From an uncultured Alphaproteobacteria bacterium (GTDB lineage: Bacteria; Pseudomonadota; Alphaproteobacteria; HIMB59; GCA-002718135), in assembly GCA_902592345.1 (NCBI GenBank), contig CACJEE010000004.1:1-64000 (forward strand): 64,000 bases of DNA, written 5' to 3'. This document shows positions 1-64,000 of the stretch, piece by piece. Position 1 is the stretch's first letter; each line of letters opens with the position of its first letter. The position numbers and the translations under genes are program-made. The notes beneath the pieces were generated by a model, which worked only from the letters and a program-made list of their open reading frames with translations, was not told the DNA's origin and did not search any database.

Positions 1-1
1 G

Positions 2-784
2 GCTTTAAATAAAATAATGACAAATATTGTTGATATAAATAAAGATCAGTTGCCTAGCAAAATTTTAGAATTAGCTAATCAAATTAGACAGGATGATATT
101 AATAATTGCAAAAGCATTGGTGAGTACGGTTATGAATTAATTAACAAAGTTTATAAAAAAAATAAAAAAACTGTAAATATTTTAACTCATTGCAATGCTG
201 GGTGGTTAGCAACTGTAGATTGGGGCACAGCTCTTGCCCCTGTTTTTATAGCTCATAAAAAAAATATACCTGTTCATGTATGGGTTGATGAAACAAGACC
301 ACGAAATCAAGGTTTTAGTTTAACATCTTGGGAACTATTAAATGAAAACATTCCTAATTCACTTATAGTAGACAATGTTGGAGGACATTTAATGCAGAAT
401 AAAAAAATAGATATTTGTATAACAGGAACCGATCGGACAGCTAGTAATGGAGATGTTTGTAATAAGATAGGAACATATCTTAAGGCACTTGCAGCTTATG
501 ATAATAAAATCCCTTTTTACGTTTCAGCACCAATTTCTAGTATAGATTTTAATATCCAAAATGGTGTCCGTGATATACCTATTGAAGAGAGAGATAGTGA
601 AGAAGTATCTCATATTAATGGATTAGACGAAAATAATGAATTAAAAAAAATTAAAATAGTTCCTGAAGGCTCTACTTGTGCAAATTATGCATTCGATGTT
701 ACTCCTGCAAAATTTATAACTAAACTAATTACTGAAAAGGGGGTTATTGATGCTAATTATGAATCAATTAATAATTTGAAATAA
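2..784 (+). CDS. mtnA: Methylthioribose-1-phosphate isomerase MtnA, 3' part (cut by window edge)
   Basis: Isomerises 5-methylthioribose 1-phosphate to methylthioribulose 1-phosphate in the methionine salvage pathway (cytoplasm). The reading frame is open to the first base of the window, and the residues before the first ATG at 17 (ALNKI) fit the conserved segment before the core. The start is therefore off the left edge and the ATG at 17 is internal. About 260 residues are visible, against roughly 350-370 for the family. Family motifs are present: HCNAG with the probable catalytic Cys, DETRPRNQG, and GTDRTASNGDV with the catalytic Asp. The cupin-like gene follows after one base, so co-transcription is likely. 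Confidence 0.9.
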   Translation, partial: ALNKIMTNIVDINKDQLPSKILELANQIRQDDINNCKSIGEYGYELINKVYKKNKKTVNILTHCNAGWLATVDWGTALAPVFIAHKKNIPVHVWVDETRPRNQGFSLTSWELLNENIPNSLIVDNVGGHLMQNKKIDICITGTDRTASNGDVCNKIGTYLKALAAYDNKIPFYVSAPISSIDFNIQNGVRDIPIEERDSEEVSHINGLDENNELKKIKIVPEGSTCANYAFDVTPAKFITKLITEKGVIDANYESINNLK

Positions 785-785
785 T

Positions 786-1220
786 ATGTTATTAAAAATC
801 TTAGAAAAATTCGGAAGAAAAAAAGTTGTTTTGGATAGAGGCCCATCTCACCCTGAATTTGCTAAAGCAAAGCCCTGGTTAGAGAGATATTATGTTTTAT
901 TTAGAAAAAGACCAAAATGGTTTCCTTTCAATATTCTAATCCATAGAATGTTAGATGATGATCATGGTGAAGGGGTTCATAATCATATGTGCCCATACAT
1001 TACAATTATATTAAAAGGAGGGTATTGGGAAACTACATCGAAGGGTAAATTTTGGAGACCTCCCGGATACATTGGATTTAGATCAGCCGACCATCTTCAT
1101 CGAGTTGATTTAAAACCAAACACCGAAACAATGACTTTATTTATACCAGGCCCTTTTGGCACAAGAAAAACTAAAAGAGCAAATTATAATACTAAATTTC
1201 ATAAAGGAGTTAATAAATGA
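786..1220 (+). CDS. Cupin-like protein, function unknown
   Basis: A 144-residue soluble protein that I do not recognise at family level. The middle (about residues 60-115) looks like a small cupin barrel. A HNHMCPYITIIL segment resembles the first metal-binding cupin motif, and a later PGYIGFRSADHLHRV segment supplies further histidines. No signal peptide is visible. It starts one base after the mtnA stop and its last four bases overlap the start of the DUF1330 gene, so the three probably form one transcript. A link to methionine salvage is possible, since acireductone dioxygenase is a cupin, but this protein is not clearly that enzyme. Confidence 0.6.
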   Translation: MLLKILEKFGRKKVVLDRGPSHPEFAKAKPWLERYYVLFRKRPKWFPFNILIHRMLDDDHGEGVHNHMCPYITIILKGGYWETTSKGKFWRPPGYIGFRSADHLHRVDLKPNTETMTLFIPGPFGTRKTKRANYNTKFHKGVNK

Positions 1221-1510
1221 AAAAAGCTTATTGGGTTGGCATTGTTAATATTAAAAATCATGATGAATATAAAAAATACACAGATATAGCGGGACCTGCA
1301 TTAATAGCTGCTGGTGCTAAAATTTTAAGTAGAGGTGGTAAAATTATAAACTTAGAAGGAAAAGAAATGAATCGCTTAGTTGTTATTGAATTCCCATCTA
1401 TGGAAGATGCTGAATTATTTTATGGGTCTGATGAATATAGAAAAGGTTTGAAATATCTTAACAGTGATGTCTGTGATCGTTTTTTAAATATTGCAGAGGG
1501 TTTAAATTAA
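1217..1510 (+). CDS. DUF1330 family protein
   Basis: A 97-residue protein of the dimeric alpha-beta barrel (ferredoxin-like) DUF1330 type. It begins KKAYWVGIVNIKNHDEYKKY and carries the typical G-A-K-I-L-S-R-G-G and VVIEFPSMEDAELFY segments. No catalytic function is established for the family. It overlaps the preceding cupin-like gene by four bases (ATGA) and meets the TSUP gene on the other strand tail to tail, again overlapping by four bases. Confidence 0.8.
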   Translation: MKKAYWVGIVNIKNHDEYKKYTDIAGPALIAAGAKILSRGGKIINLEGKEMNRLVVIEFPSMEDAELFYGSDEYRKGLKYLNSDVCDRFLNIAEGLN

Positions 1511-2241
1511 GCAATACCATCAAATATTAATTTGCATCCACTTAGGAATAATAAAATATATATAATATTAAAAAATAACTTTTCTGGAATTTTCTTTTGA
1601 ATAAAGTATCCAATTAAAACACTAATAAATGCAAGTGGTAACAATAGTAAAGAGACCATTAAATTTGATGGTGCTAATAATCCAACATAATAATAGGGAA
1701 TTATTTTTACAAGATTAATAACTAAAAAAGCTAAAGTCATTGTACCAATAAATGAAATTTTATCTAATTTTAAGGGAAGTACATAAAAATTTATAGGTGG
1801 GTTACCGGCATGTATTAAAAAACTTGTATATCCTGCAATTGAAGACCAAAAATAACCTTTTAATTTAGTTGGTTTTAATAAAAAATTACTTTTTTGAATA
1901 AAAGATACAAGGACAAATAAAATTGAAATAATCCCAACCATAATTCTTATCTGATCTTCATTAGTGTATTTAAAAGTGAATGTTCCAAATAAAATACCAA
2001 TAATAGAAGCAGGAATAATTATTTTTAAAATTTTATTTATCCATTTTTTCCAATATAAATAGATAGCAGAAAAATCCATTATAATTAAAAGAGGAAGAAG
2101 AATTCCAGCAGCTTGCAATGGGCTCATAGCAAAAGACATCACTGGTACAGCTAACATCGCTATAGGTCCAGGCACTCCACCTTTAGAAAGGCCAAAAACA
2201 AATACACCGAAGGATGCAAAAATTAAAAAAATAGGATCCAT
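1507..2241 (-). CDS. TSUP (TauE/SafE) family anion permease
   Basis: A 244-residue integral membrane protein with about eight hydrophobic segments. The N-terminal GLSKGGVPGPIAML loop is typical of TauE/SafE permeases, which export or import sulfite, sulfonates and related organic anions. The second repeat has AGNPPINFYVLPL. It lies seven bases downstream of metC on the same strand and is probably co-transcribed. A role in moving a sulfur-containing anion is therefore plausible, but the substrate cannot be read from sequence. Two similar halves are visible, as usual for the family. Confidence 0.8.
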   Translation of the reverse strand: MDPIFLIFASFGVFVFGLSKGGVPGPIAMLAVPVMSFAMSPLQAAGILLPLLIIMDFSAIYLYWKKWINKILKIIIPASIIGILFGTFTFKYTNEDQIRIMVGIISILFVLVSFIQKSNFLLKPTKLKGYFWSSIAGYTSFLIHAGNPPINFYVLPLKLDKISFIGTMTLAFLVINLVKIIPYYYVGLLAPSNLMVSLLLLPLAFISVLIGYFIQKKIPEKLFFNIIYILLFLSGCKLIFDGIA

Positions 2242-2248
2242 TTAATAA

Positions 2249-3409
2249 TTATTTAAGAACTTTTAGTGCATTCAATATATCATTAATCTGATCTTGAGAG
2301 TCTTCTAATCCGCAGTAAACACGAATGAGATTTCCTTTTACTTCATTCTTAAATGATCTTTTACTAAGACGGGGGAAAGTAATTAAACTGTCAAATCCTC
2401 CCCAGCTATAACCTAGTTTAAATATTTTCAATTTATTATAAAATTTCTTAATAGATTTAAGAGAATGTTTTTTCTTTAAAGAGAATGCAAATAAGCCAGA
2501 GCTTCCTGTAAAATCTCTTTTCCAAATATTATGATTGGGAAAACTTGGAATAGCAGGGTAATATACTTTATCAATAAGGGAATGTTCCAATAATTTATTA
2601 GCCATGTTTAAAGTATTTGTTTCAATTTGTTTCATTCTTAAATTTAGTGTAGGTATCCCTCTCAATGCTAAATATACCTCTTCTGAACCTGGACACATTC
2701 CTAATGTTTTGGCTGTAATTCTTATTTCTTTTGAATGTTTTTTATCAGTACTTACAAATCCTATAAGAACATCAGAATGTCCATTTATATACTTTGTACC
2801 TGCATCAATAATAATATTTATCCCAAGTTTTATAGGATTGCAGAAAATAGGGGAAGCCCAAGTATTATCCATGACAGTTGGTATTTTTTTCTTTTTTGCA
2901 ATTTTTGTTATTTTAGGAATATCAAGTATCTCAAAAGTAGCAGTACCGGGAGATTCAAGATAAATTAATTTTGTTTTATTTGTAATTAATTTTTCAAATT
3001 TATTTATATCTTTTAAAGGGTGAAAATATTTAATTTTTACTCTGTAATTTTTAAGAATTTTTTCACAAAATGTCCTAGTTGGACTGTAAACAGTATCATT
3101 AATTAATACTTCATCATCTTTTTTTAAATATGTTAAAAAAGGAATGATAAGTGCAGCCAGTCCAGAGGGAGCTATAATAGTATCATGGCATTTGTATAAA
3201 CTTGAAATTGCTTTTTCTAATTGTTCAACTGAAGGATTTTTATTAATTCCATATAAAGTACTTCGGTCATCATCATTATTAATATCATTAATATAATCTT
3301 CAAAACTATTGAAGATCATTGTTGATCCTTTATAAATACCAGGATTAATAAAACCTTTTTGTTTTTTTACATCTCTTGAAACTTTTGTTAGTTTAGTATC
3401 TATTTTCAT
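2249..3409 (-). CDS. metC: Cystathionine beta-lyase (MetC-like PLP enzyme)
   Basis: A 386-residue Cys/Met-metabolism PLP enzyme (fold type I). The probable PLP lysine lies in TKYINGHSDVLIG; PSGLAAL and DNTWASP are the cofactor-binding segments. The form resembles alphaproteobacterial MetC, which splits cystathionine into homocysteine, pyruvate and ammonia, more than the CGS/CGL enzyme at 40.1 kb. Beta-lyases and gamma-lyases are hard to tell apart by eye, so the exact reaction is inferred. It is transcribed away from aapJ and is followed after seven bases by the TSUP permease gene. Confidence 0.82.
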   Translation of the reverse strand: MKIDTKLTKVSRDVKKQKGFINPGIYKGSTMIFNSFEDYINDINNDDDRSTLYGINKNPSVEQLEKAISSLYKCHDTIIAPSGLAALIIPFLTYLKKDDEVLINDTVYSPTRTFCEKILKNYRVKIKYFHPLKDINKFEKLITNKTKLIYLESPGTATFEILDIPKITKIAKKKKIPTVMDNTWASPIFCNPIKLGINIIIDAGTKYINGHSDVLIGFVSTDKKHSKEIRITAKTLGMCPGSEEVYLALRGIPTLNLRMKQIETNTLNMANKLLEHSLIDKVYYPAIPSFPNHNIWKRDFTGSSGLFAFSLKKKHSLKSIKKFYNKLKIFKLGYSWGGFDSLITFPRLSKRSFKNEVKGNLIRVYCGLEDSQDQINDILNALKVLK

Positions 3410-3433
3410 AAAACACTATATCTAGTATATATT

Positions 3434-3462
3434 TTGCAATTATGATACAATTTATGTTTATA
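3434..3462 (+). promoter_or_regulatory. Candidate sigma70-type promoter of aapJQMP
   Basis: TTGCAA at 3434-3439, a 17-base spacer and TTTATA at 3457-3462 fit a -35/-10 pair. They lie about 100 bases upstream of the aapJ start in the divergent metC/aapJ gap. The predicted leader contains a run of six G at 3511-3516, a six-pair hairpin with a GAAA loop (3519-3534) and an AT-rich near-palindrome (3535-3555) before the ribosome binding site AAAGGAAA. In DNA this AT-rich, chance matches are common. Confidence 0.3.
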
Positions 3463-3567
3463 TCATTCTCTTAAAATTAGCTGTTTCTTAGATCAATTTA
3501 TTTTGTTATTGGGGGGTAATCTTTGAAAAAAGATGTTTAAATAATTATTTAAAACAAAGGAAATAAT

Positions 3568-4572
3568 ATGAAAAAACTATTATCAATCTTTGCAGTTACT
3601 GTTTTTGCTTTTTCAGCAAATGCGGGAACTCTTGATGATGTTAAAAATAGAGGTTTTCTAAAATGTGGTGTAACAACTGGTTTAGCTGGTTTTGCTGCTC
3701 CTGACGATAGTGGAGAGTGGGCTGGTCTTGACGCAGATATGTGTCGTGCAGTTGCTGTAGCAGTTTTTGGAGACCGTTCAAAAGTAGAATTTATCACTAC
3801 TACTGGTAAATCTCGTTTCCCTACATTAGCTTCTGGTGAGGTTGATATGTTAGCGAGAAATACAACTTGGACAATTAGCCGTGATGTTAATCTTGGCTTT
3901 GAGTTCGTAGGTGTTAACTTCTATGATGGACAAGGATTTATGATTCCTTCTTCACTAGGTGTATCAAGTGCAACTGAGTTAGATGGTGCTACTGTTTGTA
4001 TTCAAACTGGTACTACTACTGAGTTAAACCTTGCTGACTTCTTTAGATTAAATGGAATTAGCTACGAAGCTCTTCCAATTGAAACTAATGATGAAGGTAA
4101 AGAAAACTTATTCGCAGGAAGATGTGACGTATATACTACTGATGCATCAGGACTATCTTCAACTAGAGCTGCAGCAGCAGATCCTGGTAAATGGTTAGTT
4201 CTACCTGAAATCATTTCAAAAGAACCTCTAGGACCACTAGTAAGACACGGTGATCACCAATGGGGTGACGTAGTACGTTGGTCTTTAAATGCAATGATTA
4301 TTGCTGAAGAGCTAGGCGTTTCTTCTGAAAACGTTGATGCTCAAAAAAGCTCAAACGTTCCTGAAGTACTTAGACTTCTAGGTGTTGAAGGTTCATACGG
4401 TGAAATGCTTGAATTAGCTCCTGATTGGGCTTACCAAATTATTAAACAAATTGGTAACTATTCAGAGTCTTACGAAGCTAACGTAGGTCCAGATACACCT
4501 CTTGAAATTGCAAGAGGACTTAACGCTCTTTGGACTCAAGGTGGTATTTTATACGCACCTCCGTTCAGATAA
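3568..4572 (+). CDS. aapJ: General L-amino acid ABC transporter, periplasmic binding protein AapJ
   Basis: A 334-residue periplasmic solute-binding protein that captures many L-amino acids for the AapQMP permease. The signal peptide ends near ANA-GTLDDV (about residue 19). The mature protein starts with the family-typical VKNRGFLKCGV and GFAAPDDSGEWAGLDADMCRA. Length and motifs match AapJ/YhdW. The gene looks richer in G and C and in favoured codons than its neighbours, as expected for a highly expressed binding protein. A strong terminator hairpin follows it, so more of this protein than of the permeases is likely made. The start ATG has the ribosome binding site AAAGGAAA. Confidence 0.95.
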   Translation: MKKLLSIFAVTVFAFSANAGTLDDVKNRGFLKCGVTTGLAGFAAPDDSGEWAGLDADMCRAVAVAVFGDRSKVEFITTTGKSRFPTLASGEVDMLARNTTWTISRDVNLGFEFVGVNFYDGQGFMIPSSLGVSSATELDGATVCIQTGTTTELNLADFFRLNGISYEALPIETNDEGKENLFAGRCDVYTTDASGLSSTRAAAADPGKWLVLPEIISKEPLGPLVRHGDHQWGDVVRWSLNAMIIAEELGVSSENVDAQKSSNVPEVLRLLGVEGSYGEMLELAPDWAYQIIKQIGNYSESYEANVGPDTPLEIARGLNALWTQGGILYAPPFR

Positions 4573-4587
4573 ATCGTTAATTTTTTC

Positions 4588-4620
4588 AATTAGGGGGTTT
4601 TAAAACCCCCTAATTTTTTT
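4588..4620 (+). terminator. Intra-operon Rho-independent terminator/attenuator between aapJ and aapQ
   Basis: A perfect inverted repeat (4590-4613, GGGGGTTTT/AAAACCCCC core, extendable outward) is followed directly by seven T (4614-4620). It sits between the aapJ stop and the aapQ ribosome binding site (AGGAG at about 4625). This is the classic arrangement in which partial termination raises the ratio of binding protein to permease. Confidence 0.88.
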
Positions 4621-4632
4621 TATAGGAGTCTA

Positions 4633-5796
4633 ATGAGATCTAACTTAAATTTTTTTTCTGATGAAAAGTTTAGATCCATATTTTTTCAAACTTTAGTAAT
4701 AGGACTTTTTGCACTTGGTATATATTTTATTGTCCAAACAACTGGTTATAATTTAGAAAAAAGAAATATTGCAACTGGTTGGCGATTTCTTTCAGATCCA
4801 GCAGGATTTGATATTAGTTTCTCTCCATTTATTAATTTTAAATCAACTGACACTCACTTAGATGTATATTTTGTTGGTGTATTAAATACTTTATTAGTTT
4901 CTTTTTGTGGTTGTATTGCGGCAACTATTCTTGGTTTTCTAGTTGGAATTATTCGACTTTCGTCAAATTGGTTACTTGTAAGAGTAGCTTACATTTATGT
5001 TGAATTTACTCGAAACGTTCCATTACTTTTACAAATTATTCTTTGGTATAGTATATTAATTCAATTACCACGTGTAAAACAATCTCTAGAATTTTTAGAT
5101 ATTTTTTTTATTTCTAATAGAGGTATTTATTCTCCAAGACCTGTATTTGAAACTGGATTTTCTTATGTTTTTATAGCTATTATTTTAGCTTTTATTTCAA
5201 GTTTTATAATAAGGAGATGGGCTAAAAAAAGACAGGATGAAACTGGTAAACAATTTCCTGTATTATCATCATCATTTGGCTTAATTATAATTTTACCACT
5301 TTTATTATTTTTTATAATAGGATCACCAATGTCATTTGACTACCCAGCTTTAAAAGGATTTAATTTTAAAGGAGGGATGGTAATAAGACCTGAATTCATT
5401 GCAATGTTTTTAGCTCTTACTATTTATACTGCAGCATTTATTTCAGAAACTGTAAGATCTGGTATTTTATCAGTAACTAAAGGTCAAAGAGAAGCTTCAG
5501 CTTCATTAGGTTTAAAAAAAAGTTGGATTATGAGACTTATAATCATTCCGCAAGCTTTAAGAGTTATAGTACCACCATTAACAAGTCAGTATTTAAATTT
5601 AACAAAGAATTCTTCATTAGGTATTGCCGTAGGTTATGCTGATCTTGTCCACGGTTTTGGAGGAATTAGTTTAAACCAAACTGGTCAAGCAATTGAATGC
5701 ATGGTTATAGTAATGGCAACGTATTTAACTATTAGTTTAACAATATCTGTTTTTATGAATATTTATAACAGAAGTATACAATTTAAAGAGAAGTAA
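4633..5796 (+). CDS. aapQ: General L-amino acid ABC transporter permease AapQ
   Basis: A 387-residue inner-membrane permease of the His/Glu/Gln/Arg type, forming a heterodimer with AapM. Transmembrane segments occur at about residues 15-35 and 80-110, in the middle, and in the C-terminal core. The EAA loop that contacts the ATPase is visible as GQREASASLGLKKSW (about residues 285-300). The long periplasmic insertion before the core is typical of AapQ. Ribosome binding site AGGAG precedes the ATG. The aapM start follows one base after the stop. Confidence 0.93.
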   Translation: MRSNLNFFSDEKFRSIFFQTLVIGLFALGIYFIVQTTGYNLEKRNIATGWRFLSDPAGFDISFSPFINFKSTDTHLDVYFVGVLNTLLVSFCGCIAATILGFLVGIIRLSSNWLLVRVAYIYVEFTRNVPLLLQIILWYSILIQLPRVKQSLEFLDIFFISNRGIYSPRPVFETGFSYVFIAIILAFISSFIIRRWAKKRQDETGKQFPVLSSSFGLIIILPLLLFFIIGSPMSFDYPALKGFNFKGGMVIRPEFIAMFLALTIYTAAFISETVRSGILSVTKGQREASASLGLKKSWIMRLIIIPQALRVIVPPLTSQYLNLTKNSSLGIAVGYADLVHGFGGISLNQTGQAIECMVIVMATYLTISLTISVFMNIYNRSIQFKEK

Positions 5797-5797
5797 A

Positions 5798-6931
5798 ATG
5801 AATGATATAACTGAATCAAGAAAACCTCCTGTTGCTACAACTGGTATTTTGGGTTGGTTAAGAATGAACCTTTTCTCAACCTGGGTAAATTCACTAATTT
5901 CTTTATTTGTTCTGTATATTTTATTTCAATTTATCCCTTGGATATTAAATTGGACAATATTTGCAGCTGACTTCAAATATAATTTTAATGGTGAAGAGAT
6001 CGTCAATAGAGAGATGTGTTCACGAGTTCTCGATCCTGAAAATGGGGGAGCTTGCTGGGCAATTATTTATGTTAGATTTTATCAGTTTATGTATGGTTTT
6101 TATCCAAGAGAGGAAGTGTGGAGAGTAAATCTTAGTTATTTAATGTTAGCAGTTGCTGTTGTCCCTCTGTTATTTGATAACTTTCCATTCAGAAAACATT
6201 TTTTAAAATTTACTTATATATTTCCAGTAATTGCTTTTTTTCTTTTAAATGGAGGTCTTGGACTTGAATCAGTTTCTACAAATAAATGGGGAGGTTTACT
6301 TGTTACTTTAGTTCTAGGTTGCACAGGTATTGCACTAGCTTTTCCTCTAGGTATTATTTTAGCATTAGGTAGACGTTCCAATCTTCCAGTTATTAGCATG
6401 ATGTGTACTTTATTTATTGAATTTATTAGGGGAGTACCACTAATTACACTTTTATTCTTTGGAATGGTTATGTTGCCATTATTTTTGCCTGAAGGTATTG
6501 ATATGGATGGATTAGCTCGTGTTTTGGTTGCAGTAACTTTATTTCAGTCTGCATATATGGCTGAGGTTATTAGAGGTGGTTTGCAAGCAATTCCCCAAGG
6601 TCAATATGAGGCAGCGAGATCTATAGGGTTATCTTACTGGCAGATGAATTTAAAAGTTGTTTTACCTCAAGCAATTAGAATTTCAATCCCCTCTATTGTA
6701 AACACTTCAATAGGTTTATTCAAGGATACTACTTTGGTTATTATTGTAGGTTTATTAGATTTGCTTGGGATCGGAAGAGGGGCTTTAGCTGATACTACCT
6801 GGTTAGGTTTGGCCTATGAGGTTTATTTTTTTGTATCTTTAGTGTTCTTTATTTTCACTTTTGCAATGTCTAGATACAGTTTATATTTGGAAAAAAAGCT
6901 TAAAACAGGTATTAACATGGGAGCAGATTAA
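5798..6931 (+). CDS. aapM: General L-amino acid ABC transporter permease AapM
   Basis: A 377-residue partner permease to AapQ. The long N-terminal region has hydrophobic segments and a cysteine-containing periplasmic loop (about residues 70-90). The conserved permease core holds the EAA loop [16 protein letters not shown] near residues 265-280. Length and layout match AapM. It starts one base after the aapQ stop and ends one base before the aapP ATG, so translation of the three is probably coupled. Confidence 0.93.
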
Positions 6932-6932
6932 T

Positions 6933-7676
6933 ATGTCAGAAGATTCAATAATTTCATTACAAAATGTAAATAAGTGGTTTGGAGATTTTCATGTACTTAA
7001 AGATGTGGATCTTGAAGTAAAAAAGAAAGAAAGAATTGTTGTTTGCGGACCTTCGGGTTCAGGTAAATCAACGATGATAAGATGCATTAATAGATTAGAA
7101 GAACACCAAGAAGGCACAATAATTGTTGATGGTATTGAACTTACAGGCAATTTAAAAAATATTGATAGTGTAAGAAAAGAAGTTGGAATGGTTTTTCAAC
7201 AATTTAATCTTTTTCCACATTTATCTGTTAAAGAAAATATTACTCTTGCTCCAATCTGGGTAAAAAAAATGCCTAAAGCTGAAGCCGAAGAATTGGCAAT
7301 GCAACAACTTGAAATTGTAAAGATACCTGAACAAGCTGATAAATACCCAGGGCAACTATCTGGAGGTCAACAACAAAGAGTTGCCATAGCTAGATCTCTA
7401 GCAATGAAACCTAATATTATGCTTTTTGATGAACCTACATCCGCTCTTGATCCTGAAATGATTAAAGAAGTTTTAGATGTTATGATTGACTTAGCTGAAG
7501 GTGGAATGACTATGATAGTCGTAACTCATGAAATGGGTTTTGCTAAGACTGTAGCAGACAGAATGGTCTTTATGGACGAGGGGAGAATTGTTGAGCAAGC
7601 AGTACCAGATAAATTTTTTAATAATCCTGAAAGTGATAGAACTAAATTATTTTTAAGTCAAATTCTTAATCATTAA
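6933..7676 (+). CDS. aapP: General L-amino acid ABC transporter ATP-binding protein AapP
   Basis: A 247-residue ATPase that powers AapQM. Walker A is GPSGSGKST, the signature [16 protein letters not shown], Walker [14 protein letters not shown], and the switch His lies in [10 protein letters not shown] place the start at the ATG at 6933, one base after the aapM stop; an upstream in-frame start at 6861 would lie inside aapM and adds residues foreign to the family. The 3' end overlaps the convergent alaX gene by eleven bases, and no terminator is visible there. Confidence 0.93.
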
Positions 7677-8367
7677 TTAATATATTCACCCTGCGATTCA
7701 TTTTACCTTTATTTTCAATTTTACCTATTTTAATTTCACCTATCTCTCTCGTACTTTTTACGTGAGTACCTCCACATGGTTGGAAGTCAATATTTCCTAT
7801 TTTGACAAATCTTAATTTGCCTTCAATTTTAGGTGGTTTAACAGACATTGTTCTCACAAGTTCTGGTTTACTCTCTAATATATTACTATCTATATACTCG
7901 TATATAATTTCATGATCTTGCTTCATTAATTCATTAATTTTTTTTTGAAGCTCATCTTTATTTATTTTCTTTTCTGGGTCATTAAAATCTAACCTACTTT
8001 TTTCATAGCCGATTTGACCACCAGTTACTCCAAGTGGTATTGATGCGCACATTAAATGTAATGCGCTATGCATTCGCATATATTTGTATCTCTTATCCCA
8101 ATTTATTCTTGCTGTTATTTTTTGATTTATGCTTAATACATTAATATTTTCTAATATATTTTTTATATCACCTCCTGTTTTTATTGTCTCAATCACATCT
8201 ATTTTTTGACCATCAGCTAATATTTCTCCTATATCTCCTGGCTGGCCACCACTTTTTCCATAAAATATTGTATCCTTCAATTCTATCGTATTATTTTCTG
8301 TATTTATTTCTATTATTTCTGTCTCTATTTCTTTTGTGTATGCATTTTCTTCAAATATTTTTGCCAT
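7666..8367 (-). CDS. alaX: Alanyl-tRNA editing protein AlaX (free-standing trans-editing domain)
   Basis: A 233-residue stand-alone relative of the AlaRS editing and C-Ala domains. It hydrolyses Ser (or Gly) wrongly attached to tRNA-Ala. The zinc-binding editing site is visible as HSALH (around residues 100-104) and CGGTHV near residue 200; the N-terminal [11 protein letters not shown] segment is the usual glycine-rich motif. Length fits the AlaX-M/AlaX-II class. It is transcribed away from umuDC, sharing a 140-base control region, and converges on aapP with an eleven-base overlap. Confidence 0.88.
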
Positions 8368-8399
8368 AATTTTTTTTAGCAGATTTTCATATTATTATG

Positions 8400-8443
8400 T
8401 TGACTTTTTTATCAATCTAAATAAATTAGAACAAAACAAGAAC
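8400..8443 (+). promoter_or_regulatory. SOS (LexA) operator with promoter upstream of umuDC
   Basis: GAAC-AAAACAA-GAAC at 8429-8443 is an exact inverse form of the alphaproteobacterial LexA box GTTC-N7-GTTC. Just upstream, TTGACT (8400-8405) and TAAATT (8422-8427) form a plausible -35/-10 pair with a 16-base spacer. The operator would lie over the transcription start, a good position for repression. It is 65 bases before the umuD ATG, in the gap shared with alaX. Confidence 0.75.
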
Positions 8444-8507
8444 AATAATATATTTATATTAAATATAAGTATTGTTTATCAATTATTTAAATAAATTTTT
8501 TAAAAAT

Positions 8508-8951
8508 ATGAATGAGAAAAATATATTATCTATTATCAATATAGAAAGCAGCAAAAAGGTTACTACGCCTTTATTTTTAGACTCTGTATCGGCAGGCTTT
8601 CCTTCTCCAGCAACTGATTATTTGGAAAATAAACTTGATTTAAATGAACACCTTGTAAAACATCCTGCGGCTACTTTTATTGTTAAAGCAAGCGGCCCTT
8701 CAATGGTAGAGGCGGGGATTTCATCAGGAGACTTACTGATTGTTGATAGGAGTGTTACACCAAAAAATGATAATATTGTTATAGCCTCTGTACTTGGTGA
8801 TCTAACAGTAAAAAAACTACGCAAGAAAGGGTCTGTGTTATTTTTAGTTTCAGCTAATAACGAATATCCTAGTATTGAAGTGAAAGAAGAGATGGAGTGT
8901 TTTATATGGGGGGTTGTGACTTATGTCATACACAAAGCAATTACAAAATAA
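8508..8951 (+). CDS. umuD: DNA polymerase V accessory protein UmuD (S24 self-cleaving peptidase)
   Basis: A 147-residue LexA-like S24 protein. RecA-stimulated self-cleavage gives UmuD', which joins UmuC as error-prone polymerase V. The cleavage site is Ala29-Gly30 (SVSAGFPSP), nucleophile Ser65 (GPSM) and general base Lys102 (LTVKKL); the Ser-Lys spacing of 37 equals that of E. coli UmuD. I chose the ATG at 8508; an in-frame TTG at 8472 would add twelve residues not typical of the family. It overlaps umuC by 29 bases and lies behind an SOS box. Confidence 0.93.
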   Translation: MNEKNILSIINIESSKKVTTPLFLDSVSAGFPSPATDYLENKLDLNEHLVKHPAATFIVKASGPSMVEAGISSGDLLIVDRSVTPKNDNIVIASVLGDLTVKKLRKKGSVLFLVSANNEYPSIEVKEEMECFIWGVVTYVIHKAITK

Positions 8952-10233
8952 TCACTCTTCTTTGGGCAATTCTATCGCTTTGATAGATTGCAATAATTTT
9001 TATGCATCTTGTGAGAGAATATTTAATCCAAAATTAATAAGCAAACCTATTGTTGTTCTATCAAATAACGATGGTTGTATAATCACAAGATCAGTGGAGG
9101 CTAAAAAATTAGGAATTAAAATGGGCGAACCATACTTCAAGGCAAAGAAAATTATTGATAAAAATAATGTAAAGGTTTTTTCTTCTAATTATTCCTTATA
9201 TGGAGATATTTCTCAGCGAGTTATGGAAACCTTAGCAAGGTTTGCTCCAGATATAGAAATTTATTCTATAGATGAGGCTTTTTTGGGGTTAAATGGTTTT
9301 GAAAATTATGAGCTAAGTACGTATTGCAGTTACATACGTCGTATCATAAAACAATGGGTAGGTATTCCAGTCAGTATAGGGGTAAGTTCAACAAAGACAC
9401 TTTCAAAAATTGCAAATAACTTGGCAAAAAAAAATAAAGAGTATGATGGTGTGTGCTTATTAAAAACTTGGTTTGACATAAATGAAGCCTTAAAATTAAC
9501 TCCTATAGAAGACGTCTGGGGTATTGGAAGGCGACTGTCTTCTTTTTTACAAAGATATAATATCAACACTGCTTATGACTTTATTCAACTTGATAAAGGA
9601 TGGGTAAGAAAAAATATGGGTGTAGTAGGGGAAAAAACATTTTTAGAACTTTGTGGAGTATCCTGCATTGAATTAGATTTAATTCCATCAGATAAAAAAA
9701 GTTGCTGTGTTTCACGTTCGTTTAGTAAGCCAATAGAAAAAATTTATGATTTAGAAGAATCTGTTTCAGCTTATGGAACAAGAGTTTCTGAAAAGATAAG
9801 AGAAGAGGGATTAGTAGCAGAATCAATGAGTGTATTTGTTCTTACAAATCATTTTAATAGAAAAGAAAAACAGTATTCAAACTCCATTAAATTGCAACTA
9901 CCTTTTCCAACTAATAACAGTATTAAAATTGTGAAACGGACATTGGAAGGAATAAGAAAAATATATCGTGAAGGATACCGTTATAAAAAAGCAGGGGTCA
10001 TTTTATATGGTTTAAGTAAATCAGGTCAAAATAAAGGTCTTTTAGATTACGATAGAGAAAGCTCAGACATAATTATGAATACAATGGATAGAATTAATGA
10101 GCGTTATGGGAGTTCTACAATTAGATTAGCATCTGAGGGTATTGAAAAGTCATGGAAAATGAGAAGAGAGAGCGTGTCTCCGTGTTATACAACAAGCTTT
10201 AATGATTTAGTTGAGGTAAAAATTAATTTATAG
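8923..10233 (+). CDS. umuC: DNA polymerase V catalytic subunit UmuC
   Basis: A 436-residue Y-family translesion polymerase. Metal-binding acidic residues lie in ALIDCNNFYASCER (palm) and YSIDEAF; the VLSNNDGCIITRS finger segment and the C-terminal little finger are present. Length matches UmuC (about 420). The ATG at 8923 lies inside umuD, giving a 29-base overlap; a TTG at 8962 is an alternative start closer to the E. coli N-terminus. Its stop is two bases from the 3' end of the tRNA-Asn gene on the other strand. Confidence 0.95.
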   Translation: MSYTKQLQNNHSSLGNSIALIDCNNFYASCERIFNPKLISKPIVVLSNNDGCIITRSVEAKKLGIKMGEPYFKAKKIIDKNNVKVFSSNYSLYGDISQRVMETLARFAPDIEIYSIDEAFLGLNGFENYELSTYCSYIRRIIKQWVGIPVSIGVSSTKTLSKIANNLAKKNKEYDGVCLLKTWFDINEALKLTPIEDVWGIGRRLSSFLQRYNINTAYDFIQLDKGWVRKNMGVVGEKTFLELCGVSCIELDLIPSDKKSCCVSRSFSKPIEKIYDLEESVSAYGTRVSEKIREEGLVAESMSVFVLTNHFNRKEKQYSNSIKLQLPFPTNNSIKIVKRTLEGIRKIYREGYRYKKAGVILYGLSKSGQNKGLLDYDRESSDIIMNTMDRINERYGSSTIRLASEGIEKSWKMRRESVSPCYTTSFNDLVEVKINL

Positions 10234-10235
10234 AA

Positions 10236-10310
10236 TGGCTCCCCGGGCCGGGCTCGAACCAGCGACCGATCGGTTAACAGCCGATTGCTCTACCACTGAG
10301 CTACCGAGGA
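10236..10310 (-). tRNA. tRNA-Asn (anticodon GTT)
   Basis: Minus-strand cloverleaf of 75 nt with encoded CCA. Acceptor stem TCCTCGG pairs with CCGGGGA (one G-T wobble), discriminator G as usual for tRNA-Asn. D arm GCTCAGTGGTAGAGC, anticodon loop CTGTTAA (GTT), T arm with GGTTCGAGCC. It lies 48 bases downstream of tRNA-Cys on the same strand, so probably the same transcript, and ends two bases from the umuC stop. No terminator is visible, so transcription may run on antisense to umuC. Confidence 0.97.
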
Positions 10311-10358
10311 ACACAATTTAGCTGTTAATAAAAAAAAGAAAAAAAAACAAGTAAAATT

Positions 10359-10432
10359 TGGAGGCTCGGAGCGGAATCGAACCGCTGTGCAAGGCTTTGC
10401 AGGCCCCTACATCACCACTCTGCCACCGAGCC
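10359..10432 (-). tRNA. tRNA-Cys (anticodon GCA)
   Basis: Minus-strand cloverleaf of 74 nt with encoded CCA and discriminator U, the identity base for tRNA-Cys. Acceptor GGCTCGG pairs with CCGAGCC. The anticodon loop is CTGCAAA (GCA), and the T arm has GGTTCGATTCC. The 48-base spacer to tRNA-Asn is A/T-rich with no visible feature. The stretch 10433-10560, between this tRNA and the next gene, holds the tRNA promoter and otherwise nothing recognisable. Confidence 0.97.
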
Positions 10433-10444
10433 AAATTTTTTGGA

Positions 10445-10473
10445 CAATTAATCTGTTATTAACTTCAAGTCAA
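10445..10473 (-). promoter_or_regulatory. Candidate promoter of the tRNA-Cys/tRNA-Asn unit
   Basis: On the minus strand TTGACT (10468-10473) is followed by a 17-base spacer and TAATTG (10445-10450). Transcription would start about 6 bases before the tRNA-Cys 5' end. The -35 context TTGACTTGAAG resembles the strong -35 boxes of alphaproteobacterial stable-RNA promoters; the -10 match is poor. Confidence 0.45.
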
Positions 10474-10560
10474 TTAATGAAAATTAAAGAATGAAAAAAA
10501 TAAAAATCATATCAATTTTTAATGTTATTATGTATATGAGTCTTTAAAAATTATCCTTTA

Positions 10561-11217
10561 ATGAATATTAATTTTAATAAAAATCGTGAGGTGATGATAG
10601 AAAATCAGCTCAGACCTAATAAAATAACAAATATTGTAATTCTAGATATTTTTAATAAAGTCTCTAAAGAAAATTTTATATCTGAAGATAAATTGAATAT
10701 TTGCTATTCAGATCAAGACATAACTGTAAAAGACTCTAGAGGATATCTTAAAAATCTTCATTTAGCTCAAATTTTAAACTTTTCAGAAATTCAAAATGAT
10801 GAAAAGGTATTACATATTGGTGGCCTAACAGGATATCTTTCTGTCTTAATATCAAAACTATGCAAAGAAATTTATGTAACTGATAATGATCAAGAATGCG
10901 TGGAAAATATAAATGCACATTTTATTGAAAATAAAATTACTAACGGATATGTTTTTAAAAATTTTTTTTCTGAAGGTTTGCCAGAAAAAGGGCCCTTTGA
11001 TTTAATCATAATTGACTGTCCACAATATAATATTAATCTTGATTTACTAAACCAAATAAATGTGGGAGGTAGGATAGTTTATATTGAAAAAATAAATGAT
11101 GAACTATCTAAAGCTTATAAAATGACCAAATATAAAAATAATTACTCTAAAGATTTCTTATTTGATGTTTTTTCTCATTTATGTCTTACCAAAAAAATTG
11201 AAGGTTTTAATTTCTAA
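10561..11217 (+). CDS. PIMT-like (protein-L-isoaspartate methyltransferase family) protein beside tolC
   Basis: A 218-residue SAM-dependent Rossmann methyltransferase of the paralogous PIMT group often found directly upstream of tolC in Alphaproteobacteria. N-terminal MIENQLRPNKITN fits the family. The SAM-binding strand is VLHIGGLTGYLSVLIS, where true PIMT has a VGTGSGY type motif, so the site is altered and repair activity is uncertain. The canonical pcm lies at 25.9 kb. Its stop codon overlaps the tolC ATG by one base. Confidence 0.72.
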   Translation: MNINFNKNREVMIENQLRPNKITNIVILDIFNKVSKENFISEDKLNICYSDQDITVKDSRGYLKNLHLAQILNFSEIQNDEKVLHIGGLTGYLSVLISKLCKEIYVTDNDQECVENINAHFIENKITNGYVFKNFFSEGLPEKGPFDLIIIDCPQYNINLDLLNQINVGGRIVYIEKINDELSKAYKMTKYKNNYSKDFLFDVFSHLCLTKKIEGFNF

Positions 11218-12500
11218 TGAAAAAATTATTATTCTGTATTTTTCTATTATTTTCTAAATCAGCATTTTCAATTGACATTGATGATGCAATAAAAAGCACA
11301 ATTGAAAACAATCCTAAAGTTAAGATTGCATATGAAAAATTAACAGAATCAAAAGAATTAATTGAAAATGCTTACAATCAAAAATTGCCTACTATAACTA
11401 GTACAATATCAGGAACATATTCAACATCTGATTCTTCAACATCAACTGCAACAACAACACCTGAAACTTTTACAGATAAATATAAACTATCACTTAGTCA
11501 AAATTTATACGATGCTGGTGAAAAAAATTTAGAAATTGAAAGATCAAAATTGTTGTTTGACAAAGAAGTTGTAAATTTCAAAGTAACTATTCAAAATCTA
11601 ATATTAAGTGCTATAGAAGGCTATCTTGCTGTTATTAATTATGAAAAATCTCTTGAAGCAAGTAAAAAGAATTTTGATTCAGTATCACGTTTCTTAGATG
11701 AAACTAAAACAAAATTTGATTTAGGTTCTGCTACTCTTTATGATCTTCAAAATGCAGAGTCAGCTTATGCGATTGCTGAGACTAATTTATTTATTTCACA
11801 GCAAAATTATGATGTGAGTAAAATTACATTTAATAGAATTGTTGGATTGGATCCTATTAATTTAGAAGAAGTTGTTGATTTAAGTAAAGAAATTGACTTA
11901 AATAAATTTATTAAAAATATAGAAAAAAATAATTACACTTTAGCTCTTCTCGATAATGACATTAGAAATACAAGCATACTTCTTTCAAAGGAGAAACTTA
12001 GTAATAAACCATCATTAGATTTATCAACTTCTGTTGAATATTCAGATTCTGGGCGAATAGATTCTGGTACAGAAAAAACTAACGGAACTTTGGGTCTAAC
12101 TTTAACAATACCAATTTTTCAGCAAAATAATGATAAGTCTGATATTAGAAAATATCAATCACAGCTTTTACAAGCCGAATTAAGCTTTGAAGATAAAAAA
12201 CAAGATCTAATAATACAGGCATCAAACCTATATAAAGATTTTTTAATTAGTAAATCAAATATTGACTCAAACACTAAGCAGTTATTGTCAATTCAAACAT
12301 CTTTGGAGAGCATAAAAGAAGAATATAATATTGGCACCAAGACAATAACTGATTTGATTGATGCTGAAAGTGAGCTCCTTACTGTTAATGTAAATTATCA
12401 TTCTGCAAACAAAGATATGATTTTAAATTATTTCAATATTATGGCTCTTGAAGGCTCTTTAATTTCTGCTTTTGAAAATTTTCTTCCTAGTTATAATTAG
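11217..12500 (+). CDS. tolC: TolC family outer-membrane efflux channel
   Basis: A 427-residue TolC-like outer-membrane channel for type I secretion and RND or ABC efflux. The signal peptide ends near KSAFS-IDIDDA (about residue 18). Two repeats of the outer-membrane factor domain are recognisable, with long coiled-coil helices and GSATLYDLQNAESAYAIAET and GTKTITDLIDAESELL as the repeated signature. It sits in the order PIMT-like, tolC, popZ, valS and overlaps the upstream gene by one base. Confidence 0.92.
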   Translation: MKKLLFCIFLLFSKSAFSIDIDDAIKSTIENNPKVKIAYEKLTESKELIENAYNQKLPTITSTISGTYSTSDSSTSTATTTPETFTDKYKLSLSQNLYDAGEKNLEIERSKLLFDKEVVNFKVTIQNLILSAIEGYLAVINYEKSLEASKKNFDSVSRFLDETKTKFDLGSATLYDLQNAESAYAIAETNLFISQQNYDVSKITFNRIVGLDPINLEEVVDLSKEIDLNKFIKNIEKNNYTLALLDNDIRNTSILLSKEKLSNKPSLDLSTSVEYSDSGRIDSGTEKTNGTLGLTLTIPIFQQNNDKSDIRKYQSQLLQAELSFEDKKQDLIIQASNLYKDFLISKSNIDSNTKQLLSIQTSLESIKEEYNIGTKTITDLIDAESELLTVNVNYHSANKDMILNYFNIMALEGSLISAFENFLPSYN

Positions 12501-12537
12501 TCTTTAGTATTTCCTTTACTTAATTTATAAGAGAATT

Positions 12538-12816
12538 ATGGCAAATAATGAATCCATAAAAGATACACTAGAAGTAATTAGAAGAGCGTTACAAGACGAA
12601 AATAATTTTTCTGAAAAAAATGACAATGTACTGATTTTGAATAAAAAGATTAATGATGATGGAACTGTAAAAATGTTAGGACAATCTAATGATATTGATG
12701 AAGTAAATAATATAATTGAAAAAAAATTAACTGATTTATTAGAAAAAAAAATGAGCAATATGCTTGAAAATCAATTACCAAATATTCTTGATAAATATTT
12801 TAAAAATAAAAAATAA
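12538..12816 (+). CDS. popZ: Miniature PopZ-like polar organizing protein (DUF2497)
   Basis: A 92-residue acidic, helical protein. The N-terminal helix SIKDTLEVIRRALQDE (residues 6-21) matches the short PopZ/DUF2497 N-terminal motif, and the C-terminal helices (54-92, with MLENQLPNILDKYF) match the oligomerisation region ending in LPRIV in Caulobacter PopZ. The long Pro/Glu-rich linker is reduced to about 30 residues; Caulobacter PopZ, as I recall it, has about 177. PopZ forms polar scaffolds that anchor ParB and the chromosome origin. The place between tolC and valS supports the call. It ends one base before the valS ATG. Confidence 0.75.
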   Translation: MANNESIKDTLEVIRRALQDENNFSEKNDNVLILNKKINDDGTVKMLGQSNDIDEVNNIIEKKLTDLLEKKMSNMLENQLPNILDKYFKNKK

Positions 12817-12817
12817 T

Positions 12818-15445
12818 ATGCAGCTTGAAAAGTTTTTTGATTTTTTAAAAGATGAAAAAAAAATATATTCTGATTGGGAATCATCAAATAGTTTTACATC
12901 AAAAAAAAATAAAGAATCATATGCAATTATGATGCCTCCCCCGAATGTTACTGGAAGTCTTCATATGGGTCATGCACTTACTTTTACTATTCAAGATATT
13001 TTAATTCGCTATCATCGTATGCAAGGTAAAGAAGTGTTATGGCAGGCTGGAACAGACCATGCTGGTATTGCAACTCAAATGGTCGTTGAAAGAAAAATTG
13101 CTGATGAAGGTTTAGATCGCAGAATATTAGGAAGAGATAAATTTATTAAAAAAGTTTGGGAATGGAAAGAAGATTCTGGTGGAGCTATTAACAATCAATT
13201 AAGAAGATTGGGCGCATCTGCTGATTGGTCTCGAGAGCGATTTACAATGGACGAAGATTTATCTAAAGCTGTAAGAAAAGTTTTTGTAGACTTATATAAC
13301 GATGGAATTATTTATAGAGACAAAAGATTAGTTAACTGGGATCCTAAATTATTAACTGCTATTTCTGATTTAGAAGTTGAGCAAAAAGAACAAGAAGGAA
13401 GTCTCTGGCACATTAAATATCCTATTGATAGAGATCACTTTATTATTGTTGCAACAACAAGACCTGAGACAATGCTTGGAGACTCAGCTGTAGCTGTGCA
13501 TCCTAAAGATTTAAAATATAAAGATTTAATTGGAAAAACTTGCACACTGCCAATTGTTGAAAAGCAAATTCCTATTATTGCCGATGAATATGCAGATCCT
13601 GAAAAAGGCTCAGGTGCAGTTAAAATAACTCCTGCACATGATTTTAATGATTTTGAAGTAGGCAAAAGACATAATTTAGAATTTGTTAATATTTTTGATG
13701 AATTTGCTAAAGTGAATCAAAATGCACCAACTAAATTTCAAGGTCTGGATAGGTATGAAGCTAGAAATTTAATATTAGAAGAATTAATTAAATTAGATCT
13801 TCTCATAAAAGAAGAAAAACAAGAAATGGTTATCCCTTATGGTGACAGATCTGGAGTAGTAATTGAACCTTGGTTAACAGATCAATGGTTTTGTAATGCA
13901 AAAAAATTATCAATTGATCCCATTAATTCTGTAAAACAAAATAATACAAATTTTGTTCCAAAAATTTGGGAAAAAACTTTTTTTAATTGGATGGAAAATA
14001 TTCAGCCATGGTGTATTTCAAGACAATTATGGTGGGGGCACCAAATACCTGCTTGGTATGGTCCAGATAATAAATCTTTTGTAGCATTATCAATAGAAGA
14101 TGCAAAATTAATTGCAAATAAATATTATGGTAAAGATGTTGAGTTAAAACAAGATGAAGATGTTTTAGATACTTGGTTTTCTTCAGCACTTTGGACATTC
14201 TCAACATTAGATTGGCCTAATAAAACATATGAACTTGATCGATTTTATCCTGGGAATGTCCTGGTAACGGGATTTGATATTATATTCTTCTGGGTAGCTA
14301 GAATGATGATGATGGGCTCATATTTTATGAAAGAGACACCTTTTAAGGATGTTTATATACACCCATTAATTAGAGATGAAAAAGGTCAGAAAATGTCTAA
14401 ATCAAAGGGTAATATTATAGATCCATTAGTTTTATTAGATAAATACGGAGCTGATACTCTCCGTTTTACCCTGACTGCATTATTAAACCCCGGAAGAGAT
14501 GTTAAATTAGCTGAAGAGAGAGTGAAAGGTTATAAATCTTTTACCAACAAAATTTGGAATGCAGCAAATTTTTTAAACTTAAATAATGTTTCTTTTATAG
14601 ATACTATTGATATTGAAAATATTAAATTAGATACTAGCAAATGGATATTAAAAGAGTTTGAAGAAATTCAAAAAAGATATTTTGATAATATTGAGAAATA
14701 TCAATTTCATGAAATAGCAAGTTCTTTGTATCATTTTACATGGCATACATATTGTGACTGGTATATTGAATTCATTAAATCTGATTTTAAAGATCCTGAA
14801 AAATCTGAAGAAACTATTCAAGTTTCAGGATGGGTTTTCGTTCAAATTTTAAAACTACTTCATCCTGTAATGCCATTTATTACAGAAAAGCTTTGGCTTT
14901 CATTAGTAGATAAAAAAACTTTTTTAATGAATCAAGAATTCATTAAAGTTAATTTTGATCACTCTTATCAAGAAAGTAAGAAATATATTTTAAAAATTAT
15001 TGAAATAATGACAGCCTTAAGGAATCTTAGAGCAGATCTAAACATATCATATAAAAATGAAATTGATTTAATTATTGATGCTAAAAATCATTATTTAAAA
15101 AAATTTATTTCTAATTATGAAGAAGAATTTAAAAGACTTATAAAAACTAACACCATATCTTATGAAGAAAACACCAATAAAAAAAAATCAGCCTTTATAG
15201 TATTAAGTGAAATTACAATTTTAGTTCCTTTAGAAGGTATAGTAGATACAGAAAAAGAATTATCTAAGCTGGATGAAAAAAAACTTAATTACAATAAGAA
15301 ACTAAATACAGTTCTGGAAAAACTAAAGAACAAAGCATTTATTGAAAAAGCTCCTGATAATGTTATAGAAAATTTCAAAATGCAAGAACAAGAAATTAAA
15401 TCTTCTATTGAAAAGATTAATGAAATAATGAATACTATTAATTAA
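12818..15445 (+). CDS. valS: Valyl-tRNA synthetase
   Basis: An 875-residue class I synthetase that charges tRNA-Val and edits threonine. The HIGH motif is PPNVTGSLHMGHAL and KMSKS is GQKMSKSKGN. The CP1 editing domain includes TTRPETMLGDSAVAVHP. The C-terminal 70 residues form the tRNA-binding coiled coil. The start is the ATG at 12818, one base after popZ; an in-frame ATG at 12764 lies within popZ and is rejected. The ilvD start follows immediately after the stop. Confidence 0.97.
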   Translation: MQLEKFFDFLKDEKKIYSDWESSNSFTSKKNKESYAIMMPPPNVTGSLHMGHALTFTIQDILIRYHRMQGKEVLWQAGTDHAGIATQMVVERKIADEGLDRRILGRDKFIKKVWEWKEDSGGAINNQLRRLGASADWSRERFTMDEDLSKAVRKVFVDLYNDGIIYRDKRLVNWDPKLLTAISDLEVEQKEQEGSLWHIKYPIDRDHFIIVATTRPETMLGDSAVAVHPKDLKYKDLIGKTCTLPIVEKQIPIIADEYADPEKGSGAVKITPAHDFNDFEVGKRHNLEFVNIFDEFAKVNQNAPTKFQGLDRYEARNLILEELIKLDLLIKEEKQEMVIPYGDRSGVVIEPWLTDQWFCNAKKLSIDPINSVKQNNTNFVPKIWEKTFFNWMENIQPWCISRQLWWGHQIPAWYGPDNKSFVALSIEDAKLIANKYYGKDVELKQDEDVLDTWFSSALWTFSTLDWPNKTYELDRFYPGNVLVTGFDIIFFWVARMMMMGSYFMKETPFKDVYIHPLIRDEKGQKMSKSKGNIIDPLVLLDKYGADTLRFTLTALLNPGRDVKLAEERVKGYKSFTNKIWNAANFLNLNNVSFIDTIDIENIKLDTSKWILKEFEEIQKRYFDNIEKYQFHEIASSLYHFTWHTYCDWYIEFIKSDFKDPEKSEETIQVSGWVFVQILKLLHPVMPFITEKLWLSLVDKKTFLMNQEFIKVNFDHSYQESKKYILKIIEIMTALRNLRADLNISYKNEIDLIIDAKNHYLKKFISNYEEEFKRLIKTNTISYEENTNKKKSAFIVLSEITILVPLEGIVDTEKELSKLDEKKLNYNKKLNTVLEKLKNKAFIEKAPDNVIENFKMQEQEIKSSIEKINEIMNTIN

Positions 15446-17173
15446 ATGACAGATAAAGGTTCAAATATTAAATCTAGACTTCCTAGTAGACATGTTAGTG
15501 TTGGCCCAAAAAGTGCTCCACATAGATCTATGTATTATGCAATGGGAATGACTGAGGAACAAATTTATCAACCTTTTGTTGGCGTTGCTACAACCTGGAA
15601 TGAATCTGCACCATGTAACATTACATTAGGAAGACAGGCACAAGCTGTAAAAAAAGGAGTAAGTGAATTAAATGGCACACCTCGTGAATTTACAACTATA
15701 ACTGTAACTGATGGAATCGCCATGGGCCATGAAGCAATGAAAGCTTCTTTAGTAAGTCGAGAAGTTATTGCTGACTCTGTAGAATTATCAGTTAGAGGTC
15801 ACTGTTATGATGGTATCGTAGGACTTGCCGGTTGTGATAAATCACTTCCAGGTTTGATGATGGCTATGGTAAGACTTAATATTCCTTCAGTTTTTATTTA
15901 TGGTGGTTCTATATTACCAGGAAATTATAAAGGTAAAGATTTGACAATTATTGATGTTTTTGAAGCAGTTGGTAAACATGCATCAGGTGAAATAGATGAA
16001 AAAGAACTAAAAAATATTGAAAAAGTTGCATGTCCTACAGCTGGTTCATGTGGTGGTCAATTTACAGCAAATACAATGGCATGCATATCAGAGGCGCTTG
16101 GATTAGCTTTAACTAACTCTGCCATGACACCTGCAACTTATGAAGAAAGAGATAATTATGGCTTTGAAAGTGGTAAGGCTGTAATGAGCCTTATAGAAAA
16201 GAATATAAGACCAAGAGATATAGTTACTTTAGAATCTTTAAAAAACGCTGCAGTCGTTGTTGCTGCTACTGGTGGATCTACTAATGCCGCATTGCATCTA
16301 CCTGCAATTGCTAATGAGGCAGGTATCAAATTTACTTTAAATGATGTTGTTGAAATTTACCAATCAACTCCTTACATCGGTGATATGTCCCCTGGTGGCA
16401 AATATGTTGCAAAAGATCTTTACGAAGTAGGGGGTGTTCCTATTGTAATTAAATCTCTCTTAGATGGTGGTTATATAAATGGAGATTGCATGACTGTTAC
16501 AGGTAAAACAATTGCAGAAAACCATAAAAGTGTAATATTTCCTAAAGATCAAGATGTTGTTTATACATGTGATAACCCAATAAGTGATCATAGTTCAGTA
16601 GTTGGTTTGTGGGGAAATCTTGCTGAGGAAGGATCAATTTCTAAAATTGCTGGTTTAAAAAATCTTTCTTTTAAAGGTAAAGCAAAGTGTTTTGATTGTG
16701 AGGAAGATGCTTTAACAGCAGTTTTAACAAATGAAATTGTTGCGGGTGATGCAGTAATTATTCGCTATGAAGGACCTAAAGGAGGTCCTGGAATGAGAGA
16801 GATGCTTTCAACTACAGGTGCAATTTATGGACAAGGACTTGGAGAAACAGTTGCCTTGATCACTGATGGCCGTTTTTCTGGAGGCACGAGAGGATTTTGC
16901 ATTGGTCATGTAGGACCAGAAGCTGCAGTTGGCGGAATGATAGGTCTATTAAAAAATGGTGATGAAATTGTAATTGATGCAATTAAAGGTGAGATAAATG
17001 TTTTATTAACTGATGAAGAAATTGCAAAAAGAAAAAAAGAATGGAAACCTAGAAGCACTAATCACAACTCAGGTTCTATTTGGAAATATGCTCAAACAGT
17101 TGGTCCTGCTTATTCAGGTGCTGTTACACAACCTGGTGCAAAAGAAGAAACCCACACATACGCTGATATTTAA
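15446..17173 (+). CDS. ilvD: Dihydroxy-acid dehydratase
   Basis: A 575-residue Fe-S dehydratase for the third common step of valine, isoleucine and leucine synthesis. Cluster-ligand cysteines are seen in GCDKSLPG and [15 protein letters not shown], together with an earlier Cys in the N-terminal third. The C-terminal domain contains [16 protein letters not shown]. Full length. The ATG directly abuts the valS stop, linking branched-chain amino-acid synthesis with valine charging. The convergent xthA gene ends two bases away with no clear terminator. Confidence 0.97.
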
Positions 17174-17175
17174 TT

Positions 17176-17955
17176 CTATAGTGTAATTGTCACAGGCGTG
17201 TGGTCTGAAGCTTTCTCCCAGCCTCTAGGTTCACGATTTACTTCAACTTTTTTTATTAAATCTGTAATATTTGCAGTAGTTAAAAAATGATCAATTCTAA
17301 GCCCATTTCCTTTTTGCCATCCTCCACCTCTGTAACCCCAGAAAGTCCAATTTGTTTTACCTTCAACAAAGTGTTTCACTAAGTCAGTAAAACCCATATT
17401 AATTAAAATTCTATATTGTTCTCTCGTTAAAGGATGAGCACATGCATCATTTTTGAAATTTTCAGGAGAATATACGTCATCATCTGAAGGAATAACATTG
17501 AAGTCACCAGAGATTATTATAGGTGTGTTTTTATTTTTTAATTCTTGAATATATTTATTAAATTTTTTCATCCATTCAATTTTATAATTAAATTTTTCTG
17601 TTTCAATAGGATTACCGTTTGGGAGATAAATATTTATTAATTTAATGTGTTTTTTTATTTTTTTTAATTGTATCTCAGTTTCAATAAATCTAGCGTTTGG
17701 ATCATCATATTTAGGAATTGATGTATTTGTAATTTTTAATTTTTCTTTACTTAAAATAGCAACACCATTCCAAGCTTTTTGTCCATTTACATAAGAGTGA
17801 TAGCCTGCATTTTTTATTATTTCTTTAGGGAAACCATCTTCAATTGTTTTTAACTCTTGTAGTAAATAAATATCTGATTGATCTTTTTTTATAAATTTTT
17901 CTAAATGTTCAATTCTTGCATTAACTGAATTTACATTCCATGTTGATATTTTCAT
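17176..17955 (-). CDS. xthA: Exodeoxyribonuclease III (AP endonuclease)
   Basis: A 259-residue ExoIII-type nuclease that cuts abasic sites and degrades the 3' strand of duplex DNA. Catalytic signatures are STWNVNSVNAR at the start, LQELK (metal Glu), GDFNV and the C-terminal SDHTPV (His). The start is taken at the ATG at 17955, which overlaps the erpA stop by one base. A further upstream in-frame start would add ten residues inside erpA. Confidence 0.93.
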   Translation of the reverse strand: MKISTWNVNSVNARIEHLEKFIKKDQSDIYLLQELKTIEDGFPKEIIKNAGYHSYVNGQKAWNGVAILSKEKLKITNTSIPKYDDPNARFIETEIQLKKIKKHIKLINIYLPNGNPIETEKFNYKIEWMKKFNKYIQELKNKNTPIIISGDFNVIPSDDDVYSPENFKNDACAHPLTREQYRILINMGFTDLVKHFVEGKTNWTFWGYRGGGWQKGNGLRIDHFLTTANITDLIKKVEVNREPRGWEKASDHTPVTITL

Positions 17956-18278
17956 TAAATAGAAAAAGAGGTACCACAACCACAAGATGATGATGCTTGA
18001 GGATTGGTAATCTTAAAAGATGAACCAATTAACTCATGAACATAATCAATTTTTGAATTTTGAATTAATTCCATTGAAGTTTCGTCTATAACGACATTTA
18101 TCTTTTCTTCTTCAATTAATATATCATCATCATTTTTAAGATTTTCAAAATCAAATTTATATTGAAAACCTGCACATCCTCCACCTAAGACAGTAATTCT
18201 GAAATAAGCGGCTGAATCTTTCTCTAAAATAGACGCTATATGATCTTGTGCATTGTTTGTTATTTCTATCTTATTCAT
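17955..18278 (-). CDS. erpA: Iron-sulfur cluster insertion protein ErpA/IscA (HesB family)
   Basis: A 107-residue A-type carrier that delivers Fe-S clusters to target enzymes. The three ligand cysteines are present: one in LGGGCAGFQY and two in the C-terminal CGCG. Length is normal. It is the first gene of a two-gene minus-strand unit with xthA (one-base overlap) and is divergent from dgt, 51 bases away. IscA and ErpA cannot be separated with certainty from sequence alone. Confidence 0.9.
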   Translation of the reverse strand: MNKIEITNNAQDHIASILEKDSAAYFRITVLGGGCAGFQYKFDFENLKNDDDILIEEEKINVVIDETSMELIQNSKIDYVHELIGSSFKITNPQASSSCGCGTSFSI

Positions 18279-18329
18279 AATAAATCAATATATACTTATT
18301 TATAAATAAAATTTATAGCAAAATTTGCA

Positions 18330-19451
18330 ATGTTTGATCATTTAGCTGCCACACCTGAGTTTAGTAGAGGCCGTTTATTTAAAGAGAATGACTCTGACGA
18401 TACTAGAAGTCCATATGAAAGGGATAGATCAAGAGTAATCCATTCTAGTTCATTTCGTAAACTTAAATATAAAACCCAGGTTTTTATTGAAAGTGAAAGT
18501 GATTATTATAGGACAAGATTAACACATTCTTTAGAAGTCTCACAGATCTCTAGATCTATTTGTAGATTACTTAGATTAAATGAAGATTTAGGTGAGACAG
18601 TAGCCCTAGCACATGATCTGGGGCACCCTCCATTTGGTCATAATGGAGAAAAAGCTTTGAATATTGCAATGCAAGATCATGGAGGTTTTAATCATAATGA
18701 TCAGACTCTTAGAGTCTTAACACATATTGAAAAAAGACACCCTGATTTTAGCGGTTTAAATCTTACATGGGAGAGTTTAGAGGGTATAGTAAAGCACAAC
18801 GGAATAGTTATAAATAATACCCCCTTTCATACAAATATTTATAACAATAAACATGATTTACTATTAAGTAAGCAGCCTTTTATGGAGTCTCAAATTGCTG
18901 CAATATCTGATGATGTAGCATATAATAATCATGATGTTGAAGATGCTATAAGAGCGGGATTATTATCTATTGATCAACTTCAAGAAAATATTTTTTTTAA
19001 CAATATAATTAATGAATTAAAAAAAGAATATACTATTATTGATGATAAGTTATTAATGTTTCAAGTCTTGAGAAAAAGTATGTCTTTAATGATTGATGAT
19101 ATTTATAATCAAACTAAAAAAAATATTCTTGATTTAGATATTAAAACAAAAGAAGATCTTCAAAATTATAATAATTTTGTTGTTACATTTTCCTCTTCTA
19201 TGCAATCAAAAGCAAAGGATATAAAATCATTTCTATTTGATAATGTTTATAATCATCAAAATTTACTTGATAAAAGACAAAATGTTGAAAAAATTATTTC
19301 CGATTTATTTAAATACTTTTATAATTCTCCTAACAAACTTCCCAAAGATTGGCGAAGTATAAATGAACCTATAGAGAGGGTAATTTGTGATTACATTTCA
19401 GGTATGACAGATAGATATGCATCAAGACTCCATAAGGACTTATATGAATAA
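18330..19451 (+). CDS. dgt: dGTPase-like HD-domain triphosphohydrolase
   Basis: A 373-residue HD-domain dNTP triphosphohydrolase. Metal-binding residues are visible in RLTHSLEVSQ, HDLGHPPFGHNGE and ISDDVAYNNHDVEDAI. The length matches the shorter dGTPase-like group found beside argS in Alphaproteobacteria. It splits dGTP and other dNTPs into the deoxynucleoside and triphosphate. The argS ATG lies in its last codons (eight-base overlap), so the two are translationally coupled. Confidence 0.93.
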   Translation: MFDHLAATPEFSRGRLFKENDSDDTRSPYERDRSRVIHSSSFRKLKYKTQVFIESESDYYRTRLTHSLEVSQISRSICRLLRLNEDLGETVALAHDLGHPPFGHNGEKALNIAMQDHGGFNHNDQTLRVLTHIEKRHPDFSGLNLTWESLEGIVKHNGIVINNTPFHTNIYNNKHDLLLSKQPFMESQIAAISDDVAYNNHDVEDAIRAGLLSIDQLQENIFFNNIINELKKEYTIIDDKLLMFQVLRKSMSLMIDDIYNQTKKNILDLDIKTKEDLQNYNNFVVTFSSSMQSKAKDIKSFLFDNVYNHQNLLDKRQNVEKIISDLFKYFYNSPNKLPKDWRSINEPIERVICDYISGMTDRYASRLHKDLYE

Positions 19452-21183
19452 TCATATCGATCTACTTTTTAATTATTTTAATAAATTTGCAGACACTTGT
19501 ATCCAGAACAATTATCTTGATAATTTTAATAGGAAATCAATAAGTATAGATTTTTCATCAAAGTCGAGACAGGGAGATATATCTTCCAATTTTTATCTAG
19601 TAACTATAAAAAAAATTTTAGACAAACAATTTAATTTAAAAGATGAGTTGCTCTCTGGAATTCATAATCTTGCTTTTATTGACAAGTGTGAAATTTCAAA
19701 AAATGGTTTTATAAATATAAATATTAAAAAAAAATTTTTAATAGAGCAAATTCAATTTTTACTTAATGCACAAAATCAATTTGGTAAATCAAATGAAGGC
19801 AATGGTAAAAGGGTCAATGTTGAGTTTGTATCTGCCAATCCAACAGGCCCTGTTACTGTGGCCCATATGCGTGGTGCAGTCTTGGGTGATGTTATATCCT
19901 CTTTACTTTCTAATACTGGACATCAAGTAACAAGAGAATACTATGTTAATAATGCGGGATCTCAAATAGATATATTGGGGAAATCTTTATTTAAAAGATA
20001 TTTAGAGTTACACGGAGAAAAAGTGGAATTAAATAGTAATGAATATCCAGGTGAATATCTAATTGAAATTGCTAAATTAATTAAAAAAAAAGATGGAGAT
20101 AAATGGTTAAATCATGACTCAATTGATAGAGAAGATTATTTTAAAGACTTTGCTGTCAAATATTTAATAGAATTTATTGAGAAGGATTTGATGTTATTAA
20201 ATATCAAATTTGATAAGTTTTCTTTTGAAAAAGATATAGTTAATAGTAACATTATTAATGACTTATTTAATATATTAAATAAAAAAAACTTACTTTATAA
20301 TGGCATTCTTGAAAAACCTAAAGGAGATGACTCTAAAGACTGGGAACCAAGAGAGCAATTACTTTTTAAATCATCTTCAATACTCGATGATCAAGACAGG
20401 GCGTTTAAAAAATCTAACGGAGAATGGACATATTTTGCTAATGATGCCGCATACCACCTAGATAAATATAATAGAGAATTTAATAAGTTAATTAATATAT
20501 GGGGCGCTGATCATGTTGGCTATATTCCACGAATGAAGTCTGTATTAAAAACAATTGCCAATAAAGACGATTATCTTGAAATAGTAACATGTCAAATAGT
20601 GAGACTTATCAAGAATAATAAAATATTAAAAATGTCGAAAAGAGAAGGAAATTTTATCACTTTGCAGGAAGTTTTTAATCAAGTAGGAAAAGATCCTCTT
20701 AGATACTTTATGGTATCTACTAAAAGTGAAACTTCTATGGATTTTGATTTAAATAAAGTTATTGAAAAAAATAAAGATAACTCAGTTTTTTATTGTCAAT
20801 ATGCTTATGCAAGGGCATCTTCGGTTATTAACAAAGCGGAAGATTTAGGTATTGATATAAAATCATTTAATAATTTTGATGAAATTATTAAATATTTAAC
20901 AAAAGATGAAATAGAAATAATATTAAAATTATTATCTTATCCATATATAGTAAAATTAGCCTCTAACACAAGAGAACCTCATCGATTAACTAACTTTATT
21001 GAAGATATATCCGCATCTTTTCATTCATTCTGGAATAAAGGAAAGGAAAATGAATCCCTTCGTTTTATTGATGAAAATAACATAATAAAAACTCAAACAA
21101 AATTAATATGGATTCAATCCATGAGGTTGGTCTTTGAAAATATATTCAATATTATTGGTATTGATTATCACGAAACTATGTAA
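19444..21183 (+). CDS. argS: Arginyl-tRNA synthetase, with altered HIGH motif
   Basis: A 579-residue class I synthetase for tRNA-Arg. The N-terminal Add-1 domain is followed by VEFVSANPTGP and then T138-V139-A140-H141, where most ArgRS have HVGH or HMGH. The rest of the catalytic core is normal, including the KMSKS-type KMSKR (K396) and YYVNNAGSQID. The C-terminal anticodon domain ends in a DALR-like helix bundle. The start is the ATG at 19444, overlapping dgt by eight bases; an upstream in-frame ATG at 19417 lies deeper in dgt. It shares its last base with the SPOR gene's ATG. Confidence 0.95.
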   Translation: MNNHIDLLFNYFNKFADTCIQNNYLDNFNRKSISIDFSSKSRQGDISSNFYLVTIKKILDKQFNLKDELLSGIHNLAFIDKCEISKNGFININIKKKFLIEQIQFLLNAQNQFGKSNEGNGKRVNVEFVSANPTGPVTVAHMRGAVLGDVISSLLSNTGHQVTREYYVNNAGSQIDILGKSLFKRYLELHGEKVELNSNEYPGEYLIEIAKLIKKKDGDKWLNHDSIDREDYFKDFAVKYLIEFIEKDLMLLNIKFDKFSFEKDIVNSNIINDLFNILNKKNLLYNGILEKPKGDDSKDWEPREQLLFKSSSILDDQDRAFKKSNGEWTYFANDAAYHLDKYNREFNKLINIWGADHVGYIPRMKSVLKTIANKDDYLEIVTCQIVRLIKNNKILKMSKREGNFITLQEVFNQVGKDPLRYFMVSTKSETSMDFDLNKVIEKNKDNSVFYCQYAYARASSVINKAEDLGIDIKSFNNFDEIIKYLTKDEIEIILKLLSYPYIVKLASNTREPHRLTNFIEDISASFHSFWNKGKENESLRFIDENNIIKTQTKLIWIQSMRLVFENIFNIIGIDYHETM

Positions 21184-21701
21184 TGAATGCAAGATATTTA
21201 TTTAAGAAAAAAAAATCATACAGAAAGATAATAATTGTTTTATCTTGCCTAATTATAGTATTTTTTTTTCTTTATTTTTTTTTACTATCAAATGAAAATA
21301 AATTTATAATCATTCCAGAAAATACTGATGTTTTTTATATTGTCCCTGAGGATAGAGGAGGGGAAAAGGTGGCAAATATTGATAAGAAAAGTCTTAATAA
21401 AACTACAAAAGAGATTGCTGAACATGAGATAGAAAAACCTGACGATTTATTATTTAGCATTCAATTTTTTACCGATAGTCAGATCATAAATGTTAATCAA
21501 TATTTACAAAAAATAACTAACTCTGATGAATCAATATATAGTATAGATGATTTTTACATCTTAGCTTTGACATCAGAGATAGGGATTGAATACTTTTTAC
21601 TATATAAAAATTTTATGACTCGATTAGATGCTACAAATTATTGCATAAAATTTTTACCTAAAATGAATAATTGTTTAGTAGTAGATACAACTAAATTTTA
21701 A
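21183..21701 (+). CDS. SPOR-domain membrane protein
   Basis: A 172-residue protein: a basic N-terminus, one membrane helix at about residues 16-36, and a periplasmic part. The IPENTDVFYIVPEDRGGE segment is the conserved motif of alphaproteobacterial SPOR proteins located after argS. The C-terminal 80 residues form a degenerate SPOR domain, with YFLLYKNFMTRLDATNYC and CLVV as the second half. SPOR domains bind denuded peptidoglycan glycans at the septum. The start overlaps the argS stop. In relatives nagZ follows; here scpA comes next. Confidence 0.78.
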   Translation: MNARYLFKKKKSYRKIIIVLSCLIIVFFFLYFFLLSNENKFIIIPENTDVFYIVPEDRGGEKVANIDKKSLNKTTKEIAEHEIEKPDDLLFSIQFFTDSQIINVNQYLQKITNSDESIYSIDDFYILALTSEIGIEYFLLYKNFMTRLDATNYCIKFLPKMNNCLVVDTTKF

Positions 21702-21737
21702 ATTAGCCAGAATCACAAAAATTTATTATAAGAAAAT

Positions 21738-22508
21738 ATGCTTGATATTAATAATGAAATTGATAATTCTGCTCCTTCAAAACAATTTAATATTACCCTC
21801 AATGCATACGAAGGTCCTATTGACTTACTGTTAGAATTAGCACGAAAGCAAAAAGTAGATTTATCAGAAATATCTATTCTAGAATTAGCCGAACAATACA
21901 TTAATTTTATTAATAAATATCAAGACATACACTTAGAAATTGCTGCAGATTATCTAGTAATGGCTGCCTGGCTTACGTATTTAAAGTCAAGACTACTTCT
22001 TCCAAAAGATGAGAAATCTGAAGATCATACACCTGAAGAATTGGAAGAGGCTCTTAAATTCCAACTCCAAAGATTAGAAGCTTTTCAATCAGTTTCAAAA
22101 AAATTATATTCTAGACCACTTATTGGAAGAGATTCATTTTATGGTGGCTCATCAGAAGGTGTTAAAGTAAAATATAATATTACATACTCATCATCTTTAT
22201 TTGATTTACTTCGAGCTTATTCTGTTATTATTCAAAAAGATGAAAAAGCTAGTCACCTAACTATAGCTTATTCTGAATTATATTCTGTAGATGATGCAAT
22301 ACAAAGATTGCAAAATATCTTTGGAGAAATAACTGAGTGGACAAATTTACTGAACTTAATCCCAAAACTTAATGGCAATAAAATAGTAAATAAATCAATT
22401 TTATCATCTAATTTTGTTGCTGCATTAGAATTAGCTAAAAATGGTTTTATCGATGTAAAACAAAATAATGCATTTGGAAATATATTTGTTAAATTAAGAA
22501 AGTTATGA
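21738..22508 (+). CDS. scpA: Segregation and condensation protein A (kleisin)
   Basis: A 256-residue kleisin that bridges Smc heads with ScpB in the bacterial condensin complex. The N-terminal LNAYEGPIDLLLELARKQKVDLSEI is the Smc-neck-binding helix motif. The C-terminal winged helix is also visible. Length is normal. It lies 36 bases after the SPOR gene and overlaps scpB by four bases (ATGA). It sits between the envelope and Tat genes as in other Alphaproteobacteria. Confidence 0.95.
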   Translation: MLDINNEIDNSAPSKQFNITLNAYEGPIDLLLELARKQKVDLSEISILELAEQYINFINKYQDIHLEIAADYLVMAAWLTYLKSRLLLPKDEKSEDHTPEELEEALKFQLQRLEAFQSVSKKLYSRPLIGRDSFYGGSSEGVKVKYNITYSSSLFDLLRAYSVIIQKDEKASHLTIAYSELYSVDDAIQRLQNIFGEITEWTNLLNLIPKLNGNKIVNKSILSSNFVAALELAKNGFIDVKQNNAFGNIFVKLRKL

Positions 22509-23143
22509 CCATCAATAGAGATACAAAAATCTTAGAAGCAATATTGTTTGCATCAGGTAATCCTGTATTAGAGGAAGATTTGAAATCAAAAATGATGAAT
22601 AAAAAAAATTTCAAACAAGAAATTGAAGATCTTAAAATGTTTTATGAAGATAGAGGAATTAATTTAATTAAAACTGGGAATAAATGGTCTTTTCGAACTT
22701 CAGAAACTATTAAAGACGAATTAACAATCTTTAAAAAACAAAAAAGAAAATTATCTAGAGCTGCAATTGAAACTTTATCAATCATTGCATATCAACAACC
22801 TATAACCAGATCTGAAATTGAAAATATAAGAGGTGTTCAAATGGGCAGAGGCTCAATAGATCATTTAATGGAAATTGGATGGATTAAACCATCTGGAAGA
22901 AAAAATATTCCAGGAAAACCTGCTTTATGGGTTACTACAGATCTTTTTATTGAACATTTTGGAATTGAAAGTATTTCAGATTTACCTAATAAAAATGAAT
23001 TAAAAGCTAGTGGATTTCTTGAAAAGAGATCTGCAATTGCTACGATTACTGATATTGCCATTAATAATGACCCTACAGAAGACGCAGATGTTGAAGAAGA
23101 AGAAACTTTAGAAGATTTTATATCAAAAGAAAACCCTTCATAA
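22505..23143 (+). CDS. scpB: Segregation and condensation protein B
   Basis: A 212-residue partner of ScpA with two winged-helix domains. The TLSIIAYQQPITRSEIENIRG segment (split here by its family pattern; key residues Y-Q-Q-P-I-T) and MGRGSIDHLMEIGWI are diagnostic. The acidic C-terminal tail (EDADVEEEETLEDF) is unstructured. It overlaps scpA by four bases. A 95-base gap with a possible promoter and a strong ribosome binding site AAAAGGAGA separates it from tatA. Confidence 0.94.
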   Translation: MTINRDTKILEAILFASGNPVLEEDLKSKMMNKKNFKQEIEDLKMFYEDRGINLIKTGNKWSFRTSETIKDELTIFKKQKRKLSRAAIETLSIIAYQQPITRSEIENIRGVQMGRGSIDHLMEIGWIKPSGRKNIPGKPALWVTTDLFIEHFGIESISDLPNKNELKASGFLEKRSAIATITDIAINNDPTEDADVEEEETLEDFISKENPS

Positions 23144-23238
23144 TTAAATAATCTTCAATTTTTTTTGATTTTATGTCGTTTATAGAGTTTTATTTTTTCA
23201 AATTTTACGTTATGAGCATTCAGAAAAGGAGATAATTT

Positions 23239-23424
23239 ATGACACCAAGCATTTGGCAGCTTTTAATTGTACTAGTAATTGTGTTATTATTATTTGGTAG
23301 AGGTAAAATACCTCAGCTCATGGGCGATATGGCTAAAGGAATTAAATCATTTAAAAAAGGTATGAGCGACGAAGATAAAAAAGAAGATAAAAATATAGAG
23401 AATAATTCAGATAACGAAAAGTAA
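23239..23424 (+). CDS. tatA: Twin-arginine translocase subunit TatA
   Basis: A 61-residue protein: one N-terminal membrane helix (about residues 5-21), the FGRGKIP hinge, an amphipathic helix ([15 protein letters not shown]) and an acidic tail. TatA oligomers form the pore that carries folded proteins across the inner membrane. Shine-Dalgarno AAAAGGAGA stands before the ATG. tatB starts two bases after the stop, and the order tatA-tatB-tatC is complete. Confidence 0.94.
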
Positions 23425-23426
23425 TT

Positions 23427-23846
23427 ATGCTTACTTTTGGTTGGGGTGAAATTCTTCTAGTTCTTGTTATAGTCATTGTAGTTGTAGGCCCAAAAGATTT
23501 ACCGAAATTAATTAAACAATTCTCTACATTCGCAAAATCTCTTAAAAAATTATCAAGAGAGTTTAAATATTCTTTAAATGAAATTGCTGATCAAGAGGAA
23601 TTTAAAGAAATCAATAAAACTATAATGGAAGCAAAAAATATTAAAGATGATTTAAATATTAAGGACAAGTTTAAATCTGAAGCTAAATCATTAAAAGAAA
23701 CAGCTAATATAATTGAAAAAGAAGTTAAGGATCTAAAAAATTTAGAAAATGAAATTAATTCAACAAAGGAAACATCTACTTTAGATGAAAAAGATGTTCA
23801 GAATAAAAATAAAAATAAGACTCAAGATGAGGCTGATTTAATTTAG
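23427..23846 (+). CDS. tatB: Twin-arginine translocase subunit TatB
   Basis: A 139-residue protein with one N-terminal membrane helix beginning MLTFGWGEILLVLVIVIVVV. The conserved Glu at residue 8, GPKDLPKL hinge and a long charged amphipathic helix distinguish it from TatA. The C-terminal half is a Lys/Glu-rich coil. TatB with TatC forms the receptor for twin-arginine signal peptides. It lies two bases after tatA and eight bases before tatC. Confidence 0.92.
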   Translation: MLTFGWGEILLVLVIVIVVVGPKDLPKLIKQFSTFAKSLKKLSREFKYSLNEIADQEEFKEINKTIMEAKNIKDDLNIKDKFKSEAKSLKETANIIEKEVKDLKNLENEINSTKETSTLDEKDVQNKNKNKTQDEADLI

Positions 23847-23854
23847 TAAATATT

Positions 23855-24613
23855 ATGACTAATCAAGAATTTAAAGAAATGTCATTAATTGATCATCTTA
23901 CAGAATTACGCAAAAGGCTTTTGTGGAGTTTTATTTATATAATTATAATTTTTGTAATTTGTTTTTATTTTGCGAGTGATTTATTTTATTTTCTTGCCAA
24001 ACCTTTAGTTAATTTATTGCAAATTGATAAAGGGCAAGGCTTTATTTATACTGCTTTACAAGAGGCTTTTTTTACAGAATTAAAAATTGCATTTTTCTTT
24101 GCTTTGTTTTTTGCATTTCCATTAATTGCTATTCAAATATGGAAATTCATTGCTCCTGGTCTTTATAAACATGAAAAAAATGCTTTTTTACCCTTTTTAA
24201 TAGCTACTCCCATATTATTTTTTGCTGGTGGTGCTATGGTATATTATTTGATTGCCCCACTTGCGTGGAATTTTTTTCTCTCATATCAAAACATGAGTGA
24301 ATCAGGAGTGCCTATAAGATTAGAGGCTAAAATGGGTGAGTACCTCTCTTTAATGATGCGATTTATTTTTGCATTTGGTTTAGCATTTCAACTGCCTGTT
24401 GTGTTAGGGTTGATGGCTAAAGTAGGGATAGTCACATATACGTCTCTTAAAAAGTTTAGAAAATACGCAATTGTTATTGCTTTTTTATCAGCAGCATTTT
24501 TAACCCCTCCTGATCCTTTTAGTCAAATTAGTCTAGCTTTACCAATTATAATACTTTATGAAATCTCTATTTACATTGCTAAAATTATTCAAAAAAATAA
24601 AAAAGATAACTAA
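23855..24613 (+). CDS. tatC: Twin-arginine translocase subunit TatC
   Basis: A 252-residue, six-helix inner-membrane protein that recognises twin-arginine signals. The N-terminal MSLIDHLTELRKRLLWS is the typical cytoplasmic signature, with the conserved Glu in LTELR. The LTPPDPFSQ segment is the conserved region near the fifth helix. The stop overlaps the serS ATG by one base. Confidence 0.95.
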   Translation: MTNQEFKEMSLIDHLTELRKRLLWSFIYIIIIFVICFYFASDLFYFLAKPLVNLLQIDKGQGFIYTALQEAFFTELKIAFFFALFFAFPLIAIQIWKFIAPGLYKHEKNAFLPFLIATPILFFAGGAMVYYLIAPLAWNFFLSYQNMSESGVPIRLEAKMGEYLSLMMRFIFAFGLAFQLPVVLGLMAKVGIVTYTSLKKFRKYAIVIAFLSAAFLTPPDPFSQISLALPIIILYEISIYIAKIIQKNKKDN

Positions 24614-25875
24614 TGCATAACATTAATTATATTAGAGAAAATCCTACAGAGTTTGATAACTTTATTAAAACAAGAGGTGAAAATCCCATAGCTAATAAAA
24701 TTATTGAAATAGATAAGGTTAAAAGAGAAACACAAACAATTTTGCAAAATTTATTAGCTGAAAGAAATCAAATATCTAAATCTATAGGACAATTAAAGAA
24801 TCAAAAAAAAGATACCACTCATGAAATGGAAAAAGTTGAAGATATAAAAAATAAAATTAACACCCTGAAAGAATTAGAAACATTAAAAGACGATGAGTTA
24901 AAAGCAATTCTAAGTAGATTGCCAAATATACCAGACTCTAGTACTCCAGTAGGAGCTACTGAGACTGAAAATGTATTTTATAAAGATTGGGGTGATAAAC
25001 CTACTTTTGATTTCAATCCTAAACTTCACTTTGAAATTGGTGAAAATGCTAATTCAATGAATTTTGAAACTGCAACAAAATTATCAGGTTCAAGATTTGT
25101 TATTTTAAAAGGTCAACTTTCTAAATTAGAGAGAGCTATTACAAATTTTATGATTGATAAACATACTTTAGTAAATGGATATGTTGAGATGCATGTTCCT
25201 TACTTGGTTAAAGAAGAGACATTATATGGCACTGGACAACTGCCAAAGTTTGCAGACGATTTATTTACTGCCGGAGATGATCATTGGTTAATACCTACAG
25301 CTGAAATACCACTGACCGCACTTCATAGTAATGAAATATTAAATATAAATCAATTACCTATGAGATTTACTTCTTATACACCTTGTTTTAGATCTGAGGC
25401 TGGGGCTGCTGGAAAAGATACTAGAGGTATGATTAGACAGCATCAATTTACTAAAGTTGAATTAGTTTCATTAGTAGAACCTCAACAATCAAAAGAGGAA
25501 TTGGAGAGAATGCTTAATTGCGCTGAAGGAATTCTTCAAGATTTAGAGCTTCATTATAGAGTAATTACATTATGCACGGGAGATATGGGTTTTAGCGCTA
25601 ATAAAACTTATGATATAGAGGTGTGGCTTCCTGGGGAAGGTAAATATAGAGAAATATCAAGTTGCTCTAATTGTGGAGATTTTCAAGCAAGAAGAATGAA
25701 TACTAGATATAAACAAAATGACAAAAATATTTATATACATACCTTGAATGGTTCAGGCCTTGCAGTAGGAAGAACATTAATAGCTATATTGGAAAATTAT
25801 CAAACTGCCGATGGTAATGTTAGGATTCCAAAAGTATTAAAAAAATATTTTGATAATCAAGAACATCTTTTTTAG
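24613..25875 (+). CDS. serS: Seryl-tRNA synthetase
   Basis: A 420-residue class II synthetase for tRNA-Ser and tRNA-Sec. The N-terminal 100 residues form the long antiparallel coiled coil that grips the variable arm. Motif 2 is FRSEAGAAGKDTRGMIRQHQF and motif 3 is GSGLAVGRTLIAILENYQ. The TAEIPLT segment binds serine. It overlaps tatC and pcm by one base each. In related genomes surE often follows; here pcm follows directly. Confidence 0.96.
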   Translation: MHNINYIRENPTEFDNFIKTRGENPIANKIIEIDKVKRETQTILQNLLAERNQISKSIGQLKNQKKDTTHEMEKVEDIKNKINTLKELETLKDDELKAILSRLPNIPDSSTPVGATETENVFYKDWGDKPTFDFNPKLHFEIGENANSMNFETATKLSGSRFVILKGQLSKLERAITNFMIDKHTLVNGYVEMHVPYLVKEETLYGTGQLPKFADDLFTAGDDHWLIPTAEIPLTALHSNEILNINQLPMRFTSYTPCFRSEAGAAGKDTRGMIRQHQFTKVELVSLVEPQQSKEELERMLNCAEGILQDLELHYRVITLCTGDMGFSANKTYDIEVWLPGEGKYREISSCSNCGDFQARRMNTRYKQNDKNIYIHTLNGSGLAVGRTLIAILENYQTADGNVRIPKVLKKYFDNQEHLF

Positions 25876-26501
25876 TGCTTGATGTTAAAAAAATTCGACT
25901 AATACTGGAATTAAGAGAGTCGGGTATTACAGATGCTAAAATCTTATCTGCTATTGAAAAAATCCCTCGTGAAAAATTTATACCTGAAAATTTTAGAAAT
26001 CAAGCCTATGATAATTTAGCGCTACCTATTGGTGATAACCAAACAATTAGTCAGCCTTTCGTTGTAGCTAAAATGACTCAATTACTTGAACTTGAATCAA
26101 AACATAAGGTGTTAGAAGTAGGTACAGGTAGTGGTTATCAAAGTGCTGTTTTATCTAAATTAGCAAGAAGAGTTTACACTATAGAAAGAATAAAAAATCT
26201 ATCAATAAAAGCTGAAAATATATTTAAGGAATTAAAAATTTCCAATATAGTTACAAAATATGCTGATGGTAACCTTGGTTGGAAAGAACAAATTCCATTT
26301 GATAGAATTATTATTACTGCAGCAACATCAAATATTTCTAAAGAAATATCCTCGCAAATAGATGAAGGGGGAATAATAGTTTCTCCAATTAATAGTAAAA
26401 ATAAGCAAATAATTATTAAATATAAAAAGATAAATAATGTTTTGGAATCAGAAACCTATGATGATGTTCTTTTTGTACCTAATCTTTCTGGGACACAGTA
26501 G
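25875..26501 (+). CDS. pcm: Protein-L-isoaspartate O-methyltransferase
   Basis: A 208-residue SAM-dependent methyltransferase that repairs isoaspartate in ageing proteins. Motif I is VLEVGTGSGYQSAVLSKLARRV, with the active-site region DNLALPIGDNQTISQPF upstream and the post-I segment VYTIER downstream. The start is GTG at 25875, overlapping the serS stop by one base. This is the canonical copy, in contrast to the divergent family member at 10.6 kb. It converges on the MATE gene with three bases between stops. Confidence 0.92.
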   Translation: MLDVKKIRLILELRESGITDAKILSAIEKIPREKFIPENFRNQAYDNLALPIGDNQTISQPFVVAKMTQLLELESKHKVLEVGTGSGYQSAVLSKLARRVYTIERIKNLSIKAENIFKELKISNIVTKYADGNLGWKEQIPFDRIIITAATSNISKEISSQIDEGGIIVSPINSKNKQIIIKYKKINNVLESETYDDVLFVPNLSGTQ

Positions 26502-26504
26502 TTG

Positions 26505-27866
26505 TTAATTTAAAATATTTTTATATTTTTTATTACAGTAGTAAAAATATATTAAACCTATTGTCCAGTGCATCACTGCTAAGGCAAAGAAAATAAAATT
26601 ATAGTTTTCGCCAATTTGATAAAAAATTAAAGAAATCAAAATAAAAGGAATTAAAACAAATCTCAAAATAGCCATATACATAACTATTATTGCTCTTTTT
26701 AAACCTTGAAATGTTGCATTACCAATAAAAAAAAATGGAAAAGCTGGAAACATTAAAGCAGAGATTTTTAAATAGTCTGAGCCATATTTTTTAACATCTT
26801 CATTATTGGTAAACAAATTCATAGCTATTTCTGCAGAGAAAAATATTAATAATCCAAATAAAGATAAAATTATTACTCCTACTTTGATTCCTTTTTTGTA
26901 TGTCTCTATGACGCGTTGATATTGTTTTGCTCCAAAATTTTGTCCAACAATAGTTACTGTTGCAGTACTTAAACCTAGAAGGGGTAGGAAGAATAATTGC
27001 TCATATCGTCCTGCAGAAGTGTAACCAGCAATTGCCTCTACTCCAAAAAAACCAACAAAATAAATTAGTATATATGAACCTACTGCTATCATCATCATAC
27101 CTATAGATGCCGGTATACCTTGAGATAAAATATTGTTCATGATTAAGAAATTTGGAATAATTGTTAATTTAACATAGCTATAAATTGATGTTTTTGTTAA
27201 TTTAATAAACAAATAAAATATTCCAACAAACTGGGAAATAATTGTTGCATAAGCAATTCCTTGTATGCCAAGAGGTGATATTAATTGAAATGAAAATATT
27301 TTACCTGAAATTAAAATTGGATTTAAAAATATATTTAAAAAAAAACTAAAAATTAAAACATTTCTATAACTCTTTGTATCACCTTGAGCACTTAAGGATG
27401 AGTTGATTGACATTAAAATAAATATAAATATCGAACCAAAAAATATTATATGTATATATTTTAATGATAGCTCAAGGGTTTCTTTATCATTATTTATAGA
27501 ACTTATTATAGATGGACTAAAATATAAACCTAATGTAGTTATGACAATTGATACAAGAATTGAGAGAATAAAAGACTGAGAAAAGATTTTACCAGAATTT
27601 TCTATATTATTTTTACCTATACTATTAGCAATTAATGATGTTGTTCCAATACTTAAACCAACACCCAAGGCTATTATTATAAAATAAATTGGAAATATTT
27701 GCCCAATTGCTGCTAATGCTGACTCTGAAATCATTTGCCCAGCAAAAATTGAATCAATTACTGAATATAAATTTTGGAATATTGTTCCAATAGAAGAGGG
27801 GATAGCAATTTTAATAAAGAGGGAATAAATACCATCATTTTTAAGATTAATTTGTGATTGATTCAT
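26505..27866 (-). CDS. MATE family multidrug/solute exporter
   Basis: A 453-residue membrane protein with about twelve helices in two similar halves. The segments YSVIDSIFAGQMISESALAAIG and GAKQYQRVIETYKKG are typical of MATE (MatE) antiporters, which export cationic drugs or metabolites using Na+ or H+. The substrate is unknown. It starts directly at the end of rlmJ, on the same strand, so the two are probably co-transcribed. Confidence 0.9.
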   Translation of the reverse strand: MNQSQINLKNDGIYSLFIKIAIPSSIGTIFQNLYSVIDSIFAGQMISESALAAIGQIFPIYFIIIALGVGLSIGTTSLIANSIGKNNIENSGKIFSQSFILSILVSIVITTLGLYFSPSIISSINNDKETLELSLKYIHIIFFGSIFIFILMSINSSLSAQGDTKSYRNVLIFSFFLNIFLNPILISGKIFSFQLISPLGIQGIAYATIISQFVGIFYLFIKLTKTSIYSYVKLTIIPNFLIMNNILSQGIPASIGMMMIAVGSYILIYFVGFFGVEAIAGYTSAGRYEQLFFLPLLGLSTATVTIVGQNFGAKQYQRVIETYKKGIKVGVIILSLFGLLIFFSAEIAMNLFTNNEDVKKYGSDYLKISALMFPAFPFFFIGNATFQGLKRAIIVMYMAILRFVLIPFILISLIFYQIGENYNFIFFALAVMHWTIGLIYFYYCNKKYKNILN

Positions 27867-28700
27867 TTATATTTTTTGTATTTTAGGTTTTATATTGCAA
27901 TTTTCATCTTTAAAAATCTGATATAGTTCTTTTATGCATTCTTTCATATTATTTATGAGAAATTTAGATCCATCAAATAAAATAATTCCACTACCTTTCA
28001 TTTCAATATCTTCATTGTATTTTTTTAAAGGCAGTTCAATACGGGTAATTCTATTAGATCCAATTTTTCTAATATTTTCTATAAATAGATCATTATTCTC
28101 AACATTCAAAACTGGATACCAAATTAAAGCTGTTAAGTTTGCATATTCCTTATCTAATATTCTTAGAGTATTTACCACTTTTTCAAAATCATCCTTTATT
28201 TCATAAGAAGGATCAATCAAGACAAGGGTTTTTTCATTTGAATTTATTTTTTGATTAGTAAAATCAAAACCATCTTTATTAAAAAATTTTGAATTAATTT
28301 GTTTTGATAAATTTTTTCTTAAAAGTATAAATTCGTTATTATGTAATTCATAAAATGATAATTTGTCACTATTATCACTCAAGTGACTCATAATTAATGG
28401 TGAGCCAGGATAAAAAGATATTTTTTTAGAATTATTAATATTTCTTATAATTTTTAAATAAAATTTAATTGATTGATTTTCGTATTTGTAGTTTTCTAAT
28501 ATGCTGATCCCATTCTCGTATTCTTTGTTTTTTGACATATAATCACTCTCAAATTTATAATCACCACTGCCTGCATGCGTATCAATGTAACTTATTGAAT
28601 TATGATGCTTTTTTAAGCTTTTATATGCTTGTATTAAGCATATATGTTTAAGGACATCGGCTTGATTACCAGCATGATATCCGTGTTTATAACTAAGCAT
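27867..28700 (-). CDS. rlmJ: 23S rRNA (adenine2030-N6)-methyltransferase RlmJ
   Basis: A 277-residue methyltransferase acting on A2030 of 23S rRNA. The N-terminal MLSYKHGYHAGNQADVLKH is diagnostic, and DTHAGSGDY is the SAM motif. The catalytic motif IV reads VLIDPSYE, where E. coli and most relatives have DPPY/F, a Pro-to-Ser change confirmed at the codon level (CCT TCT). The 146-base gap to the divergent cold-shock gene should hold both promoters. MATE begins at the base after the stop. Confidence 0.9.
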   Translation of the reverse strand: MLSYKHGYHAGNQADVLKHICLIQAYKSLKKHHNSISYIDTHAGSGDYKFESDYMSKNKEYENGISILENYKYENQSIKFYLKIIRNINNSKKISFYPGSPLIMSHLSDNSDKLSFYELHNNEFILLRKNLSKQINSKFFNKDGFDFTNQKINSNEKTLVLIDPSYEIKDDFEKVVNTLRILDKEYANLTALIWYPVLNVENNDLFIENIRKIGSNRITRIELPLKKYNEDIEMKGSGIILFDGSKFLINNMKECIKELYQIFKDENCNIKPKIQKI

Positions 28701-28846
28701 TATTTAACTCTTTCTATATTATTACTTGCAATTAATTGAATTATTGTTAGTTACAATATTAATTAATTACCGACGAGATTTATACTTATATTTATTACTA
28801 AAATACAAATCTTATAAAACCCCATACATATTAAAAAGGAGATTAC

Positions 28847-29050
28847 ATGGCTACAGGTAAAATTAAATGGTTTAATCCAACCAAAGGATATGGATTTATT
28901 GAAAATGATGCAGGAGGAAAAGATGTATTTTTACATATTTCTGCTCTAGAAGAAGCTGGAATTGACCAGTTACAAGAAGGTGAAGCTGTTACATTTGAAA
29001 TAGGTGAAAACAGAGGAAAAGAAAACGCTATTAACGTTAAAAAAGTATAA
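28847..29050 (+). CDS. Cold-shock protein (CspA family)
   Basis: A 67-residue single OB-fold RNA chaperone. RNP1 is KGYGFI and RNP2 is VFLHI; the start MATGKIKWFNPTKGYGFIE is standard. It melts RNA structure, often in cold or as a general stationary-phase factor. A strong ribosome binding site (AAAAGGAG) stands before the ATG. The 146-base upstream region is shared with rlmJ; CspA genes often have long regulatory leaders, but no specific element can be named here. Confidence 0.96.
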   Translation: MATGKIKWFNPTKGYGFIENDAGGKDVFLHISALEEAGIDQLQEGEAVTFEIGENRGKENAINVKKV

Positions 29051-29059
29051 TACATTTAT

Positions 29060-29281
29060 TTGATTAAATTTTTAGAATGGGCTGGAGTGATTACAGCCAT
29101 TTTATACTCTTTATTTGTTGCCCTAAACGCTGATTTAGAGTTCCTGGGCTTTGGTTTGTTGTTTATATCCGCAATTTTAATTGGAATGTGGGCATATAAA
29201 CTAAAGTATAAGGGTATTTTATTATTACAAATATTCTATGCTAGCGCAGGAATTATAGGTATGTTTAGATGGTTTGGTTAA
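29060..29281 (+). CDS. Small three-helix membrane protein, unknown function
   Basis: A 73-residue very hydrophobic protein with three probable membrane helices (about residues 8-25, 28-45 and 51-68) and a GMFRWFG tail. I do not recognise a characterised family. It starts at TTG, nine bases after the cold-shock gene, and its 3' end overlaps the EF-hand gene by 13 bases, so it is probably part of one short operon. The absence of an ATG start lowers confidence slightly; the open frame and conserved-looking hydrophobic pattern support it. Confidence 0.6.
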   Translation: MIKFLEWAGVITAILYSLFVALNADLEFLGFGLLFISAILIGMWAYKLKYKGILLLQIFYASAGIIGMFRWFG

Positions 29282-29514
29282 AATTTACTATTTCTTTTTT
29301 TATTATATTCACTTCAGTTAATGCTTCAGAACTATCCAAAGAAGAAATTACTTATTTTAAAATTATTGATTTAAATAATGATGGATTTGTCTCCATTGAT
29401 GAAATAAATCAATCAACAGGTATAATTTTTCAATTAATTGATACTAATAAAGATAATAAAATTTCTTTATTAGAGTTAGAAGATTTAAAGGAAATAATTA
29501 ATATTTTGAAATGA
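29269..29514 (+). CDS. Small secreted EF-hand calcium-binding protein
   Basis: An 81-residue protein with a signal peptide (about residues 1-19, cleavage near VNA-SEL) and two EF-hand loops. These are D34-LNNDGFVSID-E45 and D58-TNKDNKISLL-E69, both with canonical acidic positions 1, 3, 5 and 12. It should bind calcium in the periplasm or outside the cell. The partner is unknown. It overlaps the upstream membrane protein by 13 bases and the DjlA-like gene by four bases. Confidence 0.82.
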   Translation: MVWLKFTISFFIIFTSVNASELSKEEITYFKIIDLNNDGFVSIDEINQSTGIIFQLIDTNKDNKISLLELEDLKEIINILK

Positions 29515-30248
29515 GTATTTGGGGAAGATTACTTGGAGGTGCTGCAGGATTTGCATTAGGTGGTCCTATAGGAGCTATAATAGGTGTAATGGCTGGTAGT
29601 GCCTTTGATAGAAAAAAACAAAAAAACTTTCATTATTCTCAAATATCTCAAGATCAAAAACAACAAATTTTTACAATTAGTTTTATTGTTTTAGCAGCTA
29701 AACTTGCAAAAAGTGATGGGCAAGTTACAGATGATGAAATTCAAGCTTTTAAGGAAAAATTTAATGTACCAAAAACTGAATTAGCTAAAGTTGCGAAAAT
29801 ATTTAATGAAGCTAAAAAAGATGTATATGGTTATAAACAAATAGCTGATCAGGTAGGCTTATTATTTACAGATAATAAAATATTGCTTGAGGAAATGCTA
29901 AATAATTTATTTTTTATTGCTGCATCAGATGGTCAAATTTCTTTAAATGAAGTTGATTTATTAAGATCAATTTCTCAATCGTTTTCATTTAATGAAAAAA
30001 CTTTTCAAAGAATATTTCAAATGAATTTAAACAATAATACTTCTGATCCTTATAAAATTTTAGATGTCAGTAGAGAAGATACAGATCAGGCAATAAGAAA
30101 AAAGTGGATAAATTTAAATAAAGAACATCATCCTGATAATTTGATTGCTAAAGGCATGCCAAAAGAATTCATCGAACAATCAAATAAAGAACTTGCCGCA
30201 ATTAATCTTGCATATGATAAAATCAAAGAAATTAGAGCAAAATCTTGA
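29511..30248 (+). CDS. djlA: DjlA-like membrane-anchored J-domain co-chaperone
   Basis: A 245-residue protein with three parts: an N-terminal glycine-rich membrane helix (GAAGFALGGPIGAIIGVMAG, about residues 10-30), a TerB-like helical domain (about 55-140), and a C-terminal J domain (about 178-243) with the essential HPD in KEHHPDNL. It would stimulate DnaK ATPase at the membrane. The layout equals E. coli DjlA at slightly shorter length. The start overlaps the EF-hand gene by four bases, and the stop overlaps the dehydratase TTG start by four. Confidence 0.85.
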   Translation: MSIWGRLLGGAAGFALGGPIGAIIGVMAGSAFDRKKQKNFHYSQISQDQKQQIFTISFIVLAAKLAKSDGQVTDDEIQAFKEKFNVPKTELAKVAKIFNEAKKDVYGYKQIADQVGLLFTDNKILLEEMLNNLFFIAASDGQISLNEVDLLRSISQSFSFNEKTFQRIFQMNLNNNTSDPYKILDVSREDTDQAIRKKWINLNKEHHPDNLIAKGMPKEFIEQSNKELAAINLAYDKIKEIRAKS

Positions 30249-31219
30249 TACCAGAAGAGTTATCAATACAATTAATTGAAAAAGTATATAAAAAAATTAA
30301 ACCATTCATTAACGTTACCCCACTTATTAAAGCAAACCGAATTATTGATGACGATTTAAACACAAATGTTTATTTAAAATATGAGTGTTTTCAAAAAAGT
30401 GGATCATTTAAAGCTAGAGGAGCAATTAATAACATTCTTTCGGCCGATAAAAAAGATCTTGCAAATGGAATTACAGCAGTTAGTGCTGGCAATCATGCAA
30501 TTGCAGCATCTTATGCTGCAAATATTTTTAATCTTAAAAATAAAATATTTCTTTATGAATCGGCAAATCCCTACAGAGTAATTCAGTGTAAAAATTATAA
30601 TGCAAATATTTTATTTACAAATAAAAATAAAGCATTTGATGAAGTGAAAAGTGCTGAAAAAGAAGGTTATAAATTTGTTCATCCATTTGATGGAGTAAAT
30701 ACTTTACAAGGATCAGCCACACTTGGTTTGGAAATTATAAATCAAATGAAAAATATTAATACAAAAATAGATAATGTATTAATATCAGTTGGTGGTGGAG
30801 GCTTGATAAGTGGTGTCGGCTCTGCTCTTAAACAGTTTTTTCCTGAAATTAAAATATTTGGTGTTGAACCTGATAATGCAAAAGGAATGACAGAAAGTTT
30901 AAAAATAGGTAAGCCATTAGATAAGGTAGAAATAAATAGTATAGCTGATAGCCTATGCGCACCTCTTCACATGCCTTATTCTTTTGATGTTGCTAAAAAA
31001 GTAATTTATCAAATGGTTAATGTATCTGATCAAGAAATGATAAATTATATGTTGTATAACTTTAAAAATCTAAAACTTTTATTAGAACCTGCTTGCGTAG
31101 CTGGTTTTGCTGCTTTAAAAAAATTAAATTCTTCGAAATTTATAGGTCAAAATACTTTAATTATATTATGTGGATCTAATATTGATTATCAATCTTGGAA
31201 TAAACTAGTTACAAATTAA
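30245..31219 (+). CDS. Threonine/serine dehydratase (PLP fold type II)
   Basis: A 324-residue enzyme that deaminates threonine to 2-oxobutanoate or serine to pyruvate. The PLP lysine is in KSGSFKARGA, the phosphate-binding loop is SVGGGGLISG, and the C-terminal CGSNID segment is present. No regulatory ACT domain follows, unlike biosynthetic IlvA; it is nearer to the catabolic TdcB or serine-racemase group. The start is TTG at 30245, in a four-base overlap with djlA; no better start is visible. It converges on anmK with a four-base overlap. Confidence 0.85.
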   Translation: MIPEELSIQLIEKVYKKIKPFINVTPLIKANRIIDDDLNTNVYLKYECFQKSGSFKARGAINNILSADKKDLANGITAVSAGNHAIAASYAANIFNLKNKIFLYESANPYRVIQCKNYNANILFTNKNKAFDEVKSAEKEGYKFVHPFDGVNTLQGSATLGLEIINQMKNINTKIDNVLISVGGGGLISGVGSALKQFFPEIKIFGVEPDNAKGMTESLKIGKPLDKVEINSIADSLCAPLHMPYSFDVAKKVIYQMVNVSDQEMINYMLYNFKNLKLLLEPACVAGFAALKKLNSSKFIGQNTLIILCGSNIDYQSWNKLVTN

Positions 31220-32310
31220 TAATATAAATTTCCACCTGTGATATTTTTTTTTACACCTGTAGTATTTGGTGTACTTAAAATCAATTTTTTAAGAGATCTT
31301 ATGCCAATATACGCAAACATTTGTGATTCAATTAAATCCCCATTTAATCCATAATCATCAATTAAAGATATTTGTAATTGATGATTCAATTTTTTTATTT
31401 GTGATATTAAATATTTATTTTTTCTTCCACCACCAGTAAATATTATTTCATTAATATCAGTGAAAATTTTATTGTTTATTAAATTAATTATAGAGAAAAT
31501 TGTGAAATTTAGAGATGTTCTTAGTGCATTATGAACTTTAATTTTTTTCAATTCTTTAATTAAGTAATGAAAATTATTTCTATCTAGAGATTTTGGATAT
31601 TTTTTTCTAAAAAATCTATCTTTTTTAAATAAATCAAAGATTTTTTTATTTACATTACCTTTTGAAGCTAGTTTACCATCTTTGTCATATTTTCTATTAA
31701 AAAAATACATCATTAAATCATCTGATATTGCATTAGCTGGACCAATATCAGAAGATATAAAAATTTTTTTATATATTAATGAAAAATTTGCCACTCCTCC
31801 TAAATTTATTATTGCAGCATTTGTATTAATCTTCTTAATTAGAAATTTATGATAAAATGCACCAATTGGAGCTCCTTGACCTCCATTTTTTATATCATTA
31901 ATTCTAAAGTTACTAATTACTTGTATTTTAAAAAAATTTGATATTAATTTTGGATTACCAAGTTGTAATGAAATATTTTTATTTGGAATATGTAATATTG
32001 TTTGTCCACTTAAGCTTATATAATCAATGTCTTTTTTTATTATAGTAAATTCCTTTAAAAATTTCTTTAAATATTTGATAATTAAATTTGTTATTTTAAC
32101 ATTATGAGAATTTATCAGATTTTTTTTACTAATATTTGTTATATTTATTTTTTTAATTTTAATTTGTTCATAGAGTGAATACGGGTAACTTTTTTCTTTT
32201 AGTATTTTAACTTTATTAATTCCATCTGTTGAAATATAAGAAATATCAATCCCATCCATTGATGTCCCTGTCATGATACCTATGATATTAAATATTTTCT
32301 TTTTTTTCAT
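31216..32310 (-). CDS. anmK: Anhydro-N-acetylmuramic acid kinase
   Basis: A 364-residue sugar kinase of the ASKHA fold. It converts 1,6-anhydro-MurNAc from peptidoglycan turnover to MurNAc 6-phosphate. GIMTGTSMDGIDIS and the catalytic-Asp segment DIKNGGQGAPIG are diagnostic; the ATP-binding TGGGRKN segment lies near the C-terminus. I chose the ATG at 32310 over the TTG at 32316. The upstream enzyme NagZ is missing from its usual place beside scpA. Confidence 0.92.
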   Translation of the reverse strand: MKKKKIFNIIGIMTGTSMDGIDISYISTDGINKVKILKEKSYPYSLYEQIKIKKINITNISKKNLINSHNVKITNLIIKYLKKFLKEFTIIKKDIDYISLSGQTILHIPNKNISLQLGNPKLISNFFKIQVISNFRINDIKNGGQGAPIGAFYHKFLIKKINTNAAIINLGGVANFSLIYKKIFISSDIGPANAISDDLMMYFFNRKYDKDGKLASKGNVNKKIFDLFKKDRFFRKKYPKSLDRNNFHYLIKELKKIKVHNALRTSLNFTIFSIINLINNKIFTDINEIIFTGGGRKNKYLISQIKKLNHQLQISLIDDYGLNGDLIESQMFAYIGIRSLKKLILSTPNTTGVKKNITGGNLYY

Positions 32311-32339
32311 TAACAAAACTTTATAACATTCATAAATTT

Positions 32340-33290
32340 ATGATGTCACTAGATAATAATATTAAAGCTATTTTTTTGATTATATTAGGCATGTTTGTTT
32401 TTTCAATTCAAGATACATTGATTAAATTAATGTCTGATCATATAAATATTTATGTAATTTATATAGTAAGATCTATAGTTGGAATTTTAGTTATTTTTAC
32501 TTATTGTTGGATCTATAAAATTCAACTAATTTTCAAAACTTATTATCCTTTTATTACTATTTTGAGGGTATCCATATTTTTTCTTGGTTTTAGCTTGTAT
32601 TATTTTTCTTTATCAAAAATTTCTTTACCTGAAGCAGTGACTTTATTTTTTATTAGCCCTTTTTTTGTAACTATAAGTTCAAAATTTATTATGGGTGAAA
32701 ATATTGGCATGTATAGATGGAGTGCAATTTTAATCGGTTTTATTGGAGTGTACTTAGTTCTAGATCCAAATTTTAATGATTTTAATATTTATACTCTATT
32801 CCCAATCTTTTGTGCTTTTTTCTACGCAGTAACAGTTGTAATTCAGAAAAAAACATCTGATAAAGACTCTCTATTTACACAAATATTACACACTTATTTA
32901 TCAGCTATTGCTTTTTCAATTATAATTTATTTTTATGTAAATAATTTAACATTTACTCCGTATCAATTGTTAGAATATAAATTTGTGCTTATGAGCTGGA
33001 ATATTCCTAGTTTAAATTATTTTTTATTACTAATAATTATTGGTTTTACTGCAGTAATTGGATTTTTTTCCATTTTTGGCGCCTATCGGATAGGATCACC
33101 TGCAACCATTGCTCCTTATGAATATAGTTTGATAATTTGGTCAATATTATTTGGTTATTTAATATGGAATGATTATTTAACAATAAAAGGTATGGCAGGT
33201 CTTTCATTAATATTAATTGCTAGTTTTTTTACTTTATATAGAGAATATCATCTAAGTATTAAAGTTAGTACAGATAAACCAATAAGATAA
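32340..33290 (+). CDS. EamA/DMT superfamily transporter
   Basis: A 316-residue protein with ten probable membrane helices in two EamA repeats, as in RhaT- and YdcZ-type drug/metabolite transporters. The first repeat starts GMFVFSIQDTLIKLMSD. The second includes GAYRIGSPATIAPYEYSLIIW. DMT proteins usually export amino acids or small metabolites; the substrate is unknown. It is divergent from anmK, 29 bases away. A 244-base gap follows that holds a structured RNA. Confidence 0.86.
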   Translation: MMSLDNNIKAIFLIILGMFVFSIQDTLIKLMSDHINIYVIYIVRSIVGILVIFTYCWIYKIQLIFKTYYPFITILRVSIFFLGFSLYYFSLSKISLPEAVTLFFISPFFVTISSKFIMGENIGMYRWSAILIGFIGVYLVLDPNFNDFNIYTLFPIFCAFFYAVTVVIQKKTSDKDSLFTQILHTYLSAIAFSIIIYFYVNNLTFTPYQLLEYKFVLMSWNIPSLNYFLLLIIIGFTAVIGFFSIFGAYRIGSPATIAPYEYSLIIWSILFGYLIWNDYLTIKGMAGLSLILIASFFTLYREYHLSIKVSTDKPIR

Positions 33291-33384
33291 CTTTAAACAG
33301 CTTATCAACAAACATATGCACAGTAAAATTAATATTTTATCTTTTTTATTTGATAATCGATATTTCTAGAGTTAAATTATAAAT

Positions 33385-33499
33385 ACTTATTACACGCAAA
33401 GGTAGTAAGCAAATTAAATAAAGGAAACTTTATTTAGTTTGTATCGGGAGGAAATGCACGATACATGAAAAAGACCTAGCTTGCTGGGTCTTTTTTTTT
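33385..33499 (+). ncRNA. Candidate small structured RNA or leader with three hairpins
   Basis: The 244-base gap 33291-33534 holds three consecutive stem-loops on the plus strand. (1) 33411-33440 is a 13-pair stem (one G-T) closed by a GAAA tetraloop. (2) 33441-33464 is GTATCG/CGATAC around a 12-base loop that exposes GGAGGAAA. (3) 33471-33492 is a ten-pair stem followed by T residues through 33499. A weak promoter (TTGATA 33350-33355, 17 bases, TAAATT 33373-33378) would start an RNA of about 115 nt near 33385. It matches no RNA family I can name. It could instead be a leader that controls the deaminase gene starting at 33535. No start-codon frame of useful length is present (only MHDT and MKKT). 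Confidence 0.6.
33471..33499 (+). terminator. Rho-independent terminator of the structured RNA
   Basis: AAGACCTAGC and GCTGGGTCTT pair over ten positions (one T-G) with the central TT as loop (33471-33492); the T run spans 33491-33499. This is the most convincing intrinsic terminator in the region. It could also end transcripts from the EamA transporter gene. Confidence 0.88.
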
Positions 33500-33534
33500 G
33501 CCTAAAACTCACTATTTATTATAAGAGTTAATCA

Positions 33535-34116
33535 ATGGACTTTAAAAAATATAATAAAATTTTAGATATTTTTTTAAACGATCTTATACCAGAAACTAAA
33601 ATCTCTGTTTCTAAAGGAAATAAAATATTTGGGGCCTTTGTATTAAATAAAATTGATTTAAGTTTAGTCGTTACAGGTGTAAATAACGAAATAGAGAATC
33701 CAATATATCATGGAGAGATTTCTACTATAATAAATTTTTTTAAATTAAGAAATTTAAATCCAAAAGATTATTTATTTATTTCCTCTCATGAACCTTGCTC
33801 TTTATGTTTGTCTGCAATCACTTGGAGTGGTTTCGATAACTTCTATTATTTATTCCATTATGAAGAAACTGAATCTAATTTTAATATTCCATATGATCTG
33901 AAAATTTTAAAAGAAGTCTTTAAGATTGATAAAGGTGCATATTCAAAAAATAACACTTTCTGGCAAAGTTACTCAATTATAGAAGAAATTAAAAAACTAC
34001 AAAATGCAGAAAACGATAAATTATTAGCAAAAATCAAAGAAATTAATAAACTTTATGAGGATATATCAAATAATTATCAATCAGCAAAAAATTCAAACCA
34101 TATTCCTCTAAAATAA
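33535..34116 (+). CDS. CDA-fold nucleoside/nucleobase deaminase-like protein
   Basis: A 193-residue protein of the cytidine deaminase fold. Zinc and catalytic residues are visible as HGE (IYHGEIST) and HEPCSLCLSA (PCxxC). The C-terminal part is extended with charged helices (about residues 140-193). The family includes guanine, cytosine and tRNA adenosine deaminases; the substrate cannot be assigned. It sits 35 bases downstream of a strong terminator and before the glycine riboswitch, so it seems to be a single-gene unit. Confidence 0.75.
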   Translation: MDFKKYNKILDIFLNDLIPETKISVSKGNKIFGAFVLNKIDLSLVVTGVNNEIENPIYHGEISTIINFFKLRNLNPKDYLFISSHEPCSLCLSAITWSGFDNFYYLFHYEETESNFNIPYDLKILKEVFKIDKGAYSKNNTFWQSYSIIEEIKKLQNAENDKLLAKIKEINKLYEDISNNYQSAKNSNHIPLK

Positions 34117-34150
34117 TTGAAAATATATAACAATAGTATAAATTATTATT

Positions 34151-34298
34151 AACGGGAGATACTGTAATTTTACAGAGCCGAAGGAGCAACGACCCGGAAA
34201 CTCTCAGGCAAAAAGGACCGTTAGAATAAAAAATCTGGAAAAGAGATTAATCTCTACCGAAGGAGTAAAAACTCTCAGGTAAATATACAGAGAGGGCT
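34151..34298 (+). promoter_or_regulatory. Tandem glycine riboswitch upstream of gcvT
   Basis: Two glycine aptamers in series. Aptamer 1 runs from AACGG (34151-34155) to CCGTT (34218-34222) and contains GCCGAAGGAGCAA and ACTCTCAGGCAAAAAGGACC. Aptamer 2 runs from TCTG (34234-34237) to CAGA (34288-34291) and contains ACCGAAGGAGTAA and ACTCTCAGGTAAA. Both carry the conserved glycine-binding cores. It lies directly before the gcvT ribosome binding site AGGAG (34303-34307), so it should switch on glycine cleavage when glycine is high. How it controls output (terminator or ribosome binding site) is not clear from the sequence. Confidence 0.96.
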
Positions 34299-34312
34299 TA
34301 ACAGGAGTCATT

Positions 34313-35425
34313 TTGACTGAAGAAGCTCTAAAAAATATTTATTTAAAAGATTTTCATAAAAAAAATGATGCGAAGTTTGCTCCATTTGCTGGTTATGATA
34401 TGCCAATTAATTACAAGAAAGGCATTATAAACGAGCACCTACATGTAAGAAATCATACTGGTATCTTTGATGTCTCTCATATGGGACAAATTCTTATTCC
34501 TTTTAATGAAGAAAATATTTTAGCTTTAGAAGCATACATACCTTTGAATATAAAAAAAATAATATCAAATAAATGTCACTATTCATTTATTTTAAATTCT
34601 AATGGAGGAATTGTTGATGATATTATGATTTCGAAAATTAAATTTGATAACAATGAATTTGTATATATAGTTTATAATTCATCAAGAAAACAAATACTTA
34701 ATAAAATCTTTAACGCAACTATTTCAAATTTTAAAATTTTTGAGGACAGATGTTTGATTGCAATACAAGGACCTGAATCTTTTTCTTCTATTAATTCGAT
34801 ATTAAATCTACCTGCATCTATGAATTTTTTAAATATTCAAATTCTTCAATATGATGATAACGATCTTTTTATTTCTAGATCTGGTTATACTGGTGAAGAT
34901 GGTTTTGAGATATCGATATCAAATAATAAGGCAGAAAAATTAATTAGTGATATTCTTAATAATAATAATGTAATTTTATGCGGTCTAGGTTGTCGAGATT
35001 CATTAAGAGTAGAAGCTGGTCTAAGTTTGTATGGAAATGAAATAAACGAAGATATAAATCCTATACAAGCAGGTTTGTCATGGGCTTTAGATAAAAACAG
35101 ATTGCAAGATCATAATTTAAATGGTTCTCAAATTTTATCAAAGGAATTAAGTTCAATTCCATCAGTAAACAAAATAGGATTAAGTCCAATAAATAAAATC
35201 ATGTTAAGAAATCAAATGACTATTCATAACAATAACAAAGAAGAAATTGGATTTATTACGAGTGGATGTTACTCACCAATTTTAAAAAAATCCATTGGTA
35301 TTGGCTATATAAATAAACTTTCAAATATTTCTGAAAAAAAATACGTTAATGTTCGTGATCAATATGAGGAAATTAAACTTGAGAAAATTCCATTTGTGAA
35401 AAAAAATTATAAAAAAGGAGATTAA
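34313..35425 (+). CDS. gcvT: Glycine cleavage system T protein (aminomethyltransferase)
   Basis: A 370-residue T protein that transfers the aminomethyl carbon to tetrahydrofolate and releases ammonia. Segments FDVSHMGQI, CLIAIQGPES and SRSGYTGEDGFEI are typical, as is GLGCRDSLRVEAGLSLYG. The start is TTG at 34313, placed six bases after AGGAG; it extends the homologous part at its N-terminus normally. First gene of gcvT-gcvH-gcvP under a glycine riboswitch. gcvH starts one base after the stop. Confidence 0.95.
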   Translation: MTEEALKNIYLKDFHKKNDAKFAPFAGYDMPINYKKGIINEHLHVRNHTGIFDVSHMGQILIPFNEENILALEAYIPLNIKKIISNKCHYSFILNSNGGIVDDIMISKIKFDNNEFVYIVYNSSRKQILNKIFNATISNFKIFEDRCLIAIQGPESFSSINSILNLPASMNFLNIQILQYDDNDLFISRSGYTGEDGFEISISNNKAEKLISDILNNNNVILCGLGCRDSLRVEAGLSLYGNEINEDINPIQAGLSWALDKNRLQDHNLNGSQILSKELSSIPSVNKIGLSPINKIMLRNQMTIHNNNKEEIGFITSGCYSPILKKSIGIGYINKLSNISEKKYVNVRDQYEEIKLEKIPFVKKNYKKGD

Positions 35426-35426
35426 T

Positions 35427-35798
35427 ATGGGTGAAAAAAAATATACTGAAGAGCATGAGTGGGTTCAGCTTAGTGGCGAAATTGCAACTGTTGGCATTAC
35501 AAATCATGCTCAGGAAAGTTTAGGTGATATTGTTTTTGTGGATTTGCCCACTTTAGGTAAAGAAGTTAAAGCTAAAGAAGAATTATGTGTTATTGAATCT
35601 GTAAAAGCTGCTTCAGATATTTACTCACCTCTAGATGGTGAAGTTACAGAAATAAATGATAATTTGTCAAACGATGCTTCTATAGTTAATCAAGATGCTG
35701 AAAATGAAGGTTGGATATTCAAAATAAAAGTATCTAATCCAGATCAATATAATACTTTGATGTCTTTAGATCAGTATTTAGAATTTTTGGATAAATAA
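35427..35798 (+). CDS. gcvH: Glycine cleavage system H protein
   Basis: A 123-residue lipoyl carrier that shuttles the methylamine group between P, T and L proteins. The lipoylated residue is Lys60 in ESVKAASDIYSP. The N-terminal KKYTEEHEWVQ is standard. It starts one base after gcvT, with an AAAGGAG ribosome binding site inside the end of gcvT. The gcvP ATG follows at once. The L protein (dihydrolipoamide dehydrogenase) is not in the window. Confidence 0.97.
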   Translation: MGEKKYTEEHEWVQLSGEIATVGITNHAQESLGDIVFVDLPTLGKEVKAKEELCVIESVKAASDIYSPLDGEVTEINDNLSNDASIVNQDAENEGWIFKIKVSNPDQYNTLMSLDQYLEFLDK

Positions 35799-38651
35799 AT
35801 GATCGATATAAATTCTTTTGCAAGTAGGCACATTGGACCTAGAAATGATGATATAGACTCAATGTTAAAATTCATAAAATGTAAAAATCTTGATGAACTA
35901 ATTCAAAAAACTGTCCCTGATCATATTTTATTTAAAGATAAATTAAAATTAAAACCAGGAATGTCAGAAGAATTTAATAAAGTTAATATGCAACTTTTAT
36001 CATTAAAAAATAAATTTAAAAAAACATATATTGGTCTAGGTTATCATAATACTGTGACACCAAGTGTTATTTTGAGAAATATTCTTGAAAATCCTGGTTG
36101 GTATACTGCATATACTCCATATCAGCCTGAAGTCTCTCAAGGCCGTTTAGAAATGCTAATCAACTTTCAACAAATGATAATCGATCTTACTGGATTAGAT
36201 ATTGCTAACGCATCTTTATTGGATGAGAGTACTGCTGCTGCAGAAGCTATGATGATGGCATACAAGATAAAAAAAAATAAACATCATACTTTTTGTGTTC
36301 AAAATTCTTGCCACCCTCAAACTTTATCTGTTTTAAGAACAAGAGCTCATCCTCTTGGAATAAAAATTATAGAAGGCAACCCAAACGAAGATACTTTTGG
36401 TTGTTTAATACAAAATCCTGATACTTATGGAGAAATTGAAGATTTAGAAACACTTATTAAAAGCAATAAATCTAAGGAAATTATATCCATTGTTGCCGCA
36501 GATATTATGAGTATGGTTATTATGAATTCTCCAGGTTCCTATGATGCTGATATTGTTATAGGCACTTCACAACGTTTCGGTGTTCCAATGGGATTGGGAG
36601 GACCTCATGCAGCATTTTTTGCAACTAAGGATGAATTTAAAAGATTAATGCCAGGTAGGTTAATAGGTGTATCAGTTGATAGAAACAATAAAAGATCATA
36701 CAGAATGGCTCTTCAAACTCGTGAACAACACATAAGAAGAGAAAAAGCAACTAGCAATATTTGTACTGCTCAAGCTTTATTAGCAATAATTGCCGCGGCT
36801 TATGCTATTTATCATGGACCGGAAAGGTTAATAAATATTGCGTCTACTATAAATTACAATATTAGATATCTTAAAAAATCATTAGAAAAATTAAATTATA
36901 ACATTAAATCTAATAAATATTTTGACACAATAGTCATTGAAGACTCTAAAGCTAAAGAGTGGTTTAATAAATCAGTGGAAGATGGAATTAATTTTAGACT
37001 AATTAACAACACTACATTTTCAATCACTATTGATGAAACTACAACTTTAGAAGATATCGATAATCTAATTGCTTTTTTTAATATAACCAATAAAGAAATT
37101 GATGCTAACGAAATTGAAATGAATCTTGACCCTATTTTTAATGATGAAAAAATTCTTAGAAAAGATAAAATATTATCCCATCCAATATTTAATATTTATC
37201 ATTCTGAGACAGAAATGATGCGTTATCTAAAAAAATTAGAAAATAAAGATATTGCACTAAATAGATCAATGATTCCTCTTGGTTCATGTACTATGAAATT
37301 AAATGCAGCCTCAGAAATGTTACCAATAACGTTACCAGGATTTGCAAACGCCCATCCTTTTTTAGAAAAACAACAAAGAGAGGGTTATAATCAAATGATG
37401 AGAGAGTTAATATCTATGCTCAAAGATATAACAGGATTTGATGCAATATCATTGCAACCAAATGCAGGAGCTCAAGGTGAATTTGCAGGATTACTTGCAA
37501 TTAAAAAATTTCATGAATCTAATAATGAGTATGATAGAAATATATGTCTAATACCTAATAGTGCTCATGGTACTAATCCAGCAAGTGCACAGATGTGTGG
37601 TATGGAAGTATCTATTGTTAAATGTGATGATTTAGGAAACGTAGATTTAAATCACTTGGACCTCAAAATTAAAGAAGCTGGAAATAAATTAGCAGCTTTG
37701 ATGATTACTTATCCATCTACACATGGAGTATTTGAAGAATCAATATCAATAATTTGTGAAGCTATTCATAATGCTGGTGGTCAAGTTTATATGGATGGTG
37801 CGAATTTAAATGCAATGGTAGGAATTGCAAAACCTGGAAAATTTGGTCCTGATGTTTCTCATATGAATCTTCATAAAACTTTTTGCATTCCGCATGGAGG
37901 AGGTGGTCCTGGCATGGGCCCTATTGGAGTCAAATCACATCTAGAGAATTTTTTACCAGGACATCCGATTGTTAATAATGAACTTGGATTAACAGCACTT
38001 GACGCGGTTTCTGCCGCGCCATGGGGAAGCCCTTCAATTTTACCTATTTCTTATTCATATATTTCAATGATGGGAGATGAAGGATTAAAATTAGCTACAC
38101 AAATAGCTATTTTAAATGCCAATTATATAAAAGAAAAATTAAGTGATTACTTTACTCTTTTATATTCTGGTAAAAACGGAATGGTCGCTCATGAGTGCAT
38201 AATTGATATTCGTCCAATCAAAGATGAATTAAATATATCTGAAGAAGATATTGCAAAAAGACTTATCGATTATGGTTTCCATGCTCCAACAATGTCCTTT
38301 CCTGTTCCAGGAACTTTAATGATCGAACCCACTGAAAGTGAATCAAAGGAAGAAATTGATAGATTTTGTACAGCTATGATTTCTATACATGATGAAATTC
38401 AAAAAATTCGAGATGGCACTTATGATGCAGAAGATAATCCAATAAAAAACTCTCCACACACAATAGAGGAAGTTTCAGCAGATGAATGGAGTCATAAATA
38501 TACAAGAGCGGAGGCAGTTTATCCTCATTCTTACTTATACAATAATAAATATTGGCCACCTGTTGCAAGAATAGATAATGTATTTGGTGATAGAAATCTT
38601 TTTTGTGTATGCCCACCTATTGAAGAATATGAAGATGTATCCAATGCATAA
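35799..38651 (+). CDS. gcvP: Glycine dehydrogenase (decarboxylating), P protein
   Basis: A 950-residue single-chain PLP enzyme that decarboxylates glycine and loads methylamine on GcvH. It begins [14 protein letters not shown], a standard P-protein start. The N-terminal half has [14 protein letters not shown]. The PLP lysine is in [18 protein letters not shown]. Full length and not split into P1 and P2 subunits. It abuts gcvH, and rseP begins four bases downstream. Confidence 0.97.
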
Positions 38652-38655
38652 CTAA

Positions 38656-39684
38656 ATGATTTATTTAAATTTACTTTTAGTTTTTATATGTATTGTATTT
38701 ATTCATGAATTTGGTCATTATCTTTTTGCAAGAATATTTAAAGCTGAAGTTACAGACTTTTCCATTGGTTTTGGAAAACCATTATTACAATTCAAGGATA
38801 AAAATAATACTGTTTGGAAAATTTCACCTATCCCTCTTGGAGGTTATGTAAAAATCAAAGGCCTTGATTCAGTTTTTCAAAAAAATCAAAATCAGGAACC
38901 TGGCTCTTTTCAATCACTAAAACTTTATCAAAAAATATTTATTCTTCTCGCTGGTAGTTTTTTTAATATATTCTCTGCTTGGATAGCTTTATTTAGTATA
39001 TTCTTTTTTTTTGGAATTGCTTCATTTGCTCCAATAATAGGTAAAGTTTTGGAAAATTCTTCTGCTGAAGAAAATGATTTACGAGTTAATGATATTATTA
39101 TTTCTGTTAATGATAGTCAAATATATGAGTTTAGTGATATTCCTAAAGCTTTAGGTAATAGCAAATATATCTCAATATTAATTCAAAGAAATAATGAACT
39201 CATAGAAAAGAATTTTGAACTAAATTTTAATAAAGAAATAAATAGATTTGTTATCGGAATATCAAGTAATAGTGAGCCTGTTGTTGATCAATTTAATTTA
39301 TATGAATCAATCCAACAATCTTTATTATTCATTCCAACTTACTATTCTGCATCTATAAATTTTTTAAGGCAATCTTATCAAGATAATACTCTACAGGAAC
39401 AGTTAGCTGGACCAGTAGGAATTGTTAAAATGGCTGATCAAATGATGTTAGATAAACTAAGAGGAGTAATATTTTTATTTATTGTAATTTCTTTATTTGT
39501 AGGTGTTTTTAATCTTTTACCCATTCCTCTTCTTGATGGAGGGCATATTGTTTACTTTATCATAAGTAAGATTTTTGCAAATTCCCTTCCTGAACTTGTA
39601 ACTAGAATTTATATTACAACTGGATTAACAATTATATCTTTTTTATTTATTTTTGTTACATTTAACGATATTTTTTATAAATAA
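38656..39684 (+). CDS. rseP: Site-2 metalloprotease RseP (M50)
   Basis: A 342-residue inner-membrane zinc protease that cuts transmembrane segments, such as anti-sigma factors and signal-peptide remnants. HEFGH at residues 17-21 is the zinc site; the second motif NLLPIPLLDGGH lies near residue 295. One PDZ domain sits at about residues 120-190, as in alphaproteobacterial forms (E. coli has two). The C-terminal FVTFNDI fits the family. It normally neighbours dxr and bamA; here it follows gcvP after four bases and is followed by a MazG-like gene. Confidence 0.9.
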   Translation: MIYLNLLLVFICIVFIHEFGHYLFARIFKAEVTDFSIGFGKPLLQFKDKNNTVWKISPIPLGGYVKIKGLDSVFQKNQNQEPGSFQSLKLYQKIFILLAGSFFNIFSAWIALFSIFFFFGIASFAPIIGKVLENSSAEENDLRVNDIIISVNDSQIYEFSDIPKALGNSKYISILIQRNNELIEKNFELNFNKEINRFVIGISSNSEPVVDQFNLYESIQQSLLFIPTYYSASINFLRQSYQDNTLQEQLAGPVGIVKMADQMMLDKLRGVIFLFIVISLFVGVFNLLPIPLLDGGHIVYFIISKIFANSLPELVTRIYITTGLTIISFLFIFVTFNDIFYK

Positions 39685-39703
39685 TTTTAATGAAATGAGT
39701 GAT

Positions 39704-40081
39704 ATGTCAAATTTTAATAAAGTAAAAACTTTTATGAATACCTATGGTCAGGAAGTAAAAAATACTCCCGAATTTCCTGACTCTAAAATTGTTCAATTAA
39801 GGATAGATTTAATTCAGGAAGAATTAAATGAATTAAAAGAAGCTATCAATAATAACGATATTATTGAAGTAGCTGATGCTTTAACTGATATACTTTATGT
39901 TACATATGGAGCTGGGCATTCTTTTGGCGTTGATCTAGATAGTTGCTTTAATGAAGTTCAGAATTCAAATATGAGTAAATTAGGAGATGATGGAAAACCA
40001 ATTTACAATGAGTCTGGTAAGGTAATGAAAGGACCAAATTATTTTAAACCAAACATTAAAAAAATTATTGGATTAGAGTAA
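39704..40081 (+). CDS. MazG/HisE-like NTP pyrophosphohydrolase
   Basis: A 125-residue all-alpha NTP pyrophosphatase. Metal ligands lie in the EE-L-NEL-KEAI helix (about residues 37-48) and in DALTDILYVTYG, followed by the acidic-aromatic C-terminus with GPNYFKPNI. The related family members hydrolyse NTPs or phosphoribosyl-ATP; the substrate here is unknown. I prefer the ATG at 39704, which matches the family start MSNFNKVK; an ATG at 39695 adds three residues. It converges on the transsulfuration gene with a nine-base overlap. Confidence 0.78.
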   Translation: MSNFNKVKTFMNTYGQEVKNTPEFPDSKIVQLRIDLIQEELNELKEAINNNDIIEVADALTDILYVTYGAGHSFGVDLDSCFNEVQNSNMSKLGDDGKPIYNESGKVMKGPNYFKPNIKKIIGLE

Positions 40082-41233
40082 ATTTAAGGAATTCTCTAAT
40101 GCAGTTTTTAAATCTTCTGGATCTTCAATACCAATTGACAATCTTACCAGAGAATCACTAATTCCAAGCTCATCTCTTATATTTTTATTAATGGAAGCAT
40201 GAGTCATTATTGCTGGATGTTCTATTAAACTTTCAACACCTCCCAGACTTTCGGCTAAAGTAAAAATTTCTATATTTTCTAAAAATTTGAGTGTGCTCTT
40301 TAAGTCTGTATCTAATTCAATAGATATAATACCTCCGTAACCATTCATCTGTGATGTTGCTAATTCATAATTAGGATCTGATTTTAAACCAGGGTATCTA
40401 ACTGTTTTTATCTTTGGGTGATTTTGTAGAAATTCACTAATTAACATAGCATTTGAATTGTGTCTCTCCATCCTAACACCTAGTGTTTTTATGCTACGAA
40501 TTAATAAATAACAGTCAAAAGGAGAGGGGACTGAGCCAACAGCATTTTGTAAATATTTAATTTTTTTAGTTAGCTGTAGGTCATCTTTAATAACTATTGC
40601 CCCACCAATTAAGTCTGAATGACCGCCAAGATATTTTGTTGACGAATGCAATACAACATCAGCTCCCATAGTTAATGGTTGTTGATTATAAGGAGAAGCA
40701 AAAGTATTATCACAAACAATTTTTATATTTTCATTAGAAATTTCAGATTTTATTTTTTTTATATCAACGATTTTTAAGAGGGGATTTGAAGGCGTCTCAA
40801 TCCAAATCATTTTTGTATTGTTTTTTATTAAACCAGGCCAATTATTTTCTTTATTAAAGTCAGTATAAGTGATTTCAATATTTTGATTTACACTTTTAAC
40901 TTTATCAAAAATTCTTCTTGTCCCTCCGTAAACATCATCAGAACAAATAATATGAAAATCTTTATCTAATGCATCTGTTAAACAATTAATAGCAGCCATA
41001 CCCGATGAAAAAGCAAATGCGTATTCGCCTTCTTCTATTTCGGCTAATAATTTTTCTAAAATTTCTCTAGTAGGATTGTTAGTCCTTGCATATTCATACT
41101 TAAAATCACCCGGACTTTTTTGCTTAAAAGTTGAAGATAAATGAATTGGCGGCATTACTGCTCCAGTTTCTTTATCTTCTTTATGTCCACTATGGATAAC
41201 TTTTGTATTAAATAATCTTTTCTTTTGAACCAT
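40073..41233 (-). CDS. Transsulfuration PLP enzyme (cystathionine gamma-synthase/gamma-lyase type)
   Basis: A 386-residue Cys/Met-metabolism PLP enzyme. The PLP lysine lies in HSSTKYLGGHSDL. YARTNNPTREILEKLL, FSSGMAAI and VCDNTFASPYNQQPL fit the CGS/CGL group. It is last in pcs-cysE-cysK, which would suit either reverse transsulfuration (cystathionine to cysteine) or cystathionine formation from an activated homoserine. Sequence alone does not decide. The start is the ATG at 41233, three bases after the cysK stop; a TTG at 41245 lies in cysK. Confidence 0.85.
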   Translation of the reverse strand: MVQKKRLFNTKVIHSGHKEDKETGAVMPPIHLSSTFKQKSPGDFKYEYARTNNPTREILEKLLAEIEEGEYAFAFSSGMAAINCLTDALDKDFHIICSDDVYGGTRRIFDKVKSVNQNIEITYTDFNKENNWPGLIKNNTKMIWIETPSNPLLKIVDIKKIKSEISNENIKIVCDNTFASPYNQQPLTMGADVVLHSSTKYLGGHSDLIGGAIVIKDDLQLTKKIKYLQNAVGSVPSPFDCYLLIRSIKTLGVRMERHNSNAMLISEFLQNHPKIKTVRYPGLKSDPNYELATSQMNGYGGIISIELDTDLKSTLKFLENIEIFTLAESLGGVESLIEHPAIMTHASINKNIRDELGISDSLVRLSIGIEDPEDLKTALENSLNLL

Positions 41234-41235
41234 AT

Positions 41236-42237
41236 TTATAACCAATCTGGAATAGGTAAATTATTATCATTTAAAAAATCCTTATTAAACATTTTTTCAT
41301 AATATTTATTTGCATCATCACATAGAATAGTGACTATTGTATTACCTGGACCTAATTCTTTCGCCATTTTGATTGCACCCATTACATTTACCCCAGAACT
41401 AGTTCCAAGGAACAAACCATCAGTTTTTATTAATTTATAGAGTATTTCTAAACATTCTTTATCATCAACATAATATGACATATCTACTGAACAGTTTTCT
41501 AAATTTTTGGTAATTCTTGCTTGTCCTATACCCTCAGTAAATGAAGGTTCTCCTTTTTTTTCTAACTTACCTCTAGTAAAATAATTGTACATGGATGAAC
41601 CTTGTGAGTCTGTGCAGGCTATTTTAATGTTTTTATTTTTTGATTTTAGACCAATTCCAACTCCTGTTAATGTTCCTCCAGTTCCAATAGAGCAAGTAAA
41701 TCCATCAATTTTGCCATCAGTTTGATGAAAAATTTCAGAAGCAGTTGTGTTTTGATGAAATTTATAATTCGATATATTTTCAAATTGTCCGGCCCAAAAT
41801 GTTTTTACGCCTCTTTCTTTTTCTATTTCTTTTGCTAATTTTTCAGAGACTCTCTGATAATTTCCTGGATCAGAAAAAGGTTTAGGGTCTACTAAATGTA
41901 GTTCCGCTCCCATATTTGTTAATATATCTCTTTTTGATGGAGCGGTTATATTTGGCATAACTATAACAGTTTTGTAACCTTTAGCGTTGTTAACAAGAGT
42001 CAAGCCTATGCCAGTATTACCAAAAGTACCCTCTACGCATATTCCATTTGGTTCAATTAAATTATTTTTTTCAGCATCTAAGATTATGCCAAGTGCAGTT
42101 CTGTCTTTAATAGATCCACCAGGATTAAGAAATTCAGCTTTTCCATAAATTTCGCAGTTTGTTATTTCAGATGGATATTTAAGTTTAATTAATGGAGTGT
42201 TGCCTATTAAATCAATAATATTATTTGTTAGCATCAA
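41236..42237 (-). CDS. cysK: Cysteine synthase (O-acetylserine sulfhydrylase, CysK-type)
   Basis: A 333-residue PLP fold type II enzyme. It makes cysteine from O-acetylserine and sulfide. IGNTPLIKL, the PLP lysine in [11 protein letters not shown] and the phosphate loop [11 protein letters not shown] are present. The C-terminus ends LPIPDWL, like alphaproteobacterial CysK proteins. Cystathionine beta-synthases share this core, and the CGS/CGL neighbour leaves that option open. It overlaps the end of cysE by 17 bases (14 if the second Met is the start). Confidence 0.86.
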
Positions 42238-42796
42238 TGTCTCTTACACCATAAGGTTTAAAACTCGTATCTGAATTTGTGCTTATATTTTTAGCAGGAT
42301 TGCCGACCATTGTTGCGTTTTCAGGCACATCTTTTAAAATTACTGTATTAGCTCCTATTCTTGAACCTTCTCCAACAGTAATAGGTCCTAATATTTGAGC
42401 ACTTGAACCAACAATAACATTATTTAATAAAGTTGGATGTCTTTTACTATTTCTCTGGTCTTTTGAATTTTCTGCTGGTGATATACCTCCTAAAGTAACT
42501 CCATGGTAAAGTGTAACATTATCACCTATTTCAGAACTTTCTCCAATCACCACACCCATTCCATGGTCTATAAATAAATTTTTGCCAATTTTTGCACCTG
42601 GATGTATTTCTATTCCAGTTAAAAAACGACTAAATTGAGAAATTATTCTAGCAATTAAATAAAATTTATATTTCCATATTTTGTTAGCTAAATGATGAAA
42701 AAAAACTGCTTTTACACCTGGATAAGTTAATATTATGCTGAGTTTATCACGAGCAGCTGGATCTCTTTTAATTATTGAATCTAAAAAACTATTCAT
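42221..42796 (-). CDS. cysE: Serine O-acetyltransferase (CysE/EpsC)
   Basis: A 191-residue left-handed beta-helix acetyltransferase that makes O-acetylserine for CysK. The hexapeptide repeats begin at [19 protein letters not shown], with the catalytic His in [10 protein letters not shown] and the acetyl-CoA-binding [11 protein letters not shown]. It is the short form without the long N-terminal domain. It overlaps pcs by eight bases and cysK by 17 bases. Confidence 0.92.
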
Positions 42797-43517
42797 ATTT
42801 TTTTATTGAGCGTCCCCAGCATATAACTGCAAAATATATAGAAGTTAATACCCAAATTATAAAAATAATAGTGCTATCAAACATAAAAATTTTAGAGGAG
42901 GGTGTTGTAACTAATTTCAAAGTTGTTGCTGACCATATAATCGTAAAAAAGATTGTTAAATTTCTTAATTCCCTAACTCGTAAGGGATGAACAAATTTAA
43001 TTGGAACAAACGTTAAAAATAAACAAATAATTATTACCGCAGCATTGATGTATTCATTTGTTCCTAATATAAAAAAATATAATACTACTATATTCCATAC
43101 AGCTGGAAATCCTCTAAAGTAATAATCTTCAGTTTTCATTTGAAGATTTGCAAAAGTAAAAAGAGATACTAAAAAAATAGCTGCGGGTAGAATGACTTCT
43201 AATATTCCAGGAACCATGCCAAACCAGTAAATCATTAGACTAGGAATGATCACATAATTCAAATAGTCAATGACACTATCTAAAATTGTACCATCAATAT
43301 TAGGTGTTTGCTCAGTGACATTAACTTTTCTAGCTAAAGTTCCATCTAAACCATCTATTAATAAAGCTAATCCTAACCATAAAAATGCACCTACGGCATC
43401 ACTGTTTAAAATAGCAATAATTGCTAAAAATCCCAAAACTGCGCCAGAACCTGTAAATCCATGTACTGCCCAAGCTGCTATTTTGTTTTTATTTAATTTA
43501 TCTAAATTTAGAAACAT
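42789..43517 (-). CDS. pcs: Phosphatidylcholine synthase
   Basis: A 242-residue membrane CDP-alcohol phosphatidyltransferase. It joins choline directly to CDP-diacylglycerol to give phosphatidylcholine. The signature DG-(x)4-LAR-(x)n-G-x3-D-x3-D is visible as [10 protein letters not shown] followed by [11 protein letters not shown]. About eight hydrophobic segments; [15 protein letters not shown] is typical of Pcs. It is the first gene of pcs-cysE-cysK-CGS/CGL and overlaps cysE by eight bases. A 78-base gap separates it from the divergent BASS transporter. Confidence 0.88.
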
Positions 43518-43595
43518 TAAAAATTTATATCATTATATACAAAAAATGTTTGATAATTTTATATTTATTTGAAGAATCAAATGATATTTTAAATT

Positions 43596-44432
43596 ATGAA
43601 TATTGTAACTGATGTAGTTTTACCTATTGCCTTGGCATTTATAATGTTTTCACTAGGACTTGGATTATCAATTTCTGATTTTACAAGAATATTTTTAAAA
43701 CCAAAAGAATTCATTGTAGGGTTTATATCCCAGTTAATCCTTTTACCAATTGTAGCTTTAATACTTGTATATATTTGGCCATTATCTCCAGAGATAGCAA
43801 TAGGTGTAATGATACTTGCTGCTGCACCAGGAGGAGCTACTTCAAATATTTTAACTTCTTTTGCTAAAGGTGACGTAGCGTTATCAATATCTTTAACAGC
43901 GGTTATAAGTATATTGAGTGTAATTACAATTCCATTAATCTTAGGTATTTCATTATCTATTTTAGGTACTAATTTATTAAGTGAAGGAATTTCGCTTATT
44001 GATATCGCATTAAAAATGTTTTTAATAGTAACTATTCCAGTTTTAATAGGTATGTTATTAAAAAACGTTTTTAGTTCCTTTGAAAATTTAGCAAAAAAAA
44101 TATCAACTGTTTTGTTTTTCTTAGTATTATTAGGTGCTGTTTTAGCAGAAAGAGAAAATGTAGTTGCTTATTTTGCTGAAGCTGGATTAATCACACTCGT
44201 TTTAAATATAGTTATGATGCTTTTGGCTTATTATTTAAGTAAATCTTTTATTTCTGATGTATCTCAACAAAAAGCTATCACACTTGAATGCGGCCTTCAA
44301 AATGGAACACTAGCAATTGTAGTTGCGAATGTTTTTTTTGATGGAGGTGCATATTTAATCCCTGCAGCAACCTACAGTTTAATTATGTATGCAACTTCAC
44401 TTCCTTATATTTATTATTTAAGAAGAAATTAA
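43596..44432 (+). CDS. BASS family sodium-dependent organic-anion transporter
   Basis: A 278-residue protein with nine to ten helices. The MILAAAPGGATSNILTSFAKGD segment is the conserved sodium-binding crossover region of bile acid:sodium symporter relatives, and the second crossover is LECGLQNGTLAIVVA. Bacterial members carry keto acids, pantoate and other anions; the substrate here is unknown. It converges on the PhyH gene with a 15-base overlap. Confidence 0.88.
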   Translation: MNIVTDVVLPIALAFIMFSLGLGLSISDFTRIFLKPKEFIVGFISQLILLPIVALILVYIWPLSPEIAIGVMILAAAPGGATSNILTSFAKGDVALSISLTAVISILSVITIPLILGISLSILGTNLLSEGISLIDIALKMFLIVTIPVLIGMLLKNVFSSFENLAKKISTVLFFLVLLGAVLAERENVVAYFAEAGLITLVLNIVMMLLAYYLSKSFISDVSQQKAITLECGLQNGTLAIVVANVFFDGGAYLIPAATYSLIMYATSLPYIYYLRRN

Positions 44433-45212
44433 TACTGGAAAAGTTTGAGAGTCTAAAGGATCTCCATTTTTTAATTTTATATATGGAAAAGGGGGAGACA
44501 TTTCACCTTTTCGCTTTATATAAGTAGCATCATCTCCAGTAAATCTAACAGAAAAAGCTCTACGTCTATTTTTTGAATTATTTTCTGGAGCACCGTGCAC
44601 TGTAGAGAAATTAAAAACAACAGCGTCTCCAGGACTGACTTTCCAGCTTTTAATTTTATATTTTTTTCTATCTTTTTCTATATTTGGTATGTGCTCAAAT
44701 TCTCCATCTTTTTGCTCATAACTATGTCCAAAGAATTTAGTAGGTAGAAATTTTTTGTTCCATTTATTAGAACCAATCACAAATTCAGGAGAAGATGATT
44801 TATTAACTTCATCTAATGGTATCCAAAAACTACAGTTATCTTTTCCATTTACGCAATAATATGATTGATCTTGATGCCATGGGGTTCTTTTTTTTGAGCC
44901 AATTTCTTTAACTAGAACATGTTCATGAAATAAATTGACCTTTACAGATTGCATCAGTTCTTTGGCAACCTTAGGGATGTTCGATTCAAATATAAATTCT
45001 TTGTATTCTTTAATTCTATTCCAATTACAATAATCATCATAAAAAATTTCTTTTTGATTATTTTTTTCATAAACACATTTATATTTACTTGGATTTTCAA
45101 AATTTTTTTTTACACCATTTTTAAGAATGTTTATCCATTTTTTACTAATAATATCACGTAAAACTACAACACCATTTTTTTTGTAGTCTTTAATAATAGA
45201 GTTTTTAATCAT
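44418..45212 (-). CDS. Phytanoyl-CoA dioxygenase (PhyH) family protein
   Basis: A 264-residue Fe(II)/2-oxoglutarate-dependent oxygenase. The iron-binding HxD is in PWHQDQSYY, and the distal His and 2-oxoglutarate Arg are in TVHGAPENNSKNRRRAFSVR. The first 40 residues (YKKNGVVVLRDIISK) are typical. Bacterial PhyH proteins hydroxylate varied small molecules; the substrate is unknown. It lies 12 bases downstream of the ABC-2 permease on the same strand, so the three genes are probably one operon. Confidence 0.86.
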   Translation of the reverse strand: MIKNSIIKDYKKNGVVVLRDIISKKWINILKNGVKKNFENPSKYKCVYEKNNQKEIFYDDYCNWNRIKEYKEFIFESNIPKVAKELMQSVKVNLFHEHVLVKEIGSKKRTPWHQDQSYYCVNGKDNCSFWIPLDEVNKSSSPEFVIGSNKWNKKFLPTKFFGHSYEQKDGEFEHIPNIEKDRKKYKIKSWKVSPGDAVVFNFSTVHGAPENNSKNRRRAFSVRFTGDDATYIKRKGEMSPPFPYIKLKNGDPLDSQTFPVLISS

Positions 45213-45224
45213 AATCTGAAATGA

Positions 45225-45986
45225 CTAATTTTTAATTTTATATCCTTTTGCAAAAGTATAACTTATTATTAATACGCATGAAAATAAAAAAAATAAAATT
45301 GTTATTAAACTTGTTATTATACTTACATCAGCAATTTCATAAAAGCTCCATCTAAAGCCGCTAACAAGATACAACACTGGATTAAGAAGTGAGATTTTTT
45401 GCCAAAACTCAGGTAACATATTAATGCTATAAAAACTTCCACCGAGGAATACTAATGGAGTAATAATTAAAATAGGAATAAGTTGTAGTTTCTCAAAATT
45501 ATCTGCCCAAATACCTATAAGAAAACCAAATAATGCAAATGTTACAGATGTAAGAATTAAAAAGAACATCATGATAAAAGGATGTTCAATATGAAGATCA
45601 ACAAAAAGACCTGCTGTGCATATTATAATAGTCCCAATAATCAATGATTTAGTTGCCGCTGCTCCAACAAAGCCTAAGATAATTTCTATGCTTGAGAGAG
45701 GCGCAGCTAATAACTCATAAACAGTATTTGTAAATTTTGGAAAAAAAATTCCAAATGATGCATTAGATATAGATTGAGTAAGAATAGTTAACATTATCAT
45801 ACCAGGAACAATAAATGATCCATAACTTATTCCTTCAATTTCTGTAATTCTAGATCCTATTGCAGATCCAAAAACAACAAAATATAATGAAGTAGAAATA
45901 AACGGAGATATAAGACTTTGAAATAATGTCCTTCTCATTCTATCCATTTCATGTAGGTATATTGATTTAACCCCGATCCAATTCAT
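45225..45986 (-). CDS. ABC-2 type exporter permease (YadH-like)
   Basis: A 253-residue inner-membrane protein with six helices. MNWIGVKSIYLHEMDRMRRT and SISNASFGIFFPKFTNTVYELL are the typical YadH/NodJ-type ABC-2 segments. With the ATPase it would export a hydrophobic or polymeric compound; the substrate is unknown. It overlaps the ATPase gene by 20 bases; the long start fits the family better than a later Met. Confidence 0.88.
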   Translation of the reverse strand: MNWIGVKSIYLHEMDRMRRTLFQSLISPFISTSLYFVVFGSAIGSRITEIEGISYGSFIVPGMIMLTILTQSISNASFGIFFPKFTNTVYELLAAPLSSIEIILGFVGAAATKSLIIGTIIICTAGLFVDLHIEHPFIMMFFLILTSVTFALFGFLIGIWADNFEKLQLIPILIITPLVFLGGSFYSINMLPEFWQKISLLNPVLYLVSGFRWSFYEIADVSIITSLITILFFLFSCVLIISYTFAKGYKIKN

Positions 45987-46911
45987 TTTCAGACTCCTTT
46001 ACTAAATTTAAAAAAATTGATTCAAGTGAACTTTGTTCTGTACTAATATCTTTTAGTTGTATCCCTAAATTCTTAATCTCTGATAGTAACGATGTTATGC
46101 CTGTATTTTTACCCTTAGTATCATATATATAAGTTAATGAATTCTTCTCTTGATTTAATTCTAAATTAAAATTTTTAAGATCTGTTGGTATTTCTTTTAT
46201 CGAATTAACTAATTCAATTTTTAAAATTTTTTGACCTAATTTTTTAATCAAATTCTCTTTTTCATCTACAAGAATTATTTTACCATTGTTTATAATTCCG
46301 ACTCTATCAGCAATTTCTTCTGCTTCTTCAATGTAATGTGTTGTTAATATAATGGTAACACCATTCTTTTTTAAACGTTTAACAACTTCCCACATATCTT
46401 TTCTTAATTCTACATCCACAGAAGCTGTTGGCTCATCCAAAAAAAGTATTTTTGGTTCATGAGACAATGCTTTTGCAATTAAAACTCTTCTCTTCATTCC
46501 TCCTGATAATTCTCGTAATTTATTATCTTTCTTCTCCCATAATGAGAGTTCTTTTAATAATTTTTCGATATACTCATGATTAGATGGTTTGCCATAAAGA
46601 CCTCTTGAATAATTAACATTATTCCAAACTGTTTCAAAAGCCTCTAAATTTAATTCTTGAGGAACTATACCAATTAATGATCTTGCCTCACGGTATTGTT
46701 TTTTAATATCAAAATTATTAACTGTAATATCACCATTATCAAAATTTAAAATACCACAGATTGTATTAATTAATGTTGATTTACCTGCACCATTTGGTCC
46801 TAATAAAGCAAATATCTCACCTTCATTAATACTTAAGGTTAAATTATCTAATGCTTGAAACTTATTTTTATATATTTTTGATACTTTTGATATTTGTAAA
46901 ATTTCAGACAT
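45967..46911 (-). CDS. ABC-2 type exporter ATP-binding protein (YadG-like)
   Basis: A 314-residue ATPase for the adjacent permease. Walker A GPNGAGKSTL, signature LSGGMKRRVLIAKAL and Walker B ILFLDEPTASVD are complete. The C-terminal 80 residues form the usual extra domain of this family. It is the first gene of an operon ATPase-permease-PhyH. The 122-base upstream gap contains only AT-rich sequence in which I see no clear signal. Confidence 0.92.
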   Translation of the reverse strand: MSEILQISKVSKIYKNKFQALDNLTLSINEGEIFALLGPNGAGKSTLINTICGILNFDNGDITVNNFDIKKQYREARSLIGIVPQELNLEAFETVWNNVNYSRGLYGKPSNHEYIEKLLKELSLWEKKDNKLRELSGGMKRRVLIAKALSHEPKILFLDEPTASVDVELRKDMWEVVKRLKKNGVTIILTTHYIEEAEEIADRVGIINNGKIILVDEKENLIKKLGQKILKIELVNSIKEIPTDLKNFNLELNQEKNSLTYIYDTKGKNTGITSLLSEIKNLGIQLKDISTEQSSLESIFLNLVKESENELDRG

Positions 46912-47033
46912 TTTATAATATAGTTATCAGATTAGGATTATTTTTTTTAAAATTAAAAAAGAATATTTTTTGAAAACTGTTAATCTTATTTATCATATTT
47001 TTTACATAAATGCACAAAATTAAGAAAAATTAT

Positions 47034-47402
47034 CTAATTAAAATTTTGATTATCTTTTTTTAATAAATGTTTGTTTTTATAAAATAAAAGTAATGCAAAA
47101 AATTCATATATCAAATAACCTATATGGTAAATTACAGGTAATTTGGCAAAATTAGATAATAATTTATATTTTGGCATCTCTTCCCAAACTATTAGAAAAG
47201 CATCTAATCCTTTATATAATTTTTTATTTTTAATAATATGTAATCTTCTTATAAGATCTTTTGATGATAGTTTTGTTTCATTTAATGCATCTTTATTATT
47301 AATCACATCTACCCAATCAATGCTGTTATTAATTTTTTTATAGTGATTAATTTCAGCACGACATATGCTACAAGATTCATTAAAATATCCCTTAATAGTC
47401 AT
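47034..47402 (-). CDS. DCC (DUF393) family thiol-disulfide oxidoreductase-like protein
   Basis: A 122-residue small protein with a glutaredoxin-like core. The family motif DGxCxxC appears as NESCSIC, so both cysteines remain but the Asp is replaced by Asn. The C-terminal IGYLIYEFFALLLFY is hydrophobic and may associate with membranes. Function unknown. It is last in a minus-strand series that begins with the class IV aminotransferase, 14 bases after the hydratase-like gene. Confidence 0.78.
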   Translation of the reverse strand: MTIKGYFNESCSICRAEINHYKKINNSIDWVDVINNKDALNETKLSSKDLIRRLHIIKNKKLYKGLDAFLIVWEEMPKYKLLSNFAKLPVIYHIGYLIYEFFALLLFYKNKHLLKKDNQNFN

Positions 47403-47416
47403 AATTATTATCTAGT

Positions 47417-48214
47417 TTAATTATATAGAAATTCAATTTTACCTATTTTACCAAAATCTGCACTTACTTCGGTCTCAGCAACTAGTTCATGAGCTTTTGT
47501 GCATGTTCCAGTTGAAATAAATTGCCCTTTTAATAGTGTTTCTCCTTTTTTTGAAATCTTATTTATAAGCCACAAAGCTGAGTTTAGTGGATTGCCCATT
47601 ACATTTTTTGTATTACCTTCACCAATAATTTTTTTATTATATGATATATTAATAGAATGATCTTCAAAATTAATTTTATTTAATTTAAATACTTCCGAAT
47701 TCCTTATCCAAAATTCTGATGCACCATTAGTGGCTATTAAATTTAAAGCACCAATTTCTTTTAATGACTTATTAAATCTAAAGTCAACAATCTCTAATGA
47801 ACAAACAAATCCATCAAATAAATCATCAATATTATTAATTGAGAACGGAGCTTTTGATATATCTATATCTTCTTTGACTCTTAATGCAATTTCAGGTTCT
47901 ATAAATGGTTTGCTAAATTTTTTAGATGATAATTTTGTTGGTTCAATTGAATAAAATCTAGAAAATAAGTTTCCATAGAATGGTTCATTAATATCAAGTT
48001 GTTTTTGTGCATCTAAACTAGTACATCCTACTTTTTTTCCTATAGAAATATTTTCTTTAAGATTAAAATATAGTAGTTTTAATTCTTCTTGAATTAAATA
48101 AGCTTCATTTTTTGTTTTAGGTGTTATATGTTTTGGTAAATTATTAATATTTGATTTGTTAAGTCTATGTTCAAATAAAAATTTAGCTGCTTCTTGTATG
48201 TGAATATTTAGCAT
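47417..48214 (-). CDS. 2-keto-4-pentenoate hydratase (MhpD/FAH-like) family protein
   Basis: A 265-residue protein of the FAH/MhpD fold. Members hydrate or decarboxylate 2-oxo acids with a divalent metal. Visible segments are GKKVGCTSLDAQ, FIEPEIALRV (metal Glu pair), SLEIVDFRF and GNPLNSALWLINK. The substrate is not known. The start codon overlaps the stop of the sulfotransferase-like gene by one base, so production is coupled with that gene. Confidence 0.8.
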   Translation of the reverse strand: MLNIHIQEAAKFLFEHRLNKSNINNLPKHITPKTKNEAYLIQEELKLLYFNLKENISIGKKVGCTSLDAQKQLDINEPFYGNLFSRFYSIEPTKLSSKKFSKPFIEPEIALRVKEDIDISKAPFSINNIDDLFDGFVCSLEIVDFRFNKSLKEIGALNLIATNGASEFWIRNSEVFKLNKINFEDHSINISYNKKIIGEGNTKNVMGNPLNSALWLINKISKKGETLLKGQFISTGTCTKAHELVAETEVSADFGKIGKIEFLYN

Positions 48215-48924
48215 TAAATTGAGTATTGATTCATTTCATTATAATATTTCAGAGACTCCTCATATATTTTCTTATATTTTTTTGGAACATTAATTTTTTC
48301 TTTTCTGTACTTCGAAAAAGTATTCGATAATTCAACATTTTTATACCAAACTTTTGACCATATTCCATCAGAAGATCTTTTGCCCTTAGGCCAAGATAGC
48401 ATTTTTTTTGAAAATCTTATTTTTAATTCTCTACACAATTTTTTTATTGTTTTATTTGGATTTATCAAAATATTATCAGCATTAATAACAATAAAATTTA
48501 AATTATTTTTTTTAACTTTATTAAATATTTTAAATTGTTTTTTAAAACCTATGTCATCAATATTGCGCAGTGAATTTTTTTTAATATATGAATTTATTAC
48601 TTTTGCAGGGTGTCTTATAAGAAAACAGTTATATCCTTTTGTTATCCAATCTAAATTTGTATTTTTTATAATATGTTGGGTCATGTGCTTTTGATAGAAA
48701 ATTTTATTATTTCCTGGCTTTGATGTTATTAATTTTATAATTTTGTTTTGTGAGACAGAATAATGATTAATAATTTCTTTTTTCATTGGATGATTTAAGC
48801 GAGTTTTTTTAAGATAATAAGCATAAAAAGGTTCATCTAGAACATATGTATCCTTCCTATTTTCAAAAGATCTCATTAAAGCAGTACTAAGATTGCGAGG
48901 TCCAGACCACATAAAAATAATCAT
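48214..48924 (-). CDS. Sulfotransferase-like P-loop protein
   Basis: A 236-residue protein. The N-terminus MWSGPRNLSTALMRSF is a P-loop-like PAPS-binding segment of the sulfotransferase fold, followed by VLDEPFYAYYL. The later FLIRHPAKVINSY segment corresponds to the 3'-phosphate-binding strand. Whether it transfers sulfate or serves another nucleotide-binding role is not known. It overlaps the class IV aminotransferase and the hydratase-like genes by one base each. As I recall, plant BCAT-like proteins fuse a domain of this type to an aminotransferase IV domain. Confidence 0.78.
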   Translation of the reverse strand: MIIFMWSGPRNLSTALMRSFENRKDTYVLDEPFYAYYLKKTRLNHPMKKEIINHYSVSQNKIIKLITSKPGNNKIFYQKHMTQHIIKNTNLDWITKGYNCFLIRHPAKVINSYIKKNSLRNIDDIGFKKQFKIFNKVKKNNLNFIVINADNILINPNKTIKKLCRELKIRFSKKMLSWPKGKRSSDGIWSKVWYKNVELSNTFSKYRKEKINVPKKYKKIYEESLKYYNEMNQYSI

Positions 48925-49820
48925 TATCTTTCCATTAATTCTAAATATAAATTTCTTAATTTAATGGTTATTTGATTATTTCTTATATTAAATTTTGTAC
49001 TATTGATTTTTTTTACTGGGATTATATTAGCAAATGTACCAGTGACAAAAGCTTCATCTGCTTTTAGCACATCTTTAAGTTTAAAATTTCTTTGGTAAAC
49101 TTTAATTTTATTTTTTTTACATAAGTCTATAACTTTTTGTCTAGTAATACCTTTGACGCAATATTTTCCTGTAGAAGTGTAGACACAATTATTTTTAACA
49201 TAGAAAAAATGAGTACTATTATTTGTTGCAATATTTCCATTTATATCAAACATAAGAGCTTCATCTGCTTTTTGTTTTTTTGCTTCAATACAAGCTATTA
49301 TACAATTGAGTTTGCTTAATGAATTTATTCTTGGATCTTGAACATTATGTGGCCCTCTAATAGTTTTGACTGTTTTCAAAACTAAACCTTTCCTGTAAAT
49401 ATTATCCTGAGGTTGTTTGTACTCAGGTATAACAATTATGGTTGGTTTTGAAATTGTGAATGCTGGATCTTGATAAGGAGTACTTTTAATTCCTCTAGAT
49501 ACAACAAGCCTTAAGTGCACATCTGTTTTCATTTTATTTATATTAATTGTATCATGTAATATTTTTGAAATTTGTTTTTTTGATAAATGAATTTTCAAAC
49601 TAATTTTTTTAGCATCATCATACAATCTATCTAAATGATCTTTTAAGAATAAAAATTTATTATTATGAAATCGTATACCCGACCAGATTCCATCACCAAG
49701 AATCACACTAGAGTCAAAAACAGATACTTTTGCTTTATCTCTTGAATAAAATTTATTGTTAATAAATATTTTTATTTTCTTATTTCTTTTATCTTTAATG
49801 TAATCATGACTTGATGGCAT
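48924..49820 (-). CDS. Class IV aminotransferase (BCAT/D-amino-acid transaminase-like)
   Basis: A 298-residue PLP fold type IV enzyme. VFDSSVILGDGIWSGIRFHN and HLDRLYDDAKKI are the typical N-terminal features, the probable PLP lysine is in INSLSKLNCI, and TGTFANIIPV is the C-terminal cofactor site. Candidates are branched-chain or D-amino-acid transaminases or a specialised relative. It is the first gene of a four-gene operon with one-base overlaps to the sulfotransferase-like gene. The substrate is unknown. Confidence 0.86.
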   Translation of the reverse strand: MPSSHDYIKDKRNKKIKIFINNKFYSRDKAKVSVFDSSVILGDGIWSGIRFHNNKFLFLKDHLDRLYDDAKKISLKIHLSKKQISKILHDTININKMKTDVHLRLVVSRGIKSTPYQDPAFTISKPTIIVIPEYKQPQDNIYRKGLVLKTVKTIRGPHNVQDPRINSLSKLNCIIACIEAKKQKADEALMFDINGNIATNNSTHFFYVKNNCVYTSTGKYCVKGITRQKVIDLCKKNKIKVYQRNFKLKDVLKADEAFVTGTFANIIPVKKINSTKFNIRNNQITIKLRNLYLELMER

Positions 49821-49840
49821 AAATGTACTAATAATAAAAT

Positions 49841-49862
49841 AAAGGGTAGAAATCTACCCTTT
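49841..49862 (-). terminator. Hairpin terminator after metY
   Basis: AAAGGGTAGA and TCTACCCTTT form a perfect ten-pair stem around a two-base centre (49841-49862). On the minus strand it is followed by ATTTTATTATT, a broken U tract. It lies 35 bases past the metY stop and separates metY from the aminotransferase operon. Confidence 0.75.
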
Positions 49863-49896
49863 ATTCATAAGAACGATATATTACAATACAAGGACT

Positions 49897-51222
49897 CTAT
49901 GCTACGTTCTTAACTTTATTTTCAAGCTTATTAATAGCTTGATCAATATCATTGATAATGTCATCAATATGCTCAATACCAATAGATAACCTTATATAAC
50001 CTGGTGTTACACCAGCTCTAAGTTGATCTTCCGAACTTAACTGGGAATGTGTTGTTGAAGCAGGATGAATAGCCAATGTTCTTGCATCACCTATATTTGC
50101 TACATGATATATTAATTCAAGGCTATCAATGAATTTTTTACCAGCTTCTACACCACCTTCTAATTCAAATCCAACCAATGGACCGAAACCATCTTCCATG
50201 TATTTTTCTGCTCTTTTTTTATAAATATCTTTTTTGTATTTAGGATAAATTACACGATTTACATTTTTTCTACCCTTAAGATATTCTGCAACTTTTTCAG
50301 CATTTTCTTGATGTTTCTTGAAACGTATTGGCAAGGTCTCTAAACCTTGTATAAAATTAAATGCGTTAATCGGTGAAAGTGCAGATCCTAAATCGCGTAA
50401 TAATACAAATCTTGCCCTAACAGCAAAAGTAATATTTGCGCCTAGAACTTCTGGCACAACATTACCTAAAACCCAACCCCAATAACTTGGCTCTGGTTGA
50501 TTGAAATTAGGTTGTCTTTGAGGTTTTTTTGTCCAATCAAAATTACCTCCATCAACTATTATTCCACCTATTGAGTTACCATGACCACCAATCCATTTAG
50601 TTAAGGAATGAACAACTATAGCAGCTCCATGTTTAATAGGCTTACAAGTAATTGGTGCAGCTGTATTATCTACTATAAGAGGAATTCCTAATTCTTTACC
50701 TAATGAAGCAACTTCTTCAATAGGAAAAACATTTAGTTTTGGATTTGGAAGTGTTTCTGCAAAAAAAGCTCTTGTTTTTGAATCTGATAATTTAACAAAT
50801 GTCATTGGATCTTCAGGATTGGCAAATCTAACTTCTATACCTAATTTTTTAAAAGTATTTTCAAATTGATTCCAAGTTCCTCCATATAAATCAGTTGAAG
50901 AAACTATATTATCTCCAGCTTGACATAAATTTTGAATAGCAAATGCAGAAGCAGCTTGACCAGAAGAAACAGCAACTGCAGCTAATCCACCTTCTAATTG
51001 AGCAATTCTTTCTTCTAGAACTGCTGTTGTAGGGTTCATTATGCGAGTATAAATATTACCAAGTTCCTTTAATGAAAATAAGTTACTTGCATGTTCTTGA
51101 CTATTAAATTGATAACTTGTGGTTTGATAGATAGGTACAGCAACTGAATTTGTAGATTCATCTTTTCTATAAGAGCCACCATGAAGAGCTATTGTTTCAG
51201 GATGTAAAGATTTAGTAGTCAT
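49897..51222 (-). CDS. metY: O-acetylhomoserine sulfhydrylase (MetY)
   Basis: A 441-residue Cys/Met PLP enzyme that makes homocysteine from O-acetylhomoserine and sulfide (or methionine with methanethiol). The PLP lysine is in VHSLTKWIGGHGNSIGG. The longer C-terminal half (YPKYKKDIYKKRAEKYM, LAIHPASTTHSQL) is typical of MetY rather than MetB. The 165-base gap to the Lrp-type regulator holds a structured leader candidate. A hairpin terminator follows the stop. Confidence 0.94.
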   Translation of the reverse strand: MTTKSLHPETIALHGGSYRKDESTNSVAVPIYQTTSYQFNSQEHASNLFSLKELGNIYTRIMNPTTAVLEERIAQLEGGLAAVAVSSGQAASAFAIQNLCQAGDNIVSSTDLYGGTWNQFENTFKKLGIEVRFANPEDPMTFVKLSDSKTRAFFAETLPNPKLNVFPIEEVASLGKELGIPLIVDNTAAPITCKPIKHGAAIVVHSLTKWIGGHGNSIGGIIVDGGNFDWTKKPQRQPNFNQPEPSYWGWVLGNVVPEVLGANITFAVRARFVLLRDLGSALSPINAFNFIQGLETLPIRFKKHQENAEKVAEYLKGRKNVNRVIYPKYKKDIYKKRAEKYMEDGFGPLVGFELEGGVEAGKKFIDSLELIYHVANIGDARTLAIHPASTTHSQLSSEDQLRAGVTPGYIRLSIGIEHIDDIINDIDQAINKLENKVKNVA

Positions 51223-51300
51223 TTTAGTCCTTTCTCTTTAGTACTAATTTTATTAAACGGTGCACAATCTGAAAATCAAATACCGTTACATTACTTTTAG
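51223..51300 (-). promoter_or_regulatory. Possible SAM-II/SAM-V-like structured leader of metY
   Basis: On the minus strand AACGGT (51287-51282) and ACCGTT (51261-51256) form a six-pair inverted repeat around 20 bases, followed by GTACTAAAGAG and the Shine-Dalgarno AAAGGA. The order (pairing strand, CGGTATTTG loop, pairing strand, then CTAAA next to the ribosome binding site) resembles the SAM-II/SAM-V pseudoknot design known upstream of metY in marine Alphaproteobacteria. The match to the consensus is partial and made from memory. An operator for the divergent Lrp-type regulator is the alternative. Confidence 0.35.
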
Positions 51301-51387
51301 AATAATTTTTTAAAAAATATATAATAATAGTATATTTTTCTTAAATTTTCTTTTATATACAATAAAAAAAGAATAATATTCTAAATT

Positions 51388-51852
51388 ATGGATAATATTG
51401 ATAAAAAAATACTTGAGGAACTACAAAAAAATTCTTCTCAACCTCTTTCTGAACTTTCAAAAAAAGTCGGTTTATCTAACACCCCTTGTTGGAATAGAAT
51501 AAAGAAATTAGAAGAAGAAAAAATCATAAAATCTAAATCTATTATTATAGATAATAAAAAAATTAATTTGTCTATTACTGTTTTTTTATCCATATCTATA
51601 CAAAATCATTCACCAGAATGGTTAAAAAATTTTCAAAAAGTAGTAAATAAGTATGATCAAATTATTGAAGTACATCGTTTAACAGGGAGTAATAGTGATT
51701 ATCAAATTACTATTTTATCTCCATCAATAGAAGAATATGATAAATTTCAACAACGATTAATTAAAGAAATTGAATGCACTAATATGTCTTCACATATTTC
51801 ATTACAAACAATTAAGAAAAATTACAAATATCCATTAGATTTTATTTTATAA
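51388..51852 (+). CDS. Lrp/AsnC family transcriptional regulator
   Basis: A 154-residue regulator. The N-terminal winged helix-turn-helix (residues 1-60, DNIDKKILEELQKNSSQPLS then LSNTPCWNRIKKLEEEKII) is followed by a ligand-binding RAM domain with VHRLTGSNSDYQITILSPS. It should sense an amino acid. It is divergent from metY, so control of metY or of the downstream MFS gene is plausible. The MFS gene follows 40 bases downstream. Confidence 0.93.
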   Translation: MDNIDKKILEELQKNSSQPLSELSKKVGLSNTPCWNRIKKLEEEKIIKSKSIIIDNKKINLSITVFLSISIQNHSPEWLKNFQKVVNKYDQIIEVHRLTGSNSDYQITILSPSIEEYDKFQQRLIKEIECTNMSSHISLQTIKKNYKYPLDFIL

Positions 51853-51892
51853 ATTTATTTGTTTAATTTCTTATAAAATATAAGAAGAGTGC

Positions 51893-53062
51893 ATGTTAAA
51901 TAAAAATTTATTTATTTTATCTGTTGGTCAGATATTTTCTTTTACATCACCTGTTGTTAGCGTTTTGTTAAGTGGAATTATAGGATCTGCCATGACAGAT
52001 ATTAATTATTTAGCAACTCTTCCAACTGCGTTAATGATAGTAGGTACTGCATTTGGCTCATTAATTGCTTCTAAAATAATGAAAATGAAGGGTAGGAAAT
52101 TTGGTTTTTCTCTAGCTTCCATAATAAATAGTTTATTTTCTTTATTCTGTGCTTATGCAATTTTAATTAATAGCTTTGAATTATTTTGTTTAGGAAATTT
52201 AATTATTGGTCTTTCTGTTGCTTTTGCTCAGCAATATCGTTTTGCAGCTAGTGAATCTGTAGAAAAATCAAATATACCTAAGGCTATATCTTTAATACTT
52301 CTGTTAGGCATAGTAGCTTCATTACTAGGTGCTAACATTGTCTCAGTCACCAAAGATTTTCATCAGACAACATATGTAGGTTCTTATATCTCAATGTCTC
52401 TTCTAACTATTATCCCATTTTTCTTTTTTATATTTTATAAAAATGAAGAAAAGATTGAATCAAAAATAATAAAATCACAAAAATCAATATTTGAATTATT
52501 ATCGAATAAAAATATACAATTATCAATTTTAAGTGCTGGAATAGGGTATACTACAATGAGTACTTTAATGACGGCTACACCTATTTCAATGAATATGATG
52601 CATGGTTTTAGTCTTTTTTCTACAGGAATAGTTCTTCAAATACATGTCGTAGGAATGTTCTTACCATCCTTAATAACTGGAGACTTAATAAAAATTTTTG
52701 GACATAAAAAAATGATTTATTCTGGTATAATTATATTATTAATCACTATTATAATTCATTTTAATTTTGAAACCTATTATGGCTACATGATAGGTTTATT
52801 ATTGCTTGGTATAGGTTGGAATTTTTTATTTGTATCAGGAACAAGTCTTTTAGTTGTATCTTATAATAAAGAGGACAAATTTTTAGCTCAAGGAATTAAT
52901 GATTTCGTTGTTTTTTCATCACAAGCTTTAGGTTCTTTATCTGCTGGTATAATATTATTTTCTACAAGTTGGCAGACTCTTAATTTAATATGTTTACCGT
53001 TGTTAATTATTCTTTTATTATTTTCTTTATTTAATAAAAACAAATTAAAAAATGAGCAATAA
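51893..53062 (+). CDS. Major facilitator superfamily transporter
   Basis: A 389-residue membrane protein with about twelve helices. The loop MKMKGRKFGFSLAS between helices 2 and 3 is the MFS A-motif region, and GHKKMIYSGIIILL its second-half counterpart. Substrate unknown. It follows the Lrp-type gene and overlaps the reductase gene by eleven bases, so export or uptake of that enzyme's substrate is possible. Confidence 0.88.
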   Translation: MLNKNLFILSVGQIFSFTSPVVSVLLSGIIGSAMTDINYLATLPTALMIVGTAFGSLIASKIMKMKGRKFGFSLASIINSLFSLFCAYAILINSFELFCLGNLIIGLSVAFAQQYRFAASESVEKSNIPKAISLILLLGIVASLLGANIVSVTKDFHQTTYVGSYISMSLLTIIPFFFFIFYKNEEKIESKIIKSQKSIFELLSNKNIQLSILSAGIGYTTMSTLMTATPISMNMMHGFSLFSTGIVLQIHVVGMFLPSLITGDLIKIFGHKKMIYSGIIILLITIIIHFNFETYYGYMIGLLLLGIGWNFLFVSGTSLLVVSYNKEDKFLAQGINDFVVFSSQALGSLSAGIILFSTSWQTLNLICLPLLIILLLFSLFNKNKLKNEQ

Positions 53063-53915
53063 AAAAGTAGGTTTTATAGGTGCTGGTTATATGGGTTATG
53101 GTATGGCTAAAAACCTTATCAAAGATTTTGATGTATATGTAATTGCTCATAAAAATAGAAAACCAATTGATAAGCTTATAAAAGATGGTGCAACAGAAGT
53201 TTTTACTTATGAAGAATTATTAAATCTAAATCTGGATTGTTTAATGATGTGCGTAACCAATACACCTATTGCTATTAATATTGCTGAAGAATTAGTCTCT
53301 TTCATTAGTAATGAATTACATATCATTGATTTAACAACGCATAATAAAAATGGTACAACAAAAATGAAAAATATTTTTAATTCTCCAAATATTAAATACA
53401 CAGTTAACCCAGTAATGGGAGGCCCAGTTCAAAGTGAAGAAGGTGTACTTGGTGGTATTTGGGGTGGAGATATTAAAGACTTTGATAATTCAAAAATTTT
53501 TCTTCAATCATTTTGTAAAGATGTTTTTAATTTTGGTTCAGCTGAGAAAGCTGCACAGGCAAAATTATTATCTAATTTTTTATCTTTACTAACTACAACA
53601 ACTGTAATTGAGTTTTTTAGATCTGCGAAAATGCTTGATATAGATATTAATCTTTTATGCGATGTAGCTAAGTTAGGTTCTGGTAATTCAGGTGCTTTAA
53701 ATAGAATTGCTGATAAAGCTCTTGAAGGAAATTATAAAGGTTATGTATTTTCAGTAAATAATACTCTTAAGGACTTAACTTATATTAATGAATTAATGCA
53801 AGACTCAAATAATGCAGAACAATTATCAAAATTAGCGATGAATTTTTATCAATCTGCTAAAGATAAAGGAATGGGAGACCTGCTTGTTAGTGAACTTATT
53901 CAAAAAGAATACTAA
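53052..53915 (+). CDS. Beta-hydroxyacid dehydrogenase (HIBADH/GlxR-like)
   Basis: A 287-residue NAD(P)-dependent enzyme. The Rossmann start is GFIGAGYMGYGMAKNL, the substrate-binding segment is VNPVMGGPVQSEEG, and the catalytic lysine lies in AAQAKLLSNFLS. The family includes 3-hydroxyisobutyrate dehydrogenase and tartronate semialdehyde reductase. The substrate is not assigned. It overlaps the MFS gene by eleven bases. Confidence 0.87.
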   Translation: MSNKKVGFIGAGYMGYGMAKNLIKDFDVYVIAHKNRKPIDKLIKDGATEVFTYEELLNLNLDCLMMCVTNTPIAINIAEELVSFISNELHIIDLTTHNKNGTTKMKNIFNSPNIKYTVNPVMGGPVQSEEGVLGGIWGGDIKDFDNSKIFLQSFCKDVFNFGSAEKAAQAKLLSNFLSLLTTTTVIEFFRSAKMLDIDINLLCDVAKLGSGNSGALNRIADKALEGNYKGYVFSVNNTLKDLTYINELMQDSNNAEQLSKLAMNFYQSAKDKGMGDLLVSELIQKEY

Positions 53916-53924
53916 GTTATATTT

Positions 53925-54095
53925 ATGAGTAAATTAATTCCTATCATATACATGATTGGCGTACTTTTATTAGTTCTTCCAAGTTTTATTAAATCTAATC
54001 AGAATTTAAAAACATTTTTAACTAATCTTAGTTTATGGGTTGCATTAATATTAGTAATATTTTCATTATATTATTTTTTTAAATTAATTGCTTAA
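53925..54095 (+). CDS. Small two-helix membrane protein (56 aa)
   Basis: A short frame of 56 residues with two hydrophobic segments (about residues 4-22 and 36-54) joined by a polar KSNQNLKT loop. It starts nine bases after the reductase stop and ends eleven bases before the metallophosphoesterase ATG, filling the gap neatly. The TNLSLWVALILVIF part resembles the N-terminal membrane segment of some alphaproteobacterial aspartyl-protease-like (TIGR02281) proteins, but no protease part follows. Function unknown. Confidence 0.55.
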   Translation: MSKLIPIIYMIGVLLLVLPSFIKSNQNLKTFLTNLSLWVALILVIFSLYYFFKLIA

Positions 54096-54105
54096 CTTAT
54101 AAAGT

Positions 54106-55161
54106 ATGAACAAGATTATTCAGAATACACTTTTTTACATTGTTGTATTTTGTGTGACTTATTTTATTTACATTTATCCAGTTGAGATTCTAAACGAACT
54201 TCTTCTTAACGAACAAGTAAATAGAAGAAGTTCATTTTATTATACAATTATTATTTCAATTCTCATTATTTTTTATTTTCGATCTTATACATCCTTAAAG
54301 CCACTTAAAATATTTATCTATGAAGGAATGGGTATTGGTTTTATAAGTTTTTGGATAGTAACTATTGCTATTATTATTGACGGAATTTTTAATATTAATT
54401 CATATTACTTAGGATTATTGAGTTTATTTTTTATTTTAATATTATCTATAATTTCTTTTTATTTTGGATCTAAAATATTTATAAAAAATATAAATATTAA
54501 GTCAAATAAAATCAAATCTGATGTTTCATTTGTTTTTATGAGTGATGTCCATATGGGCTCAAATAGCATTAAGCATTTAAATAAAATAATTTTACAATTA
54601 AAAAATAAATCATATGATTTTCTTTTAATAGGAGGTGACTTAATTGATTCTTCATCTTTTAATTTATCAAATTTAAAAATTATTAAAGAAAATATTAGTT
54701 GTCCTATATATTTTGTTACTGGTAATCACGAATATTATTTAAAAGATTCAAATACCAAAATAAAAGAAATTAATAATTACGGAATAAATCATATTTGTAA
54801 CAATAATATAGAAGTAAATAATATTAACCTTATTGGGATTGATGATAATATATCTAAAAGCCAACAAATAGAAATAATAAAAGATAAATATTCAAAGGAA
54901 AAATTTAACTTAACCTTAATTCATAAACCATCAATTTGGGATCAAGTACATAAAGAGTGTGATTTAATGTTATCTGGACATACTCATAATGGACAAATTT
55001 TTCCCTTTAACTTTTTTGTAAGAATGCAATTTAAATTTAAATACGGTCTATATGATTCTAATAATTCAAAATTGTATGTATCTTCTGGATCCGGTACATG
55101 GGGGCCTAAAATGAGATTAGGCACATTTAATGAAATTATTTTGATTCATTTGAGCAAATAA
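54106..55161 (+). CDS. Membrane-anchored metallophosphoesterase
   Basis: A 351-residue protein with four N-terminal helices (about residues 1-130) and a calcineurin-like phosphoesterase domain. All metal motifs are visible: MSDVHMGSN, GGDLIDSS, GNHEYYL and SGHTHNGQ. It resembles the YkoQ/YaeI group, some of which act on lipid headgroups such as UDP-diacylglucosamine. The lipid substrate is inference. The EamA gene starts four bases after the stop. Confidence 0.88.
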   Translation: MNKIIQNTLFYIVVFCVTYFIYIYPVEILNELLLNEQVNRRSSFYYTIIISILIIFYFRSYTSLKPLKIFIYEGMGIGFISFWIVTIAIIIDGIFNINSYYLGLLSLFFILILSIISFYFGSKIFIKNINIKSNKIKSDVSFVFMSDVHMGSNSIKHLNKIILQLKNKSYDFLLIGGDLIDSSSFNLSNLKIIKENISCPIYFVTGNHEYYLKDSNTKIKEINNYGINHICNNNIEVNNINLIGIDDNISKSQQIEIIKDKYSKEKFNLTLIHKPSIWDQVHKECDLMLSGHTHNGQIFPFNFFVRMQFKFKYGLYDSNNSKLYVSSGSGTWGPKMRLGTFNEIILIHLSK

Positions 55162-55165
55162 ATTA

Positions 55166-56089
55166 ATGAAATTAGAAAATAAAAATTATTTAGGAATTTT
55201 TCTAGGTTTTTTAGGTTATGTTATTTTTGTTTTATTAGATTCAATTATTAAAAAATATCTTGTTAATTATTACCCTGTAATTGAAATTAATTTTTTTATT
55301 TGTCTTTTTAGTCTGATCCCAATATCAATTTCTTTACATTTTATTAGTGGTTGGAAAGTCTTAATTAATAATAAAATACATATTCAATTATTTAGAGGTG
55401 TCTTAGGTCTTATTTGTGCAGCTATAATAATTAACTCTTTTAAAAATCATGCCTTTAGTGAAATATATCCTATTCTTTTTAGTGCACCTTTAATTATAAC
55501 TGCTCTTTCATTCTTTGTATTAAAAGAAAAAATTGGTCCAAAAAGATTATTGGCTGTAATAATTGGATTTGTTGGGGTTTTAATAGTTGCTAGACCAGGA
55601 ACTATTCATTTTACCTTTAGTTTATTTTTACTTTTTATAGGAGCAATTATTTTAGCAGTTAATGTTATTTTAATAAGAAGTTATGCAAGTAATCAATCTT
55701 CAATAGCTTTTGCTTTTTATGGATTTTTAGTAGGATTAATTATTAGTGCTATTATAACAACACAAATTTATGTTCCTTTAATTGATGGTGACATTTATGT
55801 ATTTGTTTTATGTGGAATTATTGCTGGTACAGGAGGATTATGTATTAGTGCAGCATCTAAGATGCTTGAATCAAGTTTATTTGCACCTTTGCAGTATTTT
55901 CAATTAATAGCAGGTTTTGTATTTGGGTATCTTTTTTTCGGTGATGTGCCAGATTATTATGAAATTGTAGGATCATTAGTAATTTCTATCAGTGGGTTAT
56001 TTATTATTTATAGAGATTATCAGACAGGTATCAGGTCTTTTACTAGTAAAGTTAGTGGATCTAGTGATATTATTAATAGAGATCATTAA
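55166..56089 (+). CDS. EamA/DMT superfamily transporter
   Basis: A 307-residue protein with ten helices in two EamA repeats; the first ends LIVARPGTIHF, the second has ASKMLESSLFAPLQYFQLIAG. It is related to S-adenosylmethionine and small-metabolite DMT transporters. Substrate unknown. It is the second EamA protein in the window and lies four bases after the metallophosphoesterase gene. The end converges on the YbaK gene, 49 bases away. Confidence 0.87.
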   Translation: MKLENKNYLGIFLGFLGYVIFVLLDSIIKKYLVNYYPVIEINFFICLFSLIPISISLHFISGWKVLINNKIHIQLFRGVLGLICAAIIINSFKNHAFSEIYPILFSAPLIITALSFFVLKEKIGPKRLLAVIIGFVGVLIVARPGTIHFTFSLFLLFIGAIILAVNVILIRSYASNQSSIAFAFYGFLVGLIISAIITTQIYVPLIDGDIYVFVLCGIIAGTGGLCISAASKMLESSLFAPLQYFQLIAGFVFGYLFFGDVPDYYEIVGSLVISISGLFIIYRDYQTGIRSFTSKVSGSSDIINRDH

Positions 56090-56138
56090 ATTATAAATAT
56101 TAAAAATTAGCTACTATTATTTTAAATTTATTGATTAA

Positions 56139-56624
56139 TTAATCTGTAATGTCATTTTCAATACCTTTCGTAATAGCACATAATGAAATAAATGATATTC
56201 CGAAAACTACATAAGGATGACCTGCTGCTGCAAATATTTCTTTATAATTAGATAAATTTGTATCTATTAAGATCGACTTTGGAGAATTTTTATGTGCAAC
56301 TGGAGAAACACCTCCAATACTGAAACCTGTAAATTTTTTACATTCATCAGCATTAGCTTTTGTAGTTAGAGAATTGTATATTTTTGATATTTTTTCTAAA
56401 GAAACGAATTTATTTCCTGAGACTAAACAAAGATGAAAATTATTTTCTAAGTCTTTAAACAAAAGACTTTTTACAATAGATCCCACTTCTGTATTAAGTG
56501 ATTTGGCAGCATCAATAGCTGTTCTGGCAGTTTCATCTAATGCAATTAATTTTATATTATGATCATATTTTTTGAGAAATGACTTAACTTTTTTAACATT
56601 TTTTTTTTCTAATAAATTATTCAT
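56139..56624 (-). CDS. YbaK/EbsC aminoacyl-tRNA editing protein
   Basis: A 161-residue free-standing deacylase of the INS-superfamily. Members hydrolyse Cys- or Ala-tRNA-Pro. The conserved catalytic lysine is in GSIVKSLLFKD, with GGVSPVAHKN and FAAAGHPYVVFG as further signatures. The start is taken at the ATG at 56624; a GTG at 56648 would overlap the upstream gene by 14 bases. With AlaX at 7.7 kb it is the second tRNA trans-editing factor in the window. Confidence 0.88.
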   Translation of the reverse strand: MNNLLEKKNVKKVKSFLKKYDHNIKLIALDETARTAIDAAKSLNTEVGSIVKSLLFKDLENNFHLCLVSGNKFVSLEKISKIYNSLTTKANADECKKFTGFSIGGVSPVAHKNSPKSILIDTNLSNYKEIFAAAGHPYVVFGISFISLCAITKGIENDITD

Positions 56625-56634
56625 GATTATTTTC

Positions 56635-57075
56635 TTAAAATTTTTCACAAATTAAAAAATCATCCTCAAGCCAATGATTTTTTAAATAAGAATTATTTTT
56701 TTTATAATTCTGTAAATAAATTTGTATAAAAAACTTAATAGAAGATTTAAATTCTTCAATATGTTTTTTATAAGACTCTTCTTCATTTGTATTATAAATT
56801 TTAATATCTTCTAGAACAGCTGATTGTAAAAAAATTTTATATCTATTTTCATATTCTTTACTATTTGCATCCGATGGATTGATAAAATATAATGCTCCAT
56901 ATATTGCTGCACATCTATTCATAGTAATTAAGGAATTTATATCAGATGAATGATTTGAATTTAATATTTCATTCAAAGGTTTCAATTCGTTCGCATTGAT
57001 ATTTTTCAAAAAGAACAATATTAATAAAAAAATTATTAGATTAATTAATTTATTATTAGATAATAATTTTATCAT
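56635..57075 (-). CDS. Putative periplasmic protein, unknown function
   Basis: A 146-residue protein with a signal peptide (basic start, hydrophobic residues 9-24, likely cleavage near INA-NEL). The mature part is helical with two cysteines, one in MNRCAAIYG and one near the end (FLICEKF), which could form a disulfide. I do not recognise a family. It overlaps the end of the MOSC gene by 20 bases and is followed by the YbaK gene. Confidence 0.6.
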   Translation of the reverse strand: MIKLLSNNKLINLIIFLLILFFLKNINANELKPLNEILNSNHSSDINSLITMNRCAAIYGALYFINPSDANSKEYENRYKIFLQSAVLEDIKIYNTNEEESYKKHIEEFKSSIKFFIQIYLQNYKKNNSYLKNHWLEDDFLICEKF

Positions 57076-57826
57076 TAATGTTTATTATACCACTTTCTAA
57101 AGGTTTTAAATAAACTCCCATATCTGAATGTTTATAAATTTTGTTAATTTCTAAAGGAAGATTAATAGTGTTAATATCTGTTTGAGGTTTTAAATTTGTT
57201 GCACTACATCTTGGTATATGCATATCTACTTTAAATTTAATATCATTAATAGATATTATTTTACCTACCCACTTTCTTTCTTCCCATGGTTCAATATTAT
57301 CAATATATATATTTCCTCTAAATCTCTGAAATTCAATTACAGTATTTATTTTATCCGAAAATTCTTTAATGCTGTTTAAATTTATTAAAGATATTGTATT
57401 ATGAGTTTCTTTTGAGTGTGTTGTATCAAAAAAAGGGAACTCTTTATTTTGCAACAAAAATGTGGGTTCTTTTATTGAATTTTCAAGCTCTATTAATCTC
57501 TTACATAATAGATTACGTTCATTTTTATTATCTAAATTTATTGTTAAAATTTTAGAATCTTTTGAAGATAGTATTAGTTTTCTTCCATCTAAATAAAATG
57601 AATATTTATTTAATGATACTGTGTTTTTTAATGATAAAAAATCTTTATGATTTCTTGAAACAGAATTTTGTTCTAATATTTTTGCAGTTTTTAAATCTGC
57701 ATTTCTTGTAAAAGCTATTAATCTATCATTTTTAATTCCAACATTTTTTATGATTTCACATTCGCTAGTATTTTGAAAAGAGAGAGATTTAACAGGACTA
57801 AAAAATAATTTTTTAATAATAGCCAT
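57056..57826 (-). CDS. MOSC domain protein (molybdenum cofactor-related)
   Basis: A 256-residue protein: an N-terminal beta-barrel domain (about residues 1-110, starting KKLFFSPVKSL) and a C-terminal MOSC domain. The molybdenum-cofactor-binding Cys is in IPRCSATNLKPQTDIN. Relatives reduce N-hydroxylated compounds or carry sulfurated cofactor. The partner is unknown. It lies ten bases after the aldolase/SDR gene in the minus-strand series. Confidence 0.88.
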   Translation of the reverse strand: MAIIKKLFFSPVKSLSFQNTSECEIIKNVGIKNDRLIAFTRNADLKTAKILEQNSVSRNHKDFLSLKNTVSLNKYSFYLDGRKLILSSKDSKILTINLDNKNERNLLCKRLIELENSIKEPTFLLQNKEFPFFDTTHSKETHNTISLINLNSIKEFSDKINTVIEFQRFRGNIYIDNIEPWEERKWVGKIISINDIKFKVDMHIPRCSATNLKPQTDINTINLPLEINKIYKHSDMGVYLKPLESGIININDKIII

Positions 57827-57836
57827 ATAAATATCT

Positions 57837-59891
57837 TTAGCGTAATGCTGCCTGGATATTACCTCCGTCGACCGTCATAATATCTCCTGTTGTTTTTTTA
57901 GCTAACGAAAGAAACAAAAAAGCTTTTGCAACATCTTCTGCTAAAACTTCTTCTTTCAATAGATTTCCTGACATATATTCTTTTTCTGAGACATTTCTTG
58001 CTTTGGCTCTAGAAGAGATCATATTTTTAGTTAGAAGTCCTGATCTAATTCTATCCGCATTCACTCCATTTGATCTTATTCCAAATTTTCCATACTCTAT
58101 AGTATAATGTCTCATCAGTGACAAAGTTGCTGCTTTTGGTATACCGTAAGGACCAAAATTATTTCCTGGATTAATAGCTTGTTTAGAAATATTAAATAAA
58201 AGAACTCCACCTGTGTTTTGTTTTAACATTACATTAATACATGATTGAGAGAGATACTGATGAGCATAAAAATTTAAATCAAAACTTTCTTTTAAAATTT
58301 TATTACTAACTTTTGCCATTTCTCCTTGCCAAGCTGCACCAGCACTAGAAATCATAATATCTATTCCACCATACATATTAACAACTTTAGCAATTGCATT
58401 CTTTACATCACTTTTATTTGTAACATCGCATTTTATAATTGATGCTAATTTAGTTATATCTTGAGGAGTTTTATTTATATTATTAATATTATTTTCTAAA
58501 AGAACAACTTCTGAACCATTTTTAAGAAATTCTCTTGCGATTGACAAACCAATAGCACCACAACCACCACTTATCACTGTAACATTCCCAGTTAAAATAG
58601 CTCTTGTAGCATTTTTTAGCTTTGCTTGTTCTAACGGCCAGTACTCAACTTTAAAAATTTCTTTATCAGGTATGGATGTAAACTTTCCTAATGATTCAGC
58701 CTTGGAAATAATTTCGACTGTTGCTTCTGCTAAGTCACCAGCTATTATAGCTTCTTTTTTTGATCGACCAATTGCAACAATGCCAAATTTTGGAATATAA
58801 ATTAATCTAGGATTTCCATCAAGTTCAATAGTATTTTTAACAAATTTTTTATTTTTTAAATAATATTTTTTGTAATTATTTTTATATTTTTTTATTTCTT
58901 TATTTATAAAATTATCAAGATTTCTTTCCTCCATATTTTTAATTTTAAGTATAAGAGGTTTTGCTTTAGTTCTTATAACATGATCTGGAGTAACAGTTCC
59001 TTTACTTGTAAATATTTTAAGATTTGAATGATCTAAATAATTTAATATCTTTTGATTAACTCGTATATCAAATATCCATTTTGTATATGTACCGTCCGAA
59101 TTCTTTGTAGACAAGTTTTTTCTAATTAATGGTAAAATAATTTCATGATTAAAATTATTATTTTTTTTAATATTTTTTTTTCTATTTATTATATTATTTT
59201 TATATTTACTTAGTTTTTTTTCAGCAATTGTTACATATTTTATCATACGGTCATAACTTTCTTTTGCTGTATTACCAAAGGTAAATATACCGTGATTTAG
59301 TAAAATTAGACCTTCGACCTTTTCATTCTTTTTAAAAATTTTATATGCTAATTTTGCTAAATCAAAACCAGGAATAACATATGGAACAATTCCCATTTTA
59401 TTGCCAAATATTTTTTTACAAATTTCAATATCATTAGGTTGATCAATTAAACTTAGAATTGCATTAGCGTGAGTATGGTCAATAAACTTAAATGGAAGAA
59501 ATGCATGAAGTAATGTTTCAACTGAAGGGTTTGGTGATTTAGAGTCTAAAAGATATTTTCTTTGAAGGTTGACCATATCAAAATCATTTAACTTAGATAA
59601 TTTTTTTGTTTTTAATAATGGCTCTAATTCAACTGCTGGCAAACCTGGAGAGTCAATTGATCCCATATCCCATCCACTGCCTTTAACATGCATAATATTA
59701 ATTCTTTCATTAAAAATATTTTTTGTTGTTGTTTTTAATGATGTATTGCCACCACCATGGAGAACTAATTTATTATTTTTACCTAGGAGTTGTGTAGTAT
59801 AAATTCTTAATGCTAAATCTTTTGAAATATTTTTTTGTTTATATTTTCTGATATAATTATTTGCTTCAATATTGTTCCAGTCATTTTTCAT
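57837..59891 (-). CDS. Bifunctional class II aldolase / short-chain dehydrogenase
   Basis: A 684-residue fusion. The N-terminal half (about 1-400) is a class II aldolase of the RhaD/FucA type with GGGNTS, the zinc ligands in HTHANAI and NHGIFTFG. The C-terminal half (about 430-684) is an SDR with GGCGAIGLSIAREF and the YxxxK site in YGIPKAATLS. In Rhizobium and Bacillus such fusions split rhamnulose 1-phosphate and oxidise lactaldehyde. Here the sugar is not proven. It is fifth in the sugar operon, 63 bases after the kinase. Confidence 0.86.
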   Translation of the reverse strand: MKNDWNNIEANNYIRKYKQKNISKDLALRIYTTQLLGKNNKLVLHGGGNTSLKTTTKNIFNERINIMHVKGSGWDMGSIDSPGLPAVELEPLLKTKKLSKLNDFDMVNLQRKYLLDSKSPNPSVETLLHAFLPFKFIDHTHANAILSLIDQPNDIEICKKIFGNKMGIVPYVIPGFDLAKLAYKIFKKNEKVEGLILLNHGIFTFGNTAKESYDRMIKYVTIAEKKLSKYKNNIINRKKNIKKNNNFNHEIILPLIRKNLSTKNSDGTYTKWIFDIRVNQKILNYLDHSNLKIFTSKGTVTPDHVIRTKAKPLILKIKNMEERNLDNFINKEIKKYKNNYKKYYLKNKKFVKNTIELDGNPRLIYIPKFGIVAIGRSKKEAIIAGDLAEATVEIISKAESLGKFTSIPDKEIFKVEYWPLEQAKLKNATRAILTGNVTVISGGCGAIGLSIAREFLKNGSEVVLLENNINNINKTPQDITKLASIIKCDVTNKSDVKNAIAKVVNMYGGIDIMISSAGAAWQGEMAKVSNKILKESFDLNFYAHQYLSQSCINVMLKQNTGGVLLFNISKQAINPGNNFGPYGIPKAATLSLMRHYTIEYGKFGIRSNGVNADRIRSGLLTKNMISSRAKARNVSEKEYMSGNLLKEEVLAEDVAKAFLFLSLAKKTTGDIMTVDGGNIQAALR

Positions 59892-59954
59892 AATGTTTTA
59901 GTTATATTATTTTTTAATAAAAAAACTAATAAATTATTTTTATATTTATAAAAA

Positions 59955-60902
59955 TTAATTTTTAATTTTAAAACTATTCATCTTATCTATACAATCATCA
60001 AAATTTATAATGCCTGCATCAGAACCTAATCCAGTTGCAACTAGACCTGATGTAATTGTTGCAAATTTAAGAGAAGTTTCGATATCCATTTCTTTAATCA
60101 ATGCAACTATCATTCCTGCATCAAATGCATCACCACAGCCTGTCGTATCAACTACTTTAATATCAAAAGCTGGTGTCATTATTTTGTTTTCTTTATTCAT
60201 AAATAAGGATCCTTCACCACCCATAGTAAGTACACAATTTTTAACACCTCTATCTAGGTAATATTTTGCAATATCTTCAGGATTATCCAATCCACACATT
60301 ATACTTGCTTCTTCAATACTTGGCATAAAATAATCTATATGGGGAAGAAGCGGTTCAACAATAGTTGCAGTTTCCTCAGTTGCTCCAATTAAATCCCACG
60401 TAGTAATACAATTTCTGTTTTGAGCTTCTTTTAAAATATCTACTGAAATTGGGCCATCAAGTTTTTTGAGTAAACCAGTACCACCAAGATGAAAAACTTT
60501 ACAATCATAAATATCTACTTTTTCTTTTTTAGGTGGAAGAAAATAATCACAAGCGCCTCTTAAGTGTAAAGCTGGTCTTTCTCCGTTAGGTCTTATATTT
60601 AAAATTGTTGATGATGTTGGCACGCCTTTTAGTCTTTCAAAGCCAATAGTATCAACACCAAATTTCTCAAGTGTTGATAATACAAAATCTGCTTTTTCAT
60701 CATCCCCAACTGCACCTACCCCTAAAGTAGAAACTCCAAGTTTAGCGCAGTCTATTACTGTACCTCCAGCTGTACCGGCAACAGTTAATCTTAATTCATC
60801 AATATAAGCTAGATTACCTCCATCGGGAATTTTTGAAACAGGTCTTCCTAATATATCTAAAACAACTAACCCTAAAACTGTTGTATCGTATTTCTTTTGC
60901 AT
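59955..60902 (-). CDS. PfkB family carbohydrate kinase
   Basis: A 315-residue ribokinase-type sugar kinase. The N-terminal GNLAYIDELRLTVAGTAGGT segment binds the sugar (two adjacent signature parts), and the anion hole and catalytic Asp are in DTTGCGDAFDAGM. Substrate unknown; it would phosphorylate a ketose or ketose-like product before aldolase cleavage. It lies five bases after the epimerase-like gene. It is unusual that a PfkB kinase, rather than a FGGY kinase, precedes a RhaD-type aldolase. Confidence 0.88.
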   Translation of the reverse strand: MQKKYDTTVLGLVVLDILGRPVSKIPDGGNLAYIDELRLTVAGTAGGTVIDCAKLGVSTLGVGAVGDDEKADFVLSTLEKFGVDTIGFERLKGVPTSSTILNIRPNGERPALHLRGACDYFLPPKKEKVDIYDCKVFHLGGTGLLKKLDGPISVDILKEAQNRNCITTWDLIGATEETATIVEPLLPHIDYFMPSIEEASIMCGLDNPEDIAKYYLDRGVKNCVLTMGGEGSLFMNKENKIMTPAFDIKVVDTTGCGDAFDAGMIVALIKEMDIETSLKFATITSGLVATGLGSDAGIINFDDCIDKMNSFKIKN

Positions 60903-60907
60903 ATTAA

Positions 60908-61744
60908 TTATTCAAGATCTTTCTCAATACTTTTTAAATGATTAATTGATTGTTCAGTGTAATTATCTTTAAACTCTTCAGCTCTCCCACCTCTAACGCA
61001 AGCAAAAGGATCTGATACTGGAGGGATAAGTTCCATCGTTATATAATTATTAAAATTTATATCTTTTAATGCTTGAAGAATTGGTTTGAAATCTGTGTGT
61101 CCAGTACCTGGTGCAGCACGATTAGAGTCAGCGATATGACAATGGTTTAATTTAGATCCAATTTTTCTATAGGCGTTTGCAATATTAACTTCTTCAATAG
61201 ACATATGAAATGTATCACCATGAATACCTGCATTTGTTAACTCCAATGCATCCAAAATTTTTTCAGCCTGCTCTAATCTATTTATAAAATATGTTTCATA
61301 TCTATTCCAAGGTTCTATGGATATACTAATGCCAGCTTTTTGTGCATACTCGCCAACTTGCTGGATGGACTCAATTGCATATTTCATTTCTTCCTCTTCA
61401 GATTTCAATGATTCTATTTTGCCAACAGGGGAGGGCGCTACAATCATTGTAGTAGAATTAATTTCCGCACCCATATCTGCAATTTCTTTGCAATAATCTA
61501 TTGCTTTTATTCGCATTGATTTTTCAGGATTAATTAAATCTCTCTCACTTGTAAATATTGAACATATAGAATTTACTTTAATATTGTATTCTTCATTTAG
61601 TTTATTTACTTCATTGAAGTTGTACCAACTTGGCTCTCCAACAAGTTCAATGCCATTATAACCAAATTTATTTAATCTTTTGACTTGAGTAAGGTAATCT
61701 TCACCTGAATAAACAATTGTATTATAAGAATATTTAAAAGACAT
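60908..61744 (-). CDS. Ketose 3-epimerase-like TIM-barrel sugar isomerase
   Basis: A 278-residue AP-endonuclease-2-type TIM barrel. Metal ligands resemble D-tagatose/D-psicose 3-epimerase: Glu in ISIEPWNRYET, Asp in HGDTFHMSIEE, His in HCHIADSNR and Glu in TMELIPP. The PGTGHTDF segment is typical. It could epimerise a keto-sugar or act on a 3-keto sugar made by a neighbouring dehydrogenase. A strong Shine-Dalgarno (AGGAGG) stands before the ATG. It is in the middle of the sugar operon. Confidence 0.82.
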   Translation of the reverse strand: MSFKYSYNTIVYSGEDYLTQVKRLNKFGYNGIELVGEPSWYNFNEVNKLNEEYNIKVNSICSIFTSERDLINPEKSMRIKAIDYCKEIADMGAEINSTTMIVAPSPVGKIESLKSEEEEMKYAIESIQQVGEYAQKAGISISIEPWNRYETYFINRLEQAEKILDALELTNAGIHGDTFHMSIEEVNIANAYRKIGSKLNHCHIADSNRAAPGTGHTDFKPILQALKDINFNNYITMELIPPVSDPFACVRGGRAEEFKDNYTEQSINHLKSIEKDLE

Positions 61745-61758
61745 TTTGTTTTTTCCTC

Positions 61759-62907
61759 CTAAAGTTCAACATTAGTTTTTAGCCATTGTTTAGTATTTCC
61801 AGAATTAATTACTGCTTCACAAACTTTTTGTGTTTGTAATGCATTTCTAAAATCTGGTTGTGCTTTATTTTCACTGTCTACAGAAGCTAAGAAATCAGCC
61901 ACTCCGTGAGTAAAAGAATGTTCAAATCCTATATTAAGTCCAGGCACCCACCATTTATCCATATAGGGCTGATCTCCATCTGTTACGTGTATATCTCTCC
62001 AACCGCGCACAATAGATTCATCACTATGATCGAAATACTTTAAACGATGAAGATCATGTAGATCCCATGCAATTGATGAATTTTCTCCATTAATTTCAAA
62101 TGTATATAAAGCCTTATGGCCACGAGCATATCGTGTTGACTCAAATATTGCTAATGATCCATTTTTAAATTTAGCAAGAAAGGCACATGCGTCATCAATT
62201 CCAACTTTTTGAACTTTTCCGGTAAGGCTATGCGTTCTTTCTTTTATAAATGTTTCAGTCATTGCGCTTACTTCAGTTATCGCACCATTTAACCACATAG
62301 CAGTATCAATACAATGTGCTAACAAATCTCCAGTTACACCACTTCCTGCAACATCTACATCTAATCTCCATAAGCCTTCTCCACCTTGAGGTAAATCAGA
62401 AGAAATTGTCCAATCTTGAAGAAAATTAGCTCGATAATGAAATATTCTTCCTAACGATCCTCTATCGATAATATTTTTTGCTAGAGTTACAGAAGGTATT
62501 CGCCTGTAGTTGTACCATACCATATTAGGTACGCCTGCTTTTTCAACAGCTGCAACCATCTCTTCTCCTTCTGCAACATTAAGTGAAAGAGGTTTTTCTG
62601 TTAAAATCCACTTACCATTTTCCGCTGCTGCAATAGCAATGTCACGGTGCATATTATTGGGAGCACAAATGTCTATTACATCTATTTCTTTACTCTCAAC
62701 AACTTCTTTCCAGTCAGTAACAACTTTTTCATATCCCCAATTAGAGGCAAAACTTTTTGCACGTTCTTCATTTCGTGCACAAAACATTTTTAATTCAGGT
62801 TCATATGGAAGATCTGGAAAAAATTTTGCAGCTTGACGAAAAGCATTTGTATGAGCTTTTCCCATAAAGCCATAACCTATCATACCAACTCTTAATTTCT
62901 TTTTCAT
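61759..62907 (-). CDS. Gfo/Idh/MocA family sugar dehydrogenase (LgdA-like)
   Basis: A 382-residue NAD(P)-dependent oxidoreductase. The Rossmann start is [16 protein letters not shown] and the catalytic lysine is in TEKPLSL. The segments [18 protein letters not shown] and [12 protein letters not shown] recall levoglucosan dehydrogenase LgdA and inositol dehydrogenase-like enzymes, which oxidise a ring hydroxyl. The sugar is not known. A strong AGGAGG precedes the ATG, and the epimerase-like gene follows after 14 bases. Confidence 0.86.
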
Positions 62908-62921
62908 TTTATCCTCCTATA

Positions 62922-64000
62922 TTAAAATTTTAACCACTTACTTCCACCCAAACCAGACTCAACAACCTTTGAAATAAACTTTACACCCTTTAAACCATCT
63001 TCAATTGATGGAACTAAAAGTAATTCATCTTCTATTTTTTGATTTTTTTTGAAAGCGATTATTTGTTTAGCAAAATCTGAATAAATATTTGCAAATCCCT
63101 CTAAATAACCTTCTGGATGCCCTGGCGGTATTCTGGTTACTCTTCCAGCGACATCTATAGTTTCATTACCTGCTCGACGAATTATTTTTTTTGCTTCACC
63201 AAATATATCAACTCTCAAATAATTTGGATTTTCTTGTTCCCACTCCAAACCACCTTTATCTCCATAAATTCTGATTTTTAAAGCATTTTCATTTCCTGGC
63301 GCAACTTGAGATGACCATAGCATTCCTTTTACACCATTTTCATACCTCAACAGTACGTGAGCGTTATCATCATTTTTTCTTCCTTCAACGAAACTACTAA
63401 TGTCTGCACATAATTCTGTAAGTTTTGCACCAGTAATAAAGTCTGCTAAATTAAATGCATGACTCCCAATATCTCCAATAGAACCGCCCATTCCAGCTTT
63501 TGATGGGTCAGTTCTCCATGATGCTTGTTTTTGACCTTCATTTTCAATAGGTAATGTCAGCCAATCTTGAGCATATTCAACTTGTATGACTCTTAAATTT
63601 CCAATTGATCCATTGTGACACATTTCTCTTGCTTGTCTTACCATTGGATAGCCAGTGTAATTATGTGTTAACGCGAACAAAGCGCTAGAATTTTTTACAC
63701 ATTCAAAAAATTTTTCAGCATCTTCTAGATTATGTGTAAGTGGCTTATCACAAATAACATGTATGCCTTTCATTATAAAAGCTTCAGCAATTGGGTAATG
63801 AAGATGATTAGGTGTAACAATAGCAACAACATCTATTCCATTTTCTAAGTTCGACTCTTTTTCTGCCATTTCTAGATATGTCGAATAAGATCTATCTTCT
63901 GCAATTCCCAATTCTTTGGCAGATGAATGTGCAACTTCAGGATTGCTAGCTAGAGATCCAGCTACTAACTCATAGTGATCATCAATTCTTGATGCTATAC
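62922..64000 (-). CDS. Gfo/Idh/MocA family oxidoreductase, 5' end beyond window
   Basis: A second Gfo/Idh/MocA dehydrogenase; about 359 residues are visible. The frame remains open to the right edge and reads IASRIDDHYELVAGSLASN, which is the usual first part of the Rossmann fold. The true start is therefore outside; the TTG at 63911 is internal. The catalytic lysine is in CDKPLTH, and the substrate domain has GGSIGDIGSHAFNLADF. It precedes the LgdA-like gene by 14 bases and is the most upstream gene of the sugar operon visible here. Confidence 0.9.
   Translation of the reverse strand, partial: IASRIDDHYELVAGSLASNPEVAHSSAKELGIAEDRSYSTYLEMAEKESNLENGIDVVAIVTPNHLHYPIAEAFIMKGIHVICDKPLTHNLEDAEKFFECVKNSSALFALTHNYTGYPMVRQAREMCHNGSIGNLRVIQVEYAQDWLTLPIENEGQKQASWRTDPSKAGMGGSIGDIGSHAFNLADFITGAKLTELCADISSFVEGRKNDDNAHVLLRYENGVKGMLWSSQVAPGNENALKIRIYGDKGGLEWEQENPNYLRVDIFGEAKKIIRRAGNETIDVAGRVTRIPPGHPEGYLEGFANIYSDFAKQIIAFKKNQKIEDELLLVPSIEDGLKGVKFISKVVESGLGGSKWLKF

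Follow-up and report, generated by a model that had tools for sequence, protein, structure and literature searches.

A protein with the class IV aminotransferase fold that lacks the PLP lysine, and its conserved Sulfotransfer_5 partner in diverse bacteria

Why should a gene for an aminotransferase-like protein lie directly next to one for a sulfotransferase-like protein, and what could the two products do together? This question is raised by a locus in a 64,000-nucleotide stretch of DNA (hereafter, the window) whose host is a member of a genome-reduced marine alphaproteobacterial order. An earlier note on this DNA described four minus-strand genes in series, the first three joined by one-base overlaps, and the ORF coordinates bear this out. 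The genes encode a class IV aminotransferase-fold protein (AT; 48924-49820, 298 aa), a Sulfotransfer_5 protein with a PAPS-sulfotransferase fold (ST; 48214-48924, 236 aa), a protein resembling the 2-keto-4-pentenoate hydratase/FAH superfamily (HYD; 47417-48214, 265 aa), and a DCC1-like thiol-disulfide oxidoreductase (DCC; 47034-47402, 122 aa). The overlaps (TAATG) are AGATAATGATT for AT/ST and TTTAATGCTA for ST/HYD, and 14 bp separate the stop codon of HYD from the start codon of DCC. Because an intrinsic terminator on the minus strand (49837-49866; 13-pair stem with a T-rich tail) lies in the gap between the upstream O-acetylhomoserine sulfhydrylase gene and AT, the unit starts at AT; one such terminator was found against 0.4 expected. 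The gene block is more than a chance arrangement, since it is syntenic in 29 same-genus loci and since the adjacency of AT and ST recurs across phyla. Locus L111, from the single-cell genome AG-414-A22, is nearly a copy of the window locus, with an ST that is 97% identical, and of the other families sampled the nearest is represented by a Pelagibacteraceae genome.

The co-occurrence of AT and ST was examined by bit score: an ST was regarded as strong at 175 bits or more, which left out weak second PF19798 paralogues. Of the 398 Pseudomonadota genomes compared, 40 had a strong ST; each of these carried AT too (at least 420 bits), and AT without a strong ST was found in 5 of the 358 others. In Verrucomicrobia, 4 of 195 genomes possessed ST; the same four had the matching AT, always adjacent, and none of the other 191 had it. 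These ATs scored 399-574 bits, and the next best match scored 245 bits. These results support the proposal of the earlier note that AT and ST are a conserved functional pair. A loss of adjacency in related genomes, which would have spoken against that note, was not observed: in the 110 fetched loci with both genes, a set that was phylogenetically unthinned (the tree, genome and clade tests used thinned or evenly drawn sets), the genes were always on the same strand and lay within 300 bp of each other in all but one case (109/110). Loci with the pair occur in seven or more bacterial phyla. AT precedes ST in Pseudomonadota, Marinimicrobia and Gemmatimonadota, with one reversed exception (L102), and ST precedes AT in Verrucomicrobia, Planctomycetes, Chloroflexi and Actinomycetota, which means that the adjacency has been kept or re-formed through rearrangement. 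The evolutionary distances of AT and ST also co-vary (Mantel r 0.61 versus a permutation maximum of 0.13). However, AT and ST are encoded at separate loci in several Rhodobacteraceae, and these unlinked copies, together with the five genomes that carry AT without a strong ST, imply that neither linkage nor complex formation is required.

The neighborhoods of the pair loci revealed no third gene family conserved with the pair across phyla; msrA, argG and malic-enzyme genes, considered as such a third gene, were rejected as Rhodobacteraceae background only. No bacterial AT-ST fusion protein was seen at the loci compared, and long overlapping frames in high-GC loci that we considered as fusions were unrelated reading frames. 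A search for viral copies gave 99 pattern matches, none of which was a relative, and plasmids yielded one distant sulfotransferase and nothing else. Several genomes (G127:C1, G273:C10, G440:C3, G354:C72 and G379:C75) contained another PF19798 paralogue, a distant one scoring 56-80 bits, and AT was nearby in neither of the two such loci fetched (L108 and L109).

The first gene had been taken for a class IV aminotransferase. This assignment holds for the fold and the family, as AT matches Aminotran_4 (PF01063) with an E-value of 2e-42, over the gathering score, but AT scores under every NCBIfam curated aminotransferase cut-off and the catalytic lysine is absent at all 110 pair loci. The loss of this lysine, which the earlier note missed, is the main point of the present study. 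When AT was aligned with branched-chain aminotransferases (BCATs) of known structure, the catalytic Lys of 5mqz (PNIKSLNYLNN) fell on Asn166 of AT (PRINSLSKLNC). At this Schiff-base position, the 110 AT-ST loci have Asn in 93 cases, His in 17 and Lys in none. Asn (N type) is found in Pseudomonadota and Marinimicrobia, with the AT>ST order; His (H type) is found in Verrucomicrobia, Planctomycetes, Chloroflexi and Actinomycetota, and all 17 of these loci have the ST>AT order. As a control, we compared 22 other class IV proteins of these genomes, and all 22 paralogues retain Lys at this position.

Other residues of the active site were either kept or replaced in a type-specific manner. The window AT has Asn166 at the Lys position, Lys170 at the +4 position and Thr199 at the position of the N1-binding Glu (codons AAT, AAA and ACA, respectively). 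At +4, where most BCATs have Tyr, the family has Lys, Arg or Leu. The N1-binding Glu is replaced with Thr or Ser in the N type and kept in the H type, and the N type also lacks the O3'-binding Tyr. The phosphate cup is kept (Arg50, Gly224-Ile225-Thr226 of the GIT motif and Thr262 of the TGT motif), as is Arg104, which would bind the substrate carboxylate; we take the roles of the phosphate cup, the carboxylate Arg and the N1-Glu to be those established for E. coli IlvE. H-type ATs are 59-83% identical across phyla, and such strong conservation speaks against decay. The AF2 model of AT had a pLDDT of 87.5, with the lowest certainty at residues 165-168, the former lysine site. These alignments do not support the view of AT as an ordinary aminotransferase: no member examined has the catalytic lysine, and the normal mechanism appears closed to all of them.

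In phylogenetic analysis with the trait columns removed, the N and H types formed a single lysine-less clade apart from all Lys types (support 100/100), and the grouping of the H type with Lys-type BCATs was rejected (p-AU 2.5e-5). The window AT fell inside the N-type clade with the protein of PDB 7z79, an 'aminotransferase-like protein' of Variovorax paradoxus (support 99/97 and 99 in two trees). This protein, which also has Asn at the Lys position, is the nearest PDB structure to the AT model by Foldseek (TM 0.95). The description of another entry, 9j32, gives it as the N174K mutant form of this protein, with Lys put back at the canonical position; the depositors of 7z79 had thus evidently noticed the same replacement. 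Unlike the window AT, the Variovorax protein belongs to a subclade with Arg at +4, and the proteins closely related to it have no strong ST and are encoded beside amino-acid ABC transporter genes. Neither an open paper on this structure nor a published function was found in the sources searched. IlvE and the archaeal BCATs (5mqz and 5e25) share with AT the fold (TM 0.88), about 36% identity, the phosphate cup and the carboxylate Arg, but they differ in possessing the PLP Lys and the O3'-Tyr, both replaced in AT, and the N1-Glu, replaced in N-type AT only.

ST carries the marks of a PAPS-dependent enzyme. It matches Sulfotransfer_5 (PF19798) with an E-value of 5e-52; our literature search found no open paper on the function of this family. 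The AF2 model (pLDDT 93.6) gave the best Foldseek matches to the CurM ST domain, TPST1/2, the Ols ST domain and heparan 3-O-sulfotransferases, all of which are PAPS enzymes, with moderate TM values of 0.4-0.57, and a profile search retrieved the CurM and Ols ST domains at E-values of about 1e-7. The motifs GPRNxST, DEPxY, KxMxxH and RxPxxxxxS are invariant in 111 of 111 ST sequences. In the same 111 sequences, the PSB loop (G8-P9-R10-N11-x-S13-T14) carries Arg where Lys is more usual, the Arg...Ser pair for the 3'-phosphate (R104 and S112), a region spanned by the CurM ST profile match, is invariant, and so are E31 and H84, candidates for the catalytic base. The invariant motifs thus contain both features by which a sulfotransferase is defined, namely a Lys or Arg in the PSB loop and a Ser in the PB motif (PMC11625862). 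The CurM and olefin-synthase ST domains (4gbm and 4gox) and the tyrosylprotein sulfotransferases share with ST the PAPS-sulfotransferase fold and the Arg...Ser 3'-phosphate site, but ST is shorter, is only about 11-16% identical to them, and has no carrier-protein domain nearby.

PAPS itself should be available to most hosts. APS kinase, which makes PAPS, gave a strong match in 48 of 50 ST genomes; it was not convincingly found in one genome (G092), and in the window's own genome, which is 76% complete, the match was weak only. We considered the absence of PAPS because the order is genome-reduced and rejected it, as most relatives of the window contain a CysC (APS kinase) domain, located in a frame of about 620-640 aa.

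With moderate confidence, we propose that AT and ST constitute a conserved two-protein sulfation module in which AT is a partner that acts without classical transamination on a small carboxylate or amino-acid-like substrate. ST would use PAPS to add a sulfo group to such a metabolite. AT, a repurposed BCAT fold unable to form the usual lysine-PLP Schiff base, would bind this metabolite, before or after its sulfation, in the former PLP and substrate pocket through the phosphate cup and Arg104, and would process or present it. We infer the substrate class from the retained carboxylate Arg and from lone lysine-less ATs, which in four genomes (L221, L224, L225 and L228) have no adjacent ST and lie beside ABC transporter genes of the glutamate or general amino-acid type. 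In the window genus, the HpaH/FAH-like metal enzyme HYD may have been added as a further step. A bolder form of this proposal, which we regard as doubtful, is that AT is a lysine-independent BCAT-fold enzyme which, jointly with a PAPS sulfotransferase dedicated to the task, acts on a small sulfated metabolite, the sulfate or phosphate of which would occupy the PLP phosphate cup. If true, this would mean new chemistry for the class IV fold and a new and widespread sulfur-metabolite pathway in bacteria, and perhaps in plants.

It is possible, though unlikely, that AT is instead a PMP/PLP enzyme that works without a Schiff-base Lys in the manner of ColD, with ST making a sulfate leaving group that AT eliminates or replaces. 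In ColD-type sugar dehydratases, His replaces Lys, and H-type AT has His at the Lys position together with a retained N1-Glu; the phosphate cup and the carboxylate Arg are also retained, and the closest solved relatives of ST, the CurM and Ols ST domains, sulfate a hydroxyl and thereby enable its departure. However, N-type AT has neither the N1-Glu nor the O3' Tyr, and productive PLP/PMP chemistry is less likely in that type. Our literature search gave no open paper to cite for the ColD parallel.

Another explanation to which we attach a low probability is that AT is a non-catalytic pseudoenzyme, serving ST as a scaffold, ligand sensor or allosteric subunit, or acting as a regulator that binds amino acids. 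The key catalytic residue is gone with fold and pocket intact, AT is tightly associated with ST, and the lone copies adjoin amino-acid ABC transporters, all of which would fit such a role. The pocket residues are, however, very strongly conserved, including invariant ones that are unneeded for the fold, and the existence of AT without ST, as well as the unlinked genes of several Rhodobacteraceae, also speaks against it. Finally, it is very improbable that AT remains an aminotransferase in which the aldimine is formed by Lys170, a helical turn further along at the place of the O3'-Tyr. Lys occupies +4 in 79 of 94 N-type sequences, that of the window included, but the remaining N-type sequences have Arg and all H-type sequences have Leu, so that Lys170 cannot be a shared mechanism and is ruled out as a general explanation, and in the Variovorax mutant it was the canonical site, not +4, that was given its Lys back. 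A Lys170 aldimine in part of the AT family is conceivable.

Returning to the proposed sulfation module, the view that HYD and DCC extend its pathway in general was not supported. AT, ST and HYD occur in this order in 29 of 29 loci of the genus, and the association of HYD with the pair is absent outside it. HYD is below the threshold of Pfam FAA_hydrolase (18.8 versus 23.9 bits); it matches the HpaH/MhpD superfamily of NCBIfam clearly (E 4e-25) and NahK (E 1e-15), but falls far short of the HpaH equivalog cut-off (89 versus 351.5 bits), so that it resembles the HpaH/MhpD/NahK hydratase-decarboxylases at the superfamily level, unlike them in its equivalog scores and in its genus-restricted link to the pair. 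DCC matches DCC1-like PF04134 (E 8e-18; 66.2 bits versus a gathering score of 27.8) and has a CxxC motif (CSIC). It is present in 27 of 29 genus loci, usually followed by PsiE and photolyase genes, and probably belongs to a separate DCC-PsiE-photolyase cassette that is not common to the other hosts of the pair. The four genes were therefore rejected as a general pathway unit, because neither HYD nor DCC is conserved with the pair outside the genus. PsiE and photolyase/cryptochrome-like genes follow DCC at L041:6891-8467 and likewise in most genus relatives; both have been lost in the window (46911-47034) and in L048 and L111.

Two further features of the genus loci were observed. Two relatives carry, between ST and HYD, an additional gene of canonical Sulfotransfer_1 type that encodes a YPKSGNT loop and has 4-bp overlaps (L040:8653-9555 and L054:8685-9587), which fits a sulfation-related operon. 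Divergent genes for an MFS transporter and a 3-hydroxyisobutyrate-dehydrogenase-like protein (window 51893-53915) accompany the pair in 29 of 29 genus loci and may share a pathway with it.

The earlier note also likened the pair to plant BCAT-like proteins. We take Arabidopsis At3g05190 and At5g27410 to consist of a P-loop domain fused to a class IV aminotransferase, the same two domains joined, and their domain order would match that of the genes in Verrucomicrobia, Chloroflexi and Planctomycetes, where ST comes first; our literature search found no open paper on them. If these fusions belong to the family, the pair would extend to plants in addition to the seven or more bacterial phyla. Many lysine-less ATs probably go under the name of branched-chain or class IV aminotransferase, and the near-constant sulfotransferase partner provides a direct handle on their role.

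The pair also has other genomic company outside the window genus. In a Pelagibacteraceae genome (L036:5496-11143), ST-AT adjoins a class III aminotransferase gene, and the opposite strand encodes an amino-acid kinase, an ArgC-like protein and a P-loop protein, making up an arginine-biosynthesis-like cluster. In a Marinimicrobia genome (L124:12546-13317), polysaccharide genes surround a small APS-kinase-like ORF and a nucleotidyltransferase-like ORF, both situated some 2 kb downstream from the pair.
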